Assembly (NCBI GenBank): GCA_022823185.1
Contig: JAJDXQ010000037.1
Span: 1 to 64,000 of the forward strand
From: Caldilineaceae bacterium
Lineage (GTDB): Bacteria; Chloroflexota; Anaerolineae; Caldilineales; Caldilineaceae
DNA length: 64,000 nt
Direction: 5' to 3'
The translations under genes were made by a program, and so were the position numbers. The notes below the pieces were generated by a model. It saw only the letters and a program-made list of their open reading frames with translations. It searched no databases and was not told where the DNA came from. This document shows positions 1 to 64,000 of the stretch, piece after piece. Position 1 is the stretch's first letter, and each line of letters opens with the position of its first letter.

Positions 1-138
1 GTTGTCCGCTCCACATATGACTGCGCATATCGCAATCACGATGATGTCGCTCAATCGATGGATCCTTGTGCGTTCAACACGAGGATCTTCCAATTCCTCA
101 AAGTGTTCAACCAGTGATACGACCTTTCTATCCGCCAT
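1..138 (-). CDS. ISAs1-family transposase, N-terminal fragment (runs off window start)
   Basis: The reverse strand from the ATG at 138-136 reads 46 codons to the window edge without a stop. It begins MADRKVVSLVEHFEELEDP, then RVERTRIHRLSDIIVIAICA, and ends VICGADN. This matches the N-terminal associated domain of ISAs1-family DDE transposases, whose hallmark is an F..L.DPR segment followed by a hydrophobic LxDIxxxAxCAVICGA helix. The DDE catalytic core would lie before position 1, so intactness cannot be judged. The ATG is followed by the expected family N-terminus, and a family-like terminal repeat lies about 100 nt upstream. This is too short to appear as a long open frame; the call rests on the peptide pattern. 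Confidence 0.85.
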   Translation of the reverse strand, partial: MADRKVVSLVEHFEELEDPRVERTRIHRLSDIIVIAICAVICGADN

Positions 139-239
139 GAGTCCCCCCTTGTCTGGTGAAAGGACTCTCAATCGTATCAAATCGTCTCTATTCCGTCATC
201 TTACCCATTCTTCGACCCAATTTAGATGCGATTGCCCTG
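139..239 (-). mobile_element. Terminal end of the ISAs1-type element with inverted-repeat start
   Basis: Read on the minus strand, a sequence starting CAGGGCAATCGCATCTAAAT begins at 239. It lies 101 nt upstream of the transposase ATG. ISAs1-family terminal repeats characteristically begin CAGGG, so 239 is the likely outer end of the element. The other end is outside the window. No target duplication can be checked. Confidence 0.6.
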
Positions 240-739
240 CTGTTCTACCCGGGTGTATCCCAAATTCGTGGCAAGTCTCTGACCGCCTCCATCGTTCTGC
301 GCCGCGTGCGGACGAGACGCCCGCGAACCCAGGAGGATGTCCAAAAATCTGGGATGCTCCCTGCCACCCCTACATGCGATAGAGAACGACGGAAAAAAGA
401 GGACAGGCCAGAGTCGTCCCAAGCGAAGCGGCAGGGGGCGGGGGCGACCCACTCCGGGGAGACGACACGCGAGTCGTGGGCGGGGTCCAGCGGTTATCAT
501 CGTCCCGGCACAGAAGGTCGACTCCGATCGGCGATGATCGCGGTATGGGGGCAGGCAATGCCATTAGCGTTCCGCTTTGCGTCCGGGGAAAAGGCGTACA
601 GTGGGAAACTGCCAAAGAAAACGGTACATCCCAAATCTGGGGTTGTCAGGAGAAGCGGGCTGCAGGATTCAGTGCAATTTCCCAGAGGTAGCCTGAAACT
701 CGCCCCCATTTTTGGGATGCCCCAAGAGAAAACAACGGG
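240..739. other. Non-coding stretch with four copies of a TGGGAT-type motif
   Basis: No convincing gene is present. The open frames in this stretch have no recognisable domain and no ribosome-binding site. Four short related motifs occur: ATCCCAAATTC at 257-267, AAAAATCTGGGATG at 343-356, CATCCCAAATCTGGGG at 627-642 and CCATTTTTGGGATG at 706-719, in both orientations. They may be worn ends of small mobile elements. Confidence 0.5.
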
Positions 740-768
740 TTGCTCTGGCTCCTACGCTCTGCTAAGAT
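740..768 (+). promoter_or_regulatory. Candidate sigma-70 promoter of the first ABC importer operon
   Basis: TTGCTC at 740-745 and TAAGAT at 763-768 are separated by 17 nt. The start codon of the binding protein lies about 260 nt downstream, so the leader would be long. The match is partial, and I see no operator or riboswitch fold in the leader. Confidence 0.4.
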
Positions 769-1029
769 AAATGTTGTTACCTGGTCGCTTGCCCGTAAAG
801 AACCGCAGCAGCCGTACAGATGAGCAGCGGGCAATTCGGGTCGCGTATGCAGCCACTTATCGCAGCAGGCCGGGGAAAGTTTCCTGACATACCAATGCGA
901 CTTTGAGAAAGATAGAAGGAGGTGATCGACAGAAAGAAGACCGCTATAGCATTGAGGGCAATCTGCCCTGCCATCAGTTCATATGCGACGCAATTGTGTG
1001 GAAAGGCCAGACAATGGGAGGAATTACCC

Positions 1030-2754
1030 ATGAAACGCACTGCCGTGTTCTACTCGTCGCTATTGCTTGTTGTTGTTCTCCTCGTTAGCGCCTGCGCCCC
1101 TGCGGCGGTGGAGGCGCCTTCGCAGCCCGCTGCTGCAGAAGAAGAATCGGCCCCAATGGAAGAAAAGGAAGGTGGGGGCACACTTCAGGTGTGCTTCATT
1201 CAAGCCACGAGCCATGCTCACCTGGCGGGGTTTGTGGGCCGTGCGGGCAGCCAGCATTTCTACCAGGGCCGCACCATATTCAGCGGATTGGTTCAGTTGA
1301 ACCATGATGTCACGGAGTATATCCCAGAGCTTGCCGAGAGCTGGGAATTTGACGGCAACAGGGTCATATTCCATCTGCGAAACGATGTGACGTGGCATGA
1401 CGGCACGCCTTTTACCTCTAAGGACGTGCTGTTCAACTACGGTCGTCTGATCCCGCATCCACTGATGGTTAATACGGCCTATAACAGCCTGAAGGAGTAC
1501 ATCGTCGGCTACACAGAGTTTCACGAAGGCAACGCGGATTCGGTCAGCGGTATAACCGCCCCCGATGACTACACCGTTGTCTTCGAAATGACGGACGAAT
1601 ACGGCATGGTCGGGATCCACAAGATCGCCGGCACAGTCAGGCTGGTGCCCGAGCATATTCTGAGCGAGGTGCCTGAGGATCAGTGGGGGCCGGACGAAAG
1701 CGGGGTCCTGGGACTTGAGAAGACCGACTTCGCGACGACAAAGGCGATCGGGACCGGGCCGTTCATGGTCGAGGAATACGTTCCCGACCAGCATATTATC
1801 TACAGCCCGAACCCGGACTACTTCCGAGGCGCGCCTAAGCTGGACAGACTGATCTACCGCTCATTCAACGGCGACCCAACCGCGATGATGGTGGCCACTG
1901 AGGCCGGTGAGTGCGATTGGGTCATCGGCGAAGGCGGCGGGCGACCGGTCGAGTTGCAGCGCCTGGCTGCGATAGAGGAATTGGACCTTGAGATTTTCAA
2001 CCCGCCGGCTAACGTTTCAGTGGCCTACTGGTGGAATCTGGGGCGGGAGCACATTCAGAACCCGCTAATCCGCCAGGGAATCCAGCATGCCATCAATGGC
2101 GAGCAGTTCAATGCGGTGATGGCAAGCGGCGTGAGCCGCGGGGCGCGCGTCTACCTCGATGGCAAGTGGGGGATCAATCCTGAGGGGGCCGAGTACATCA
2201 CCTACGATCCGGAGCTTGCCAAGCAGAAGCTGACAGAGGGTGGATGGGACTTTGAAAACGACAAGATCATTCTGGTGCTCGGGTCACTTCACCCGGCCTG
2301 GGAACCGCTCCACCTCACGTTCCAGCAAAATCTGGCGGCTGTCGGGGTAACGGTTGAGTTCAAGGTTGTTGGCGCCGACTACGGAAACGTGGTCAACAAT
2401 GAACCATACGAATGGGATGTCCTGCAGGCCGGCGATTGGGCGCCCTGGTTTGGTCTGCTCGGATACGACACGACGCATCTCAGTACACAGCCGTGGTATG
2501 ACAGGGCTGCCCACTACGCCGAAGAGGTGGCGCTGTTGAAGAGTCTGGAGCTGGAGACGGACGATGCCGTTCTCAAGGAGGCTGTCTGGCAGATCCAGGA
2601 GAGTATTGGTGCGGATCCTTTCGGCGTACTGCTCTATGCCCATATCAACCCCAGCCTGCGCAGCACAAGGACGCGCGGCTGCGACACGATCCCCAGCTAC
2701 TACTACCATCGCAACAACTGGAATCTGGAACAGTGTTGGATAGCATCGGAATAG
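1030..2754 (+). CDS. ABC transporter substrate-binding lipoprotein, peptide/oligosaccharide type (SBP family 5)
   Basis: This 574-residue protein is the extracytoplasmic binding component of a peptide/nickel/oligosaccharide-type importer. A signal peptide with a lipobox ends LVSAC, so Cys22 would be lipidated. An acidic Glu/Ala/Pro-rich tether follows, then a typical family 5 fold with the HLRNDVTWHDGTPFTSKDV segment near residues 110-130. ATG 1030 is chosen because GGAGG lies just upstream and the signal peptide starts there; an in-frame ATC/GTG extension to 922 would bury the signal. Two matching permeases follow at 4625 and 5642. The ligand is unknown. The GH10-like gene in between hints at a carbohydrate rather than a peptide, which is inference. 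Confidence 0.93.
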   Translation: MKRTAVFYSSLLLVVVLLVSACAPAAVEAPSQPAAAEEESAPMEEKEGGGTLQVCFIQATSHAHLAGFVGRAGSQHFYQGRTIFSGLVQLNHDVTEYIPELAESWEFDGNRVIFHLRNDVTWHDGTPFTSKDVLFNYGRLIPHPLMVNTAYNSLKEYIVGYTEFHEGNADSVSGITAPDDYTVVFEMTDEYGMVGIHKIAGTVRLVPEHILSEVPEDQWGPDESGVLGLEKTDFATTKAIGTGPFMVEEYVPDQHIIYSPNPDYFRGAPKLDRLIYRSFNGDPTAMMVATEAGECDWVIGEGGGRPVELQRLAAIEELDLEIFNPPANVSVAYWWNLGREHIQNPLIRQGIQHAINGEQFNAVMASGVSRGARVYLDGKWGINPEGAEYITYDPELAKQKLTEGGWDFENDKIILVLGSLHPAWEPLHLTFQQNLAAVGVTVEFKVVGADYGNVVNNEPYEWDVLQAGDWAPWFGLLGYDTTHLSTQPWYDRAAHYAEEVALLKSLELETDDAVLKEAVWQIQESIGADPFGVLLYAHINPSLRSTRTRGCDTIPSYYYHRNNWNLEQCWIASE

Positions 2755-2760
2755 TATTCC

Positions 2761-2835
2761 GACGCTTGCAGCGTCTATAGCCGAATATCTGTGGCTCTCC
2801 GGTCGCCGTCGCGTTGCGGTCGGCGACCGGAGAGC
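2761..2835 (+). terminator. Strong hairpin after the binding-protein gene (attenuating or 3'-stabilising)
   Basis: A perfect 15-bp stem, 2794-2808 pairing with 2821-2835, encloses a 12-nt loop. A smaller GACGC/GCGTC stem lies at 2761-2775. No T-run follows, so it is not a classical intrinsic terminator. Its place between the binding-protein gene and the rest of the cluster fits partial termination or mRNA protection, which would leave more binding protein than permease. Confidence 0.6.
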
Positions 2836-2878
2836 GCTCGCATACTGATCTGTAGACAGGCCAGCGAGGAGAAAGCAG

Positions 2879-4390
2879 ATGCTACTTATCACGGTGGACA
2901 GCGGGAATCTCCTATCGTGCTCCGAGCAGGAGCAGGTGGACCGGTTAGCGGAACTGACCGTCACATCGCGTGCCGATATCTATACAATGGATGTCGCTGA
3001 CAACGATATCTGCTTCTACCCGTCAAGGGCCGGCACGACCGCTTCAGGAGAACCGATGGATGCGCTTCTGGCTGAGGGCCATGACCCCTATGGAGATTTC
3101 ATTGGGCGCCTCAAGGAAGCCGGCATTGCCGTCGTGCCGAATTTCCGGATGAATGACCATCACGGTTCGCCGAGACAGTGGACTGAATGGGAGCGGGAAC
3201 ACAAAGAATGGTCATTGGGGCGGGATACGGGGGCCTGGAAATCCTACCAGAAAGTGGGTGATCACGGCTGGCGTGAGGTCGGTGACCTGCGGCAGATGGA
3301 TTTTGCCGTCGAGGCGGTGCGGGAGCGGCGGCTGGGCATATTGCGGGAGATTGCCGCCCGATACACCCTGGATGGGCTCATGCTTGACTTCGGTCGATCG
3401 GCGCCTTTTTTCCGAGAGCCGAAGCAGGAGAAAGCGGGCTACATGACCCAGTTCGTGCGCGCGGTGCGGTCCATGCTCGACGAGACGGGAGAGAAACGCG
3501 GGCAGCATCTCATGCTTGCGGCCGCGGTGCCTTGGGACATCGAATACTGTATTGAGGAAGGGCTCGACATCAAGGCATGGGTCGATGAAGGGCTTTTGTC
3601 CTACCTGTGTCCGGGTGAATGGTATTTCGTGGACTACAACCTTCCATACTCCGACTGGGTGGCCTTGGCGGAGGGAAGCGGCTGCAAAGTGTACCCCATG
3701 CTGATGTCCTCCGTCTCCTCGTCGGATGCGGTCACGCCGGGGAAGCGTGTCTGGCTCGGCGATGGTTTTGAGGAGTTCGACTCTCCCAAAATCAGCGCCC
3801 TTGTGGAGAGTGCCTACAGCCAGGGCGTTGATGGAATCATGTTCTATAACCTACATGCCAGTTCCTTCGGCAGCAGGTTGTATGAGCATCTTCGCGACTT
3901 GATCGATCCGGCCAGGATCCCTTCAACAACCAGGCACTATTTCTACGCCCGCCGGCCTAAGTATATGCCTACGGAGTACTTCTCGTTCGGCCTGCCTGAT
4001 GGATATGCGCCCGGCGAGGTGGAGGCTTTTACACCGTTTGAATTGAATGAAGCTGAGGATGAATTCAGCTACGAGTTTCTTTTTGGCAGCCGGCTGGGCA
4101 GCGCTACCGCGGCATTCCAGTTCAAGCTGAGAGATCTGGGAGACGGTGACGAAGTGGACGTGAGCATGAACGGCGGGACGGTCAGCGCGGACAGCCTTGA
4201 CTTCCACAGGTGCCAGCCGCCCAACGGGCCGGAGTTCAGATATGCCGTATGGCGGTCTGCATTAGGGGCCTCTCACTTGAAAGTGGGGAAAAATGTCCTG
4301 GCCGTTCGGTTGGCGGGACGCGATCTTGAGCGGACTGCGCCGATTCAGGTGGGTGAGTTCGAGATTACTGTTGCTCCCGATGAAGGGTAG
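2879..4390 (+). CDS. Glycoside-hydrolase-like TIM-barrel protein (GH10-like/GHL family)
   Basis: This 503-residue protein has no signal peptide and is probably cytoplasmic. Residues about 20-350 have the pattern of the family-10-like glycosyl hydrolases, with strand segments such as RADIYTMDV, AGIAVVPNFRMNDHHG and LDGLMLDFGRSAPFF, and a late DGIMFYNLHASSFG. The C-terminal 120 residues look like a beta-sandwich domain. ATG 2879 is preceded by GAGGAG. It sits between the binding protein and the permeases and probably handles the imported substrate. Catalytic acids cannot be assigned with confidence, and members of this fold are poorly characterised. Confidence 0.7.
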   Translation: MLLITVDSGNLLSCSEQEQVDRLAELTVTSRADIYTMDVADNDICFYPSRAGTTASGEPMDALLAEGHDPYGDFIGRLKEAGIAVVPNFRMNDHHGSPRQWTEWEREHKEWSLGRDTGAWKSYQKVGDHGWREVGDLRQMDFAVEAVRERRLGILREIAARYTLDGLMLDFGRSAPFFREPKQEKAGYMTQFVRAVRSMLDETGEKRGQHLMLAAAVPWDIEYCIEEGLDIKAWVDEGLLSYLCPGEWYFVDYNLPYSDWVALAEGSGCKVYPMLMSSVSSSDAVTPGKRVWLGDGFEEFDSPKISALVESAYSQGVDGIMFYNLHASSFGSRLYEHLRDLIDPARIPSTTRHYFYARRPKYMPTEYFSFGLPDGYAPGEVEAFTPFELNEAEDEFSYEFLFGSRLGSATAAFQFKLRDLGDGDEVDVSMNGGTVSADSLDFHRCQPPNGPEFRYAVWRSALGASHLKVGKNVLAVRLAGRDLERTAPIQVGEFEITVAPDEG

Positions 4391-4624
4391 CAGTATGTGG
4401 TCCAACCAACCGCCGGGGAAGCACTGTCAAAAAGGCGCGAGCACTTTCGCGCAGCGCTCGGAGAGTCGGTTGCCATCTGAAGTCAAATCCGGGCCAAATC
4501 GCTCAGTCCCACCTGATTCCTTGAATCGTCCAGTGGATATAACAGAAGGCTGCTCGTCGCAGCTGCGGCAGCCGTCAGTTGCTCTCACGACAGGCCCGCT
4601 GTTTCCAATTGGAGCTCATTAGGC

Positions 4625-5587
4625 ATGTCCCAGTATGTCCTGCGCCGGATTGCGCTGATCTTCCCCCTGATGTTTGCAATAACGGTCGTTAACTACGCCA
4701 TCTACGTCCTGTCACCCGGCGACCCGGTTTCGGCTTTGCTCAATCCCGAATCGATGCGTTATCTGGAGGAGGAGGACCTGGAAGCGCTGCGCGAGGCGAT
4801 GGGTTTGAACAAGCCGTTGTACGTGCGCTATCTGATCTGGCTGCGTGAAGCCTTGCGAGGCAATCTCGGCTATTCGACCCAGATGCGTCTGCCTGTGCAA
4901 CATATTATCATGCGCGACATCGGCAACACGCTCGGCCTGATGGGATTCGCGCTCCTGTTCTCAACGGCGGCCGGCATCGTGCTGGGCATTGTTTCCGCGC
5001 TGAAGCAGTACTCGATGCTCGATTACATCCTTACGGGCATTGCTTTTGGAGGCATCGCTGTTCCCGGATTCTTTTTCGCGCTCCTGCTGATTTATGTTGC
5101 CGGCTTGCGCCTGGAGTGGTTCCCAGTTGGGGGTATCGTCACGGTGGGGGCGCCACCCTCAGTAGGAGACCGGCTTTGGCACATGGTGTTGCCGGTCGTT
5201 GCTCTCTCCTATGAGGGCCTTAGCACGCTGCTCCGGTACACACGGTCCAGTATGTTGGAGGTCGTGCGGCAGGATTACATCACGACGGCGCGGGCCAAAG
5301 GGCTGGCCGAACGGACTGTGATCATGTGGCACGCTTTCAAAAATGCGCTTTTGCCGGTAATCACAATTACCGGATTGCGGCTGCCGACCCTGGTCGGCGG
5401 GGCGGTGCTGATTGAGAGCGTATTCAACTATCGGGGGATCGGACATACGCTTGTGGCTGCCGCGGGCAGCCGCGACTACCCGCTACTCATGGGCGGCCTT
5501 TTGGTTACGGCAATCATGGTATTGTTGAGCAATCTGATCGCGGACCTGGCCTACGCCTGGGCCGACCCGCGTATCCGATATGCCTAG
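4625..5587 (+). CDS. ABC transporter permease, DppB/OppB type
   Basis: This 320-residue integral membrane permease starts YVLRRIALIFPLMFAITVVN, typical of the DppB family, with about six membrane segments. The conserved EAA loop reads DYITTARAKGLAERTVIMWH near residues 218-240, followed by the NALLPVITITGL segment. It forms the translocation pore with the 5642 permease. GGAG lies 10-15 nt before ATG 4625. The 234-nt gap before it (4391-4624) contains no gene I can support. Confidence 0.93.
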   Translation: MSQYVLRRIALIFPLMFAITVVNYAIYVLSPGDPVSALLNPESMRYLEEEDLEALREAMGLNKPLYVRYLIWLREALRGNLGYSTQMRLPVQHIIMRDIGNTLGLMGFALLFSTAAGIVLGIVSALKQYSMLDYILTGIAFGGIAVPGFFFALLLIYVAGLRLEWFPVGGIVTVGAPPSVGDRLWHMVLPVVALSYEGLSTLLRYTRSSMLEVVRQDYITTARAKGLAERTVIMWHAFKNALLPVITITGLRLPTLVGGAVLIESVFNYRGIGHTLVAAAGSRDYPLLMGGLLVTAIMVLLSNLIADLAYAWADPRIRYA

Positions 5588-5641
5588 CGGAGAAGGGTTC
5601 CGCTGCTGGGCCAATGTGAAGGGGAAGGGAGAGAGCAAGCC

Positions 5642-6547
5642 GTGACAGCGCAGGCGCCAGCCTCGACCGGGCTTTTCGGCGCGTTTCGCGGTTCACCGGA
5701 CTCCTGGAGCAGGAGGGTCTGGCGCCGCTTTGCGCGGCATCGCGTGGCGTTCGCCAGCCTGGTTCTGCTGGCGTTCATTTCAGCGGCTGTGACGGCCGCG
5801 CCCCTGCTGACACAGCACAGCCCTATCGAATTCGTCGGGGCAACCGAGGCGGCGCCGACCTGGGAGCATCCACTGGGCACCGACAGGTTGGGGCGTGATG
5901 TTTGGGCGCGCCTGGTGTACGGGGGACGCGTTTCGATCTCGGTGGGCATTGTGGCGGTGGCGATTTCGATTGCCATCACGATCGTTCTGGGAAGCATTTC
6001 CGGCTACTATGGCGGGTGGCTGGACATGTTGATCATGCGTTTTACCGATGTGATGATGGTCTTCCCTGGCCTTATTCTGATCATGGTCGTCGTGTCCGTG
6101 ATCGGCCCGAGTATCTACAATGTCATGGTCGTCATCGGCATCCTGGGCTGGACAGGTACGACGCGTCTGCTGCGAGGGCAGATTCTGTCGGTGCGCGAGT
6201 GGGACTTTGTCACGGCGGCGCGCTGTGTGGGGGCTACCAATCGTCAGATCATGTTCAGGCACATTTTGCCGAACGCGCTGGCGCCGCTGCTGGTGGCGGC
6301 GACTTTCGGCGTTGCCGGCGCGATTCTGACAGAGGCCGGGCTTTCCTACCTCGGTCTAGGTGTGTTACCGCCGGCCCCGTCGTGGGGTAGTATGCTCAAC
6401 GGCGCTCAGTCAATCTATATACTGGAAAACTTCTGGTGGCTCTGGCTGCCGCCGGGCGTCGCGATTTTTGTAACGGTGCTGGCGATAAACTTTCTAGGTG
6501 ACGGATTGCGCGATGCGCTCGACCCGCGAATGAGCCTGGAAAAGTAG
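5642..6547 (+). CDS. ABC transporter permease, DppC/OppC type
   Basis: The 301-residue partner of the preceding permease has the N-terminal helix before the HPLGTDRLGRDVWARLVYGGR signature that marks DppC/OppC proteins. It also has an EAA loop (WDFVTAARCVGATNRQIMFR) and the late LTEAGLSYLGLGV segment. The start is GTG 5642 with GGGAGAGAG upstream. No DppD/DppF ATPase genes follow, so the importer must borrow ATPases encoded elsewhere. Confidence 0.92.
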   Translation: MTAQAPASTGLFGAFRGSPDSWSRRVWRRFARHRVAFASLVLLAFISAAVTAAPLLTQHSPIEFVGATEAAPTWEHPLGTDRLGRDVWARLVYGGRVSISVGIVAVAISIAITIVLGSISGYYGGWLDMLIMRFTDVMMVFPGLILIMVVVSVIGPSIYNVMVVIGILGWTGTTRLLRGQILSVREWDFVTAARCVGATNRQIMFRHILPNALAPLLVAATFGVAGAILTEAGLSYLGLGVLPPAPSWGSMLNGAQSIYILENFWWLWLPPGVAIFVTVLAINFLGDGLRDALDPRMSLEK

Positions 6548-7144
6548 ATAAGGGCCCTACAGAACTGTAACTGTACCTGGTCACTGACCTACGACAGGTA
6601 GAGACGCTTCTACTGCGAATCGTTCTTCCCGACGCAGTCAAGAGATCCAAACAGATCCCCGTATCAGTTTATTTGCCCAAGGCAAGGAATTCCGATCGGT
6701 ACGCTCCGGAGACTGTCCTCTTCTGTCTCAGAATCCAAGTTGCCAGCGAGGCGCGGGAATCGGGTCGCTGGCAGCATAGTGCTGGGCGAGCCACAGCAGT
6801 TTGGCGCGGCCATTGCCCAACTGATGGAAACGCTCAAGCACTGAAATCACGCGTCCAGTTTCTGAAATCGAGAGAAGGGGCTTTGCTGCCGAGTGAAGAT
6901 GCTCTCCTTGCGCATGGCTGGCGCAGCGGCACATTCTACGAGTCTTCGGGGGCCGATGATCTCTCTTTGATCGGCGATAGTCAAGATGTTACGATGAAGG
7001 GCAGCCGCTGTTTAGTTGGAGACTGTGAGGATTCGGTATTTCCTTGGCGATACGGGGGTTGAGTTCGAAGTGACTCCTCCGATTTAGTGTGGACAGTGCC
7101 GGAAAGTCAGTTGGGTCGCTGAAGAAGCGAGTGGGGTGGAAACT
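6548..7144. other. 597-nt intergenic region without a supported gene
   Basis: A 129-codon plus-strand frame (6673-7062) and a 68-codon minus-strand frame (6728-6934) are open, but neither has a recognisable domain or a ribosome-binding site. The minus-strand peptide has a conspicuous HQLGNGRAKLLWLAQHYA stretch that could be a remnant of a lost gene. The promoter for the 7145 group presumably lies here; I see no strong match. Confidence 0.5.
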
Positions 7145-8026
7145 ATGAACGAAATCGAAATGTACGAATTCGATCGCGTGGGATATATCACGGTTCCAGG
7201 TCTGCTGACGGATGAACAGGTAAAGAGCCTGGCAGAGGCCGTCGACGCGTTGGAAGAGGAGGCGGCCGCGCGGGCGGCACAGCCGCCGCGCCGGCCAAGC
7301 CCCATTGGCGGAATCGAGTATCATCACAACGCGGACAGGGGCTACTATGTAAGCGGCGCCAGAGAAACGGGAAACACGCTGATCATTGAGGACTTCTTCA
7401 ACGCAGACCCAGCTTTTGACTTTCTCGTGGATCACGCGCCGACGATGTCTTACATTCAAGCCATCGTCCAGCAGCGGGCGACGATCAACAATTCTGAGAT
7501 ACGCATTCGCTATCCCGGCAACCAGACAGGGACGCATATGGGGGGACCGGTCAGCGGCAAGCACAGGTACGGCTATGACCAGAGAGGGATCAACTGCATG
7601 ATGGTGCGAATGGTCTACTTCGTACATGACGTTGGGCCGGACGACGGGCCGTTCTGCGTGGTACCGGCCACGCACAAGAGCAATATGGTTTCCCCTTACC
7701 CGGGAAGAAACCCTGACGAAGAGCCGGGCATGATCGGGCTTACGGTGAAGGCGGGCGATGCCATCCTTTTCACGGAGAATCTGCGGCACGGCGGCTTCAC
7801 GAACCGCTCGGACAGGACGCGCAAGACAGTTCACATTGGCTATGGTCCGTTCTGGATGAAGTCGCAGAACATTGCCACGATGGATGAGGATCAGTATCTT
7901 CTGCCCCGGACGCACGCGCGGTATACGCCGGAGCAACGGCAGCTGTTCCGGGCCTGGCCGCCGACGCTGGAGCGGGAGTTTGGGGAAGGCGAGAGAGGAT
8001 CGCAGCGTCATGATAACGATCGATAG
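7145..8026 (+). CDS. Phytanoyl-CoA dioxygenase (PhyH)-family protein with an HxG facial motif
   Basis: This 293-residue protein belongs to the PhyH family of Fe(II)/2-oxoglutarate oxygenases. The N-terminus has the usual FDRVGYITVPGLLTDEQV pattern. The proximal metal motif reads H131-M132-G133 where canonical members have HxD. The distal His is H215 in LRHGGFTNRSDRTRKTVH, with the following Arg for 2-oxoglutarate, and the DDGPFCVVPATHKSN segment is typical. ATG 7145 is preferred to GTG 7136 because GGGGTGG is well spaced from it. The gene overlaps the next by 17 nt, suggesting an operon. The substrate is unknown. The missing carboxylate ligand resembles the halogenase-type site but is also common in this bacterial subfamily. 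Confidence 0.85.
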   Translation: MNEIEMYEFDRVGYITVPGLLTDEQVKSLAEAVDALEEEAAARAAQPPRRPSPIGGIEYHHNADRGYYVSGARETGNTLIIEDFFNADPAFDFLVDHAPTMSYIQAIVQQRATINNSEIRIRYPGNQTGTHMGGPVSGKHRYGYDQRGINCMMVRMVYFVHDVGPDDGPFCVVPATHKSNMVSPYPGRNPDEEPGMIGLTVKAGDAILFTENLRHGGFTNRSDRTRKTVHIGYGPFWMKSQNIATMDEDQYLLPRTHARYTPEQRQLFRAWPPTLEREFGEGERGSQRHDNDR

Positions 8027-8762
8027 AGAGGAACTCGGCGGGATTCCCGCGCTCATTTTGCGTGATACACGGGTTGAGGAGGCTCCGCTCGTTGTCCACT
8101 ATCATGGCTGGACGGGGGACAAGGGCAGCATAGAAAACCCGGACCAGTCGCTTGCGCAGCTGGCGTCGGCGGGATTTTGCGTGGTTGCGCCGGACTGCTA
8201 TGAACACGGTGAACGGCGGACCGATGCCTGGTTTCGGGCGCAGTTCAACGGCTGGGCCTTTGTGTGTGAGGCGATGGACCGGACGCGGGCGGAGGCGCGG
8301 GATCTGTTTGAAGCGGCTCTGGCGCTGCCTTACAGCGCGGCGCGCGATCCGCAGGTATGCGGGACCTCGATGGGCGGGTTGATCGCGCAGATGGTATTCG
8401 CGGAGAACCGGGCGTATGTTTCGATGGTCTCGATTGTGGGGCGGTCCAGTTTTTACCAGGCCGACGAGTGGTGCCGGCAGGCGCAGCGGGGAACATGGAG
8501 CGACGAGTGGTGCGCGCAGTACTCCACGCAGTCTCACCCGGAGCGATTTACGGACCGGCCGGTACTATTTATCGACGGGGGCCTGGACACGGACTGCCCG
8601 GCGGCCACGAATGTGGAGACAGTGCGTCTGATCAACGAGCGGGGAGGGCGAGCGGAGCACTTTATTGATCCGGAGGTCGGCCATGCCCGCTCTCCGTCGA
8701 TGCGAGACAGGTTCGTTGACTGGATCATCGCGCACGGCCGGCCGCCACTGGCCGACGCCTGA
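8010..8762 (+). CDS. Alpha/beta hydrolase (dienelactone-hydrolase/esterase-like)
   Basis: This 250-residue cytoplasmic hydrolase has the oxyanion-hole strand VVHYHGWTGDKG, the nucleophile elbow GTSMGG with Ser120, a probable acid in DGGLDTDCPA and the His in EVGHARSP at residue 225. The length suits small esterases. ATG 8010 overlaps the dioxygenase stop by 17 nt, so translation is probably coupled, and GAGAGAGGAT precedes it. The natural ester is unknown. Its position between two dioxygenases suggests a shared catabolic route. Confidence 0.88.
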   Translation: MITIDREELGGIPALILRDTRVEEAPLVVHYHGWTGDKGSIENPDQSLAQLASAGFCVVAPDCYEHGERRTDAWFRAQFNGWAFVCEAMDRTRAEARDLFEAALALPYSAARDPQVCGTSMGGLIAQMVFAENRAYVSMVSIVGRSSFYQADEWCRQAQRGTWSDEWCAQYSTQSHPERFTDRPVLFIDGGLDTDCPAATNVETVRLINERGGRAEHFIDPEVGHARSPSMRDRFVDWIIAHGRPPLADA

Positions 8763-8867
8763 CAGGAGGGCGCCGGACAGGAGTTGGCCTATCCGGCTGG
8801 TCGCCGCTGAGCGCAGACAGAAGCCGTCACTTACCATGAATGTATGGAAAGGCACAGGAGCACAGCC

Positions 8868-9629
8868 GTGAACACGAGTGTGAACGCGCATCACGACGTT
8901 ACCAGGATTATTGCCGAGCTGGATGAACGGGGTTACTGCGTAATTCCTGGTGTGATTACGCCGGAAAAGGCGGATGAAGCCCGAACGGTTCTGGAAGGTC
9001 TGCTGGCCGAGGAGGCAACTGAGGGCACCTGGCGGGCACGGACGCAGCGCGTGGCCCGCATCGCCGTCAAAGATCCAATCTTTGTGGAGCTGATGGCCCA
9101 TCCCCTGATCGTCTCGATCTGGAAGGCGTACCTGGACGAGGATGTGATCTGCTCGACGTGGACCTCGAATACGGCCTACCCGGGCTTCAACCGCTATGGC
9201 TGGCATCCGGATTTTCCGTTTCAGCGGGTGAACCAGCCCTGGCCGACGGACAACGTCAGCGGGCAGACGATGTGGCTGCTGGATGATTTGACGGTGGAAA
9301 ATGGCGGCACGGGCATTTTGCCGTACAGCCATCTCAAAGGACATAGGCCGCCGCCGGAGATCGCGAACCAATGGATTGATGAGGCGGAGATCCTGACCGG
9401 TCAGCGCGGGAGCGTCATGGTGATGAGCGGCAAGACGTGGCATTCGGCGCGGCCCAACGTGACTGACAGGGCGCGGTCGGTGCTGTTGGGGATGTATACG
9501 CGGCCATTTTACGTTACGCAGGAGGACATGCGCGCGCAGCTGGCGGAACTGGAGAACCCGTCGGAACTGGTGCAGCAGCTGATGGGCGCGAACCAGTGGC
9601 AGCCTGGGGTTGTGCGGAACAACTATTAG
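8868..9629 (+). CDS. Phytanoyl-CoA dioxygenase (PhyH)-family protein, canonical HxD
   Basis: This 253-residue Fe(II)/2-oxoglutarate oxygenase has LDERGYCVIPGVITPEKADE near the N-terminus and metal ligands H113-P114-D115 in GWHPDFPF. The distal His192 is in GKTWHSARPN, followed by the 2-oxoglutarate-binding Arg in DRARSVLLGMY. GTG 8868 is chosen because GGAG lies 7 nt upstream; ATG 8844 would add eight residues with no good ribosome-binding site. It differs clearly from the HxG paralogue at 7145, so the two probably act on different steps. Confidence 0.87.
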   Translation: MNTSVNAHHDVTRIIAELDERGYCVIPGVITPEKADEARTVLEGLLAEEATEGTWRARTQRVARIAVKDPIFVELMAHPLIVSIWKAYLDEDVICSTWTSNTAYPGFNRYGWHPDFPFQRVNQPWPTDNVSGQTMWLLDDLTVENGGTGILPYSHLKGHRPPPEIANQWIDEAEILTGQRGSVMVMSGKTWHSARPNVTDRARSVLLGMYTRPFYVTQEDMRAQLAELENPSELVQQLMGANQWQPGVVRNNY

Positions 9630-9757
9630 CGGGGGCAGGCGGAGGTCTGGCGCTGCCTCTTGAAGGATTGGGCAGTCGGAAGGCCGGCCGCGCCAGCCGG
9701 GGGGGCCATTTCGGCGGGCAGGGAGAACGAGTTTCACTTCAACTGAGGAGAGAGAGG

Positions 9758-10615
9758 ATGCCGCTGATCAATCTGAAACATGCAGAGACGTTTGTAGAGG
9801 GTCTGGACCACCCTGAAGGCGTGGCGCTGGGGCCCGACGGGAACCTATACGCGGGCGGCGAGGCGGGGCAGGTTTACCGGATCGACTATGAAGCGCGCCG
9901 GGTCGAGGAATACGCGAATACGGGCGGTCTGAATCTGGGCTTGGCGCTGGATGCCGCAGCGAATGTCTATATCTGCACTGCCGACCGGGGGGCAGTTTAC
10001 AGGGTGACGCCTGCGGGCGAGGCAACCCAATACAGCGGCGGCAGCGAGGAGCGCCCGATGCAGACGCCGAACTATCCGGCGTTTGACGCGGACGGAAACC
10101 TGTATGTGACCGATTCGGGCACCTGGTATGGCAACGACGGCTGCACGTTTTGCGTCGCGCCGGACGGGACCACCGCAGTAACCGACACTGAGAACAGCCA
10201 GTTCCCCAACGGCTGCGCGGTGAGCCCGGACGGGCAGTTTCTCTATGTAGCGATGTCGCTCAGTCCTCCGCAGATCATCCGGTTTCCGATAGAAGCGGGA
10301 AAGAAGGTTGGACCGACGGAGACGGTCGTGGAACTGCCGCATATTGTGCCCGACGGCCTGGCTTTCTGCGAGGACGGGGGCTTTGTGATCTCCTGCTACC
10401 GACCGGACACAGTTCTGCGCGTCCTGCCAAGCGGGGATCTGACCGTTTTGATGGATGACTACGAAGGGACGATTCTGGGGGCGCCGACGAATGTTTGTTT
10501 CGGCGGGCCCGAGTTGTCGGAGCTGTTTTGGGCCAATCTGGGGCGCTGGCATCTGGGGGTGAACGCGCGAACGGGTTTGAGAGGCGCGAGGTTGTTCTAT
10601 CCTGATATTGGTTGA
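9758..10615 (+). CDS. SMP-30/gluconolactonase-like beta-propeller hydrolase
   Basis: This 285-residue protein is built of repeated propeller blades with the SMP-30/gluconolactonase/LRE motif series. Visible ligand-type residues are the Glu in DHPEGVALGPDG near residue 19, the Asn in GAPTNVCFGG and the Asp in VPDGLAFCEDGG. The family hydrolyses sugar lactones or related esters with a divalent metal. ATG 9758 has GAGGAGAGAGAGG directly upstream. It follows the second dioxygenase after 128 nt and probably belongs to the same unit. The exact substrate is unknown. Confidence 0.85.
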   Translation: MPLINLKHAETFVEGLDHPEGVALGPDGNLYAGGEAGQVYRIDYEARRVEEYANTGGLNLGLALDAAANVYICTADRGAVYRVTPAGEATQYSGGSEERPMQTPNYPAFDADGNLYVTDSGTWYGNDGCTFCVAPDGTTAVTDTENSQFPNGCAVSPDGQFLYVAMSLSPPQIIRFPIEAGKKVGPTETVVELPHIVPDGLAFCEDGGFVISCYRPDTVLRVLPSGDLTVLMDDYEGTILGAPTNVCFGGPELSELFWANLGRWHLGVNARTGLRGARLFYPDIG

Positions 10616-10653
10616 TGCGGCGCGCGGCGGCAGAGAGGCGTTCCTGTCCTGCA

Positions 10654-10682
10654 TTGGCAACCCCTGATCAGTTGGATATAAT
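10654..10682 (+). promoter_or_regulatory. Sigma-70 promoter of the Ser/Thr kinase gene
   Basis: TTGGCA at 10654-10659 and a perfect TATAAT at 10677-10682 are separated by 17 nt, about 100 nt before the kinase start codon. It follows the stop of the lactonase-like gene by 40 nt, so the kinase is probably transcribed on its own. Confidence 0.7.
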
Positions 10683-10787
10683 GGATGATAGAGATGGGTG
10701 GGGGGCGGCGTCGCAGACCGCCTTCCACTGAAGATCGCCTTCCACTAACCACCGATTGCGCCACTCCCTGCCATCGAAGAAGCTGAC

Positions 10788-11699
10788 ATGTCCTACGGCG
10801 CGTCTGCAGGAACCAATCTACTCCCAATTTCATCACAGCTGGGTCGGTTCCGGATACAGGAGCCATTGGGACAGGGCGCGACGGCGGTCGTGTATCGCGC
10901 ACAGGATATGACAAGCCGCCAGGTTGCGCTCAAGGTTCTCAGCCCTGTGGCTGCGAGCCAGGCCCATATGCGCGCGTGCTTCGCGTTGGAGTATCGGACT
11001 CTGGCCCGGTTGCGCCATCCCGGCATCTTGGGCGTCTATGAAACGGGCGAGGCGAATGGCCGGCCGTTTATTGCGATGGAGCTCGTCGAAGGGGGCACGT
11101 TGGAGCAGTTCCTGCAACGGGCGAAAACGGTGGGTGAGGTGGCGGCCATCGACATAGCCCGGCAGGTAGCGGAGGCGCTGGATTATCTGCACGGATTCGG
11201 CTATGTTCACCGGGACGTCAAGTCATCCAACGTACTGCTGGGGCCGATGGGACGGTCGGTGCTTTTTGATTTTGGCACAGTTTACGACGCGGATGGAATG
11301 ATGGAGAATGCGCCGGGGATCTATGGGACGCCGGCCTTTGTGGCTCCGGAGCAGATACGGTCAGACAGCGAACCCGACAGCCGCTCCGACCTGTACAGCC
11401 TGGGCATTGTGCTCTATTTGATGGTTACGGGGCGCAGGCCGTTTTACGGATCGAGAGAAGAGGTGCTGGATGCGCATCTCTCGGAGAAACCGCCGCCGCC
11501 TTCGGCATGGGGGTGGGTATCGCCGGAGCTGGAGCAGATCATTCTGAAGGCTCTTGAGAAGAAGCCGGAGGACCGATTCGGGAGCGGCGGCGAGTTTGCG
11601 CTGGCGCTGCGGGCTGTGGAGGTAGAAACGGAGACGCCGAAGCCGCGTTTGGCGACGCGTTTGCGAGCGTGGCTGGAGGAGACGGTGCGGCCTGAATAA
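10788..11699 (+). CDS. Serine/threonine protein kinase (PknB-type catalytic domain)
   Basis: This 303-residue protein is essentially one kinase domain. The Gly-rich loop is GQGATAVVYRAQD, with Lys49 in VALKVL. The catalytic loop is HRDVKSSNVLL with Asp143, DFG has Asp161, APEQI closes the activation segment, and SDLYSLGIVLYLMVTGRRPF is the expected helix F region. There is no transmembrane segment or extracellular sensor, unlike most PknB proteins, so it is probably soluble. It ends with a short Arg-rich tail. The neighbours give no hint of a substrate. Confidence 0.93.
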   Translation: MSYGASAGTNLLPISSQLGRFRIQEPLGQGATAVVYRAQDMTSRQVALKVLSPVAASQAHMRACFALEYRTLARLRHPGILGVYETGEANGRPFIAMELVEGGTLEQFLQRAKTVGEVAAIDIARQVAEALDYLHGFGYVHRDVKSSNVLLGPMGRSVLFDFGTVYDADGMMENAPGIYGTPAFVAPEQIRSDSEPDSRSDLYSLGIVLYLMVTGRRPFYGSREEVLDAHLSEKPPPPSAWGWVSPELEQIILKALEKKPEDRFGSGGEFALALRAVEVETETPKPRLATRLRAWLEETVRPE

Positions 11700-11740
11700 G
11701 GAATGGGCAGGCCGGTTCGCGCACGAGCCGGGCAGGGCGG

Positions 11741-12442
11741 CTATTCGTTTAGGCCATTCAGCAGGGCCAGTTTTACTTCACCGATGGCCCGCGTGACGTC
11801 GATTTCACGGGGGCAGGCCTGGACACAGTTGAATACGGTGCGACAGCGCCAGACGCCGTCCACATCGTTGAGCACGCGCAGGCGCAGGTCGGCGGCATCG
11901 TCGCGGTCGTCGAAGATGAAGCGGTGGGCCTGGACGATGGCGGCGGGGCCGATATAGTCCTCATTGGCCCAGAAGCTGGGGCAGGAGGTGGTGCAGGCTG
12001 CGCAGAGGATGCACTTGGTGGTATCGTCGTAGCGTGCGCGGGCTTCCTGGCTCTGGTAGCGTTCACCGGAGGCGGGCAGTTTGTCGTTGATGAGGTAGGG
12101 CAGGACGGCCCTGTATTTGGCGAAGAAGGGCTCCATATCGACGACCAGGTCCTTGATCAGGGGCATGTTGCGCAGTGGTTCGACCTGGCACACGTCGCCG
12201 ACATCCTGCATGAGCACTTTGCAGGCCAGGGCGTTGCGTCCGTTGATGACCATGGCGTCGCTGCCGCAGATGCCGTGGGCGCAGGAGCGGCGCAAAGTGA
12301 GGGCGCCGTCCTGGTACCACTTCACCTGATGCAGAGCGTCCAGCACGCGGTCGCTTTCCTCCACATCCACCCAATATTCACCCCACCAGGGCTTGGAATC
12401 GGCCTCGGGATTGAATCTGCGAATTCGCATTTTGATGCGCAT
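11741..12442 (-). CDS. sdhB: Succinate dehydrogenase iron-sulfur subunit
   Basis: This 233-residue subunit passes electrons from the flavoprotein to the membrane quinone site. The [2Fe-2S] motif is SCAHGICGSDAM with the final Cys in NALAC. The C-terminal half carries CILCAACTTSCPSFW and CVQACP, the ligands for the [4Fe-4S] and [3Fe-4S] clusters. It lies one base after the sdhA stop and is the last gene of sdhCDAB. The length is typical. Confidence 0.97.
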   Translation of the reverse strand: MRIKMRIRRFNPEADSKPWWGEYWVDVEESDRVLDALHQVKWYQDGALTLRRSCAHGICGSDAMVINGRNALACKVLMQDVGDVCQVEPLRNMPLIKDLVVDMEPFFAKYRAVLPYLINDKLPASGERYQSQEARARYDDTTKCILCAACTTSCPSFWANEDYIGPAAIVQAHRFIFDDRDDAADLRLRVLNDVDGVWRCRTVFNCVQACPREIDVTRAIGEVKLALLNGLNE

Positions 12443-12443
12443 A

Positions 12444-14180
12444 TTAGTAGGTTCGCTCCTCTGGATTGTGGATCGTGATGTTCACGGGCGCGTACTCCAG
12501 ATTGATCTTGCCATCCACCTTTGATGCGTAGGTGTGGGTCAGCCAGTTCTCGTCGTCGCGGGCCTTGAAATCTTCGCGGCTGTGCGCGCCGCGGCTTTCC
12601 TGGCGGGCGAGGGCGCTGGCCGCGGTGACTTCGGCAAGGTCGAGCAGGTTCTGGAGTTCAATGGCTTCGAGGATGTCGGTGTTGAAGCGCTTGCCCTTGT
12701 CCATGACGGTGATATCCTGGGCGCATTCCTGCAGTTCCCGGACACGGTTAAGGGCGGATTGGATGCCCTCTTCGGTGCGGAAGACGCCGACGTTGTCCAT
12801 CATCAGGGACTGCATTTCGGCGCGCAGGTCGGCGGCATTGTACTGTCCGTCCCTGTCCATCATTGTTTGCAGCATGGCCTGGACAGGCTGCCAGGTTTCG
12901 GGCGGCAGCTCTGCCCAGTCGTTCTGCTGGCAGTAGGCTGCGGCGGCCTTGCCGGCCCGTTTGCCGAAGACCACCAGGTCGACGAGGCTGTTGGTGCCGA
13001 GACGGTTGGCGCCGTGTACGCTGACGCAGGCGACTTCGCCGGCGGCGTAGAAGCCGGGCACGACGGCGCCCGAGGCGTTGCGTTGCACCTCGCAGTCGAC
13101 ATTGGTGGGGATTCCGCCCATGGCGTAGTGGGCGGTCGGCTGCACGGGCATCGGCTCCACTGCGGGATCGATGCCGAGATAGGTCCTGCAGAATTCGGCG
13201 CTGTCCTCCAGTTTTGTTTCCACGACCTGGCGGCCGAGGTGGGTGGCGTCGAGGTGGACATAGCGCCCGCCGTCAATGCCCTTATTGTCGCGGACTTCAA
13301 GGTAGATGGCGCGGCTGACGACGTCGCGGCTGGCCAGGTCCTTGAGGTTGGGCGCGTATCGCTCCATGAAGCGCTCGCCGTCACGGTTGCGCAGGATGCC
13401 CCCTTCGCCGCGCACGCCCTCTGTGATGAGGATACCCATCTTATAGATGCCGGTGGGGTGGAACTGGAAGAACTCCATATCTTCCAGAGGCAGCCCTTTG
13501 TGCAGGGCGATGGCGGGGCCGTCGCCAGTGAGGCTGTGGGCGTTGCTGGTGATTTCCCAGATGCGGCCGAAGCCGCCGGTGGCGAAAATCAGGGCCTTGC
13601 CGTGGAAGACGTGGAGGTCCCCGGTGTCGATTTCATAGGCGACGACGCCGGTAGCCTGGCCGTCGGCGGAGAGCAGCAGGTCCAGCACGTGGAACTCGTC
13701 GAAGAAGCGGACATTGCGGGCGATGCACTGCTGGTAGAGCGTTTGGAGGATCATGTGACCGGTGCGGTCGGCGGCGTGGCAGGCGCGGCGAACCGGTTTT
13801 TCGCCGAAGTTGCTGGTATGGCCGCCGAAGGGCCGCTGGGCGATTTTGCCTTCTGGCGTGCGGTCGAAGGGCAGGCCCATGTGTTCCAGTTCGTAGATGA
13901 CATCGACAGCTTCCTGGCACATGATATCGACTGCGTCCTGGTCGGCGAGGTAGTCGCTGCCTTTAATTGTGTCGAAGGTGTGCCATTCGGCGCGGTCTTC
14001 ATCGAGGTTGCCGAGGGCGGCGCCGATGCCCCCCTGCGCGGTGCCTGTGTGGCTGCGGGTGGGATAGAGTTTGGTCAGGACGGCGGTATCGCTGCCCTGG
14101 CTGGCGTAAAGCGCGGCCATGAGCCCGGCTCCGCCGGCGCCGACAACGATTGTTTCGAATTTATGCGTATGGATCATCAT
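12444..14180 (-). CDS. sdhA: Succinate dehydrogenase flavoprotein subunit
   Basis: This 578-residue catalytic subunit oxidises succinate to fumarate in the TCA cycle and respiratory complex II. The FAD motif GAGGAGLMAAL is at residues about 15-25. The covalent FAD His is in RSHTGTAQGGIGAALGN, RACHAADRTGHMI and THYAMGGIPTN are the expected substrate-site segments, and HGANRLGTNSL closes the FAD domain. It is directly followed by sdhB. The ATG at 14180 gives the usual family N-terminus. Confidence 0.97.
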   Translation of the reverse strand: MMIHTHKFETIVVGAGGAGLMAALYASQGSDTAVLTKLYPTRSHTGTAQGGIGAALGNLDEDRAEWHTFDTIKGSDYLADQDAVDIMCQEAVDVIYELEHMGLPFDRTPEGKIAQRPFGGHTSNFGEKPVRRACHAADRTGHMILQTLYQQCIARNVRFFDEFHVLDLLLSADGQATGVVAYEIDTGDLHVFHGKALIFATGGFGRIWEITSNAHSLTGDGPAIALHKGLPLEDMEFFQFHPTGIYKMGILITEGVRGEGGILRNRDGERFMERYAPNLKDLASRDVVSRAIYLEVRDNKGIDGGRYVHLDATHLGRQVVETKLEDSAEFCRTYLGIDPAVEPMPVQPTAHYAMGGIPTNVDCEVQRNASGAVVPGFYAAGEVACVSVHGANRLGTNSLVDLVVFGKRAGKAAAAYCQQNDWAELPPETWQPVQAMLQTMMDRDGQYNAADLRAEMQSLMMDNVGVFRTEEGIQSALNRVRELQECAQDITVMDKGKRFNTDILEAIELQNLLDLAEVTAASALARQESRGAHSREDFKARDDENWLTHTYASKVDGKINLEYAPVNITIHNPEERTY

Positions 14181-14258
14181 GTCCTCGTGTGGCGGAGCGG
14201 TGGAGGGACTGACGCCTTGCGGCGTTGCGATGGAGCGTGATCGGAGCGGGCGTTCGCC

Positions 14259-14693
14259 TCATCCCATCACGCTCTCGAACAGTCGTCCAAGGCCGCCGGC
14301 GCCGAGAATGATCGCCAGGCTGCCCAGCAGAATCAATAGGAGACCGAGCCCGTAGACAGCCGCGGTGAGCAGGAAATTAAGGAATCTGTTGTGAACGTAA
14401 TCGTTGATGGAAAAGCGGACGCCGTTCATGCCGTGCGCCATGCCGATAAACAGCAGGGAGGCGTCGAAGAGGCGCCAGAAGACGCCGGCCGGACCCGACC
14501 AGCGTTCGGCGATGTTGTCGAAGGTGATGTTTTCGACGCGCACGAACATGTGCATGTAGAGCAGGTGAAAGACAACGGTGACGAACATCACCAGCCCGCT
14601 GAGACGCATGAAGAGCCAGATTTTGTGTTCGTGATTTGGCGCTCCGTAGCGGATTTTTCCCTGGACCGGTCTACTTGATGATGTAACTGCCAT
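14259..14693 (-). CDS. sdhD: Succinate dehydrogenase membrane anchor subunit
   Basis: This 144-residue protein has three predicted membrane helices, at about residues 28-50, 72-92 and 105-132. Candidate haem/quinone-site residues lie in FHLLYMHMFV and GMAHGMNGVRF. It anchors SdhAB with SdhC. ATG 14693 is used; an upstream in-frame extension to 14750 would overlap sdhC and lacks family character. Its place between sdhC and sdhA confirms the call better than the sequence, which is poorly conserved in this family. Confidence 0.88.
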   Translation of the reverse strand: MAVTSSSRPVQGKIRYGAPNHEHKIWLFMRLSGLVMFVTVVFHLLYMHMFVRVENITFDNIAERWSGPAGVFWRLFDASLLFIGMAHGMNGVRFSINDYVHNRFLNFLLTAAVYGLGLLLILLGSLAIILGAGGLGRLFESVMG

Positions 14694-14703
14694 GGCGCGC
14701 TCC

Positions 14704-15090
14704 TCAGAAGAGTCCCTGCAGAGTGATGATGGCTGCCGGCACGAGCACAATGGCGACGAGCGCGAGCTCGATGCGGACGATTGTGCGTTGGTATTTACCC
14801 AGGGCCGGGAAGAAGTCGATGATGATTATTCTCATGCCGTTGGCCGCGTGATAAAGGACGCCGAACAGGAGGAAGACTTCCATGACCTTAGCCGGGGGAG
14901 AGGTGTACAGGGTTTTGTGGACCCATTCATAGGGTTCGGGCCCGATTGCGGCGACGAAGATGCTGAGGATGTGCATATAGAGGAAGAGCACGATGCCAAG
15001 GCCGCTGGCCCGATGCAATATCCAGGCCCACTGGCCCTCCGCTCCTCTGTAGGATATGCCTCTGTAAAGCGATGCTACGAGGGCAGCCAT
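14704..15090 (-). CDS. sdhC: Succinate dehydrogenase cytochrome b subunit
   Basis: This 128-residue, three-helix membrane protein has the SdhC signature HRASGLGIVLFLYMHIL near residues 25-42 and LYHAANGMRIIIID near 80-93, whose histidine is a probable haem b ligand. It is the first gene of sdhCDAB and begins about 80 nt downstream of a consensus promoter. Confidence 0.93.
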   Translation of the reverse strand: MAALVASLYRGISYRGAEGQWAWILHRASGLGIVLFLYMHILSIFVAAIGPEPYEWVHKTLYTSPPAKVMEVFLLFGVLYHAANGMRIIIIDFFPALGKYQRTIVRIELALVAIVLVPAAIITLQGLF

Positions 15091-15414
15091 TGGCTGGGAT
15101 CTCCTTGGCGCGAGTTGTGGATTTGGAAAGACATCGAACCCACGTTGCTCCGGAGGGAACAGAACAGATCGATAGATAAATCATAATCATCCCCGTTGAT
15201 CCTGTCAATTCAGACCGGAGAAAAAACTGGATCGTAGGGGCGGGGGCCTTAAGAAAACCGTGTTTGGCGCGGCCCTGGGTAGGCGGGCAGGTGGCGCGTT
15301 CGTACAGAGACGCCAGTGCTCGCTGTTTCGATTTGGTGGGCGTAGTGTGCCGGCATGTATACCAGGTATCGTCCCTGGTGTTCTGCGGACATATTTACGC
15401 GGCGCAGTCATCCT
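15091..15414. other. Intergenic region between the protease gene and sdhC
   Basis: These 324 nt hold the sdh promoter and leader at 15091-15208. The remaining 200 nt follow the stop of the minus-strand protease gene. I see no other gene and no clear terminator. Confidence 0.6.
15180..15208 (-). promoter_or_regulatory. Consensus sigma-70 promoter of sdhCDAB
   Basis: On the minus strand TTGACA (15208-15203) and TATGAT (15185-15180) are separated by exactly 17 nt. The predicted transcript starts near 15173 and leaves a leader of about 80 nt before sdhC. It is among the strongest promoter matches in the window. Confidence 0.82.
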
Positions 15415-17007
15415 CTACTGCTGGCCATCGTCCCAGCGGAGTCGCGCCAGGAGGACATCCGGCTCCCAGACATCGATCTCGACGGTCGGCGTCAAGGACT
15501 CGATGTTGTAGACGACGAGCCGAAGCTCGTGAACGCCGGGCGACAGGTCGGGCGGGATTTCGAGTTCAAACCAGGTGTCGACCGGTTCCTGGGCGAGCCA
15601 CTGGCCTGTGGACCGGGACTCCGAGTCTGCCAATACTTCGTCCTGCTGGAGCACTCTGTTTCCGTTCTGATCATGGATGCGCAGGGAGACAGCGAAATCG
15701 ACCTGCAGGGGCGAGGGGATTCGCCACCGCATTCCAACCCAGAGGGTCATGTCCTGTCTCAGGGTGACGGTCCCTTGGGTGGAGAGGCGGTCTTCGCCCT
15801 GCTCCAGGGCAAAGCCGAGCAGATCGATGCCGCCATCGTAGTTGACGGCTGCCCGGCGGCGCCGTTCGGCCTGGACAGGGTCTCCGCCGCCGGCGATGAG
15901 CTGCCTGATACGGGGGAGGAGGTCGGCGGAGGAGGCCACGAGGGCAAATTTGCCTTCGGCAATGCTTGACCCGCTGATGCCGATGACGGCGCCGGAATCT
16001 GACACGAGCGCGCCGCCGCTTTGGCCGCCGGCGATGGAGGCGTCGGTCTGGAAATAGGTGAGCCGCCCGGATTCGTTCTGACGCAGGCGGGAGAGGATAC
16101 CCTTTACGATGGTGGGTTGGGGGAAGGATTCGAATTCGGCGGGGTAGCCAATCAGATACATGTCAGCGCCGATGGGCGTGCTTTCTCCGTCGATCAGGGG
16201 CAGGGGCGCGGCGGCGACGTTGATTGGGCCGAGCACGGCGAGGTCGGCTTCCTGATCCCAGCCGATTACCGGGACGCCGTCGAACTCGGCGCCATTGGGG
16301 AAGACGACGCGCGCCGATTCGAAGGGATAGACAACGTGGCGGTTGGTAACGAGGAAACTTCCCTCGATCAGCACGCCGCTTCCGCTTGCTTCGTCGGTCT
16401 GGACGTAGGCGATCGCGGGCGAAACTTTCTGGAAGATCTGGGCGGAGGTGAGCTTGGGAGGGATGAAGACCTCGATCGTTGCGTTCTCGGTATTGGCCGT
16501 GGTGACGAGAGGGGCGTAGATCCACGCCTGGGTCCCGCGATATCGGATCCGCCACCAGTCGCTCGTTTCATTTCTGGCGATGATTGGGAACTGGTCGCCG
16601 GGCTGCGCGGAGCCGACGATTGGGTAATAGGTTCCGGGCCCGCCCCGAATATTCATGTTTCTTTCGACGAGGACAACGGGTTCGGGAACGGGCGTCTGGG
16701 TGGGCTTCGAGGCCACGTCAGGGAAGACCTCGGGGATGGCGGTTGGGTTGGACGGGGTTGCGGCGCCGGTCGGGCTATCGACTGCGGTGACAAGGGAACC
16801 GATGAACTGGGGCCGGAATTCGGAGAGCAATGATAGGGCCAGCAGAAGGAGCAGGACGCCGGCGACGGCGGCCTGGATCCACCGTCCCTTTGCCACCGGT
16901 TTCGATGGCGCGGCGTCGAAGGCGTAGCCGCAGTGACTGCAGACGGATTCAGTCTGCGGGATAAATTGTGCGCACTCCGGGCAGCGCCTGTAAAGTGTTT
17001 CTGCCAT
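15415..17007 (-). CDS. Membrane-anchored trypsin-like serine protease with zinc ribbon and SH3 domain
   Basis: This 530-residue protein has, in order, a zinc ribbon CPEC...CSHC (residues about 9-28), one membrane helix (about 45-62), a Pro/Thr linker, a bacterial SH3-like domain (about 110-175, NIRGGPGTYYPIVGSAQPGD), a trypsin-like domain (about 190-370) and a C-terminal beta domain. The catalytic triad is H224 in TNRHVV, D255 in EADLAVL and S330 in GGQSGGAL. The topology puts the zinc ribbon in the cytoplasm and the protease outside, resembling HtrA/DegS-type anchored proteases but without a PDZ domain. It is probably a cell-envelope quality-control or signalling protease; the substrate is unknown. 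Confidence 0.88.
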   Translation of the reverse strand: MAETLYRRCPECAQFIPQTESVCSHCGYAFDAAPSKPVAKGRWIQAAVAGVLLLLLALSLLSEFRPQFIGSLVTAVDSPTGAATPSNPTAIPEVFPDVASKPTQTPVPEPVVLVERNMNIRGGPGTYYPIVGSAQPGDQFPIIARNETSDWWRIRYRGTQAWIYAPLVTTANTENATIEVFIPPKLTSAQIFQKVSPAIAYVQTDEASGSGVLIEGSFLVTNRHVVYPFESARVVFPNGAEFDGVPVIGWDQEADLAVLGPINVAAAPLPLIDGESTPIGADMYLIGYPAEFESFPQPTIVKGILSRLRQNESGRLTYFQTDASIAGGQSGGALVSDSGAVIGISGSSIAEGKFALVASSADLLPRIRQLIAGGGDPVQAERRRRAAVNYDGGIDLLGFALEQGEDRLSTQGTVTLRQDMTLWVGMRWRIPSPLQVDFAVSLRIHDQNGNRVLQQDEVLADSESRSTGQWLAQEPVDTWFELEIPPDLSPGVHELRLVVYNIESLTPTVEIDVWEPDVLLARLRWDDGQQ

Positions 17008-17062
17008 GGAAGGATTTCTGACCCGTCGCGGCGGTAGTCTCTCGACTGGCTATAGGCGGGGC

Positions 17063-17097
17063 CGCAAATAAGGCGGCCCGCGCAGGTTGCGCGGGCC
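17063..17097 (-). terminator. Intrinsic terminator of icd
   Basis: A perfect 9-bp GC stem (17097-17089 with 17083-17075) has a 5-nt loop. On the minus strand it is followed by GCCTTATTT. It lies about 40 nt after the icd stop. The T-run is weak, so termination may be partial. Confidence 0.65.
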
Positions 17098-17133
17098 ACT
17101 CTGTTTCGAGCAGATGTATGCGGCGGCGCAGAC

Positions 17134-18399
17134 CTACATATTGTCGATGAGCGCCTGACCGAACTCACTGCATTTGAGCAGCTCGGCGCTCTCCATCAGC
17201 CGTTCGAAGTCATAGGTGACTCTCTTCTGGCCGATTGTTCTTTCCATCGCCTGAATGATCAGGTCGGCGGCCTGATGCCATCCCAGATGGCGGAGCATCA
17301 TTTCGCCGGACAGGATCACAGAGGAAGGGTTGACTTTATCCTGGCCCGTGTATTTGGGAGCGGTGCCATGGGTGGCCTCGAAAATGGCGCGGCCGGTCTC
17401 GTAGTTGATGTTTGCTCCGGGCGCGATGCCGATACCGCCCACCTGCGCGGCCAGTGCATCGCTTATGTAGTCGCCGTTCAGGTTAAGGGTGGCCAGGATG
17501 TCGTATTCCGCTGGACGCGTGAGGATCTGCTGAAGCATGGCATCGGCGATGACATCTTTGATGATGATGTCTTCGCCATCCGCGGCGGGCAGATGCCGCC
17601 AGGGTCCGCCATCGAGCAGTTGCGCTCCGAAGCGCTGGTCGGCGGTCTCGTAGCCCCAGTTGCGGAATGCCCCCTCGGTGAACTTCATGATATTGCCTTT
17701 GTGAACGAGGGTCACGCTTTCGCGCCCGTTGTCGAGCGCGTACTGGATGGCGGCGCGCACGAGGCGGTCGGTGCCCTCTTTGCTGACCGGCTTGATGCCG
17801 AAGCCGGCGGTGTCGGGGAAGCGGACCTTGGCGTAGCTTTCCGGGAAGGCCGAATTGAGGAGTTCCTTGAACTGCTCCACTTCGGGGGCGCCTTCCTCGA
17901 ATTCGATGCCGGCGTAGATGTCCTCGGTGTTTTCGCGAAAGATCACCATGTCGACCAGTTCCGGCTGTCTGACCGGGCTGGGGACGCCGCTGAAGTAGCG
18001 GACCGGGCGCACGCAGGCGTACAGGTCGAGCCGCTGGCGCAGGGCGACGTTGATGCTGCGAATGCCGCCGCCGACGGGCGTGGTGAGAGGGCCTTTGAGC
18101 GCGACCTTGTAGTCATCGATGGCGTCCAGTGTTTCTTGCGGCAGCCAGACGATTTCATTGTATACGTCATTGGCCTTGTCGCCGGCGTAGACCTCCATCC
18201 AGACGATTTTTTTCCGGCCGGCATAGGATTTGGCCACGGCCGCGTCCAGCACCGGCTGGCTGGCTGCCCAGATGTCAGGGCCGGTGCCGTCGCCTTCGAT
18301 AAAACAGACGATGGGATTGTCCGGTACCTGCAGATTTCCATTTTGATCGATTTCGATCTTTTTGCCTTCGCTGGGAACGACGATGCGCTCATATACCAT
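17134..18399 (-). CDS. icd: NADP-dependent isocitrate dehydrogenase
   Basis: This 421-residue TCA-cycle enzyme decarboxylates isocitrate to 2-oxoglutarate. It aligns end to end with the E. coli type: GDGTGPDIW, the substrate loop [15 protein letters not shown] with the serine that is phosphorylated in E. coli, [14 protein letters not shown], and the cofactor loop [12 protein letters not shown], whose Lys-Tyr pair with the later TYDFERL marks NADP specificity. ATG 18399 has GGAGG upstream. An in-frame extension to 18936 lies antisense to the SDR gene and is rejected. It starts 23 nt after the SDR stop, so the two are co-transcribed. Confidence 0.96.
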
Positions 18400-18422
18400 C
18401 AGTGAAAAGCCTCCAGATAGGG

Positions 18423-19253
18423 TTAAGAGAAGTCTTGCGAAAGATCCTGGTCCACTGTAGCAAGCCAGTTTGTGTCGGTTCGGGTAAAGATTTCGCCTGA
18501 GCGGTCCCGGCTCCACGGCCCGACGAGCCAGTAGATCAACCGTGCGGCGGATGCGGGCGTGAGCAGCTCGCCCTGCTGGTGAGCCTGATGGAAGCGGCTG
18601 AAATCCAGGTTGGAGCCGTGGGTGTCGATGCTGCGGATGTCGGCCTGCATCTCCGTATCGACCATGCCGGGGGCGAGGGCGTTGACAGTGACGCCGGCAA
18701 CGCCCTCGACCTGCAGTTCCGCGGCCAGGCAGCGGGTAAGCATGTTGAGTCCGGCTTTGGCCGCGCAGTAGGCGCTCCAACCGGGGACAGCGTGGTCGGC
18801 TGCGCCGCTGGTGATGTTGAGGATGCGGCCGTAGCGCTGGTCGAGCATGACGGGCAGGACATTGCGGGCAACTTGAAATGGCCCGACGAGATTGGCGACG
18901 ATATTGTAGGCCCATTCCTCCGGGTCTGCCTCGCAAACCTGTTCAACGGGCCAGACGATGCCGGCGTTGTTGACGAGGATGTCGACGCGGTCGAACTGGG
19001 AGAGGGCCGCTTCGACAACTTCCTCGATTTCATCCGGATTGGCGACATCGCAGGGCACGGCGACGGCCTTCGCGCCGGCGCTGCGGATGCGGCTGGCGAC
19101 GGCCTCGACCTGGTCCTGGCTGCGGGCGGCGAGGACGACGGCTGCCCCGGCTGAGGCCAGCAGATGGGCGGCGGCGGCGCCGATGCCGCGTCCGCCGCCG
19201 GTGATGATCGCCACCTGCCCGTGGAGTTTTCTGGCGTGTTTTCGCTCCGTCAT
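18423..19253 (-). CDS. Short-chain dehydrogenase/reductase
   Basis: This 276-residue classical SDR has the NAD(P) motif TGGGRGIG (residues 18-25), NNAG (95-98) and the catalytic residues S149, Y162 and K166 in YCAAK. The substrate is not predictable. It precedes icd closely in the same direction. The position after the first strand where NADP enzymes carry a basic residue reads Arg in AARSQ, which favours NADP(H). Confidence 0.9.
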
Positions 19254-19503
19254 CGTTGTAAGAAGGCCGGGGCCTTTGTGCGCAACCGGGACGCAAGCCC
19301 GGGAGAGAAATCAGGTTTGCCGCTGCGCCGCGGGTTGGCGCTCGATTCTGGTGAAGTCTACCAGAAGCCCGCCGAAACAACTATTTCAAGGGATGAACGC
19401 ATACGGTAAAGCAGCGGCGTATGTCATAATGTGGTAAATGGGGGCGCTGAATGGGGCCCCCGTTTCGAGAGAAGACATCTACCTTAAGGGGAGTTTCGAT
19501 ACG

Positions 19504-19908
19504 ATGTACAACTTCATGACAGAGGCCCACGATGGCTGGCATTACCTGGCTTCGCTGGCGCTGATTGTCGCGGTGGGGACATTTGTGGTCCAGTGGGCGC
19601 GCGGACAGGCGTGGAGCCGGTTGGAGCAGCGCGTCGGGACGTACGCCATCATCGTGGTTGATATCCAGCTGCTGCTGGGTTTGATCCTGTGGGGCACGGG
19701 CTGGAGGCTGGGCTTCATCGGGGCGAACGCGGCGCGAACGATCGAGCATCCATTTACGATGTTGCTGGCGATCGTTTTGCTGCACGCGGGCTGGATATGG
19801 ACGAAGAGGTCGGACGAATCGGTCCGCGTACGCAGCGGCGCGGTGACTTTTGTGGTCGCGGGGCTGCTGGTGCTGGCGGGTCTGGCGCGCATTCAGGGCT
19901 GGATTTAG
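19504..19908 (+). CDS. Small four-helix membrane protein of unknown function
   Basis: These 134 residues hold four predicted membrane helices, at about 12-30, 46-65, 78-98 and 108-128. Conserved-looking histidines sit at the ends of helices (EAHDGWHYL, EHPFTML, LLHAGW), as in small b-type cytochromes or haem-handling proteins. I do not recognise a family. ATG 19504 is preceded by GGGGAG; an in-frame start at 19438 would add 22 soluble residues. It stands alone, divergent from the SDR gene and convergent with fabF. Confidence 0.7.
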   Translation: MYNFMTEAHDGWHYLASLALIVAVGTFVVQWARGQAWSRLEQRVGTYAIIVVDIQLLLGLILWGTGWRLGFIGANAARTIEHPFTMLLAIVLLHAGWIWTKRSDESVRVRSGAVTFVVAGLLVLAGLARIQGWI

Positions 19909-19954
19909 GGAACCGGGCGAAAAGGCGGCCGGTTCAGCGGCCGTAGAAAACCCA

Positions 19955-19988
19955 TTCTTGGCAAAATTGACGCAGCGGCCTTGCGTCA
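19955..19988 (-). terminator. Intrinsic terminator of fabF
   Basis: On the minus strand a perfect 7-bp stem TGACGCA/TGCGTCA (19988-19982 with 19974-19968) has a 7-nt loop and is followed by ATTTTGCC. It lies 7 nt after the fabF stop, between two convergent genes. Confidence 0.65.
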
Positions 19989-19994
19989 CAACGA

Positions 19995-21224
19995 TCAGCC
20001 GTTGTATTCGCCGAATGCGGCGACGACGTTCTGGCCGCCGAAGCCGAAGGCGTTGACGATGGCGTAACGCACCCTGTGGTCGAGCGGTTGGTTGCCGACG
20101 ACATCGATGCCCAGTTCGGGGTCTTCGGTGTAGTTGATCGTGGGAGGGATGACGTCCTCGCGGATGGCCATAACGGCGGCAAGCGCGGACTCTGCGCCGG
20201 CGGCGCCGAGGGCATGGCCGACCATGCTCTTGATGCTTGTGGTTTTGGGCGTTGGCTGGCCGAAGACCTGGCGGATGGCAAGGGCTTCGACCTCGTCGTT
20301 CAGTTCTGTGCCGGTGCCGTGGGCGAGGATCAGGTCTACTTTTTCCGGGGCGAGGTTGGAGAAGCGCAGGGCTCTGCCGATGGCGCGGCTGGCGCCGTCG
20401 GCGCTGGGGTCGGGCGCGGTCAAATGGTAGGCGTCGCCGGTCAGCGCGCCGCCGAGGACTTCAGCGTAGATTTCGGCCCCGCGGGCGAGGGCATGCTCCT
20501 CAGTTTCCAGAATCATCGTAACTGCCCCTTCGCCGCTGACAAACCCGTTTCGGTCAACAGAAAAGGGGCGGCAGGCCTGTTGCGGCCTGTCAGTATCTTT
20601 CGAGAGCGGCCCCATGTTGCCGAAGGCGGCAAAGGTCAACATTGAGATGGCCGATTCGGTGCCGCCGGCGATCATCACATCGGCTTCGCCCCTTTGGAGA
20701 AAGTGAAAGGCCTCCAAAATAGAGTAATGACCGCTGGCGCAGGCTGCGGTACTGGTCATGACGGGGCCGCGGGCGCCGACTGCCATGGAGACGACGCAGC
20801 TGGCGGCATTGGCCATGGCGCTGGGTACGACAAAGGGCCCCACGGTTCGCCAGGATTTCTCGACCAGTTTTTCAGTGGCGTGCTCGATTTCGATGATGCC
20901 GCCGCCGCCTGTGGCCATCATGACGCCGACTTCGTCGCGATTCGCGTCGGTGATGTCCAGTCCGGCGTCGGACAGCGCCTGTTTGGTGGAGGCAACGGCA
21001 AATTGGGTGGCGCGCGCCGTTCGCCGGATGAACTTTCGGTCCATATATTGGCGGGCGTCAAAGTCCCTGACCTCACAAGCGATGTTGTAAGGCATCTCTC
21101 CGGCATCGAAGAGAGTAAGTGCGCCGGCGCCGGATTGGCCCTTCAGCAGGTTCTTCCAGAAAGCGCCGGGATCATTGCCAATGGGTGTGATCGCGCCCAT
21201 GCCTGTGATCACAATCCGTTTCAT
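19995..21224 (-). CDS. fabF: Beta-ketoacyl-ACP synthase II
   Basis: This 409-residue condensing enzyme elongates fatty acids by decarboxylating malonyl-ACP. The active-site Cys162 is in TSTAACASGH, with the histidines in HGTGTELND and GHALGAAGAES. It starts MKRIVITGMGAITPIGND, the usual FabF N-terminus. Family members are about 410 residues. It is a single gene with its own promoter and terminator rather than part of a fab cluster. Confidence 0.95.
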   Translation of the reverse strand: MKRIVITGMGAITPIGNDPGAFWKNLLKGQSGAGALTLFDAGEMPYNIACEVRDFDARQYMDRKFIRRTARATQFAVASTKQALSDAGLDITDANRDEVGVMMATGGGGIIEIEHATEKLVEKSWRTVGPFVVPSAMANAASCVVSMAVGARGPVMTSTAACASGHYSILEAFHFLQRGEADVMIAGGTESAISMLTFAAFGNMGPLSKDTDRPQQACRPFSVDRNGFVSGEGAVTMILETEEHALARGAEIYAEVLGGALTGDAYHLTAPDPSADGASRAIGRALRFSNLAPEKVDLILAHGTGTELNDEVEALAIRQVFGQPTPKTTSIKSMVGHALGAAGAESALAAVMAIREDVIPPTINYTEDPELGIDVVGNQPLDHRVRYAIVNAFGFGGQNVVAAFGEYNG

Positions 21225-21575
21225 ACGAACCTTCCTTCTTCATCGAAGTCGCGCCATTTGGGACGTGGTGTCGGTATATTCAGACGGGGAAATTGCGCTG
21301 GCCGGATTGTAGAGTTGGCGTTCCCCATACGAACTCCGGCGACCAGAATACTGTACTCAGGGCCGCTGGCTGCAGTTGTAGCCAACGGGCAGAACTCTTT
21401 CGTCATCCAAAAGCAGGTTAGAGGAGATTATAGAGGAGAGAAGTCTTGACGTCAAAATCATGGCGGATTTTTTGGAAGACAGACGGGAAAGAGGGGAACC
21501 AGACGTAGAGGGCCGCCGGTGGAAGGATTGCGGACAAAGGCGTGACATGGTGGGCGTTCCGCGAACATGAAACGG
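21225..21575. other. Intergenic region between fabF and pyrB
   Basis: These 351 nt hold the fabF promoter and leader on the minus strand and the 3' flank of pyrB. No gene or further structured element is evident. Confidence 0.55.
21427..21455 (-). promoter_or_regulatory. Sigma-70 promoter of fabF
   Basis: On the minus strand TTGACG (21455-21450) and TATAAT (21432-21427) have a 17-nt spacer, leaving a leader of about 190 nt. The -35 region lies within the palindrome TTGACGTCAA, a possible operator. Confidence 0.75.
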
Positions 21576-22517
21576 TCAGGCCTTTCCCAGCAGCGCGGCC
21601 AGCAGCGCCATGCGGATATACATGCCGTTACGCATCTGGCGAAAGTAGGCGGAGCGGGGATCGTCGTCCAGTGCGTAGCTGATTTCACCGACGCGGGGCA
21701 GCGGATGCATGACGATCATTCTCTCCCGCGCTTGGGACATCAGGGCCTGATCCACAACGAAGAAATCTTTGACCCGGTCATATTCGGCCAGGTCGGTAAA
21801 GCGTTCCCTTTGGACGCGGGTCATATAGAGCACATCGGCTTCGCCGATCACTGAGTGGAGATCTTCGACCTGGGCATAGGAATGGCCGGAGGCGTCAACG
21901 GCTGCCAGCACATCGGCGGGCAGGCGCAGGATTTCCGGGCTGACGAAGATGAATGAAACGTTGTAGTTGAGCAGCAGCTTGGTCAGGCTATGCACTGTGC
22001 GCCCGAACCGCAGGTCGCCGACCATGGCGACGGTCAGTTCGTCGACTTGCTGCAGCTCTTCCTGCACGGTAAAGAGATCGAGCAGGGCCTGTGTTGGGTG
22101 TTCGCCGACACCATCGCCGGCGTTGATCACGGGTTTGTGGGCATAGTATGCGGCGGTTGCGGCGGCGCCCACTTCGGGATGGCGAATTACAATCACGTCG
22201 GCATAGCATTCGAGGGTGCGAATGGTATCGGGCAGGCTTTCGCCTTTGCTGACGGAACTGTACTGGACGTTATTGATGGGGATGACCTGCCCGCCGAGGC
22301 GCTGCATGGCCGCGGTGAAGCTGGAGCTGGTGCGCGTGGACGGTTCGTAGAAAAGGTTGGCCAGGATTTTGCCTTGCAGCAGTTCCGCGCTGCCGAAACG
22401 CTCAACCAGCACACGCATTTCGTGCGCGATACTGAAGATGGCATTTAGCGACTCGCGATCGAATTGATTGACGCTGAGAATGTCCTCGCCGGCGAAGCTC
22501 TCGATCGTGTTTGTCAT
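21576..22517 (-). CDS. pyrB: Aspartate carbamoyltransferase catalytic subunit
   Basis: This 313-residue enzyme joins carbamoyl phosphate and aspartate in pyrimidine synthesis. The carbamoyl-phosphate loop is STRTSSSF. The later signatures are [23 protein letters not shown] and [10 protein letters not shown]. It is preceded by pyrC, 140 nt upstream on the same strand. No pyrI regulatory subunit is nearby, so the enzyme is probably unregulated by that subunit or the gene is elsewhere. Confidence 0.96.
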
Positions 22518-22657
22518 GTTTACTATTCCAGGTTCCTCTGATGCAGGTCCAGACTCAAACCATGAGAGGCTCGGCGATCGTCACTGTTTGCGTGCCCTGT
22601 TCAAGTCGCCGGAGCCGTTGGCGCTGGATGCAGGCGCTTCAGGCCGGTCGCCGACCG

Positions 22658-23863
22658 TCAGGCGGGAAGCGATTGAAACAGCACACGTCCGCTGCCGGGC
22701 TGGGCCAGGACCTGCTCGCCGTCAAAGACGGTTGCGCCGCGCAGCACGACTTTTTCAATACGGCCGATTACCTGGCGGCCGTCAAAGGGCGTCCAGCCGC
22801 AGCGAGTGCGCATATGGGCGTCACTCAGTGTAAACGCCTTGTCGATGTCCACCTCAATCCAGGTCTGCGGCTGTTGCGGGAGGGCGTAAATGCGGCGGGG
22901 GTTTTCAACGCAGCGCAGGAGCAGATCGTCCAGTTCCAGACGGCCGTCTTCGACGGCTGTCAGCAGCAGAGGAAGCATTGTTTCCACGCCCGGGACGCCA
23001 GGAAACGGTGTTACCGGGGTACTCTTGTCATTCCTCTCTTTTTGTGCTTCGCCCGGCGACTGCATGCCCTTTTCGGAGAAGGTATGCGGCGCGTGGTCGG
23101 TGGCGAAGATGTCGATCACGTCCAGGTTCTCCCATAGGCTGGCCACGTCATCCGGCGAGGCCAGTTTGGGCCGCATGTCAAATCGGTTGCCACCGCGGTT
23201 GTAGTCCTCTTCGGAGAGAAAGAGATGATGGGGTGTGGCTTCGCAGGTGACCGGGATGCCCTTCTCCTTGGCCGCGCGGATGAGTTCGATCTCGCTGCGG
23301 CGGCTGACATGGACGATATGCAACGGGAGATTGTAGAGATGGCTGAGGGCCAGGCAGACAGGGACCATCAGGTCTTCGGCATGGACGGCGATGGGGCCCA
23401 GCGTCGTGGCGGAAGTCCGCGCGGCGCTGTCATGCGGGGACTCTGTGTCATGCGCTGAATGCCGCCAGCCGTTGAGCTCGTCGGCGCGCTGCGCCCACGA
23501 TTGGAAGAGACGGTGGAGGAGACCCAGCTCTTCGATGCGCAGGCTGCCGAATGTTTCGTTAACATAGATTTTGAGACCACAGGCGTTTTGCGCGACAGGA
23601 AGATAGGCATCCACGTCGGCAACGGTCGCGCCGACAAACAGTCCAATATCGCAGACTGTCTTTTCTCTGGCCAGACGCACTTTTTCGCGCAGGTGGGCAG
23701 GGGTGGAGGTGGGAGGGACTGTATTGGGCATATCCAACACGGTGGTAACGCCGCCGGCCAGGGCGGCGCAAGTTCCGGTATGGATGTCTTCTTTTTGGGT
23801 CAGGCCCGGATCCCTGAAATGGACGTGTGCATCGATGAGGCCGGGCAGTCGCAGTGTGGACAT
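22658..23863 (-). CDS. pyrC: Dihydroorotase (type I, amidohydrolase superfamily)
   Basis: This 401-residue enzyme forms dihydroorotate from carbamoyl aspartate. Metal ligands are visible in [10 protein letters not shown], the probable carboxylated Lys in [11 protein letters not shown], and His in VHAED and HIVHVSRR. The catalytic Asp is in [12 protein letters not shown]. It looks active, unlike the degenerate PyrC partners of some aspartate transcarbamoylases. A segment of about 30 residues near 120-150 is rich in Ser/Thr/His and appears inserted. ATG 23863 has AAGGA upstream and is preferred to ATG 23887. Confidence 0.93.
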
Positions 23864-23896
23864 GGATTCCTTGTTGTTGGAATACATTACTGCCCA

Positions 23897-23925
23897 ATTC
23901 TACTTGAATGTTTGTGATGCGGCAA
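23897..23925 (-). promoter_or_regulatory. Sigma-70 promoter of pyrC-pyrB
   Basis: On the minus strand TTGCCG (23925-23920) and TAGAAT (23902-23897) are separated by 17 nt. The transcript would start near 23890, about 27 nt before pyrC, leaving no room for an attenuator or PyrR-type leader. Confidence 0.65.
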
Positions 23926-24032
23926 CCGCGGAGCTGGATTTTACATGGTTTGGGGAGTGACAGGTGACGCAGCGCTGGGATTGGGGCCGGGGCGGCAAGG
24001 GGGGTCCGGTGAAGTTTTTCGGCGGCCGGCAT

Positions 24033-24061
24033 TTGACCGGTAAATTCGCTGCTGCTATCCT
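24033..24061 (+). promoter_or_regulatory. Sigma-70 promoter of hemCDB
   Basis: TTGACC at 24033-24038 and TATCCT at 24056-24061 have a 17-nt spacer, with a leader of about 125 nt before hemC. It is divergent from the pyr promoter. The rest of the 328-nt pyrC-hemC gap holds no gene I can support. Confidence 0.6.
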
Positions 24062-24191
24062 TAGCGCGGCGTGAGGAGAGAAGCGCCGGAGGAGCCCGTC
24101 CGGAGGCCGTCCTCAGCTTTTGGGCTGAACGGACTGACTGTACCAGAACCGAATCAGGTGTTGGCGGCAGACCGCCAAGTTCCGACCAGGA

Positions 24192-25241
24192 ATGTCCACC
24201 CCTCGTCATATTCGTCTAGGCAGCCGCGGTTCGGCCCTTGCTCTGTGGCAGACAGAGCATGTGGCGGAGCGTTTGCGCGCTCTGTACGCTGGCCTGTCGG
24301 TCGAAACGGTTGTTATACAGACCAGAGGAGACCGGTTCAAGGAGAGCCCCTTGCCCAGCATTGGCGGCAAAGGACTCTTCACGCTGGAGCTGGAGGAGAG
24401 GCTGCGGCAAGGCAGCATCGATGGGGCCGTTCACAGCCTGAAGGATCTGCCTGTTGATGATCCTGAGGGACTCGCGCTGGGCGCGATTCCGGCGAGGGGA
24501 GATGCCGCGGATGCGCTCGTGGCGCGGGCCGGTAACGGGACTGCTGCGGAGAGAGGCGCGCCGGCACAGACGGGTGGCAAGGCGTCGTGGTCTGCAGGGC
24601 TACACGAAGGGGCCGTGGTGGGGACGGGTAGCCGGCGCAGGGCGGCCCAACTCCTGGCACTGCGCCCTGATTTGCGGGTCCTGGAGATTCGGGGCAATGT
24701 CGAGACCCGTGTCCGCAAGACGCTTGACCCGGACGGACCGTATGACGCCGCGGTTCTGGCTGTTGCCGGCCTGAAACGGCTGGGGTTGGACGCCGCCATT
24801 TCCCACGCACTGCCTTTCGGGACGATGCTGCCCGCGCCGGGCCAGGGCGCGCTGGGTGTGCAGTGCCGACGGGAAGCGGAGTGGCTGGCGTTCTTCGGCG
24901 GCATCGACGACAAGGAGACGCGGGCTGCGGTGACGGCAGAAAGGGCCTTCCTGGGAGGACTTGGCGGAGGCTGCCGCGCACCGGTTGGAGCGTTGGGCGC
25001 GTGGGGCGAGAAAGAGATCGGCGGGGCAGGCGGAGCGGCCTCAAGACAGTTGGAGCTCCGGGGTCGAGTCAGCGCGCTGGATGGCAGCCGCCAGGTTGAC
25101 GCCCGCTTGAACGGCGCATTTGACACAGCCGAGCAGTTAGGCCAGGACCTTGCCCAGTTGATCATGCAGAAAGGCGCGCGGGAGGTCATCGAACAGATCG
25201 CTGCAGAGGAAGATGGTTCCAATTGGGCCCGGCAGGTGTAG
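24192..25241 (+). CDS. hemC: Porphobilinogen deaminase (hydroxymethylbilane synthase)
   Basis: This 349-residue enzyme polymerises four porphobilinogens into hydroxymethylbilane. Signatures are RLGSRGSALALWQTEHV, TRGDRFKESPLPSIGGKGLF, AVHSLKDLPV and GTGSRRRAAQLLALRPDL. The dipyrromethane-cofactor Cys261 is in GGGCRAPVGA. It is about 40 residues longer than usual because of a Gly/Ala-rich insert near residues 112-138 and another near 275. The ribosome-binding site is weak, but ATG 24192 gives the expected N-terminus. It is first in hemC-hemD-hemB. Confidence 0.95.
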   Translation: MSTPRHIRLGSRGSALALWQTEHVAERLRALYAGLSVETVVIQTRGDRFKESPLPSIGGKGLFTLELEERLRQGSIDGAVHSLKDLPVDDPEGLALGAIPARGDAADALVARAGNGTAAERGAPAQTGGKASWSAGLHEGAVVGTGSRRRAAQLLALRPDLRVLEIRGNVETRVRKTLDPDGPYDAAVLAVAGLKRLGLDAAISHALPFGTMLPAPGQGALGVQCRREAEWLAFFGGIDDKETRAAVTAERAFLGGLGGGCRAPVGALGAWGEKEIGGAGGAASRQLELRGRVSALDGSRQVDARLNGAFDTAEQLGQDLAQLIMQKGAREVIEQIAAEEDGSNWARQV

Positions 25242-25282
25242 CAGATAGTTTTTGTCCAACCAAAGAAGAAAGAGCAAGCAAG

Positions 25283-26083
25283 ATGAACACACAGAAACTA
25301 ACGGGGCTTCGCATCGCCAACACGCGGGGGCTGCGGCAGGCGCCTGCTCTAACACGATTGTTGGAAGAAGAGGGCGCTGAAGTGTTGCACTATCCGACAA
25401 TTGAGATTGAGCCTAGCGCGGATTCTTCGGACTTTGATGCGGCGCTGGCGGAGCTGGCGCAGGGGCATTTTGACTGGCTTATCGTGACCAGCACGAACAC
25501 TGTGTACATTCTGGCCGACCGGATGCGGGAACTGGGCATTGGCCTTGAGAGTGTGGCTGAATCCAAGACAAAGGTAGCGGCTGTGGGCTCAGCGACCGCG
25601 ACAGCAATCTCCCAGGAACTGAACCTGGTGGTCGACCTGTTGCCGGAGGAATATGTGGCTGAAGCCCTGGTCGCCGGTCTGCAGGTTGGCAAGGGGAGCC
25701 GAGTATTTCTGCCGCAGTCGGCGATTGCGCGCCCGGTCTTGGTGAAGGCGCTGCGGCGGGCGGGAGCGGAGGTCCGGGATGTGAAAGCATACGAGACGGT
25801 GGTCGGGCATGGCGGGGATGATTTGCCGCAACATTTCTGGCAAGGGGATGTGGACGTCGTACTGTTTACGAGCGCTTCGACTGTACACAATTTTGTGAGC
25901 CGGCTCAAGGCCGAGAGCGGCGATGCCGCCATGCTCTGCGACGTGACGGTTGCCTGCATTGGGCCAATGACGGCAGAGGCGGCGCGGCGGCATGAGCTGC
26001 CCGTGCGGGTTGTGGCCGAGAGCCACACAGTTGAGGGTCTGGTCCAGAGTCTGAAGGCCTATTTTGCGCGGCGCGGACGGTGA
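25283..26083 (+). CDS. hemD: Uroporphyrinogen-III synthase
   Basis: This 266-residue enzyme closes and inverts ring D of hydroxymethylbilane. The sequence is poorly conserved in this family. Recognisable parts are the start LRIANTRGLRQAPALTRLLEEEGAE, FDWLIVTSTNTVYIL, AAVGSATATAI and DVVLFTSASTVHNFV. ATG 25283 follows AAGAAGAAAGAG. It lies 41 nt after hemC, which supports the assignment. It is not fused to a methyltransferase. Confidence 0.92.
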   Translation: MNTQKLTGLRIANTRGLRQAPALTRLLEEEGAEVLHYPTIEIEPSADSSDFDAALAELAQGHFDWLIVTSTNTVYILADRMRELGIGLESVAESKTKVAAVGSATATAISQELNLVVDLLPEEYVAEALVAGLQVGKGSRVFLPQSAIARPVLVKALRRAGAEVRDVKAYETVVGHGGDDLPQHFWQGDVDVVLFTSASTVHNFVSRLKAESGDAAMLCDVTVACIGPMTAEAARRHELPVRVVAESHTVEGLVQSLKAYFARRGR

Positions 26084-26271
26084 GGGCGCGGCGTTTGAGG
26101 GTCCGCTGTGATGGCCGCGCCGAGAACTCGAATCGATAGCGAACGCGTTACCCCACGGTCGTCATACAGTTTATGAAGTGGGAAGTTTTTGGTGACGGAG
26201 GCTGGAGGGAAGCGCGAGCGATACACGGACACGTTTGAGCACTTGCAGGGAGGGAAGGCGGCGAAGAACAC

Positions 26272-27333
26272 ATGAACAGCCTACAGCCAGTGCAAACGAC
26301 CATCAACGGTCATGCCGCTGCGGAGCCGGTCCTGCGGCCGCGGCGGACGCGGATCAGTTCTGCGCTGCGGAGCATGGTCCGCGAGACGACCCTCTCGCCG
26401 GCCGATTTCATCTATCCGTTGTTTGTGCGCCACGGCCGGGGCGAGCGCCGCCCGATTGGTTCGATGCCGGGGCAGTGCCAGCTTTCTGTGGATGAATTGG
26501 TCCGTGAAGCCGATTCGATCATGGAGTTGGGGATCCCCGCGGTGCTGTTGTTCGGCATTCCGGCGGAAAAGGACTGGTGCGGAAGCGACAATTTCAATCC
26601 GCACGGTGTGGTTCCGGAGGCGATCAGGGCTCTGAAGGAAGCGGCTCCGGAGCTGATCGTCATCTCCGACATGTGTTTCTGCGAATACACCGATCACGGT
26701 CACTGCGGGGTGATCAATACGCCGTCGGTGGACAGTTACAACGCGGCGTTGCCGGAGGGCTATCTCCTCAATGACCCGACCCTGGAGCTGCTGGGAAGGG
26801 CGTCGGTGGTGCATGCGGAGGCAGGGGCGGACATCATTGCGCCGTCGGCGATGCTGGACGGCATGGTGGGGGCGATTCGCGGGGCGCTGGACGAAGAGGG
26901 GCTGGCGCACGTACCGATACTGAGCTATGCGGCCAAATATGCGAGCAACTTTTACGGGCCGTTCCGGGAAGCGGCTGAGAGCCCTCCCTCGTTCGGCGAC
27001 CGCAGCCAGTATCAGTTGGACCCGGCCAACCGCCGCGAGGCGCTCAGGGAGGTCGCGCTCGACGTGGCCGAGGGCGCGGACATGATCATGGTCAAACCGG
27101 CCCTGCCCTATCTGGATGTGCTGGCGGCGGTGCGGGAAGAGTTCAGGCTGCCGACTGCCGCGTACCAGGTGAGCGGGGAGTACGCGATGCTGCACGCGGC
27201 CGCGGCGAACGGGTGGCTCGACCTGAAAAAGTGCGTGCTGGAGAGCCTGACGAGCATTAAACGGGCCGGGGCGGACATGATTCTGACTTACTTTGCCAAG
27301 GATGCCGCCGTTTGGCTGGCCGAGGAAGGGTAG
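26272..27333 (+). CDS. hemB: Porphobilinogen synthase (delta-aminolevulinate dehydratase)
   Basis: This 353-residue enzyme condenses two 5-aminolevulinates. Schiff-base lysines are K222 in [15 protein letters not shown] and K275 in [11 protein letters not shown]135, C137 and C145 in [14 protein letters not shown] form the catalytic zinc site, so this is a zinc-type enzyme. The first 25 residues are a non-conserved extension. It lies 188 nt after hemD, probably in the same unit. Confidence 0.96.
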
Positions 27334-27350
27334 AGAGGCTGGGAGGAACT

Positions 27351-27382
27351 GCAGTGGTCGGTGGTCAGTGGTCAGTGGCGGG
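27351..27382 (+). repeat. GTCAGTG-type repeat tract, copy 1
   Basis: Right after hemB the sequence runs GAACTGCAGTGGTCGGTGG and continues with two more GTCAGTG units. Similar tracts, each starting GAACTGC(A/G)G, lie just behind the genes ending at 39032 and 52989. It is therefore a dispersed intergenic repeat. Confidence 0.7.
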
Positions 27383-27520
27383 AGGGTCTTTCGACGATGC
27401 ACGGGGTGGAATTGGAGCGGCGCTTGGTTGAGCGGGGATGAAGCGCACCGTCAGTCTTGAGATTGCTGATTCAGGCGATGGCCGCCCGAAATCGAAGTGG
27501 GAATGAGATCGGGTGTAAAT

Positions 27521-27549
27521 TTGCTTGTCTTGGGGTGATTGGCTATACT
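27521..27549 (+). promoter_or_regulatory. Sigma-70 promoter of tRNA-Ser (and possibly SRP RNA)
   Basis: TTGCTT at 27521-27526 and TATACT at 27544-27549 are separated by 17 nt, about 60 nt upstream of the tRNA. Confidence 0.6.
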
Positions 27550-27609
27550 GATTCGGCTTTTTGGAAAGGGCGGTCATTGGGCAGGATTGTGTGCCGCCGC
27601 TTTCTGTTC

Positions 27610-27698
<89 letters not shown>

Positions 27699-27725
27699 TC
27701 GCGTGTTTGCATCGCTTCGTCAGTC

Positions 27726-27824
27726 GCTGGGTCCTGTGCGGCAGGACACCGTGAACCCCGTCAGGGCCGGAAGGCAGCAGCGGTAAGCGATTCGTTCTGG
27801 GCGCCACAGGGTTGCCTGGCAGCT
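27726..27824 (+). ncRNA. ffs: Signal recognition particle RNA, small bacterial type (4.5S-like)
   Basis: The segment contains the conserved SRP helix 8 core: GTGAACCCCGTCAGGGCCGG, then AAGGCAGCAGCGGTAAG. The flanks pair, with GCTGGGTCCTGTG at the 5' side and CACAGGGTTGCCTGGCAGC at the 3' side, giving a single long hairpin of about 95-100 nt. This is the binding site for Ffh. It begins about 30 nt after the tRNA. The ends are estimated from the pairing. Confidence 0.9.
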
Positions 27825-27971
27825 GGCGAAGCGGTGCGAACACGCGACTTCTTTGTCCAGATTCATATTCAGTTGAACTTCAATTGTCGGCGGAATGCGG
27901 CCGGAACCGGGCGACGGGGCGCGAGCCCTGTTTGACCGGGCGCGGCCGCGGGCACACGGACTTGAATCCCC

Positions 27972-29213
27972 TTGCTGCAACAGAATGCGATCCGAATCTA
28001 CCTGGTCATTGGCGGGGGCAGGGCGCTTTTTAATGCGCTTGTTTTCACGATCAACCTGATTTACCAGGTGGAAACGGTGGGATTGAATCCTCTGCAGATG
28101 GTGCTGGTGGGCACGGTGCTGGAGGTGACGGTCGTGCTGTTCGAGGTGCCGACGGGCGCGGTGGCGGACGTTTATTCGCGGCGGCTGTCGGTGATCATCG
28201 GGCTGGCGCTGGTGGGCTGCGGATTTCTGCTGGAGGGCTCGATCCCGATGTTTTGGGCGGTGCTGGGCGCGCAGGTGCTTTGGGGCATAGGCTATACGTT
28301 TCTGAGCGGGGCGCTGCAGGCCTGGCTGGCGGACGAGATTGGCGCGGAAGAGGCGGGGCCGGTTTATCTGCGTTCTTCGCAGGTCGGGTTGATTGCCGGC
28401 CTGGTCGGCATCGGCGCCAGTGTATTGCTGGCGCGCCGCTGGCTGCAGTTGCCGATCCTGGCAGGGGGCGGGCTGTACCTGGCGCTGGCCGCTTTCGCGG
28501 CGTTGGCGATGCCGGAGAGGGGCTTTAAGCCGACTCCGCCGGAGGAACGCGAGACGTGGAAGCAGATGGCGGACACGGCGCGGGCGGGGCTGCGCGCGGT
28601 GCGCGGGAGCCCCGCGCTGCGTATTGTGGTGGGGCTCAGCCTTGTGACCGGGCTGTATAGCGAGGGCTATGACCGTCTCTGGACGCCGCATCTGCTGGAC
28701 AATTTCAGATTTCCCGCATTGTTCGGCCTGGATGATGCCGTGATCTGGTTTGGAATCATTGGGATTGGCGCGACGATGACGGGGATTGCGGCCAACGAGC
28801 TGGCGCGGCGCGGCGGGGCGACCGAGGATCAGAGGGGGACGGTCAACTGGCTGAAGGCGCTCTACGGTCTCTTGCCGTTGAGCCTCCTGGTCTTGGCCTG
28901 GACGGGCAGTTTCTGGCTGGCGGTACTGGCGCTTTGGGCGATCAATATCTGCCGCAGCACGATTGCGCCGCTGGAAAACGCATGGATCGTGCGCAACACG
29001 CAGAGCGCGCAGCGTGCGACGGTGATTTCGCTGTGGGGCCAGGCGAATTCGCTGGGCCAGGCCGGGGGCGGGCCTGTTCTGGGGTGGATCGGAACGGCGG
29101 CAAGCGTGCCGGCATCGCTGTCAGTCTCATCGGCGGTGCTGTTGCCGGCGCAGTGGCTGCTGGCGCTGGCGAGGCGGGACGGGGCGGGGAGTAATGAGGA
29201 AGTCAAAGACTGA
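27972..29213 (+). CDS. Major facilitator superfamily transporter
   Basis: This 413-residue protein has about twelve membrane helices. The loop between helices 2 and 3 reads VPTGAVADVYSRRLSVIIG, a variant of the MFS motif A. It resembles the small drug/metabolite efflux MFS proteins often found in Gram-positive and Chloroflexota genomes. The start is uncertain: TTG 27972 is used because no ATG or GTG with a ribosome-binding site fits, and TTG 27963 is an alternative. The substrate is unknown. Confidence 0.85.
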   Translation: MLQQNAIRIYLVIGGGRALFNALVFTINLIYQVETVGLNPLQMVLVGTVLEVTVVLFEVPTGAVADVYSRRLSVIIGLALVGCGFLLEGSIPMFWAVLGAQVLWGIGYTFLSGALQAWLADEIGAEEAGPVYLRSSQVGLIAGLVGIGASVLLARRWLQLPILAGGGLYLALAAFAALAMPERGFKPTPPEERETWKQMADTARAGLRAVRGSPALRIVVGLSLVTGLYSEGYDRLWTPHLLDNFRFPALFGLDDAVIWFGIIGIGATMTGIAANELARRGGATEDQRGTVNWLKALYGLLPLSLLVLAWTGSFWLAVLALWAINICRSTIAPLENAWIVRNTQSAQRATVISLWGQANSLGQAGGGPVLGWIGTAASVPASLSVSSAVLLPAQWLLALARRDGAGSNEEVKD

Positions 29214-29238
29214 ATAGCTTAAAGGCTAAGGAGAGTCG

Positions 29239-29772
29239 ATGGGAAGGGATGAAGGCGGCGTTCAGGGGTTGAGAATTGTGGACGTGAAGGAGGAAAGTCC
29301 AATTTGGGAACATCTTTGGCCTGTTGTTGAGCAGTTGGCGCAGCGGCCGTACATAGAGGCGCAGGCCGGGCATTTCCGTTCCAGCCATGTGCTCGCTGCG
29401 ATTATGGAGGACCGACCAGTGGGCTTTCTGCGCTTTGTCGTGCAGAGATTGGGAGAGGACGAGGGACGGCCGCCGATCGTTTTCCAGGACCGAACGCTTT
29501 ACGAGGCGAAGATTATCGCCTTCGGTGTGTTGCCGGAGGAGCGCAATCGCGGCATAGGGCGTTCTCTGCAGCGTGATGCGATGAAACGGGCGCGGGCATT
29601 GAACTGCTGCCAGGTCCGTTCACGGAGCGACTATGGCAACAGCGCCAACTACCATCTGAAGATCTCGTTGGGTTTCGGTATCCAGCCCAGTCTGGAGGAC
29701 GATTCAGTCTATTTCGTGATGGCGCTGCCTGCTGAGGAATCGCTGGAATCCTCCGGTGGCGATGACGCATAA
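29239..29772 (+). CDS. GNAT-family N-acetyltransferase
   Basis: In this 177-residue protein the acetyl-CoA-binding motif A appears as IIAFGVLPEERNRGIGRSLQRDAMKRAR (about residues 93-120; pyrophosphate loop RNRGIGRS). The preceding beta-strand segment and the C-terminal SLGFGIQPS are typical GNAT parts. ATG 29239 has AAGGAG upstream and lies 25 nt after the MFS stop, so co-expression is likely. The substrate is unknown. Confidence 0.85.
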   Translation: MGRDEGGVQGLRIVDVKEESPIWEHLWPVVEQLAQRPYIEAQAGHFRSSHVLAAIMEDRPVGFLRFVVQRLGEDEGRPPIVFQDRTLYEAKIIAFGVLPEERNRGIGRSLQRDAMKRARALNCCQVRSRSDYGNSANYHLKISLGFGIQPSLEDDSVYFVMALPAEESLESSGGDDA

Positions 29773-29775
29773 ATC

Positions 29776-29804
29776 TTGACTTGGCGGATGGATTCAGCTA
29801 TAAT
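29776..29804 (+). promoter_or_regulatory. Sigma-70 promoter of tmRNA
   Basis: TTGACT at 29776-29781 and a perfect TATAAT at 29799-29804 are separated by 17 nt, 11 nt before the mature tmRNA 5' end. It overlaps the stop region of the GNAT gene. Confidence 0.82.
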
Positions 29805-29815
29805 TGTGCATAGAT

Positions 29816-30226
29816 GGGGATGAACGGCTTCGACGGGGCATTGTCAGGCCTGAGACTGCAAGCCGTAGAGTGTCGACTACGTAAAAAAGGCGCAAACACA
29901 TACAAATGCCAAGAACACAGGCATGGCTTTCAACTTTGGTTTCACCCCGGCCGCTTCTGCGGCTGCGGCGGCCTAAGTAAGCCACCGGCTCTTTAAGAAG
30001 GGCCACGGCCCGCCCCGGTGGGGCCAGCAGGCTGGGCGGTTGCCGACATAAACTGTGAGCTGCGGCAGCGGTACGCCGATAGCGCTGTCTAAGAGAATCG
30101 GCTAGTCGGTGATGGGCCTCGTGTTGGTCCGAGGACCGCCGACAAAACTGAGATAGATCAACTAAGCTTGTAGACGTTTCAGGGCGAATGTTGCGGACGC
30201 GGGTTCGATTCCCGCCATCTCCACCA
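29816..30226 (+). ncRNA. ssrA: Transfer-messenger RNA (one-piece)
   Basis: This 411-nt RNA rescues stalled ribosomes. The 5' end GGGGATGAACGGCTTCGACG and the 3' end GTTCGATTCCCGCCATCTCC plus encoded ACCA form the tRNA-like domain, with GGGGATG pairing with CATCTCC. The tag frame most likely resumes at GCG 29890 and stops at TAA 29974-29976. It gives 28 residues that begin AQTHTNAKNTG and end AASAAAAA, an alanine-rich C-terminus suited to protease recognition. The resume codon is inferred from the frame that ends in alanines. Confidence 0.97.
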
Positions 30227-30267
30227 ACATAGAGGGGCGCGAGCGATGATGGCGTCCTTGTGCGGAG

Positions 30268-30304
30268 GGCGATCCGGGTGCGTAACCGGGTCGCCTTTTT
30301 GTTT
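30268..30304 (+). terminator. Intrinsic terminator of tmRNA
   Basis: A 10-bp stem, GGCGATCCGG with CCGGGTCGCC including one T-G pair, has an 8-nt loop and is followed by TTTTTGTTT. It lies 42 nt after the tmRNA end and is the clearest intrinsic terminator in the window. Confidence 0.85.
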
Positions 30305-30405
30305 GCGGGGTTGGGAAGAGCGGCGCTGGCAATTCAGGTGACTTCGTTTAGAATGGACCCGTGGCCGCCTGGTAGTCTACGCTGGACCGATGAGGGGCGT
30401 AAGAC

Positions 30406-30696
30406 ATGGACAGAGAGCAACTGCTCGAGCTGCTCAAGGAACACAAGCCCACTCTCGCGCAACGCTATGGCGTTGTTGAACTGGCTGTATTTGGGTCGGT
30501 TGCGCGCGGTGAAGCTGAAAGCGACAGCGATGTGGATATCCTGGTTCGGTTCGACGGCCCAGCCACATCACAACGGTTCTTTGGCGTTCAGTTCTACGTT
30601 GAAGATTTGCTGGACCGATCCGTGGATCTGGTAACCACCAAGGCGCTGCGGAAGGAACTGCGCCCTATTGTGGAAAGGGAAGCGGCTTATGTGTGA
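30406..30696 (+). CDS. mntA: MNT-type nucleotidyltransferase antitoxin
   Basis: This 96-residue minimal nucleotidyltransferase has the motif GSVARGEAESDSDVDILV at residues 30-47 with metal Asp42 and Asp44, and a third Asp at 74 in RSVDLV. In characterised MntA/HepT systems the enzyme AMPylates and silences the HEPN RNase. The next gene encodes that partner and overlaps by 8 nt. ATG 30406 is 110 nt after the tmRNA terminator. Confidence 0.9.
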   Translation: MDREQLLELLKEHKPTLAQRYGVVELAVFGSVARGEAESDSDVDILVRFDGPATSQRFFGVQFYVEDLLDRSVDLVTTKALRKELRPIVEREAAYV

Positions 30697-31057
30697 GGCG
30701 GAGCTTGAACGACGTGACTGGCGGCTTTACATCGGGGATATGTGCCAATTCAGCGAAAGAGTTCTTACCTACACCGAAGACCTGGACTTGGATGCTTTCC
30801 TTGACGATAGCCTGGTCTACGATGCTACTCTCCGCAACATTGAGCTAATTGGGGAGGCCGCAACCCATATTCCGAGCAAAGTGCGCGAAGCACACCCAGA
30901 GATTCAGTGGCGTCAGATTATCGGGACGCGCAACCAAGTCGCGCACGCGTATCTAGGACTGGATGACGACGTTTTATGGGACATCATATGTAATGATATT
31001 CCGAACCTTCTGCCCGCGCTGCGGACTCTGGTGGAAACGGGAGAGGAGAAAAAGTAG
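30689..31057 (+). CDS. hepT: HEPN-domain toxin RNase (DUF86)
   Basis: This 122-residue all-helical HEPN protein has the catalytic RNase motif R81-NQVA-H86 followed by Tyr88 (RX4HXY), the tyrosine modified by MntA in studied systems. ATG 30689 with GGAAAGGGAAG upstream overlaps the mntA stop by 8 nt, indicating coupled translation. All expected active residues are present, so the pair appears functional. Confidence 0.9.
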   Translation: MCEAELERRDWRLYIGDMCQFSERVLTYTEDLDLDAFLDDSLVYDATLRNIELIGEAATHIPSKVREAHPEIQWRQIIGTRNQVAHAYLGLDDDVLWDIICNDIPNLLPALRTLVETGEEKK

Positions 31058-31090
31058 AGAGGCCGGGGGCAATACACACGGGAAAAACAT

Positions 31091-31115
31091 AGACGTCCCC
31101 TATCTAGGAGACGTC
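31091..31115. repeat. Inverted repeat after the HEPN/MNT pair
   Basis: GACGTC at 31092-31097 pairs with GACGTC at 31110-31115. After one mismatch the stem continues with CCT/AGG around a 4-nt loop. No T-run follows on either strand. It could be a weak terminator between the convergent units ending at 31057 and 31339; the rest of that 281-nt gap shows nothing else. Confidence 0.4.
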
Positions 31116-31338
31116 GGCCTAGGGACACATTTCTTGTGGTTGCAGTTGAGTATCCCTCTATCCTAAGGAATCGGACGGTTGCTACACTATGGCAATCGAA
31201 GTGTCCTTATTCACTCATGATTTCTTCTGCAATGTTTGGTGCCATTTCTTTTGTCTTCGTAATAAAGGATTTAGGGAAACCGCCGCTCTTCGTAGGCAAA
31301 CTCGTAAGGCTGGCTCTCCGAAGCACCGCTTTGCCTAC

Positions 31339-32298
31339 TCAACTCTTCAACTCCAGGTAGGCAATCTCTTCTGCGGTCAATTCGATCTCGGATGCCTCGA
31401 CGTTCACATTAACCTCTTCGGTGTTGCGCGCCCCTGACAACGCGTGGATACCATCGGGCTGGTTGAAGACGTAGGCCAGCGCGATTTGGGGCACGGAGAC
31501 GCCTTTGCTGGCGGCCATTTCCTGCACGCGATCGTGGCGCTGGAAGTTTTCCTCTTTGCAGTAGACTTTGACGGCAAGCTGATCATACCACTCGGTGAAG
31601 GTGTCGAGGTTGTCGCGGCGGAAGCGGCCGCTGAAGAAGCCGCCGGCCAGGCTGGACCAGACGAAAAGGGTGACGCCGTTGGCGCGGCACCACGCGCGGT
31701 CGGCCTCTCCGGCCGGTCCGCTGACGCTGATGCAGTCGCGCCAGGGCGGCTCTATCTGGACGGCGAGGCTGAACTGGGGGCTGCTGGCGACGAAGGGGGT
31801 GAGGCCGTTCGCGGCGGCGTATTCGTTGGCCTCTCGCAGGCGTTCGGCGCTCCAGTTGGAGCCGCCGTAGGCGTCGATCTGGCCGGCCTCTTTGGCTGCG
31901 TGGAGCGTCTCGACGATTGGGCCGACCGGCTTGTCAGGGTCGTCGCGGTGTAGCACATACAGGTCGATACTGTCGACTTTGAAGCGCGCGAGGCTGTCGT
32001 GGAGATCGGACTTGATGTCGTAGGGCGTGACCCGTTTGCGGTCCTGGCTGTGGTGGGCGCCTTTGCCGAGGATGACGATCTCATCGCGCAGACCGCGTTC
32101 GTTGATCCACTGGCCTACGGCGCGCTCGTTGTCGCCGCCGCCGTAGCCGTGGGCGGTGTCGAGGCAGTTGCCGCCGGCCGCGTGGAAGGCGTCTAGAACT
32201 GGGAAGGCGTCTTCGAGGGTCTTGGTGTTTATCCACATCGTTCCCAGCACGAGCCGGGAGACGGGTTTGTCGATGCCGGGGATTCTGGAATAGAGCAT
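31339..32298 (-). CDS. Aldo/keto reductase
   Basis: This 319-residue NADPH-dependent TIM-barrel oxidoreductase has the full tetrad: D47 and Y52 in LDTAHGYGGG, K79 in ILGKGAHH and H117 in VLHRDDP. It resembles the bacterial AKRs acting on sugar-type or glycol aldehydes. It is the last gene of a minus-strand group of five (cupin, Gfo/Idh, Tm-1-like, PEP-hydrolase-like, AKR), 227 nt after its neighbour. Confidence 0.93.
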   Translation of the reverse strand: MLYSRIPGIDKPVSRLVLGTMWINTKTLEDAFPVLDAFHAAGGNCLDTAHGYGGGDNERAVGQWINERGLRDEIVILGKGAHHSQDRKRVTPYDIKSDLHDSLARFKVDSIDLYVLHRDDPDKPVGPIVETLHAAKEAGQIDAYGGSNWSAERLREANEYAAANGLTPFVASSPQFSLAVQIEPPWRDCISVSGPAGEADRAWCRANGVTLFVWSSLAGGFFSGRFRRDNLDTFTEWYDQLAVKVYCKEENFQRHDRVQEMAASKGVSVPQIALAYVFNQPDGIHALSGARNTEEVNVNVEASEIELTAEEIAYLELKS

Positions 32299-32525
32299 GG
32301 AGGGGACTCCTCAGTTTCGGTGGCGAAGGGGTGAAGGCGCTGTGTACGTCGGGCGCAAGGTTTGCAAATGGTGAGCGGAGCAATCGGAATGGTCGATGAC
32401 TACGTCGTCTTGGGCGGCATGTGCGGCGCCCAGTGCTGAGCCGGCAGAATCTCCTGGCTGGCCGCTCTGTGGTTCACAGGCGCCGGTGACCGAGCGTCGT
32501 TGCCGCCGATCACGCCGGCGTTGCC

Positions 32526-33356
32526 TCAAGCAAGCGCCATGCCCTTGAACGCCTCCACCTGGCCGCGGATGGCGCGTTCGGTGGGGAGGCGTTCGATGCT
32601 GGAGGCGCCGAAGAAACCGGCGATGCCGGGCATCATTTTGAGGGCGGCGCCGACGTTTTCGGGCTCGTCGAACGGCCCGCCGTGGCAGATGACTGTCTGG
32701 TCGGGATTGACTTTGCGGCCGGCGGCGGCCATGTCCTGCACTTTGTCGACGGCCTCTTCCAAGGTGAAGGCGACCGCGGCGCCGATGCTGCCGGCGGTGG
32801 TGAGGCCGACGTGGGCGACGAGGAGATCAGCGCCGGCCTCGGCCATGGCGGTCGCCTCTTCCGGCGTGAAGACGTAGGGGGCGGTGAACAGGTCGAGTTG
32901 ATGGGCGATGGCGACGGCCTCGACCTCTTTATCATAGCCCATGCCGGTGGCCTCCAGGTTTTGGCGGAAGGTCCCGTCGAGGAGGCCGACGGTGGGAAAA
33001 TTCTGCACGCCGCTGAAACCGATCTCTTTGAGTTGCTTGAGGAAAACGGGCTTGAGGCGGAAGGGGTCGGTGCCGCAGACGCCGGCTAGGACAGGTGTAT
33101 CCTGCACAACGGGGAGGACTTCGGCGGCCATCTCGACGACGATGCCATTCGCGTCGCCGTAGGGCATCATGCCGGAGAGGGAGCCGCGGCCGGCCATGCG
33201 GAAGCGGCCGGAATTGTAGATGATGATGATGTCGGCGCCGCCGGCTTCGGCGAACTTGGCCGAGATGCCAGTGCCGGCGCCGCAGCCGACGATGGGTCTG
33301 CCCGCGGCCTGCTGGGCCTGGAGCCGGGCGATGATCTCCTGTCTTGGGATCGACAT
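32526..33356 (-). CDS. Phosphoenolpyruvate-hydrolase-family TIM-barrel protein (Tm-1 C-terminal-like)
   Basis: This 276-residue protein matches the PEP_hydrolase/TIM-barrel signal-transduction family. Visible segments are [66 protein letters not shown] and [14 protein letters not shown]. It lies directly downstream of the Tm-1-like ATP-binding protein. In the plant Tm-1 protein these two domains are fused, with this one C-terminal (family knowledge from memory). The reaction is not established for the bacterial proteins. Confidence 0.88.
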
Positions 33357-33425
33357 TTGGCATGCTCCTTGGAGGTCTCGCAGAGCGGACCGGGTAGTAG
33401 ATAGGGCGCGGGGATTGTGTACGAG

Positions 33426-34646
33426 TCAGATTTCCTCCCGCAGCATCTCCAGCAAGATTTCAACCGCTTTTTCGGCGAACTCCGGATCATTGATATTTGC
33501 GTCCACTTCGATCAGCGGTATGTCGGCGCGCAGGTCGTTTTTGATGGCGTCGTAGCAGGCCTGGTCGGCGCCTGGATCCCAGAAGCGGTCGCCATCGCTG
33601 TCCAACATGGAGACGCCGGCGAGGGGGATCAACACGGAGACTTTGCCGGCCTGGCCGGTGTTGGCGGCCGCGGCCAGCATCGCGCCCATCCGCCGGTTTT
33701 CCTCTTCGTTGGTACGGAGGAGAGTGACTTCCGGATTCCACTGGTAGAGGTTGCGCTCGCGGTAGTGGTCGGGCACGGTCTCGATACCGCCGAAGTTGGC
33801 CATGTCCACGCAGCCGGGGACGATGACGGTGGGAACGCCCTGGCGGGGCGCGGCCTGGACGCGGTCGGGCCCGGCGCTGAAGACGCCGTCGCAGATCTCA
33901 TCGGCGAGCTCGGTGGTGGTCATGTCGAGGCAGGCGGCGATGTAGCCGTCGGTGATCAGGTCCTCCATTGTGCGGCCGCCGCTGCCGGTGGCGTGGAAGA
34001 CGAGGACTTCGTAGCCTTGGGCTTCGAGCAGGTCGCGGGCGTGGTCGACCGCGGCGGTGGTGTTGCCGAACATGGAAGCGGCGATGAGGGGCCGCTCGTT
34101 GGCGGCGGCCGCGGCTTCGGTCTTGACCATGCCGGCGATTGCGCCGGCCGCGTTAGCGTAGATGGCGCGGCTGAGGCGGTTGATCCCGGCGACGTCGACG
34201 ACGGAGGGCATGAAGGTGATGTCCTTGCTGCCGGAGTAGGCGCTGACATCACCGCCGCCGACGGTGGAGACCATGATTTTGGGGACGCCGACGGGCAGCG
34301 TGCGCATGGCGGCGGTGGCGATGGAGGTGCCGCCGCTGCCTCCCATGCCGAGAATGCCGTCGAATCGCCCCTCGTCGTAGAGGCGTTCCACGACGGCGGC
34401 GAGGCCCTGGGCCATGGTCCGCATCGCCTCATCTTTGCGCGTGCCGGAGGCCAGGTAGGCCAGATCGCCTCCGGCGGCGGCGGCCACGTCGGCGCGGCTT
34501 ACATCCGGCGGGAAGGCCGGCTGGCCCATCACGCCGAAATCGACGACGAGCGTCTGCAGACCGGCCGCTTCGATGAGATCTTTGACAAAGGAATATTCGG
34601 CGCCTTTCGTGTCCAACGCGCCGACGAGAAGAACAGTTCCGGACAT
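33426..34646 (-). CDS. Tm-1-like ATP-binding protein (UPF0261)
   Basis: This 406-residue protein has the UPF0261 hallmarks: VLLVGALDTKGAEYSFVKDLIE at the N-terminus, FDGILGMGGSGGTSIATAAMR, KIMVSTVGGGDVSAY, ATGSGGRTMEDLI and the late VPGCVDMANFG. Plant Tm-1 carries this domain at the N-terminus and uses ATP to bind viral replicase; the bacterial role is unknown. ATG 34646 has GGAGGTG upstream; an in-frame start at 34706 lacks one. The PEP-hydrolase-like gene follows after 69 nt. Confidence 0.9.
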   Translation of the reverse strand: MSGTVLLVGALDTKGAEYSFVKDLIEAAGLQTLVVDFGVMGQPAFPPDVSRADVAAAAGGDLAYLASGTRKDEAMRTMAQGLAAVVERLYDEGRFDGILGMGGSGGTSIATAAMRTLPVGVPKIMVSTVGGGDVSAYSGSKDITFMPSVVDVAGINRLSRAIYANAAGAIAGMVKTEAAAAANERPLIAASMFGNTTAAVDHARDLLEAQGYEVLVFHATGSGGRTMEDLITDGYIAACLDMTTTELADEICDGVFSAGPDRVQAAPRQGVPTVIVPGCVDMANFGGIETVPDHYRERNLYQWNPEVTLLRTNEEENRRMGAMLAAAANTGQAGKVSVLIPLAGVSMLDSDGDRFWDPGADQACYDAIKNDLRADIPLIEVDANINDPEFAEKAVEILLEMLREEI

Positions 34647-34871
34647 GACGCACCTCCATTTAATCTGCGCAGCTGGGCCTGTGACGGCGGGAATGCCCCT
34701 TGGCAATGGGCATTCCCGGTTTCGTGTTTGGGTCCTTCTACCTCTTTGTCCGACGTTTGGATCGGGGTCGGTCGCGGCCAGTAGAGGCGGGAAAGCAATC
34801 GGGAGGGAGCGAGCCGGGACAAAGGGAGCAGGGCGCCCCTCCTCTTACTCAGCGCGGCCTGCTCCGGTCCT

Positions 34872-35963
34872 TCAAGCTGCGTGGGACGCCTCCTCGGCTT
34901 CCTGGGCCTGGCGCAGGAACTCCTGGACCTTGACCGGCCGGCCTGTGTGGCTGCTCTCGATGGCAGCGAAGATCAGGGCAACGGATTGCAGGTTGGCCTG
35001 GACGTTGGTCTCCATGGGCGGGCCGCCGTCCAGCCAGTCGAGGAACTGGGCAATGAGCCAGGCGTTTCGCCACTTGTCCTGTTCCATGAGGGGGACTTCC
35101 CGGCCCTGGCCTTCGCGGCTGTACTGTCTTGGCTGATAGGGGAAGCTCTCGATACGGCGGTTGTCCATGATCAGCGTTTCGTTTTCGCATTCGGCGCGGA
35201 AATACTCCTGGCTCCAGCCGTTAAAGCCGCAGGCGTTTGTCTTGGCGCCCTCATAGAAGGCCCGCGTTCCGTTTTCGAAAGTCATCATGACGTGGCCCTG
35301 GGAGCCGGTGTTGTACTCTCCCCAGGTTGGGTTCCACGTCTGAGCGTAAAGTGTATCGCACTTCGCGTTTGCGAGGTCGGCGATGATGTCGAGGTGATGG
35401 ACGGAGCCTTCGATCATGAGGGTCTCTTCCATGGTGTGGCGGAAGCTGGCGCCCCAGTCGCCGAAATGGCGGAGCCCGCAGGTAAAGCGGCAGATGATGT
35501 AGTCGATCACGCCGGGCCGCCCGGACCGCAGTTCACGGCGCAGGGTGGTTTTGTCCTGGTCGAAACGGTGGCTCATGGTCACGCCCATCTTTTTGCCTGC
35601 CCGCTTCACTTTGGCGGCGATGCGAACCGAGCCCTCGAGGGTGTCGGCGATCGGTTTTTCCGAGATGATATGCATGTCGTGGGCGAGGGCGACATCGACG
35701 ACGGATTCGTGGAAGGCGGGAGGCACGACGATGGAACAGAAGTCGGCGGGATTTTCGTCGAAGGCGCGCTCGATGTCGGTGTAGCACTTTTCGGGCGGCA
35801 GGCCCAGATGGTTCTGGGCGTTGATGTGGACATCGGGGTTTACATCCACGGCTGCGACCATTTCGATACGGCCGTCGGCGATATTGGGCGGCAGAAAGCG
35901 GGAGCACCAGCCGTTGCCCTGTCCGCCGGTCCCGACCTGAATCATGCGGTACTTGTTGGTCAT
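34872..35963 (-). CDS. Gfo/Idh/MocA-family oxidoreductase
   Basis: This 363-residue NAD(P)-dependent dehydrogenase has the N-terminal Rossmann motif VGTGGQGNGW (residues 10-19), the family EKP motif in ISEKPIADT near 100-108 and a C-terminal substrate domain with GSVHHLDIIADL, where the histidine is the likely catalytic base. The family oxidises sugars, inositols and similar polyols. It lies between the cupin and the Tm-1-like gene on the same strand. Confidence 0.92.
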   Translation of the reverse strand: MTNKYRMIQVGTGGQGNGWCSRFLPPNIADGRIEMVAAVDVNPDVHINAQNHLGLPPEKCYTDIERAFDENPADFCSIVVPPAFHESVVDVALAHDMHIISEKPIADTLEGSVRIAAKVKRAGKKMGVTMSHRFDQDKTTLRRELRSGRPGVIDYIICRFTCGLRHFGDWGASFRHTMEETLMIEGSVHHLDIIADLANAKCDTLYAQTWNPTWGEYNTGSQGHVMMTFENGTRAFYEGAKTNACGFNGWSQEYFRAECENETLIMDNRRIESFPYQPRQYSREGQGREVPLMEQDKWRNAWLIAQFLDWLDGGPPMETNVQANLQSVALIFAAIESSHTGRPVKVQEFLRQAQEAEEASHAA

Positions 35964-36011
35964 GAGGAGGTTCCTGTCTGCGTGGTCTGTCTGAGAGTTG
36001 GATAGAGTGAA

Positions 36012-36410
36012 TCAGCGCAGCGAACGCCAGGGCTCCTCTTCGAAGACATCGACGAGGGCGTAGCCTTCGTCCCCGATACAAGGGCCGAGAATGGCCAGCA
36101 GTTTGGCAGGGCTGCCGGAGTCGTTGTAGGAGGCGTGGACGACATCGGCGCCGATGAAGGCGGAGTCTCCGGTGGAGAGCAGTTGCTTCTCCTGCTCGAT
36201 CCACTGTTCGATTGCGCCGTCGATGACGTAGATGACCTCCTCCTGGTCGGGGTGTTTGTGAAAGGCATGGCCTTGGCCGGATTCCAGGGTCACTTCGATG
36301 ACGACAAGATCGCGGGCGGCGGTGGTGGCGGGACGGCTGGCCCAGCCCATGACACCCCAATCCATCTGATCTCGCTCCATAGTCGAGGCAGTGATAAACT
36401 TACCTTTCAT
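36012..36410 (-). CDS. Cupin-domain protein
   Basis: This 132-residue single cupin has motif 1, GHAFHKHPDQEEVIYVIDG, with two His and a Glu as metal ligands, and motif 2, GDSAFIGADVVHASYN. Such small cupins are sugar isomerases, dioxygenases or binding proteins; which one cannot be told. ATG 36410 has AGGAG upstream, while the frame remains open further upstream without family character. It is the first gene of the minus-strand catabolic operon, 48 nt before the dehydrogenase. Confidence 0.88.
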   Translation of the reverse strand: MKGKFITASTMERDQMDWGVMGWASRPATTAARDLVVIEVTLESGQGHAFHKHPDQEEVIYVIDGAIEQWIEQEKQLLSTGDSAFIGADVVHASYNDSGSPAKLLAILGPCIGDEGYALVDVFEEEPWRSLR

Positions 36411-36586
36411 TGTCAATGCTCCTGTGAGAAGGGCTCTTCGGGCGTTGGCGGCAGGAAAAGTCCGAGAGATGAGATCGATCCTGTTTGCAGGCCAGGCAGT
36501 TGCGGGGGTTTTGGCCCTGCAAGTATACCATAGGGACGGCGGCGGGACACGAAAAACGTCAGACTTATCGGATTGGAGAAGGAGAG

Positions 36587-37066
36587 ATGCGCGCAGAAAG
36601 AAGTGCTTATTGGAGGGAAAAGCTAAACGAATCTCGAGGGGCGCTGATGGGGCTTCTTGAGGGTCTCTCGCGGGAGCAGTGGCAGACGCAGGCATTTGCT
36701 GAAGGCGACGTATGGACGGTGACCACCGTTCTGGCCCATCTGGTCGAGAGCGAACGAGGGATGAGCATCCACGTGCATAAGATACGCAAAGGGGAGGCGA
36801 CGCTTCCGGAGAACTTCGATCTGGAGCGCTGGAATGCCGGACTTGCGCGACGCGTTGGGGATGTTTCGCCTGAAGAGCTGATGGCCAGCGCGGCGGCGAC
36901 GCGAGCCAGGACGCTGGATGTGATGGAATCGCTGGAAGAAGGCGAATGGGAACTGACCGGGCGCCACCCGTCGCGGGGAGAGATCACGGTGGGGCAGTAT
37001 TACGAGACGATTCACGCGCATGAGGTTGGCCACGTGCGCGATATGCGGGAGGCGCTGGGGGTTTGA
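36587..37066 (+). CDS. DinB-family protein
   Basis: This 159-residue four-helix protein has metal-type histidines in TTVLAHLVESERG and YYETIHAHEVGHVRDM, the usual His triad of DinB/YfiT proteins. Members act as thiol transferases or metal-dependent hydrolases in damage or detoxification; the exact role is unknown. ATG 36587 with GGAGAAGGAG upstream. It is a lone plus-strand gene inserted between minus-strand catabolic genes. Confidence 0.88.
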   Translation: MRAERSAYWREKLNESRGALMGLLEGLSREQWQTQAFAEGDVWTVTTVLAHLVESERGMSIHVHKIRKGEATLPENFDLERWNAGLARRVGDVSPEELMASAAATRARTLDVMESLEEGEWELTGRHPSRGEITVGQYYETIHAHEVGHVRDMREALGV

Positions 37067-37168
37067 GGAGGAAGGGAGCGTTGCGGGCGGCGGGCAGAGC
37101 CGGCGTCGCTCCTCTGCCTTGCCCTGGCAGGATACGCCGCGAATGACTGAACACCGACGGACTGTTTC

Positions 37169-38326
37169 TCAGGAGGTGTAGCGGGCCACTTCGGCTTCGT
37201 CGATGTCGACGCCGAGGCCGGGCTGGCGGGGCCCGGCAAAGCGGCCGTTTTGGGGCGTAGGATAGGCGCGGGCGATGGACCCTTTCCAGGCGTTGGCTTC
37301 GTGACTGTGCTCCATGATCTGGAAGTTGGGGATGGCGAGCGAATAGTGAATGGTCGCGGCCACGGAGAGGATGCCGCCGCCGCCGACGTGGGGCGCGACG
37401 GGCAGATTGTAGCTGTCGCAGAGGGCGGCGATGCGCTTGCCTTCGGAGAGTCCGGTGCGGGCGACGTCGGGCATGGCGACGTCGAAGCTGCGCAGCGCGA
37501 TCCAGTCGCGCCACTCCCAGACGGTGCGCAGCCACTCGCCGGTCGCTACCTGCATGGCGAGGGCGCGGGCGATTTCAGCCTGGCCGCGGATGTCCTCGGG
37601 CTGGCAGGGCGCCTCCAGCCAGCGTACGCCCAGGGCCTCCAATCCGCGCCCCAGCTCGATGGCTTGCGATACGTCGCGTGTGCCATGCACATCAACCAGC
37701 AGTTCAATTTCGGGGCTGGCAGTCTGGCGTACCGCTTCCACGACTGCCAGTATCTGGGGATTGGGCATGCGCAGGTGCAACTTCAGGGCGCGGTAGCCGG
37801 CGTCTAGCAGCGTTTCCGCGCTGGCGACGGCTGCGTCCGGCTGCGTTCCGCCCAAGCCCGCGTAGACCTGGACATCTGGGCGGAAGCTGCCGCCGAGAAG
37901 CTTGTAGACCGGCTTGTTGAGGGCCTTGCCGAGCAGGTCGTAGAGGGCCAGATCGACTGCCGCCAGCGCATCCACATAGAAGCCTGTGATGTGGCCCCGC
38001 TCGCGCATGGCGCTGTAGAGGCGATACCAGATATATTCGACATCGAAGGGATCTCTGCCGAGGACGAGGGGCGCGCACAGGTCATCCACGATTGCGGCGG
38101 TGGCGCGGGGCGCGACCGGGGCCTGGCCTTCGCCCCAGCCGACCAGCCCGTTGTCTGTTTCAAGGCGAACCAGGCAGGTCTCATGGTTGCGGGAGTAGAT
38201 CGAAGTCCAGGCATCGGCGGCGATGGTGTAGTCGCCGTAGGCTTCGATCTGCTCGGAGCCTGACCGGGACCCATCATTGGGCGGCGGTATCTTGATGGGG
38301 AATGCTTGGATCGAGGAGATGCGCAT
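37169..38326 (-). CDS. Mandelate racemase/muconate lactonizing enzyme-family protein
   Basis: This 385-residue enolase-superfamily enzyme has metal ligands in LLVDVHGT (Asp), RWLEAP (Glu) and VATGEWLR (Glu), plus the late His in NLPVAPHVGGGG. The second-strand motif is ALKLHLR, with Lys-x-His rather than the Lys-x-Lys of mandelate racemase. This points to a sugar-acid dehydratase-like subgroup. The start is ATG 38326, preceded by GGAG; ATG 38338 and ATG 38347 are alternatives. It may serve the same sugar-acid pathway as the operon at 31339-36410. Confidence 0.9.
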   Translation of the reverse strand: MRISSIQAFPIKIPPPNDGSRSGSEQIEAYGDYTIAADAWTSIYSRNHETCLVRLETDNGLVGWGEGQAPVAPRATAAIVDDLCAPLVLGRDPFDVEYIWYRLYSAMRERGHITGFYVDALAAVDLALYDLLGKALNKPVYKLLGGSFRPDVQVYAGLGGTQPDAAVASAETLLDAGYRALKLHLRMPNPQILAVVEAVRQTASPEIELLVDVHGTRDVSQAIELGRGLEALGVRWLEAPCQPEDIRGQAEIARALAMQVATGEWLRTVWEWRDWIALRSFDVAMPDVARTGLSEGKRIAALCDSYNLPVAPHVGGGGILSVAATIHYSLAIPNFQIMEHSHEANAWKGSIARAYPTPQNGRFAGPRQPGLGVDIDEAEVARYTS

Positions 38327-38468
38327 CTGTTTCTCCATGTTTGGCATGGCATTGGCGTTGCTGTCTGGCGATGGAATTCAGTTTCAAAGATTTGGTGCGG
38401 CCCGCATTCGGTCGCGTCTCTGCCCTGGACTATAGGCGATTCTGCAATCATAGACAAGGAGCGCTCTT

Positions 38469-39032
38469 GTGGCGACTGCCGGCCCCCGCCACCGATACGC
38501 GTCAATAGGGAGAAGGGTCTTCAGCTACGTCGCGGAGGTCTTCCTGCTGTTTGCAGGCGTGCTGGCGCTGCAAGGTCTGCTGTTTGCGCTGAGGCTGAAT
38601 CCCCTGGCACAAGGTGTTTTGAGCGGAGCCGGATTTTCCAAAGGCGTTTATCACTTGTGGTTGTTGGGCACGGTCGATTTTCCTTTGATTCTCTACTACA
38701 CCGGGACGCTGGGCTCCCCGGCGCGGGCGACGATTGTGATGCGCTGGCTGGGGTTGCGTTTGGAGGGCGCGAGCGGGGGATCGCCTGGCTATGCGCGGGC
38801 GTTGCTGCGAACCGTAGTGATGTTGATCCCTTTTGAGGTCAACCACTTCTTTATGGTTTGGGCCAACTCGCCTGAGGGAGTGCCGGACCGGCTTTCACTC
38901 CAATATGCATTGGTGGGCGCAATGATCCTGGCGTATGTGGGAACCGCGGCGCTATCGCCCAGGAGGCAGAGCATCCATGACCGGGTAGCGGGCACTGTGG
39001 TTGTCAGAACTGCAGTGGAGAGTGGTCAGTGA
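38469..39032 (+). CDS. RDD-family membrane protein
   Basis: This 187-residue protein has four predicted membrane helices and the C-terminal RDD signature SIHDRVAGTVVV. The N-terminal RR of SIGRRVFSYVAE takes the place of the first Arg of the family. RDD proteins are small membrane proteins, some linked to ion transport; the role here is unknown. The start is GTG 38469 with AAGGAG upstream. Its last codons run into a GTCAGTG repeat tract, so the C-terminus may be altered by the repeat. Confidence 0.8.
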   Translation: MATAGPRHRYASIGRRVFSYVAEVFLLFAGVLALQGLLFALRLNPLAQGVLSGAGFSKGVYHLWLLGTVDFPLILYYTGTLGSPARATIVMRWLGLRLEGASGGSPGYARALLRTVVMLIPFEVNHFFMVWANSPEGVPDRLSLQYALVGAMILAYVGTAALSPRRQSIHDRVAGTVVVRTAVESGQ

Positions 39033-39050
39033 GCAGTTGTCAGTGGGTGG
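39009..39050 (+). repeat. GTCAGTG-type repeat tract, copy 2
   Basis: Starting GAACTGCAGTGGAGAGTGG, the tract holds further degenerate GTCAGTG units. It overlaps the final codons of the RDD gene. It matches the tracts at 27351 and 52999 in sequence and in position behind a gene. Confidence 0.65.
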
Positions 39051-39123
39051 AGGGGCGGAGACGCGCCGCAGCCCATGTTTCCTGACAGTTCCAGATCCGG
39101 GGCAGGTGTCGGATGGGCGTTGT

Positions 39124-39152
39124 TTGCCCTTATGCTGGCGGTAGGCTATAAT
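39124..39152 (+). promoter_or_regulatory. Sigma-70 promoter of the cox operon
   Basis: TTGCCC at 39124-39129 and a perfect TATAAT at 39147-39152 are separated by 17 nt, leaving a leader of about 195 nt before coxG. I see no recognisable molybdenum-cofactor riboswitch fold in the leader. The rest of the 322-nt gap holds no gene. Confidence 0.72.
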
Positions 39153-39354
39153 CTGGCGCATTATAACCGGAACGGATTCTTCTTACCCTCATCACCGTAC
39201 CGGGACCCGGGTTGACGACTCTCTCGGCAGCAGGACAACACCATTTTTGAAAAGAATTTGGGATGGGTTTTTCAGGGCACGCACCGTCGGGAACCTCTCT
39301 TAAGGCGTGCGTTCAACTGGGAAAACACTTTAGCAAGAAAGAGCACTGACTCAA

Positions 39355-40119
39355 ATGGTCAAATTGGCGGGCACACACAGTTTTGACGCTCCGAAGAGCG
39401 AAGTATGGGAAGCGCTGATGGATCCCGATGTGCTTTCCCGGATTCTGCCTGGGTGCAAACGGCTGGATAAGACCGCGGACAACGAATTCAGCGGCGAGAT
39501 CAGCATTCGGGTCGGGCCTGTGCATGGAGATTTCAACGGCAAGGTCACGCTGGATGAAATTGATGCGCCCAATGGTTACAGGATGGAGATTGCGGGCCAG
39601 GGGCGGCCCGGATTCGTCAAGGGCGTCGGCACGCTGCGGTTGGAGGGCGATGGGCCGACGACGCTCCATTATGACGGCGACGCGCAGTTAAGCGGGCGCA
39701 TTGCCAGTGTGGGTCAGCGCCTGGTTGACAGCACGGCGCGTTCTCTGACCCGGCAGGGCCTGCAGTCGCTCGATAGCATCATTGCAGCGCGCCTTCAGCC
39801 GGCGCAGCCGGAGGTTGGCGGGGGCGATGCGGTGACGGCGCCCTCGAACGGTACGGAGGCGGCATCGGGCGCGGACGAGCAGGGAGTGGCTGCCCAGGGA
39901 GCGGCTGCCCCGGGAGGCGCCAACGCGCCACGCGGGCAACCCGAGGCGGCGACGCCCTCTACAGTGGAAGTTGGCGTCAATGTGGCCCGAGACATCGTCT
40001 CGGACCTGGCCAAAGAGATTCCAATCGACAGCAGCGGGCGCAAAGTAATTTACATTTTAGCCGGTTTCGCCGCGATTGTATGGATGTGGCGTCAACTATT
40101 CGGCAAAGCCAAATCGTAG
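39355..40119 (+). CDS. coxG: CoxG-like membrane-anchored SRPBCC protein
   Basis: This 254-residue protein has a CoxG-type SRPBCC (START-like) domain at residues 1-150, beginning LAGTHSFDAPKSEVWEALMDPDVLSRILPGC. An Ala/Gly/Pro linker and one C-terminal membrane helix, VIYILAGFAAIVWMW, follow. CoxG recruits CO dehydrogenase to the membrane in CO oxidisers. It is the first gene of the operon, 36 nt before coxS. Confidence 0.92.
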   Translation: MVKLAGTHSFDAPKSEVWEALMDPDVLSRILPGCKRLDKTADNEFSGEISIRVGPVHGDFNGKVTLDEIDAPNGYRMEIAGQGRPGFVKGVGTLRLEGDGPTTLHYDGDAQLSGRIASVGQRLVDSTARSLTRQGLQSLDSIIAARLQPAQPEVGGGDAVTAPSNGTEAASGADEQGVAAQGAAAPGGANAPRGQPEAATPSTVEVGVNVARDIVSDLAKEIPIDSSGRKVIYILAGFAAIVWMWRQLFGKAKS

Positions 40120-40155
40120 GTAGTTCTTCAAGACTCCAAAAGAGGAGGAAGCTCA

Positions 40156-40623
40156 ATGGGTATATCCATCGAACTGGAGGTCAATGGCGCCAGCGTCAGC
40201 AAGGAGGTTGAGCCGAGGCTGCTTCTAGCGCATCTCCTGCGCGAGGAGCTGGGCCTGACGGGCACAAAGATCGGTTGCGATACGAGCCAGTGCGGCTCCT
40301 GCACGATCCTGCTCGATGGGCAGGCGGTCAAATCGTGTACCGTACTGGCGGTCCAGGCAGACGGCAGCGAGGTAACAACGATTGAGGGCCTGGCCAACGG
40401 GGACTATCATCCAATGCAGCAGGCATTCTGGGACAACCATGGGCTGCAGTGCGGCTTTTGCACGCCGGGAATGATTATCTCCTGCGTCGACCTTCTGAAC
40501 TCGAACCCCCAGCCGAGCGAAGATGAGATTCGGCATGGGTTGGAGGGGAATCTGTGCCGCTGTACCGGATACCATAATATCGTGCGTGCGGTGCAGGCTG
40601 CCGCCGAGACGATGAACGGCTAA
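40156..40623 (+). CDS. coxS: Molybdenum hydroxylase small [2Fe-2S] subunit
   Basis: This 155-residue electron-transfer subunit of a xanthine-oxidase-family enzyme has the plant-type [2Fe-2S] ligands C41, C46, C49 and C61, and the second cluster ligands C99, C102, C134 and C136 in LQCGFCTPG and [10 protein letters not shown]. The length and spacing are standard. GAGGAGG precedes the ATG by 5-10 nt. It is followed after 15 nt by the large subunit. Confidence 0.96.
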
Positions 40624-40638
40624 AGGAGGAACTGGAAT

Positions 40639-42996
40639 ATGGCAGATGAAAGCAATGGCGCGGGTGTATTCGGTTCATCCATCCGCCGAAGAGAGGATCC
40701 TGAGCTGATAACGGGTCAGGCGAAATATACGGATGACCTTCAGCTGTCAGGGATGGTCTACTGCACGGTATTGCGAAGCGATTACGCGCACGCCAAGATA
40801 AACGGGATCGACGCGAGCGAAGCCGAGGCGCTGGACGGCGTGATTGCCGTCTACACGGCCAAGGATATTGAGGCGAGCGGCGTCCCGGGCGGCATTCCCG
40901 TTGGCTGGCTGCTGCCGGATATGAAGATCCCTGAGCATTACATGCTGGCGAAGGATACGACGCGCTATGTTGGTGACGGCGTGGCGATCGTGGTGGCGGA
41001 AGACCAGTACACGGCGCATGACGCGCTGGACTTGATCTATGTGGATTACGATCCGCGCGATGGGGTTGCCGACCCCAAGAAGGCGACGGAGGACGGAGCG
41101 CCGCTGGTGCATGACGAGGCGCCCAACAACATCGCCTTCGATTGGGAGATTGGCGACAAGGAGCAGACGGACGCGGCGTTCGCCAATGCTGCCCACGTGG
41201 CCAGCCTGGATATTGTTAACAACCGCCTGATTCCGAATGCGATGGAGCCGCGCGCCGCGCTGGCGGATTACAACAGCATCACGGGCGAGTTGACCCTCTA
41301 CATGACGACGCAGAATCCGCACATTCACCGGCTGTTGATTAGCCTGGCATCGCTGGGCCTGCCGGAGCACAAGATCCGGGTAATCGCGCCTGAAGTGGGG
41401 GGCGGATTCGGCAGCAAGATTCACCATTACGCGGATGAGGCGATCGCCGCGTGGGCGTCGATGCAGGTTGGGCGGCCGGTGAAGTGGACGGCGACGCGAA
41501 CTGAGACCTATCTGACGGATGCGCACGGCCGCGATCACGTGACGCACGGCGAGCTGGCGATGGACGCTGACGGCAGGTTCATCGGGCTGCGCGTGGACAC
41601 ATACGCGGCGATGGGCGCGTATCTGTCGACATTTGCGCCGGCGGTGCCGACCTATCTGTACGGCACGCTGATGTCGGGCGAGTATGATCTGCCGGCGATC
41701 CACTGCCATGTATACGGCGTCTTCACGCACACAGTCCCCGTTGACGCGTACCGTGGGGCGGGCCGGCCCGAAGCCACATTTGTTGTCGAACGTCTGGTGG
41801 ACGAGGCCGCGCGAGTCTCCGGCATCGATCCGGCCGAGATCCGACGACGCAATTTCGTTTCGCCTGACGCCTTTCCATACCAGACGCAGGTTGCGCTTGA
41901 GTATGACAGCGGCAACTATGAAGGCGCGCTGGACAAGGCGCTGGAGGCGATCGGATACGACGACTTCCGCAAGGAGCAGGCGGCGGCGAGAGACGAGGGC
42001 AGATACCTGGGCATCGGCCTCTCCACGTACATCGAGGCGTGCGGCCTGGCGCCTTCGGCGGTAGTTGGTTCGCTGGGCGCGCAGGCGGGCCAGTGGGAGA
42101 GCGCGGTTGTGCGCGTTCACGCCACCGGCAAGGTGACGGTGTACAGCGGCTGTTCCGGCCACGGACAGGGGCACGAGACCACCTATGCGCAGATCGTAGC
42201 CAGCGCGCTTGGTGTTCCATACGACGATATCGACGTTATCGAGGGTGATTCCGGCGTCATGCCGCACGGTTGGGGCACGTACGGCAGCCGCAGCGCGGCG
42301 ACGGGCGGCAGCGCGATCGCTTCCGCGGCCGAGAAGGTGGTTGACAAGGCGAGGACAATCGCCGCCCACCTGCTTGAGGCAGCCGAGGAAGACCTGGAGT
42401 TTGAGGATGGCAACTTCTTCGTCAAGGGCTCCCCGGATCAGGCCCAGTCGCTGCCCGACGTGGCGTTGCAGGCGTATCTTGCGCACAATCTGCCGAAGGG
42501 AATCGAGCCGGCGCTGGAGGCGACGAGCTTCTACGATCCGGCCAACTTTGTATTCCCGTTTGGCACGCATATCGCGGTGGTCGAGGTTTGCGCCACCACG
42601 GGCCAAGTTGATCTGAAGCGCTATCTTGCGGTGGACGACGTGGGCAATGTCATCAACCCGATGATTGTGGATGGCCAGGTGCATGGCGGCATTGCGCAGG
42701 GCGTAGGGCAGTCTCTGTATGAGACGGCTGTCTACGATGACGGCGCCAATCTGCTGAGCGGCACGATGCTGGACTATGCGGTGCCCAAGGCCCACTTCCT
42801 GCCCTCCTTCGAAACTGACCGCACCGTGACACCCTGCCCGCACAATCCGCTTGGGGTCAAAGGCGTGGGCGAAGCGGGCACGATCGCTTCTCCGGCCGCT
42901 GTTGTGAATGCGGTGGTGGACGCGCTGTCTCCTTTCGGCGTGAACCACATCGACATGCCGGTGACATCGGAAAAGGTCTGGAACGCAATGAACTAG
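40639..42996 (+). CDS. coxL: Molybdenum hydroxylase large subunit, form II CoxL type
   Basis: This 785-residue catalytic subunit binds the molybdopterin cytosine dinucleotide cofactor. The active-site loop reads AYRGAGR at residues 370-376. That is the form II motif; true CO dehydrogenases (form I) have AYRCSFR with the Cu-binding Cys, which is absent here. Other family parts are GGGFGSKIHHYADE, GHGQGHETTYAQI and the catalytic Glu region GVKGVGEAGTI near the C-terminus. It is best read as an aerobic hydroxylase of unknown substrate rather than a proven CO dehydrogenase. Confidence 0.95.
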   Translation: MADESNGAGVFGSSIRRREDPELITGQAKYTDDLQLSGMVYCTVLRSDYAHAKINGIDASEAEALDGVIAVYTAKDIEASGVPGGIPVGWLLPDMKIPEHYMLAKDTTRYVGDGVAIVVAEDQYTAHDALDLIYVDYDPRDGVADPKKATEDGAPLVHDEAPNNIAFDWEIGDKEQTDAAFANAAHVASLDIVNNRLIPNAMEPRAALADYNSITGELTLYMTTQNPHIHRLLISLASLGLPEHKIRVIAPEVGGGFGSKIHHYADEAIAAWASMQVGRPVKWTATRTETYLTDAHGRDHVTHGELAMDADGRFIGLRVDTYAAMGAYLSTFAPAVPTYLYGTLMSGEYDLPAIHCHVYGVFTHTVPVDAYRGAGRPEATFVVERLVDEAARVSGIDPAEIRRRNFVSPDAFPYQTQVALEYDSGNYEGALDKALEAIGYDDFRKEQAAARDEGRYLGIGLSTYIEACGLAPSAVVGSLGAQAGQWESAVVRVHATGKVTVYSGCSGHGQGHETTYAQIVASALGVPYDDIDVIEGDSGVMPHGWGTYGSRSAATGGSAIASAAEKVVDKARTIAAHLLEAAEEDLEFEDGNFFVKGSPDQAQSLPDVALQAYLAHNLPKGIEPALEATSFYDPANFVFPFGTHIAVVEVCATTGQVDLKRYLAVDDVGNVINPMIVDGQVHGGIAQGVGQSLYETAVYDDGANLLSGTMLDYAVPKAHFLPSFETDRTVTPCPHNPLGVKGVGEAGTIASPAAVVNAVVDALSPFGVNHIDMPVTSEKVWNAMN

Positions 42997-43117
42997 CTTT
43001 TGGTCTAACGTTTTCGGTGGCTGCGGCCAACTTTCGGGTTGACGCCCGTCCTGGTTGACGGCCAGCCCTGTTTCACTGAAAACGAAGAGCTGGAAGCGCA
43101 CAACGGGAGTAAAACGA

Positions 43118-43975
43118 ATGTACCCATCTAAATTCGATTACCATCGCCCGTCATCCGTTCAGGAGGCGGTTCAGATCCTCGCTGACAATCCTGATGCCAA
43201 AGTGCTGGCAGGCGGGCACAGCCTGATTCCGGTGATGAAGCTGCGGCTGGCAGCGCCTGCCGCGCTGGTGGACATCGGACGCATTGACGCATTGCAGGGC
43301 ATCAGCCGTTCCAACGGCAGTCTGCGCATCGGCGCGTGTGTCACGTACAACGAGATTGCCAATTCGGCTGATGTACAGGCGGCCGCGCCGTTGCTTGCGG
43401 AGGCGGCCGGCCAGATCGGCGACCGCCAGGTGCGATACCGCGGCACGATCGGGGGCAATCTTTCGCATGCTGACCCGGCGTCGGACCTGCCGGCGGCGGC
43501 GCTGGCGCTGGGCGCGACACTGCATGTAGCGGGGTCGGGCGGCAGCCGTTCAGTCAGCGCGTCCGACTTCTTTGTCGATCTGATGATGACTGCGCTGCAG
43601 GCGGATGAGATTCTCACGGAGGTCGAGATTCCGGCAGCAGGGGCGGGAACCGGTTCGGCATACGTTAAGTTTGAGCATCCGGCTTCCGGCTATGCGCTGT
43701 GCGGCGCGGCAGCGGTTGTGACGCGCGACGCGGGCGGAAGCTGCACGGGAGCGAGTCTCTGTTTCAACGGCGTGTCGGCCACGGCGGTTTCGGCGGCGGA
43801 TGCGGCGTCGAGCCTGGTTGGCTCCGACCTGAGCGACGGCGCGATCGACAGCGCGTTGAGCGGCATGTCCATTCCTGACGCGACGGGGGACATGTTTGCC
43901 TCGGCCGGCTACCGGCAGGAGCTGGCGAGGGCGCTGGGCGCGCAGGCTCTGCGCACGGCGCGAGACAGAGCCTAG
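43118..43975 (+). CDS. coxM: Molybdenum hydroxylase FAD-binding medium subunit
   Basis: This 285-residue subunit takes electrons from the iron-sulfur subunit. The FAD motifs AGGHSLIP (residues about 31-38) and TIGGNLSHADPASDLPAA (about 110-127) are as in CoxM. ATG 43118 with CGGGAG upstream matches the usual N-terminus YPSKFDYHRPSSVQEA. The gene order coxS-coxL-coxM differs from the M-S-L order of the classical Oligotropha operon. Confidence 0.95.
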   Translation: MYPSKFDYHRPSSVQEAVQILADNPDAKVLAGGHSLIPVMKLRLAAPAALVDIGRIDALQGISRSNGSLRIGACVTYNEIANSADVQAAAPLLAEAAGQIGDRQVRYRGTIGGNLSHADPASDLPAAALALGATLHVAGSGGSRSVSASDFFVDLMMTALQADEILTEVEIPAAGAGTGSAYVKFEHPASGYALCGAAAVVTRDAGGSCTGASLCFNGVSATAVSAADAASSLVGSDLSDGAIDSALSGMSIPDATGDMFASAGYRQELARALGAQALRTARDRA

Positions 43976-44065
43976 TTAAAGGAAACGTAGAAGGAATCGC
44001 GGGGCGTAGCGGGCGGCGGGTGAAGTCACTGTTCAGTTGCCGCTCGTTACGATCCGCGGCAGTCC

Positions 44066-44608
44066 ATGCGTCTCGTTGTGGTCGGCGTCAGCGGCTCGGG
44101 CAAGACGACGCTGGCGCGGCAGATAGCCCAGAAGCTGTCATTGCCGCACGTCGAGTTAGACGCGCTTTTCTGGGAAGCGAACTGGCAGGCCGCGTCCAGG
44201 CCTGTTTTTCGCGGGCGCGTGCAAGCGGCGACCGCGGGGGATGCGTGGGTCGTAGACGGCAATTACAGCCAGGCCCGAGACATCGTGTGGGGCCGCGCCA
44301 CGCATCTTGTGTGGCTGGATTACGGACTGGCCCGGGTGATGGGGCGCGTGATCCGGCGGACGGTCTGGCGTATGTTGTCGAGGCAAGAGTTGTGGAGCGG
44401 CAACCGCGAGACTTTAGGCAACTCAATTGGGCGCAACAGCATCATCTGGTTTGCCCTCAGCAGTCATCGCCGCTACCGCAAGAGGTATTGGCCGCTTTTT
44501 GACAGCGACGAGTTCAGACACCTGCATGTGTACCGGTTCAAGAATCCGCAGGAGGCCGCTCACTGGCTGCGGACCACAGCTCATCCCAAATCATCGACGC
44601 CCCAATGA
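44066..44608 (+). CDS. P-loop NTPase/kinase, topology-modulation (FlaR)-like
   Basis: This 180-residue protein has Walker A in VVVGVSGSGKTTLARQ (residues about 4-19) followed by LSLPHVELDALFW, the pattern of small adenylate-kinase-like proteins annotated as DNA topology modulation protein FlaR. It lies between coxM and coxD, where cox operons often carry accessory genes. It overlaps coxD by four bases (ATGA). The substrate is unknown; a role in cofactor insertion is only inferred from position. Confidence 0.8.
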   Translation: MRLVVVGVSGSGKTTLARQIAQKLSLPHVELDALFWEANWQAASRPVFRGRVQAATAGDAWVVDGNYSQARDIVWGRATHLVWLDYGLARVMGRVIRRTVWRMLSRQELWSGNRETLGNSIGRNSIIWFALSSHRRYRKRYWPLFDSDEFRHLHVYRFKNPQEAAHWLRTTAHPKSSTPQ

Positions 44609-45576
44609 CCACTCCGAACCAGTTGCCCTCTGTTGAATCCGTCGCTGATGCGTTGCGCACGAAGGCGTATATTGCGGACCACAGCCTTGCGACGGCCGTT
44701 TTTCTCGCGCTCAAACTGAAGCGTCCCCTGTTCCTGGAGGGAGAAGCGGGCGTCGGCAAGACCGAAGTGGCGAAGATTCTGTCACAGATGCTTGACACGC
44801 GTCTGATCCGGCTCCAGTGTTACGAGGGGTTGGATGTGAGCACGGCGGTATATGAGTGGAACTACGCGCGCCAGATGCTCCAGATCCGTCTTATGGAGGC
44901 GACGGAGCCGGCCAGGCAGGCGACGGCAGCGAACGATGGACAGACGGGCCGGGCGTTGCGGGAGTCGGCGATCCAGGATTTGTTCAGCGACACGTTTTTG
45001 CTGCGGCGGCCGCTTCTGGAGGCGATAGACAGCCGCGGGCGGCAGAACGGGAAGGCGCCGATCCTTTTGATCGATGAGTTGGACAGGGCCGACGAGGAGT
45101 TTGAAGCGTTTCTGCTGGAGGTTCTGAGCGACTTTCAGATCACGATACCGGAGATTGGCACGATTCAGGCGGCGACGCCGCCGGTTGTGGTGATCACGTC
45201 CAACCGGACGCGCGAGATACATGATGCGCTGAAACGGCGCTGCCTGTACCACTGGATTGACTATCCGAGCTTTGAGAAGGAGTATGCGATCCTGCGGGCG
45301 AAAGCGCCGGACGCGTCGGAACGGCTTTCGCGTGAGGTTGTTGGCTTTGTGCAGGAGTTGCGGCGCGGGGAGCTGTATAAGTTTCCGGGCGTTGCTGAGA
45401 CGCTGGACTGGATGAATGCCCTCACGGCGCTCGATCAGGAGGAGCTGACCGAGGATGTTGTGGACGAAACGTTGGGCGTGCTGCTCAAATACCGGGACGA
45501 CATCGAAAAGGTGCAGGGCCAAACCGTTCGCGAGATCGTGCAAGTGCTGCGAAAGTCTGCGGCGGTCAATGAATAG
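44605..45576 (+). CDS. coxD: MoxR-type AAA+ ATPase, CoxD-like
   Basis: This 323-residue ATPase has Walker A GEAGVGKT (residues 46-53), Walker B PILLIDELDRAD, sensor 1 VVITSNRTREI and a MoxR-type lid. CoxD-type chaperones act with a VWA protein to mature the active site of molybdenum hydroxylases. It overlaps the preceding kinase by ATGA and touches the coxE start, so translation is coupled. Confidence 0.94.
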   Translation: MTTPNQLPSVESVADALRTKAYIADHSLATAVFLALKLKRPLFLEGEAGVGKTEVAKILSQMLDTRLIRLQCYEGLDVSTAVYEWNYARQMLQIRLMEATEPARQATAANDGQTGRALRESAIQDLFSDTFLLRRPLLEAIDSRGRQNGKAPILLIDELDRADEEFEAFLLEVLSDFQITIPEIGTIQAATPPVVVITSNRTREIHDALKRRCLYHWIDYPSFEKEYAILRAKAPDASERLSREVVGFVQELRRGELYKFPGVAETLDWMNALTALDQEELTEDVVDETLGVLLKYRDDIEKVQGQTVREIVQVLRKSAAVNE

Positions 45577-46763
45577 TGCAGCCGCAAACGACTCTTGACT
45601 CCACGCCCATCAGCGGCGTTGATGGGAATTTTCTGCAGAACATGCTGCTGTTCGCGCGCCTGCTGCGCGGGCTGAGCATTCCTGTCACACCGACCCAGAT
45701 TCTCGACCTGGCGGAAGCGCTGACGCAGATCAATTTGCGGGTCAAGGCGCAGGCGCAGGACGCGGCCAGGGCGATTCTGGTCAGCAGGCAGGAGCACCTG
45801 GAGCTGTTCGACGAGGCGTTTGAGCTGTTTTGGCGGGCGCGGGAGAAGCAGGAGCTGGCCCGGATCAATCTTGGTGAACTGCTGCAGCGCACGCCGCAGG
45901 GAGAGATTCAGTACCGCCTGATACGCGCCGACCGCGAGAACCAGGACGCCCCTCAGCAGTTGGATCAAGAGCCCCTAGTCGAGAAAATCTACACGTACAG
46001 CAGCGTGGAAGCCCTGCGCAGCCGTGACTTTGCGACGATGACCGAGTATGAGTTGCAGCAGGTGCGGACGTTCATGCAACAGCTGCAGTGGTCACCGGCG
46101 GAACGGCGGACGAGGCGCCGGGCGCCATCGAGCAGCGGCGACCTGGTCGACCTGCGGAGGTCGCTGCGCCAGAACGTGCGGTATGGCGGGGAACCGATGG
46201 TGATTGCGCGGCGCGAGCGAAAGCGGAGGCGGCGCCCGATCGTGGCGCTTGCCGATATCAGCGGTTCGATGGATCGCTACAGCCGCGTCCTGTTGCAGTT
46301 TCTCTACTCGATCACCCATGCGCTGGACAGGGTGGAGGCGTTCGTTTTCAGCACACGGTTGACCCGAATCACGCGGCATCTGCGGCGACGGGACATTGAT
46401 TTGGCGCTGGACCAGACCGCCGAGGCCGTGCATGATTGGGCCGGGGGCACGCGCATAGGAGAAGCGATCAGGGCCTTCAATTTTGACTGGGCGCGGCGCG
46501 TTTGCGGGCAGGGGGCCATCGTTCTGGTGATCAGCGACGGTTGGGACCGGGGTGATCCGGAGTTGCTGGGGACGGAGATGAGCCGGTTGCAGCGCAGCTG
46601 TCATCGACTGATCTGGCTCAACCCTCTGCTCGGCTCGCCCAGCTACGAGCCGCTCACGCGTGGAATCCGGGCGGCGTTGCCGCATACCGACGAGTTTCTG
46701 CCAGTGCATAATCTGATAAGCCTGGAGCAGCTGGCGCAGGTGATGGCGGACGCGCGGACATGA
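45576..46763 (+). CDS. coxE: VWA-domain protein, CoxE-like
   Basis: This 395-residue protein has an N-terminal helical region and a C-terminal VWA domain with the MIDAS motif D227-I-S229-G-S231 in ALADISGSMDRYS, followed by the later Thr/Asp positions (GGTRIGEA, VISDGWDRGD). It pairs with the CoxD ATPase in enzyme maturation. The start is GTG 45576, overlapping the coxD stop by one base. Confidence 0.93.
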   Translation: MQPQTTLDSTPISGVDGNFLQNMLLFARLLRGLSIPVTPTQILDLAEALTQINLRVKAQAQDAARAILVSRQEHLELFDEAFELFWRAREKQELARINLGELLQRTPQGEIQYRLIRADRENQDAPQQLDQEPLVEKIYTYSSVEALRSRDFATMTEYELQQVRTFMQQLQWSPAERRTRRRAPSSSGDLVDLRRSLRQNVRYGGEPMVIARRERKRRRRPIVALADISGSMDRYSRVLLQFLYSITHALDRVEAFVFSTRLTRITRHLRRRDIDLALDQTAEAVHDWAGGTRIGEAIRAFNFDWARRVCGQGAIVLVISDGWDRGDPELLGTEMSRLQRSCHRLIWLNPLLGSPSYEPLTRGIRAALPHTDEFLPVHNLISLEQLAQVMADART

Positions 46764-46881
46764 GAACAGGGTGGGCTGCCGCTTTGAAGCGAGGCGGTCC
46801 GTGTGGTTCGGCCCTTCGCCATTTTGATGGCTGACTGAGGCGGCTGGATAATGACCGGATTGCGGGGAGGCGAGTGTTCCG

Positions 46882-47196
46882 ATGAAAGAGATTCTGGCGG
46901 ATATTGACGGATGGCGGCAGGCGGGCAAGCGGGTTGCGCTGGCTACTGTCGTGCAGGTGTACGGTTCGGCGCCGCGGCCGCTGGGGGCGAAACTGGCCGT
47001 ATCGGAAGACGGCGCGATGGTCGGTTCGGTCAGCGGCGGATGTGTGGAAAGCGCCACTGTGCAGGAAGCGCTGGAGGTGTTGTCTTCGGGCGCGCCGCGC
47101 CTTGTTTCCTACGGCATCGCGGATGAGACGGCGTGGGAGGTCGGCCTGGCCTGCGGCGGCACGATCGAGGTGTTTATCGAACCCCTGGATTGGTAG
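46882..47196 (+). CDS. XdhC/CoxI-family accessory protein, N-terminal domain protein
   Basis: This 104-residue stand-alone XdhC_CoxI domain has ALATVVQVYGSAPRPLGAKL, VGSVSGGCVE and LACGGTIEVFIEP. XdhC proteins bind and sulfurate the molybdenum cofactor before insertion. Here the domain is one gene and the Rossmann domain is the next, 16 nt downstream. In many bacteria the two are fused. Confidence 0.92.
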   Translation: MKEILADIDGWRQAGKRVALATVVQVYGSAPRPLGAKLAVSEDGAMVGSVSGGCVESATVQEALEVLSSGAPRLVSYGIADETAWEVGLACGGTIEVFIEPLDW

Positions 47197-47212
47197 GCTC
47201 TGGAAGGGAAAC

Positions 47213-48001
47213 GTGGCTGAACTTTTCGATCAGGTCGCGCAGGCCATCCGGAAGGATGAACTGTGCGCCGTCGTGACGGCGCTTAGCGGGGAGAGAGTCG
47301 GAGGAAAGCTGCTGGCGCGGCGAGCGGCTCCTCGGGAAGGCGGCTCACCCGTCGAGATCGCGGGATCTTTGGGGAACGGGGCGCTTGACCAGGCTGCCGT
47401 CGAACGGGCCAAAGACGCGATGGAGGCGGGGCGGACGACTCGCGTTACGATTGAGGCAGAAGGCCGCGAATGGGACCTGCTCATCGACGTTCATGTGCCG
47501 CAGGAGAAGCTGGTGATCGTGGGCGCGGTTCACATCGCGATTCCTCTTGTCACTTTTGCCAAGGCCCTCGGGCTGTACACGGTTGTGATTGACGCCCGGC
47601 AGATCTTTGCCACCCAGGACCGGTTCGACCATGCTGACGAGTTGGTTCGGAGCTGGCCCGAGGACGCGCTGCAGGAGATGACGTTGTCGGAATCCACGTA
47701 TTTCGTCACTTTGACGCATGACGAAAAGCTGGACACACCGGCCCTGATCCATGCCCTGGACCATCCGGTGGGATATGTCGGCGCGCTGGGATCCAAGCGG
47801 ACGCATGCGAAGAGAGTGGCCGTCCTGCGCGAGGCCGGCGTGAGCGACGGGCAGATTGCCCGCATCCACGCGCCGATTGGGCTCGACCTGGGCGGGCGCA
47901 GCCCGGAAGAGATCGCGCTGGCGATTATGGCGGAGATCGTACAGGTACGCAATCGCCGCACCGAACGCAACATTGATCGCAGTAAGGAGGGGCGCAAGTG
48001 A
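47213..48001 (+). CDS. XdhC-family Rossmann-domain protein
   Basis: This 262-residue protein has an N-terminal extension of about 95 residues and a C-terminal XdhC Rossmann domain: [32 protein letters not shown], then [15 protein letters not shown] and [26 protein letters not shown]. The start is GTG 47213 with GGAAGGG upstream; the frame is open further upstream only as an overlap with the previous gene. Its stop overlaps the glcD start by GTGA, linking the cox and glc genes. Confidence 0.9.
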
Positions 48002-49443
48002 GCGTGCACCCGTTGATGCAGGCGTTGGCGCGCATGTATGGGGCTGACCGTCTCCTGACGCGACCGGCCCAGCTGATGGCATACGAATCGGACGCGCTGA
48101 CGGCGTTTCAGCAGAGGCCGGCGGCGGTGGTGATCCCGCAGGACCGGGAGGAGGTGATCGAGACGATCCGCCTTTGCCATGAGCACGAGACGCCATTCGT
48201 TGCCAGGGGGAGCGGCACCAGTTTGTCGGGCGGATCGCTGCCGATCGCGGACGGGATTGTGATTGCGCTCAACCGGCTCGACCGGATTTTGCGGCTGGAC
48301 GCGGCGGAGCGCATTGCCGTTGTCGAGCCGGGCGTCATCAATCTGAAGGTGTCGGAGGCTGCGAAGCCGCATGGCCTCTACTATGCGCCCGATCCGTCCA
48401 GCCAGTCGATATGCACGATTGGGGGAAACGTGGCCTTCAACTCGGGCGGGGCGCACTGCCTGAAATATGGAATGACGAGCAACCATGTATTGGGGATGAC
48501 GGTTGCGCTGCCCGATGGCGAGGTCGCGACGCTTGGCGGCGAGAGCCTGGAAGGGGTCGGTCCTGATCTGCCGGGCTTTTTCGTGGGCAGCGAGGGGCTG
48601 TTCGGCGTAGCGCTGGAGATCACGCTGCGGCTGCTGCCGATCCCGGAGACGTATCGTACGGTGCTGGCGGCCTACGATTCGCTGCATGCAGCGGGGGACG
48701 CGGTGACGGCGGTGGTTGCTTCGGGCCTGCTGCCGGGCGCGATCGAGATCATGGACGCGCTGGCGATCAAGGCGGCGGAGGTGGGGGCAAAGGCGGGGTA
48801 TCCGAAGGCGCCTGCGCTTCTTATCGTCGAATTGGAGGGGGAAGCGGGCGCGGTGGAGGCAGAGTTCGCGCAACTGATGCAGCTGATCGAGGAGACCGCG
48901 CCGCTCGAGGTGCGCATGGCCCAGACCGCGGATGAACGCGCACGCATCTGGAAGGGACGCAAAGCGGCGTTTTCGGCAGTGGGTCGGCTGGCCCCGGACT
49001 ATATTGTGCAGGACGGGGTCGTTCCTCGAAGCCGGCTTGGCGACGCGCTGGCGGAGATTGACCGGCTGAGCGCCAGCTATGGCATAGAGGTGGCGAATGT
49101 GTTCCACGCGGGGGACGGGAATCTGCACCCGTTGATCCTGTTTGACGGCCGGGAGGAGGGCGCGTTGGAACGGGCGGAGGAGCTGGCCGGCGAAATCCTT
49201 GAGCTGTGCGTCGACCTGGGGGGTTCGATAACGGGCGAGCATGGGGTGGGCATGGAGAAACGGGCGTATCTTCCCAAGATGTATGGGCCGGTGGAGATGC
49301 AGGCGATGGAGGACGTGCGGCACAGCGTGGACAGTCTATCACTGGCCAATCGCGGCAAGATGCTGCCGGCGGGGGAGGCAGAATCTTTGACGCACGTCGG
49401 CCCCCATCCACTGGAGAAGGCGGGCGTCATATTCAGGGAATAG
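47998..49443 (+). CDS. glcD: Glycolate oxidase subunit D (FAD-linked oxidase)
   Basis: This 481-residue flavoprotein of the GlcD/D-lactate dehydrogenase family has FAD-binding PCMH parts [15 protein letters not shown] and [22 protein letters not shown]. The C-terminal family motifs are [17 protein letters not shown] and [14 protein letters not shown] 47998 overlaps the previous stop by four bases. With glcE (51826) and glcF (54452) it forms a complete glycolate or 2-hydroxyacid oxidase, although two unrelated genes interrupt the set. Confidence 0.93.
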
Positions 49444-49579
49444 CGCAGGGCCGGGGGCCCGCGGAAGCGATCGCGCCGAGGTGTTGCCTAAGGGACTGGG
49501 GGGCATGCACCGGGACGGGGAAATTCGGTGACGGGAAAGGTGATTTAACAGAAGCCCAGAGTGTGGGAGCGCTTTTGCG

Positions 49580-51688
49580 GTGAGACGAACCGTTTTCTTT
49601 GCAGTTGCCCTGTTCATCCTCGCCGCTGTCGGGGGGTGCGCGCCGAGCGAGAGTCTTTCGGAACAAGAGACAGTTTCGGTGGCCGAACAGCAGCCTGACG
49701 CGACCGCTACGCCGACGCCGCCGGTTGAGAACCTTGCGGTGTTGGGCACAGGAGATGCGTTTGAGCGAAGCGGCGACGCGCAGCTGGCGATTGATGGGGA
49801 CATTGAGACGATCTGGAACTCCCAACAGCTTGCGCCGCAGTGGTTTTCGATCACATTTGATGCGTTCTACCTGGTCAGCAAGATCGAGCTGGTTGTGACG
49901 CAGCTGCCGGCAGGGCCGACGACGCATGAGATCTGGCTCGGAAGCGGTTCGGACAGGCGTGTGCTGCAGGAGCGGCTGATCGACGTTGAGACGGAAGACG
50001 GCCAGATCCTGGAGATTGAGATCGAGCCGGCGCGGCGAGCGAACGAGGTCTTGATTGTTACACTGGACAGCCCCAGCTGGGTCGGCTGGCGAGAGGTAAA
50101 GGTGTATGGGTTGCAGTCTGCAGGCCTTTTGGAACCCGCGGGAGAGGGAGACGCGGGGGAAGAGGCGGCGGTGGGAGAAAACATTGCGGCCATCGGCTCC
50201 GCGTTTGCTTCGGCGGGGGAGGAGCTGGCGCATCTGGCGGTTGACGGCGACGCCGACTCAATCTGGACGGCGCAGCTTCCGGCCCCACAGTGGTACTCGG
50301 TATCGTTTGACGAGCAGTATGACGTAGACAAGGTGGAGCTGGTGATCGCGCAGCCTGCGGCCGGGCCCACCACGCATGAAGTGTGGCTGGGAGACGGCTC
50401 CAGCACACGGACTTTGTACCGGCGATTTGAGGGCGTTCATACGGAAGACGGCGAGGCGCTGGAAGTCCCGATCGTTCCCGCGCGCAGTGTGAGCGAGGTA
50501 CAGATTCTGACGCTGGACAGTCCCGGCCCGGTGGCCTGGCGCGAGGTAAGGGTGTTTGGATCCGCGACGGCAGGGACAGGCGGGGCAGCGGCGGCGGCTC
50601 CATTTGTGTTGCGCAAAGTGGTGGACGGGCTGGCGTTGCCTGTGCATGTGACCCATGCCGGCGACGGATCCGGGCGACTATTTGTGGTCGAGCAGGAGGG
50701 GCGCATCCGGATTGTCAGGGATGGAGAAGTTGTGGAGACGCCCTTCCTGGACATATCGGAACGCGTCCGTTGTTGCGGGGAGCGGGGGCTCCTCAATGTC
50801 GCATTCCCGCCCGGATATGACGCCAAACAGTATTTCTATGTGAGTTACACGGATAGACCGGGAGATACGGTTATCAGCCGCTTCAGGACGACGGACGATC
50901 CTGACAGGGCGGACGCGGAGAGCGAGGAGGCGGTTCTCCTGATCTCGCAGCCGGACCAGGTCCACAATGGCGGCCGCATTGTCTTCGGGCCCGTGGACGG
51001 ATACCTGTATGTTGGGAGCGGCGACGGCGGCCATCCGACGCTCAAGGATGTGGAGAATCGTGCGCAGGACCCGGGCACGCTGCTGGGCAAGATTCTGCGT
51101 ATCGACGTGGAATTGGAAACCAGGCCGTACGGCGTACCGGCAGACAACCCGTTTGCGCAAAGCGATGGTCACCGCCCCGAGATCTGGGCGCTGGGTCTCC
51201 GCAATCCCTGGGGCTTTGCCTTTGACGGTGAGACCGGTGATCTGTACATCCCGGATGCAGGCCACATCAAGCACGAAGAGGTGAATTTTCAGCCCGCGGA
51301 GAGCGGCGGCGGCGAGAATTACGGCTGGAACATTAAAGAAGGGAGCCGGTGTTTTGAATCGCTGCCGTGCAGCGCGCAGGGTCTCATTTCGCCGGTGGTT
51401 GAGTACGATCATGTCTATTCCTGCGCGATCGTGGGCGGCGCGGTCTATCGCGGGAGCGACTACCCGACGCTACAGGGCATATTCTTCTACGGCGACTTCT
51501 GCAGCGGCAGAGTGTGGGGCCTGAAACGTGCGGAGGCGGATTCGGGCGGGAGCATCCATGATGGCTGGCAAAGCACGCCTCCGGTCAACGCCAAGGTCCC
51601 CGTCAGCAGCGTGGGGGAGGACGGAGCAGGCAACCTGTACGTGACAGGCTATGCGGATGGCGCTCTCTACCTCATCACGGCCAGATAG
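49580..51688 (+). CDS. Lipoprotein PQQ-dependent sugar dehydrogenase with two discoidin-like domains
   Basis: In this 702-residue protein the lipobox ends VGGC, with Cys20, followed by a Thr/Pro linker. Two tandem repeats of about 135 residues (about 48-175 and 190-325) share the lines THE(I/V)WLG and VxWREVKVYG/VRVFG and resemble F5/8-type carbohydrate-binding modules. The C-terminal 370 residues are a glucose/sorbosone dehydrogenase propeller, with ERGLLNVAFPPGYD, QVHNGGRIVFGP (the catalytic-type His), GSGDGGHPT and GLRNPWGFAFD. The start is GTG 49580. It is probably exported, tethered, and oxidises sugars at the cell surface. Confidence 0.88.
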   Translation: MRRTVFFAVALFILAAVGGCAPSESLSEQETVSVAEQQPDATATPTPPVENLAVLGTGDAFERSGDAQLAIDGDIETIWNSQQLAPQWFSITFDAFYLVSKIELVVTQLPAGPTTHEIWLGSGSDRRVLQERLIDVETEDGQILEIEIEPARRANEVLIVTLDSPSWVGWREVKVYGLQSAGLLEPAGEGDAGEEAAVGENIAAIGSAFASAGEELAHLAVDGDADSIWTAQLPAPQWYSVSFDEQYDVDKVELVIAQPAAGPTTHEVWLGDGSSTRTLYRRFEGVHTEDGEALEVPIVPARSVSEVQILTLDSPGPVAWREVRVFGSATAGTGGAAAAAPFVLRKVVDGLALPVHVTHAGDGSGRLFVVEQEGRIRIVRDGEVVETPFLDISERVRCCGERGLLNVAFPPGYDAKQYFYVSYTDRPGDTVISRFRTTDDPDRADAESEEAVLLISQPDQVHNGGRIVFGPVDGYLYVGSGDGGHPTLKDVENRAQDPGTLLGKILRIDVELETRPYGVPADNPFAQSDGHRPEIWALGLRNPWGFAFDGETGDLYIPDAGHIKHEEVNFQPAESGGGENYGWNIKEGSRCFESLPCSAQGLISPVVEYDHVYSCAIVGGAVYRGSDYPTLQGIFFYGDFCSGRVWGLKRAEADSGGSIHDGWQSTPPVNAKVPVSSVGEDGAGNLYVTGYADGALYLITAR

Positions 51689-51825
51689 GGTGTCCAGGCT
51701 GGCGTCCTCGGGGATGGGCGCCTGGAGGCCTGATAGTCAGCGGTTATCGCCACGCAGACTGGCACACAGTAACTTAATGTGGGCCGTCTATCGGGCGGGA
51801 AGCGGTCTTGCAAGAAGCCAGGGCA

Positions 51826-52989
51826 ATGAATAAGGTATCTGAAGTTCAGGATGCAGTGAAGGAAGCGAAGCGGATACGGGTGCGGGGCGGAGGCTCCAAG
51901 CCGGCGCTCTCGCAGCGCCGGTGCGCCGACGACACCCAACTGCTCGACCTGGCCGGCTTGCAGGGCATTGTGGACTATCAGCCGGAGGAATACACGTTTA
52001 CTGCGCGTGCCGGCACGACAGTCGCCGAGGTCGCGGCAATGCTGGAGGGGAAGGGGCAGTACCTGCCATTTGATCCGCCGCTGGCGGATCGCGGGGCGAC
52101 GCTGGGCGGCACTGTGGCCGCGGGCCTGAGCGGTTCCGGGCGCTATCGTTACGGCGGCATCCGCGACTTCCTGATTGGCATTCGCTTTGTCGATGGGCGG
52201 GGGCAGGAGATCCGGGGCGGGGGCGCCGTGGTCAAGAATGCGGCGGGATTCGACTTCCCCAAACTGTTCGTTGGCAGTCTCGGGAGACTGGGGGCCCTGA
52301 CAGAGCTGACCTTCAAGGTCTTTCCGCGGCCGCCGGCCTTTGCGACGGTGGAGGCGGAATTTGAAGCGTTGTCCGATCTGTTGACCGGTCTGGATGCGGT
52401 GACGGGCAGCGCGATTGACCTCCATGCGGTCGACTTTGCGCCGGCGGAGGCGGGTTGGAGGCTGTGGGTGCGCATTGGCGGGCTGGCGCCGGCGCTGGCG
52501 GAGCGGGCGGGAGCTCTGCAAGAGATAATTTCAGGGGGCGCTGGACGAACGGGGCTTCTCAGGCTATACCGGGACCAGGAGGAGGAGAGGTTGTGGCAGG
52601 AGGCGAGGACGATGGCGTGGCTGGCTGAGGGTATGGGCCTGGCGCGCGTTCCCCTGACTCCGGGGCGGATTCCGGCGGCCGAGGATCTGTTTGCGCGCGC
52701 GCAGCCGGCTTCGCGGCGCTACAGTGTGGGCGGGAACCTGCTCTGGATCGGCTGGCCAGAATCGGGAGGTTTGGGTGAGACCGACGGGAAACCGGATGCC
52801 CCGCGGACGCTGCACGGCCTGTTGCTGGAATTGGGGTTGCGAGGCGTACAGTTGATTGGGCAGGGGCCGCGAAATGATGGGCTTTCGGAAGGCGGGGAAG
52901 GTCCTTTGCTGGGCGGCCCGGTTCAGAATGCGTTCTTGCGGCGAATATCGGCGGCCCTGGATCCTGAAGGGAAGTTTGGAGCGTGGTAA
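51826..52989 (+). CDS. glcE: Glycolate oxidase subunit E-like FAD-binding protein
   Basis: This 387-residue protein has a PCMH-type FAD domain with RVRGGGSKPALS, PEEYTFTARAGTTVAEV and TLGGTVAAGLSGSGRYRYGGIRDFLIG, and the GlcE-type RGGGAVVKNAAGFDFPKLFVGS. It lacks the long C-terminal domain of GlcD. ATG 51826 has AGGG upstream; TTG 51808 is a weaker option. It partners GlcD and GlcF. Confidence 0.9.
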   Translation: MNKVSEVQDAVKEAKRIRVRGGGSKPALSQRRCADDTQLLDLAGLQGIVDYQPEEYTFTARAGTTVAEVAAMLEGKGQYLPFDPPLADRGATLGGTVAAGLSGSGRYRYGGIRDFLIGIRFVDGRGQEIRGGGAVVKNAAGFDFPKLFVGSLGRLGALTELTFKVFPRPPAFATVEAEFEALSDLLTGLDAVTGSAIDLHAVDFAPAEAGWRLWVRIGGLAPALAERAGALQEIISGGAGRTGLLRLYRDQEEERLWQEARTMAWLAEGMGLARVPLTPGRIPAAEDLFARAQPASRRYSVGGNLLWIGWPESGGLGETDGKPDAPRTLHGLLLELGLRGVQLIGQGPRNDGLSEGGEGPLLGGPVQNAFLRRISAALDPEGKFGAW

Positions 52990-53463
52990 CAGCCGGGGAA
53001 CTGCGGAGGTCAGTGATCAGTGGTCAGTGATCAGTGGTCGTACTACAGCCGCAATTCACGAATTTGCAGTTTTTCCGGAGAAAGTGAGGATGCGAAAGCG
53101 CATTTTGAACAAACAGGGAACTGTATGTACGGCCAGAATAAAGTCACGTCCGCGCCTCTTTTTGCTCTTTCGGTCTTCGGCCACCACGAGTGCGGTTTTC
53201 GCATTCGTGGTGGGGGCGGGGATGGTGGCAAGGCTACCCGGTCCAGGCACTGCCCCGCCCCGTTGATCAGGGAGCGGGCGGCTGGCGGCGTCTGATGGCG
53301 CTGGCGTGCGGCGGCGCGCGAGAAGGGCGGGGCGCGGAGGGGCCGCCGACACAGAGCAAGACGTAAGGGTAGATGGGTGGGGGTTGGGGGAGGCCCTGAA
53401 CTGCAGGGGAAAGGGATTAGGAATTCGTAGATGGTCGCAGAAAAGACTTAGAGGAGAGATTTG
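52990..53463. other. 474-nt intergenic region with repeats and a long hairpin
   Basis: It holds the GTCAGTG tract at 52999-53040 and a hairpin with a 14-bp stem at 53181-53213 (CCACCACGAGTGCG with CGCATTCGTGGTGG, loop GTTTT). I find no gene; the open frames here are shadows of the flanking genes. The hairpin lacks a T-run on either side. The stretch looks like debris of small repeat elements inserted inside the glc locus. Confidence 0.6.
52999..53040 (+). repeat. GTCAGTG-type repeat tract, copy 3
   Basis: Ten bases after the glcE stop a tract begins AACTGCGGAGGTCAGTGATC and continues with three more (A/G)TCAGTG units. It is the most regular of the three copies in the window, and its units contain TGATCA palindromes. 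Confidence 0.75.
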
Positions 53464-54432
53464 ATGAGAGCGATACGTGTAACAGAGGTGGGCGACCCGA
53501 GTGTGCTGACGTGCGTTGACGCGCCGATGCCGGAGCCGGGCGCGGGGGAGGCGCGAGTCCGGATCGAGGTGGCGGGCGTAAACTTTATCGACACCTACCA
53601 CCGGAGAGGCTGGTACCCGCTGCCGCTGCCGTTCACGCCGGGCGTCGAGGGCGCAGGGGTCGTGGATGCGGTCGGCGAGGGTGTTACGGAGGTTGCGGTG
53701 GGGGATGCCGTCGCGTATGGTATGTCGACGGGGTCCTATGCGGAGTACGCAATCGTCCCCTCGAGAGTGCTGGTCAAACGGGGGCAAGGTGTTGACGCGC
53801 AGAATGGCGCGGCGGCGATGATCCAGGGGATGACGGCCCACTACCTTGCGTGCAGCACCTACCCGTTGAAGGAAGGGGACAGCTGCCTGGTGCATGCAGC
53901 GGCTGGGGGTACCGGCGCGCTGCTGGTGCAGATCGCGAAGTTGCGGGGAGCGCGTGTCATTGGCACGGTATCCACGGAAGAGAAGGAGCGCATTGCGAGG
54001 GCAGCCGGGGCAGACGAGGTCATTCGCTATACTGAAGTGGATTTTGCGGAAGCGGTGCGCGACCTGACAGGGGGCGAAGGAGTGGAGGTGGTGTACGACT
54101 CGGTGGGAATCGCCACATTCGACAAGAGCCTGGACTGTTTGAAGCCGCGCGGGTACATGGTGCTGTTCGGCCAGGCAAGCGGTGTTGTACCGACGCTGGA
54201 CCCGCAGATCCTGAACCAGAAGGGCTCGCTGTTCCTGACCCGGCCCACGCTCGCATCGCACATGCTTACGCGGTCGGAGTTGGAGGGGCGCGCCAATGAC
54301 ATCTTCAACTGGATCGCTGAGGGCCAGTTGGAAATCCGTATCGACCGCACCTTCCCTCTCGACGATGCCGAGGGCGCTCATACCTACCTGGAGGCGCGTC
54401 AGACGAAGGGAAAGGTCTTATTGACGACATGA
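53464..54432 (+). CDS. Quinone oxidoreductase/zinc-independent alcohol dehydrogenase-like protein
   Basis: This 322-residue MDR-superfamily NADPH:quinone reductase has [30 protein letters not shown] at residues about 39-68, the nucleotide site [26 protein letters not shown] at about 141-166 and no zinc-ligand cysteines. It is close to the Qor (zeta-crystallin) type. ATG 53464 is favoured by GAGGAGAG 6 nt upstream over the adjacent TTG 53461. It lies 20 nt before glcF, so they are probably co-transcribed. Confidence 0.92.
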
Positions 54433-54451
54433 TTTTGGGGGGCACAGGCTG

Positions 54452-55708
54452 ATGCGCCACACGATTCCGGTCGATTCGCTCGGCCCGCAAGCGCCGTCGA
54501 TGGCGGAAGCCGTTGCCAGTTGCGTACACTGCGGTTTCTGCCTGCCGGCCTGCCCGACGTACCTGGCTTTGGGCGAGGAGATGGACTCGCCGCGCGGGCG
54601 CATCCTGCTGATGAAGGGGGCGCTGGAGGGCGAACTGTCTCAGGAGGATGTCCTGCCGCATGTGGATCGATGTTTGGGCTGCCTGGCCTGCGTGACGGCC
54701 TGCCCCTCCGGTGTTGAGTACGGCGAGCTGCTGACGCCGTTCCGGGAGATGTCGGAGAAGGAGCGGAGCCGTTCACCGCTGGAGAAACTGACGCGGGCGT
54801 TGACAAACCAGACGCTGCCCTACCCGGGACGATTCCGGGCGGCGGCGGCGCTGGGCCGCTATACGAAAGCACTCAGGCCGTTGCTGCCCGCGGCGCTGCG
54901 CACGATGCTGGATCTGTTGCCGGACCGGCTGCCGCCGCGCGCGGCGCTGCCCGCGCTGACGCCGGCCAAAGGTCCGCGGCGGGCGCGGGTCGCGTTGCTG
55001 AGCGGTTGTGTGCAGCAGGTGCTGACGCCGGAGGTGAACCGGGCGACGGTTGATGCGCTAAGCAGGAACGGTGTCGAAGTGGTGATCCCCCCGCGGCAGG
55101 GTTGCTGCGGCGCTCTGTCGATGCATACCGGCGCTGCGGACCAGGCGCGCAGGCTGGCGAAACGCAACCTGGGTGCTTTCAAGATTGACGAAGTGGACGC
55201 GGTGGTGACCAATGCGGCGGGGTGCGGATCCGGCATGCACGAGTACCCGCTGTTGTTCGCGGGCGAGGCGGAAGAGGCGGCGGCGCGAGAGTTTGCCGCC
55301 AAGGTGCAGGATGTCACGGTTTTCCTGGATGCGCTGGGGATGGAGCCGCCGCCGGCGCTGTCAACGCCGACGCGGGTCGCGTACCACGATGCCTGTCATC
55401 TGGCGCACGCCCAGGGCGTGACGGACGCGCCGCGCCGGCTGCTTTCGGCAGTGCCGAACCTGGAGCTCGTGTCGATCCCGGAGGGTGAAATCTGTTGCGG
55501 CTCGGCCGGGACTTACAATATCGAACAGCCGGAGATCGCGGCCGAACTGGGGAAGAGGAAGGCGGAGGCCATCCTCGGCACGGGCGCGCAGGCCGTGGTC
55601 ACCGGCAACATCGGCTGTATGACGCAGATCGACAGCCATCTGCAGCGGCTCGGTCGTCCGTTGCCCATCTACCACACGATTGAGCTTCTGGGCGGAGGCA
55701 GAGATTGA
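54452..55708 (+). CDS. glcF: Glycolate oxidase iron-sulfur subunit
   Basis: This 418-residue subunit has two [4Fe-4S] motifs, [12 protein letters not shown] and [12 protein letters not shown], in the first 90 residues. The two CCG domains follow, with [13 protein letters not shown] and [12 protein letters not shown]. It transfers electrons from GlcDE to the quinone pool. The length is typical. It closes the split glcD-glcE-glcF locus. Confidence 0.95.
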
Positions 55709-56010
55709 TCAGTCCGTTGGGGCTCCGGGACACGCAGACCCTCTGAAGTTCACTTCCATTTGACGGCAAGCGGTTTTTAACCGAACGTTTACTTCCTGTT
55801 GCAACGCGCTTTACCCACCCGCGTTAACCTGATATTCGAAGCAGCCAACCTCTCTCTTCAGAGTACGGATGGACATCCGGCTCTGGCGCAGTACATCCTC
55901 GCAGGACCCTTCTGAAATGTGGTCCCCGCCAGATGAGCGAAGTCGGCAGTATGCGGAGGACCATGGGGTGTGGTTCGTTCGGGGGGACGGGCCGCGCCTT
56001 ATCCTCTCAT
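55709..56010. other. Intergenic region between convergent units
   Basis: No gene is visible in these 302 nt. A small CGGTT/AACCG stem around TTT near 55770-55783 could be a weak bidirectional terminator between glcF and the minus-strand aminotransferase-like gene. Confidence 0.4.
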
Positions 56011-56916
56011 TCAGCCGGCGAGAATCGGGAAGCCTGAGCTGCGCGTCTGTTCGGCGTACAGCTGGCTCAGGCGCTGGGTGACCGGTCCGCCGTCTCCCGA
56101 CCCAATTGCGCGGCCGTCCAGTTCGATTACGGGAGTCAGTTCGCCCATGGTGCCTGTGCAGAACAGCTCATCTGCCCGGTATAGTTCGGGCAGGGAGATG
56201 TCGCGCGCTTCGGCGAGAATTCGATGCGTCCGGCAGAGGTCCAGCACCGTTGCGCGGGTGATCCCTTCGGGGCAGGCGTGGGTGTGGGGGGTTGCGACGA
56301 CGCCGCGTTTGACGAGGAAGAGGTGGGTAGCGTTGGTTTCGGCGACAAAACCGCTGGTGTCGAGCATCACGGCATCATCGACGCCGGCGGTGTTGGCCTG
56401 GATTTTAGCCAGGATCGAATTGAGCATGTTGCAGGAGTGAATGTTCTGATCGAGGCAGTCCGGGGGGATGCGGCGAATGCCGGAGGTGATGAGACGGATG
56501 CCGCCCCGATCATAGACCGGCGGTTTGTGCTCGGCCAGAATGATGAGAGTCGTGCCGCTGGTATTGATGCGTGGATCCATGCCGCTGGTGTACTTGACGC
56601 CGCGGGTCAAGGTGAGGCGGATATGGACGTTGTCCTGCATGTGATTGGCTTTGAGTGTGCGCCGGACCTGGTCCACGATTTCGTCGTTGGAAGGGACGCC
56701 GTTGTAGGCGAGGGCTTTGGCGCCGTCCTGCAGGCGGGCCAGATGCTCTTCCAGTTTGAAGATACGCCCATTGTAGAGGCGCAGCCCCTCCCAAACGGCA
56801 TCGCCGTTTTGAACAGAGGAGTCGAAAGGGCTGACGCCGGCCTCGTCTCTGTGGACGAGCTGGCCGTTGATGTTGACCAGCAAATCGCGGTTGGCTTCGT
56901 AGAATTTCTGCAACAT
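56011..56916 (-). CDS. Class IV aminotransferase-like protein lacking the PLP lysine
   Basis: This 301-residue protein has the fold of branched-chain/D-amino-acid aminotransferases: DEAGVSPFDSSVQNGDAVWEGLR, RLTLTRGVKYTSG, ETNATHLFLVKRGVVATP, PEGITRATVLDLC and FCTGTMGELTPV. The residue that should be the PLP-binding Lys (IKSLN-type motif) is His160, in DQNIHSCNML. The DNA codon is CAC, so it is not a reading error of mine. The rest of the site is well kept, which argues against a pseudogene. From memory, plant branched-chain aminotransferase-like proteins share the SCNMLNSILAKI region. The sulfotransferase-like gene lies 48 nt upstream on the same strand. Confidence 0.88.
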   Translation of the reverse strand: MLQKFYEANRDLLVNINGQLVHRDEAGVSPFDSSVQNGDAVWEGLRLYNGRIFKLEEHLARLQDGAKALAYNGVPSNDEIVDQVRRTLKANHMQDNVHIRLTLTRGVKYTSGMDPRINTSGTTLIILAEHKPPVYDRGGIRLITSGIRRIPPDCLDQNIHSCNMLNSILAKIQANTAGVDDAVMLDTSGFVAETNATHLFLVKRGVVATPHTHACPEGITRATVLDLCRTHRILAEARDISLPELYRADELFCTGTMGELTPVIELDGRAIGSGDGGPVTQRLSQLYAEQTRSSGFPILAG

Positions 56917-56964
56917 GGTTCAGAACTCCAAGACGGGACAGTTTCCGCCGGGGGTCAGCGCCTG

Positions 56965-57708
56965 TCAGTGTGCATGGCGCGCGGTTGAGAGGCGGAAGCG
57001 GTAGAGCTCCTGGTAGATCTCCTGCGCCTGTGCGAGAAGGTCCTGCAGGTGGGGCGGCGGCCGTTCGTTTTTGGGCCGGTATGGGGCGAAGCCGGTCGAC
57101 TTTTCGACGGCTGCGTACCAGTAGGGAGCCCAGACGCCGTCGCTGTCGCGGCGGCCGGGCGGCCAGGAGAGCATTCGTTCGGAGAATGGGACGGACACGG
57201 CCTCACAGAGAAGAGAGAGCAGGCCGCGGGGATCGGCGAGGACATCCTGGCTGTCGATGACCGGCGGGATGGAGCCGGTTTCTCGGCGCACGGTTTCGAA
57301 AAGCCGCAGCAGCTGAGGGAAGCCGAGGTCCAACAGCGTTGGCTGCGCCCGCACCTTGATATAGGAGGTGATCACCTCGTCCGGCGCCCGAATCAGGAAG
57401 CAGTTGGACAGGTTTTCGATCCAATCCAACTCGATATGGTCCAACATGTGGTGGGCCATATGTTTCTGATAGGAGATCGCAACGCCGGAGGGCAGTGGAT
57501 CTTCGGTGAGGCTGCGGGCGACGACGCGCCAGTCAGTTTCATAGGTGGCGATGATGTCGTCCCGGCCCGGATGATCCATGCCGGTCGCGTGGAGGTAATG
57601 GGCGTAGAACGGCTCGTCGAGCACAGTCGTATCGGGGCGGTTTTCCCAAGCGCGCATCATGGCGGTGGAGACTGTGCGGGGCGCGCACCACATGGCAATC
57701 CGAGTCAT
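56965..57708 (-). CDS. Sulfotransferase-like P-loop protein
   Basis: This 247-residue protein starts with a PAPS-type loop, MWCAPRTVSTAMMRAWENR, followed by LDEPFYAHYLHATG and, mid-protein, CFLIRAPDEVITSYIKVR, the 3'-phosphate-binding-like strand with Arg and Ser. These are the marks of sulfotransferases, but the family members closest to it are uncharacterised. ATG 57708 is used rather than TTG 57720. It precedes the aminotransferase-like gene by 48 nt and is probably co-translated from one mRNA. An activity on an amino-acid-derived substrate is only inferred. Confidence 0.82.
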   Translation of the reverse strand: MTRIAMWCAPRTVSTAMMRAWENRPDTTVLDEPFYAHYLHATGMDHPGRDDIIATYETDWRVVARSLTEDPLPSGVAISYQKHMAHHMLDHIELDWIENLSNCFLIRAPDEVITSYIKVRAQPTLLDLGFPQLLRLFETVRRETGSIPPVIDSQDVLADPRGLLSLLCEAVSVPFSERMLSWPPGRRDSDGVWAPYWYAAVEKSTGFAPYRPKNERPPPHLQDLLAQAQEIYQELYRFRLSTARHAH

Positions 57709-57763
57709 ATTCTTTCTCAAACTGCGCTGAATGAAATTTTATGTTTGGCAACAGACCGCGGTA

Positions 57764-58486
57764 TCAGCTACGGACTACGGTCATTTTTACGCCAGCCCAT
57801 CCTGCCAGTGTATCCGCGAGCAGGCGATAGCGTCCGAGTAGAGCAAGGCTATAGGAGTCGGAGCTGAGAATGGTGTGCGGCTTTAGCGACTCTGCCTCGA
57901 GCAACTCGAGACGCACGTACCCGTGACCTGCCGGGGGACCGGCGCCGTTTCCATCTGCCTTCAGCAGGCCGAGTTCGGCGATGGTGGAATGTGCGCCGTT
58001 GCGCGGCGCCTGGCTGCCATTGTCACCGTTGCCCGCGACGTGAACGGATTCGCCTTCAAGCACAGCGGGCGGGACAGCGCCCTGGCTTGGGTCGTGTTCC
58101 TGCCGTTCGCCAGCCAGATTCAATTGCTGCAAACCCAGCGCCCGTGCCCGAGCGGGGGTTGCGGCATCCCAGGGGATGGATAGAGCAGCATTCTCGGCGG
58201 CCTGGATTGCTGGTTGCGGCTGTTGGTTGCTCTGGTGGAAGTTGAGCTGAAGCGAACTGGCCGGTTCGAAAATCCAAGACACGATTTCATCGCGGGTCTG
58301 GATGCAGGCGACGCGACTGCGCAGGAAGAGCCGGATGGTGACCAGGTCCTCTGCGTCTACGTCGAATCTTGGTTTGTTTTCGAGCAGCCGCTGGGGCAGG
58401 GCACTCGAGATTTGCGGTAATGGAGAATCCGGGGGGAATGCGTAGGAGCACTCTCTCACGAACTCTCTGTCAATCAGCTTAATCAT
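57764..58486 (-). CDS. Hypothetical protein coupled to oligopeptidase B
   Basis: This 240-residue protein is of no family I recognise. The N-terminal 70 residues look folded (IKLIDREFVRECSYAF, DVDAEDLVTIRLFLRSRV), the middle is low-complexity and rich in Gln, Ala, Asn and Gly, and the C-terminus is mixed again. No signal peptide or membrane helix is seen. The ATG overlaps the peptidase stop by ATGA, which supports a real, translationally coupled gene. The conserved peptidase upstream gives no further clue. Confidence 0.6.
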   Translation of the reverse strand: MIKLIDREFVRECSYAFPPDSPLPQISSALPQRLLENKPRFDVDAEDLVTIRLFLRSRVACIQTRDEIVSWIFEPASSLQLNFHQSNQQPQPAIQAAENAALSIPWDAATPARARALGLQQLNLAGERQEHDPSQGAVPPAVLEGESVHVAGNGDNGSQAPRNGAHSTIAELGLLKADGNGAGPPAGHGYVRLELLEAESLKPHTILSSDSYSLALLGRYRLLADTLAGWAGVKMTVVRS

Positions 58487-60633
58487 CGGTCACTGCTCCC
58501 GCTACCAGAATCGGCGGAACCAGTGGTGTCTAAGACAAAAGCATATTCCAAGGCAATCTCCTCCAGGTAGTCGTAGCGGCCGGACTTGCTAAAGTGGCCG
58601 GCCCCCATTTCGGTTTTGAGCAGCAGTGGGTTGTTGTCCGTCTTGCAGGCCCGTAATTTGGCCACCCACTTAGCAGGCTCCCAGTATTGCACGCGCGGGT
58701 CGTTCAGCCCGGCGGTGGCCAGAATGGCCGGATAGTCTTTGGCCTCGACATTGTCGTAGGGCGAATAGCTCTTCATGTAGCGGTAGTATTCCGGATCGGC
58801 GGGGTTGCCCCATTCCTCCCATTCGATGACGGTCAGGGGGATAGAGGCGTCGAGCATGGTGTTGACGACATCCACGAACGGGACGCCGGCGACGACGGCG
58901 GCGAAGAGATCGGGCCGCATGTTGGTCACTGTGCCCATGAGCAGCCCGCCGGCGCTGCGGCCGCTGATGGCCAGCCTCTGGGGCGAGGTGTAGTTGCGGT
59001 CGATCAGCGTCTGCGCGCAGGCGATGAAGTCGGTGAACGTGTTTTTCTTCTTGAGATATTTGCCGTCTTCCTTCCACTGGCGGCCCATTTCGCCGCCGCC
59101 GCGGATATGGGCGTAGGCGACGACGAAGCCTCTTTGCAGCAGGCTGACATGCTCGCTTCTGAAGACGGGGTCATAGCTCATGCCGTAGGAGCCGTAGCCG
59201 ATCAGGAGGCAGGGGTTCCGGCCGTCCAAATCCAGGCCGGCCGGCATGACAAGAGAGAGCGGCGCCTTCGCGCCGTCGGGCGCGCGAGCCCAGATGCGGC
59301 TGGTGGAAAAGGAGGCCGGATCGTACCCGTTCACTTCCTTCTGTTTGCGGAGGATGCCGGTACGGTCGGCCATGTCATAGTCAAAGACAGAGGGCGGCGA
59401 GACGAGGGAAGTATAGCGGTAGCGGACGACCTGGCTGGTGAATTGGGGATTCTGGTCGGGGAAAACGGTGTAGACCGGCTCCATCTGCTGGACGCGATGT
59501 GAGGAAGATTCTCTGCCGGCGAAGAAGGCGCCGTCGCGCAGGTCCTGAATTCTGATGTGGGTCAGGCCGCTCTCTCGCTCCCAGATGACCAGGAAGTCCT
59601 GGAAGGGTTCGACTCTATCGAGCGTGATCTGGGCGGAATGGGGGACCAGTTCCCGCCAGTTTTCCCTGGCGGGCGTTTTTGCCGGCGCCGCCATGAGGCG
59701 GAAGTTCTCCGCCTGCCAGTTTGTCAGAATGAGGAAACGGTCTTCGCCGGTTCGCGTGCGGTGGTGGGTGACGGAGTATTCCATATCCTGCACGCGGGGT
59801 TGCACGAGAATGGGCTGCTCGTCGGGGTCATCGGCGACGATTGCATGGGCCTCTGAGGTTACGGCGCTATCCAGAGCGAAAAAGATGTAGCGTTCGCTTT
59901 TGGATTTGTAGAGCCGCAGGAAGAAACGTTCGTCTTCTTCGTGGTAGACGACTTCGTCATCCGACGTGTCCTGACCGAGCCGGTGTCGATGCAGCTTGTA
60001 CGGCCGCAGCGCCGGGTCGAGGGTGGTGTAATAGAGGGTGCGGTTGTCGTTGGCCCATTCCAGCCCGTAGTAGGTGTTCTCGATCCGGTCCGGCAGCAGC
60101 TCGCCGGTCGACAGGTCCTTGACTTGCAGCGTGTAGGTTTCCGAGCCATCGGTATCGAGGGCAAAGGCCAGGAGTGAATGATCGGGGCTGACCGTGTAGT
60201 TCGCCATGCGCAGGTAGTCGCGCCCTTCGGCCTCTACATTGAGATCGATCAGGACCTGTTCGGCCGCGTCCAGGCTCCCGTGCTTGCGGCAGTAGATCCG
60301 ATACTGCTTGCCCTCTTCTTCGCGGTAGTAGTAGAAGTAGCCGCCGTGGGCGACAGGCGCGGATTCGTCGGTCTCCTTGATGCGGCTCTTCATTTCCTCG
60401 AAGAGGGCATCCTGAAGGGGCTCGGTATGGGCCAACATCGCATCGGTGTAGTCGTTTTCGGCTTCCAGGTAGGAAAGCACTGCCGGGTTGTCGCGCTCTC
60501 GCAACCAGAAATAGTTGTCGACGCGATCGTCGCCGTGATTCCGGTGGGTGACGGGCTGAACCGGCGCCACAGGAGGCGGCGGGTCTGCCTTGGGTTCGGG
60601 CACAGCGAAACACGGGCCAGTGTTAACTGACAT
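58483..60633 (-). CDS. ptrB: Oligopeptidase B-type S9 peptidase
   Basis: This 716-residue cytoplasmic serine peptidase cleaves short peptides after basic residues. The N-terminal seven-blade propeller starts with HRNHGDDRVDNYFWLRERDNP. The C-terminal alpha/beta hydrolase has the triad S560 in SGRSAGGLLMG, D645 in NDPRVQYW and H680 in GAGHFSKSGRYD. IGYGSYGMSYDPVF and AHIRGGGEMGRQW are S9A signatures. A short Pro-rich N-terminal extension replaces any signal peptide. A TATAAT (minus, 60694-60689) lies about 55 nt upstream without a good -35. Confidence 0.95.
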   Translation of the reverse strand: MSVNTGPCFAVPEPKADPPPPVAPVQPVTHRNHGDDRVDNYFWLRERDNPAVLSYLEAENDYTDAMLAHTEPLQDALFEEMKSRIKETDESAPVAHGGYFYYYREEEGKQYRIYCRKHGSLDAAEQVLIDLNVEAEGRDYLRMANYTVSPDHSLLAFALDTDGSETYTLQVKDLSTGELLPDRIENTYYGLEWANDNRTLYYTTLDPALRPYKLHRHRLGQDTSDDEVVYHEEDERFFLRLYKSKSERYIFFALDSAVTSEAHAIVADDPDEQPILVQPRVQDMEYSVTHHRTRTGEDRFLILTNWQAENFRLMAAPAKTPARENWRELVPHSAQITLDRVEPFQDFLVIWERESGLTHIRIQDLRDGAFFAGRESSSHRVQQMEPVYTVFPDQNPQFTSQVVRYRYTSLVSPPSVFDYDMADRTGILRKQKEVNGYDPASFSTSRIWARAPDGAKAPLSLVMPAGLDLDGRNPCLLIGYGSYGMSYDPVFRSEHVSLLQRGFVVAYAHIRGGGEMGRQWKEDGKYLKKKNTFTDFIACAQTLIDRNYTSPQRLAISGRSAGGLLMGTVTNMRPDLFAAVVAGVPFVDVVNTMLDASIPLTVIEWEEWGNPADPEYYRYMKSYSPYDNVEAKDYPAILATAGLNDPRVQYWEPAKWVAKLRACKTDNNPLLLKTEMGAGHFSKSGRYDYLEEIALEYAFVLDTTGSADSGSGSSDR

Positions 60634-60820
60634 AGGAACTCCTGACTTTCGCTCTTAATTTACTGCTCAATGGGGGTACTGGGCGAACATTATACTGTAA
60701 CGATGTTAGATGCCCTATTTTTGCAGGCGGCGGAAATTATTTTGGGGTACGAAGATTATTCAGGGGGGGGTAGAGGGTTGCGGTTGGACTGGGGGAAGGG
60801 CGCAACAGTTGGCGGGAAAT

Positions 60821-60849
60821 TTGACATCGTGAACGGAGTCAGGTAGCCT
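60821..60849 (+). promoter_or_regulatory. Sigma-70 promoter of the second ABC importer
   Basis: TTGACA at 60821-60826 and TAGCCT at 60844-60849 have a 17-nt spacer, about 155 nt before the permease gene. The leader contains a GC-rich hairpin, GGCCCCGC (60873-60880) with GCGGGGTC (60893-60900). It could attenuate the transcript but lacks a T-run. The rest of the 370-nt gap holds no gene. Confidence 0.6.
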
Positions 60850-61003
60850 AGCACCGATTCCTCCAGCAAGACGGCCCCGCGGTTTTGTCGCGGCGGGGTC
60901 GGTGAGACCCAGATCAATTGAGGTTGGGGTATACGACGCGGTTTTCTGTGGCGGCTGGATTCAATAGCCGCGGGGGAAGACATACGCGAGTTCTGCAGGG
61001 TAG

Positions 61004-62020
61004 ATGCGCGTGATCAGCGAAGAGCAGTTGGAAAGCCAGACGACGGCGGCCAACTCAGGGCGGTCACAACGCCCGATGTCGAAGGCAAGGCGAATCCTGC
61101 AGCGTATTCTCGGCAACGAACGGGAGCTGAAGACAAATCTCTCGCTGCTGTCGATGTCGCTCCCGGGAATCATTCTGCTCTTTGTGTTCGCGTATTTGCC
61201 GATGTTGGGCATCGTCATCGCGTTCAAGGACTATCGCTTCAATCTGGGCATTCTGGGGAGCGAATGGGTCGGCTTTCAGAACTTTCACTTTTTGTTTGGG
61301 ACGGACGCCGCGTTTCGGATCACGCGCAATACATTGTTGATGAATCTTCTGTTCATCAGCACGACAACCGTCTGCGCGCTGGCTGTCGCCATCCTGATGA
61401 ACGAAGCGTATCGCAGCAGGATGAGCAAGTATTATCAGACGATGCTGTTCTTTCCCTATTTCATCTCCTGGGTGATTGTCAGCTATTTCGTCTTTGCCTT
61501 TTTGAACGGTCAGACCGGGCTGGTCAATCAGTGGGTCGATGTACTTGGTCTGGACCGGATTGCCTGGTACCGCTCGCCGGAGTATTGGCCTGTCATCCTC
61601 GTTCTTGCCAATCTATGGAACGGAATTGGGTTCAGCAGCATCATATACCTGGCCGGGATTCTGGGGATATCGCCGGAGCTGTTTGAGGCGGCGAAGATAG
61701 ACGGCGCGGGGAAGCTGCAGCAGATCCGGTATATTACGTTGCCAATGCTGTACCCGATGATCATCATCCTGACCCTGCTGGCGATTGGGCGCATTTTTCA
61801 CGCCGATTTCGGCCTGTTCTTCTTCCTGCCGCGGGACAATCCGCTGCTCTATTCGACAACTGACGTCATCGACACCTTTGTATACCGCTCATTGGTGGAG
61901 TTGGGCGAGATCAGCATGGCTGCAGCCGCCGGCTTTTATCAGTCGTTTGTGGGATTTCTGCTGGTGGTGGGAGCCAATTGGGTTGTGCGCCGGGTGAACG
62001 AGGACTACGCACTGTATTAG
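61004..62020 (+). CDS. ABC sugar transporter permease, LplB type
   Basis: This 338-residue permease has six membrane helices after a basic cytoplasmic tail of about 45 residues. The LplB/polysaccharide-importer pattern is seen in LSMSLPGIILLFVFAYLPMLGIVIAFKDY. The EAA loop is PELFEAAKIDGAGKLQQIRYITLP. It pairs with the permease 12 nt downstream. ATG 61004 is used; ATG 61076 is possible. No ATPase gene is in the window. Confidence 0.92.
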   Translation: MRVISEEQLESQTTAANSGRSQRPMSKARRILQRILGNERELKTNLSLLSMSLPGIILLFVFAYLPMLGIVIAFKDYRFNLGILGSEWVGFQNFHFLFGTDAAFRITRNTLLMNLLFISTTTVCALAVAILMNEAYRSRMSKYYQTMLFFPYFISWVIVSYFVFAFLNGQTGLVNQWVDVLGLDRIAWYRSPEYWPVILVLANLWNGIGFSSIIYLAGILGISPELFEAAKIDGAGKLQQIRYITLPMLYPMIIILTLLAIGRIFHADFGLFFFLPRDNPLLYSTTDVIDTFVYRSLVELGEISMAAAAGFYQSFVGFLLVVGANWVVRRVNEDYALY

Positions 62021-62032
62021 GATTTCGTTGTT

Positions 62033-62941
62033 ATGGCCGTTACGACCAGCCGCCAGCAAGCTCCATTGAACCGCTATCGCGTCCAGGCATTTTTGGGCCG
62101 GTTCGCGGTGCACGCCGTGCTGACTCTGGTCGGTCTGACCTGCCTGATTCCCCTGATCCTTGTGCTCAGCATCTCCCTTTCCGATGAATTGCGACTGGCG
62201 AAGGAGGGATACCAGCTTCTGCCGGTCGGCTTCACGACGTTTGCATACGAGTACATTCTGCAGCAGCCGGGGCAGATTCTGCGTTCGTACGGGGTGACGG
62301 CATTTGTGACGGCTGTTGGCACGGTCGCGGGGCTTCTGGTCTGTTCTCTGCTGGCGTGGCCACTGGCGCGCAAAGATTTCCGACTGCGCGGGCCGCTTTC
62401 GTTCTATGTCTTTTTTACGCTGCTCTTCAACGGCGGCATGGTGCCGTTCTATATTCTGGTTACGCGTTATCTGGGACTGAAAGACAACATCTTTGTCCTG
62501 ATTCTGCCGTACATGGTCACAGCCTGGTACGTATTGATCATACGGACCTCCTTTACACAGTTGCCGACCGAGTTGCTGGATGCGGCCCGCATAGACGGCG
62601 CCGGCGAGTGGCGCATCTTTTTCCAGATCGTTGTGCCGCTCTCCAAACCGGTGCTTGCGACGATCGGTCTCTTTTTCGTGCTGCGCTACTGGAACGACTG
62701 GTTTCTGGCGCTTCTGTTCATCGACGACAGTTCGATGTATCCGCTCCAGTATCTGCTGTACGTGTTGATGGCCAATATCAATTTCATGGCCGCGAATCCG
62801 CAGACGACCGGAATGCCGATCCCGACGCTTTCGGCGCGGATGGCGATGGCGGTCCTGGCATTTGGGCCGGCGCTGTTTACCTTTTTGCTTTTGCAGAAGT
62901 ACTTTGTTCGCGGCATCACGATCGGTGGATTGAAAGGTTAG
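62033..62941 (+). CDS. ABC sugar transporter permease, YtcP/LplC type
   Basis: This 302-residue second permease has six helices and the typical FTLLFNGGMVPFYILVTRYLGLKDN segment. The EAA loop is PTELLDAARIDGAGEWRIFFQIVVPLSKP, and it ends QKYFVRGITIGGLKG, the family C-terminus. Together with the 61004 permease and the 63093 lipoprotein it forms an importer of complex carbohydrates in related systems; the ligand is unknown. Confidence 0.93.
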   Translation: MAVTTSRQQAPLNRYRVQAFLGRFAVHAVLTLVGLTCLIPLILVLSISLSDELRLAKEGYQLLPVGFTTFAYEYILQQPGQILRSYGVTAFVTAVGTVAGLLVCSLLAWPLARKDFRLRGPLSFYVFFTLLFNGGMVPFYILVTRYLGLKDNIFVLILPYMVTAWYVLIIRTSFTQLPTELLDAARIDGAGEWRIFFQIVVPLSKPVLATIGLFFVLRYWNDWFLALLFIDDSSMYPLQYLLYVLMANINFMAANPQTTGMPIPTLSARMAMAVLAFGPALFTFLLLQKYFVRGITIGGLKG

Positions 62942-63092
62942 TTTTTGTTTTGACGAAACCGGTAGGACTGGCTGCGCGGATGAAAAAGCTGAGCGGCAGT
63001 TCGATGGGGAAAGCGGTTTACCCCGTTGACGATACACGACTTGCGCGCAGAGATCATTCAACAAACTGTTCACGAAAGAGGAGAAGAAACAA

Positions 63093-64000
63093 ATGACCCG
63101 ACACCGTATTCTGGCCGTTCTCAGCGTCTTGCTGATCGCCTCCCTGGTGCTCACGGCCTGCCCGGCCCCCGCGCCGGCGGAATCTGCTTCCGCAGAGGGA
63201 GAGATGGAAGCTGCCGCGCCGTCGCCGGCTGACGGACTGGTGAATATCACCTACACCTATGGCAGCCGCGGCATACCGGCCGACCTGCAGATGGTGGAGG
63301 ATGCGATGAATGAAATCCTTCACGACAAGATCGGCGTAAACCTTACGCTGGAACCGATCGACTTCGGCGCGTTCAATGACAAGATGCAGTTGCGTCTGTC
63401 CGCGGGCGAAGAGTGTGACATAATCTTCACGGCGCCCTGGATCAACAGCTACGCCAACAATGTCGCCAACGGCGTGCTTGCGCCACTGGACGATCTGCTG
63501 CTCAATCACGCTCCGGGCCTGTGGGGCAGCATGCCGCCCACGACCTGGGACGCGGCGCGCGTCAACGGCGTGATCTATGGCGTTATCAACCAGCAGATAT
63601 TCCCGAAGCCCTGGGGCGTCCATCCGCGCAAGGACCTGGCCGAGAAGTACGGCCTCGACCTTGATGCGGTCACGAAGTGGGAAGATATGGAGCCGTGGCT
63701 GGCTGATGTACGCGATGGCGAGGGCATCACGCCTGTATTCGTTGCCGCGCCTGGACGGGGGCTCTTCCTCTCGCAGTACTATGGCTTCGACCCCCTTGAC
63801 GACGGCATCGGATTTCTGGGCATGAAGGCTGACGACGATACGTTGACAGCCGTCAATATGGTGGACACTGTCGAATTCCAGATGGCGGCCGATACGACCA
63901 AACGCTGGGTGGACGAAGGCTATATGCCGCTGGAGCCGCTGCCCAATGACGAGGCCCAGTCCGCGTTCCGCGCGGGCCAGTATGCGATGGGATATCATGT
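63093..64000 (+). CDS. Extracellular solute-binding lipoprotein, SBP family 1 type (runs off window end)
   Basis: The frame from ATG 63093 stays open for 302 codons to the window edge. The signal peptide ends LVLTAC, with Cys23 lipidated, followed by a Pro/Ala/Glu tether. The mature part begins NITYTYGSRGIPADLQMVED and contains GEECDIIFTAPW and GVIYGVINQQIF, as in LplA-like sugar-binding proteins that accompany LplB/YtcP permeases. GAGGAG lies 10 nt upstream. Family members have about 500 residues, so roughly 60 percent is present. Confidence 0.9.
   Translation, partial: MTRHRILAVLSVLLIASLVLTACPAPAPAESASAEGEMEAAAPSPADGLVNITYTYGSRGIPADLQMVEDAMNEILHDKIGVNLTLEPIDFGAFNDKMQLRLSAGEECDIIFTAPWINSYANNVANGVLAPLDDLLLNHAPGLWGSMPPTTWDAARVNGVIYGVINQQIFPKPWGVHPRKDLAEKYGLDLDAVTKWEDMEPWLADVRDGEGITPVFVAAPGRGLFLSQYYGFDPLDDGIGFLGMKADDDTLTAVNMVDTVEFQMAADTTKRWVDEGYMPLEPLPNDEAQSAFRAGQYAMGYH

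Follow-up and report, generated by a model that had tools for sequence, protein, structure and literature searches.

ColD and E1 are relatives of aminotransferases in which a His replaces the Lys, the cofactor is PMP, and the His serves as the acid/base that expels a hydroxyl (PMC8987622). Like these enzymes and SpnQ, all nucleotide-sugar 3-dehydratases, the protein described here, P0001, has a His at the catalytic Lys position; however, they belong to the aspartate aminotransferase-related fold type whereas P0001 is a class IV protein, and they act on sugars and have no sulfotransferase partner. Nearer in fold is 7z79 of Variovorax paradoxus, a class IV protein that is naturally without the PLP lysine and belongs to a sister clade. 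Members of that clade differ from P0001 in having Asn for His and Ser/Thr for Glu193, in often having no sulfotransferase, and in lying in amino-acid ABC operons. For the partner of P0001, the Sulfotransfer_5 (PF19798) protein P0002, the nearest counterparts are the sulfotransferase domains of CurM and olefin synthase (4gbm, 4gox), which are among the best fold matches of the P0002 family but have no aminotransferase-fold partner. These domains reside inside polyketide synthases and act on carrier-bound hydroxyacyl chains. In plants, branched-chain-aminotransferase-like proteins apparently join an N-terminal P-loop/sulfotransferase-like domain and a class IV domain in one chain, and if plants do carry a fused form of the pair, its function would be general and unannotated. 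Chlamydomonas Cre01.g033763, a match by name only, is at most a possible relative. Literature searches for PF19798 together with aminotransferases, for 7z79, and for the plant proteins gave nothing informative, and the papers found contain no description of the plant fusion. A His-type branch of the Lys-less class IV family, linked to a PAPS sulfotransferase, is apparently undescribed in the literature searched.

The locus and its two genes

The window, meaning the whole 64,000-nucleotide stretch of DNA analysed (positions 1 to 64,000 of contig JAJDXQ010000037.1, from a Caldilineaceae bacterium), carries the pair with P0002 upstream and P0001 downstream, both on the minus strand:

56011..56916, minus strand: P0001, His-type class IV aminotransferase-like protein, 301 aa (PF01063, E 1.9e-46)
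56917..56964, minus strand: intergenic gap of 48 nt between P0002 and P0001
56965..57708, minus strand: P0002, Sulfotransfer_5 (PF19798) protein, 247 aa from its ATG (E 3.2e-58)

In most relatives the spacing between the genes runs from 4-nt overlaps to about 100 nt. Among the neighbours of homologous loci no larger conserved operon was found: only the two genes recur widely, the remaining common neighbours being restricted to close Anaerolineae relatives. PADLOC gave no defence-system match for the pair, and a phage link was likewise not found, with P0002 in no phage record and the His-type (A1) family on no viral contig. Adjoining the pair on the opposite strand (51808-55708) are what appear by eye to be glycolate-oxidase-like FAD and Fe-S (GlcF-like) subunits around a quinone-oxidoreductase-like gene.

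Both profile and fold place P0001 in class IV (fold type IV), with a TM score of 0.85-0.88 to 5e25, 5mqz, and 7z79 at 39-44% identity. Its AF2 model has a pLDDT of 85, weaker (about 59-64) at residues 31-40 and 111-120. The residues that matter most for the cofactor, in which invariance refers to alignment A1 of 46 His-type members, are as follows:

56734..56736, minus strand: Arg61, PLP phosphate contact kept; invariant, aligns to IlvE Arg59
56437..56439, minus strand: His160 (codon CAC), at the PLP-lysine position; aligned to the Lys of E. coli IlvE and of the archaeal BCAT 5mqz
56338..56340, minus strand: Glu193, PLP ring-nitrogen partner kept; invariant, Ser/Thr in the Asn-type sister clade
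56257..56262, minus strand: Ile219-Thr220, phosphate-binding cup; invariant
56149..56151, minus strand: Thr256, phosphate contact; invariant

P0001 therefore has His160 where class IV enzymes have the catalytic PLP-binding Lys, together with the phosphate cup and ring-nitrogen Glu of the class. On the substrate side, His-type proteins retain R100 and R105 but depart from IlvE at Tyr31 (Asn/Gly), Phe36 (Trp), Tyr95 (His98), and Tyr164 (Met/Leu), where the IlvE numbering used in the literature is that of the translated sequence minus one. Three further Aminotran_4 proteins are encoded in the window's genome, and since all three have the Lys in a profile alignment, P0001 is not the host's ordinary transaminase.

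The AF2 model of P0002 (pLDDT 95) matches sulfotransferases with Z scores of 13.5-14.8 over 207-214 residues at an rmsd of 3.4-4.8. Olefin-synthase, CurM, and tyrosylprotein types lead, with Z 14.8 to 4gox, 14.4 to 5wrj, and 14.3 to 4gbm. When the family profile was compared with the PDB, the only sequence matches were 4gbm and 4gox. Three stretches bear on its function, all judged against alignment A2:

57664..57687, minus strand: 5'-phosphosulfate (PAPS) loop CAPRTVST, consensus SGPRNIST; P10, R11, S14, and T15 invariant
57613..57615, minus strand: Glu32 in an invariant D-E-P motif, candidate general base
57364..57390, minus strand: 3'-phosphate motif R107-x-P109...S115; invariant, aligns to LVRHP...S of 4gbm/4gox

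The role of Glu32 as general base is one that we presume by analogy with tyrosylprotein sulfotransferases. Profile, fold, and both phosphate motifs agree with those of PAPS sulfotransferases, and on sequence and model P0002 is predicted to be a sulfotransferase with an intact PAPS site. The initial annotation had described a 301-residue class IV protein with His160 (CAC) at the PLP-lysine position, 48 nt after a same-strand gene with a PAPS loop. The first part is upheld by the open reading frame, PF01063, and the alignment with IlvE and 5mqz, and the second by the measured gap, PF19798, and the invariant loop residues.

Distribution of the pair and its Lys-less relatives

A scan of 84,980 species was used to see how general the substitution is. 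His occupies position 160 in all 80 of the closest homologues (65-97% identity to P0001), a count that may be slightly biased in that one of the six search peptides included the His and five did not. These homologues come from Chloroflexota, Planctomycetota, Gemmatimonadota, Acidobacteriota, Actinomycetota, and Proteobacteria MAGs. The initial annotation had allowed that homologues might have Lys here, leaving His to this genome; the alignment speaks against this, and the 80 of 80 also rule out a local mutation or sequencing error at the residue. In later genome profile searches, every full-length member read above 390 bits has His, and those near 250-320 bits have Asn or Lys except for one divergent His protein. 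The very divergent His member L193 (genome G440) carries Lys at the R61 position, and PF19798 is absent from that genome; its lineage has perhaps lost the cofactor or the partnership.

The sulfotransferase gene is present at 61 of the 80 loci and at 60 of these lies within 250 nt, upstream and on the same strand; some of the gene pairs overlap by 4 nt. For the other 19 loci, a PF19798 gene lies elsewhere in the genome in 15 cases and none is detectable in four, the last four being MAGs that may be incomplete. Across 298 genomes of the window's class, PF19798 occurs in 22/22 with the His type vs 9/276 of the others (counted at E < 1e-20), and six of these nine have the Asn type and three neither. 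Across 246 Planctomycetota genomes the figures are 34/34 vs 1/212, where one of the 34 is cut off by a contig edge so that its N-terminal part alone is seen, with residue 160 outside it, and the 212 include the divergent, partnerless L193 genome. The single non-His Planctomycetota genome with PF19798 has an Asn-type gene adjoining it. Fisher p values are 1.9e-26 for the class and 5.8e-41 for Planctomycetota, but these overstate independence because the genomes are related, and part of the co-occurrence is shared descent since the Lys-less clade arose once. Three genomes (G722, G612, and G524) have a strong PF19798 gene and no Lys-less class IV protein at E < 1e-60.

Gene arrangement varies more than gene content. 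Planctomycetota pairs lie within 400 nt of each other in 25 of 34 cases, further along the contig in four, and on other contigs in five. Where His-type pairs are adjacent the sulfotransferase comes first, except in one genome (G550), and in the adjacent Asn-type pairs (n = 5) the aminotransferase comes first, so the pair appears to have been kept or rebuilt in different arrangements. The distance matrices of the two genes correlate (Mantel r 0.59, p 2e-4). Among the sequences examined there is no bacterial gene in which the two are fused; long open frames in G339 and G385 were considered as fusions and rejected, the two domains lying in different frames. An ordinary BCAT with a chance neighbour is ruled out by co-occurrence and adjacency. 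The earlier proposal that the two genes make up one conserved, uncharacterised system is thus borne out by their co-occurrence, by adjacency in most genomes (including the 60 of 80 loci just given), by the occurrence of both gene orders, and by the correlated distances.

The PDB sequence closest to P0001 is 7z79 (42-44% identical), with Asn at the Lys position; 9j32 is the N174K mutant of the same protein. Asn, together with Ser/Thr for Glu193, is common to the 7z79 relatives in Chloroflexota and Proteobacteria, and P0001, with His160 and Glu193, falls outside this type. In a 93-row tree from which the trait columns had been removed, the His, Asn, and Lys types each occupy one side of a branch, His and Asn are split from Lys at 100/99 support, and the His clade adjoins the Asn clade. 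As His and Asn form one clade apart from Lys, the Lys was most simply lost once, before the two diverged. The Asn clade is often without a sulfotransferase, and its proteobacterial genes are mostly found in polar amino-acid ABC transporter operons, a setting which hints that the wider Lys-less family acts on amino acids. The same holds for most of the Asn-type genes on proteobacterial plasmids (L116, L118, and L201-L212). Several of these plasmid loci also have a ClC chloride channel, ornithine cyclodeaminase/ProC-type (imine-reductase-type) genes, MmgE/PrpD, or a choline-sulfatase, which points to the breakdown of an amino acid with release of an anion.

Proposed chemistry and alternatives

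The reading that we prefer, to which this analysis gives roughly even chances, is a conserved two-enzyme module made up of a PAPS sulfotransferase and a Lys-less class IV enzyme with non-covalent PLP or PMP, His160 as acid/base, and perhaps elimination of sulfate. With PAPS as donor, the sulfotransferase would add sulfate to a small metabolite that has a hydroxyl or amino group. Its P0001-type partner would bind PLP or PMP without forming a covalent Schiff base, with His160 serving as the acid/base towards that metabolite. By analogy with ColD/E1, the reaction would more probably be an elimination or replacement than an ordinary transamination, and the leaving group could be the sulfate ester made by the partner. 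The sulfotransferase domains of CurM and the olefin synthase prepare a hydroxyl for elimination in this manner. The initial annotation had offered altered or non-PLP chemistry for the aminotransferase part. Altered PLP chemistry is plausible, as all other PLP contacts are kept, and for the His type a non-PLP reaction is the less likely half of that suggestion.

Serine O-sulfate and beta-haloalanines inactivate normal PLP enzymes when the aminoacrylate formed attacks the internal aldimine. With no Lys, and hence no internal aldimine, a P0001-type enzyme should escape this inactivation, which would connect its missing Lys with the sulfotransferase partner. A tentative proposal, with perhaps one chance in several of being right, is a new PLP chemistry shared between two enzymes, in which the sulfotransferase, with PAPS, activates or sulfonates an amino or keto acid at its beta-carbon or beta-hydroxyl and the Lys-free enzyme, through His and non-covalent PLP/PMP, eliminates sulfate or presents an aminoacrylate. 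If this is true, it is the loss of Lys that would protect the enzyme from the reactive intermediate it forms. In the His type a textbook PLP-lysine signature was lost, apparently a single time, and His then became fixed at its position across several phyla. This offers a natural experiment on how His can substitute for Lys in the class IV fold, and a concrete gene pair for an unassigned sulfur reaction.

The retained PLP contacts, along with R100 and R105 on the substrate side, can also be accommodated by sequential biosynthesis, in which a slow or partner-specific transamination with non-covalent PLP/PMP is followed by N- or O-sulfation of the product. Lys-to-other mutants of class I aminotransferases do keep residual half-reactions, which would lend such a route some chemistry to work with. 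We nonetheless think it unlikely: the IlvE positions Tyr31, Phe36, Tyr95, and Tyr164 are changed in the His type, and a His fixed over several phyla speaks for a required role rather than a slow relic activity.

If the P0001-type protein were a non-catalytic partner of the sulfotransferase, such as a scaffold or an allosteric or metabolite sensor, this would account for the missing catalytic Lys, for the almost complete co-occurrence, and for the translational coupling that is often seen. Yet the mean column identity of the His-type alignment is about 75%, and this, with an invariant PLP pocket and His, exceeds what a scaffold needs, which makes a purely non-catalytic role doubtful.

Highly improbable is the formation of a C-sulfonate, with PLP-bound aminoacrylate made from serine and a sulfo group passed from PAPS to its carbon to give cysteate: this would explain why a Lys-less PLP-fold enzyme pairs with a PAPS enzyme, but the PAPS sulfotransferases known to us act on O or N, and no cysteate or taurine genes are co-located among the conserved neighbours. 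A 2-aminoacrylate sulfotransferase reaction of this kind is named in a diatom metabolic model, where the step is modelled for algae (PMC7990286).

PF19798 genes and PAPS supply

APS kinase, present in 21/22 His genomes of the window's class, was rejected as a discriminating marker for the pair, being too common (226/298 genomes). This enzyme supplies PAPS, and two other PF19798 relatives lie near APS kinase genes. On a Dolichospermum plasmid (L198:7989-8774), a PF19798 relative 43% identical to P0002 is found near an APS kinase gene. Genes for MATE efflux, an amidohydrolase, and a 2OG-oxygenase give this setting the look of a secondary-metabolite cluster. The other relative (L200:2411-6732), a distant one, belongs to an NRPS cluster of Streptomyces and is found near cysC and cysD, again a context of local PAPS supply.
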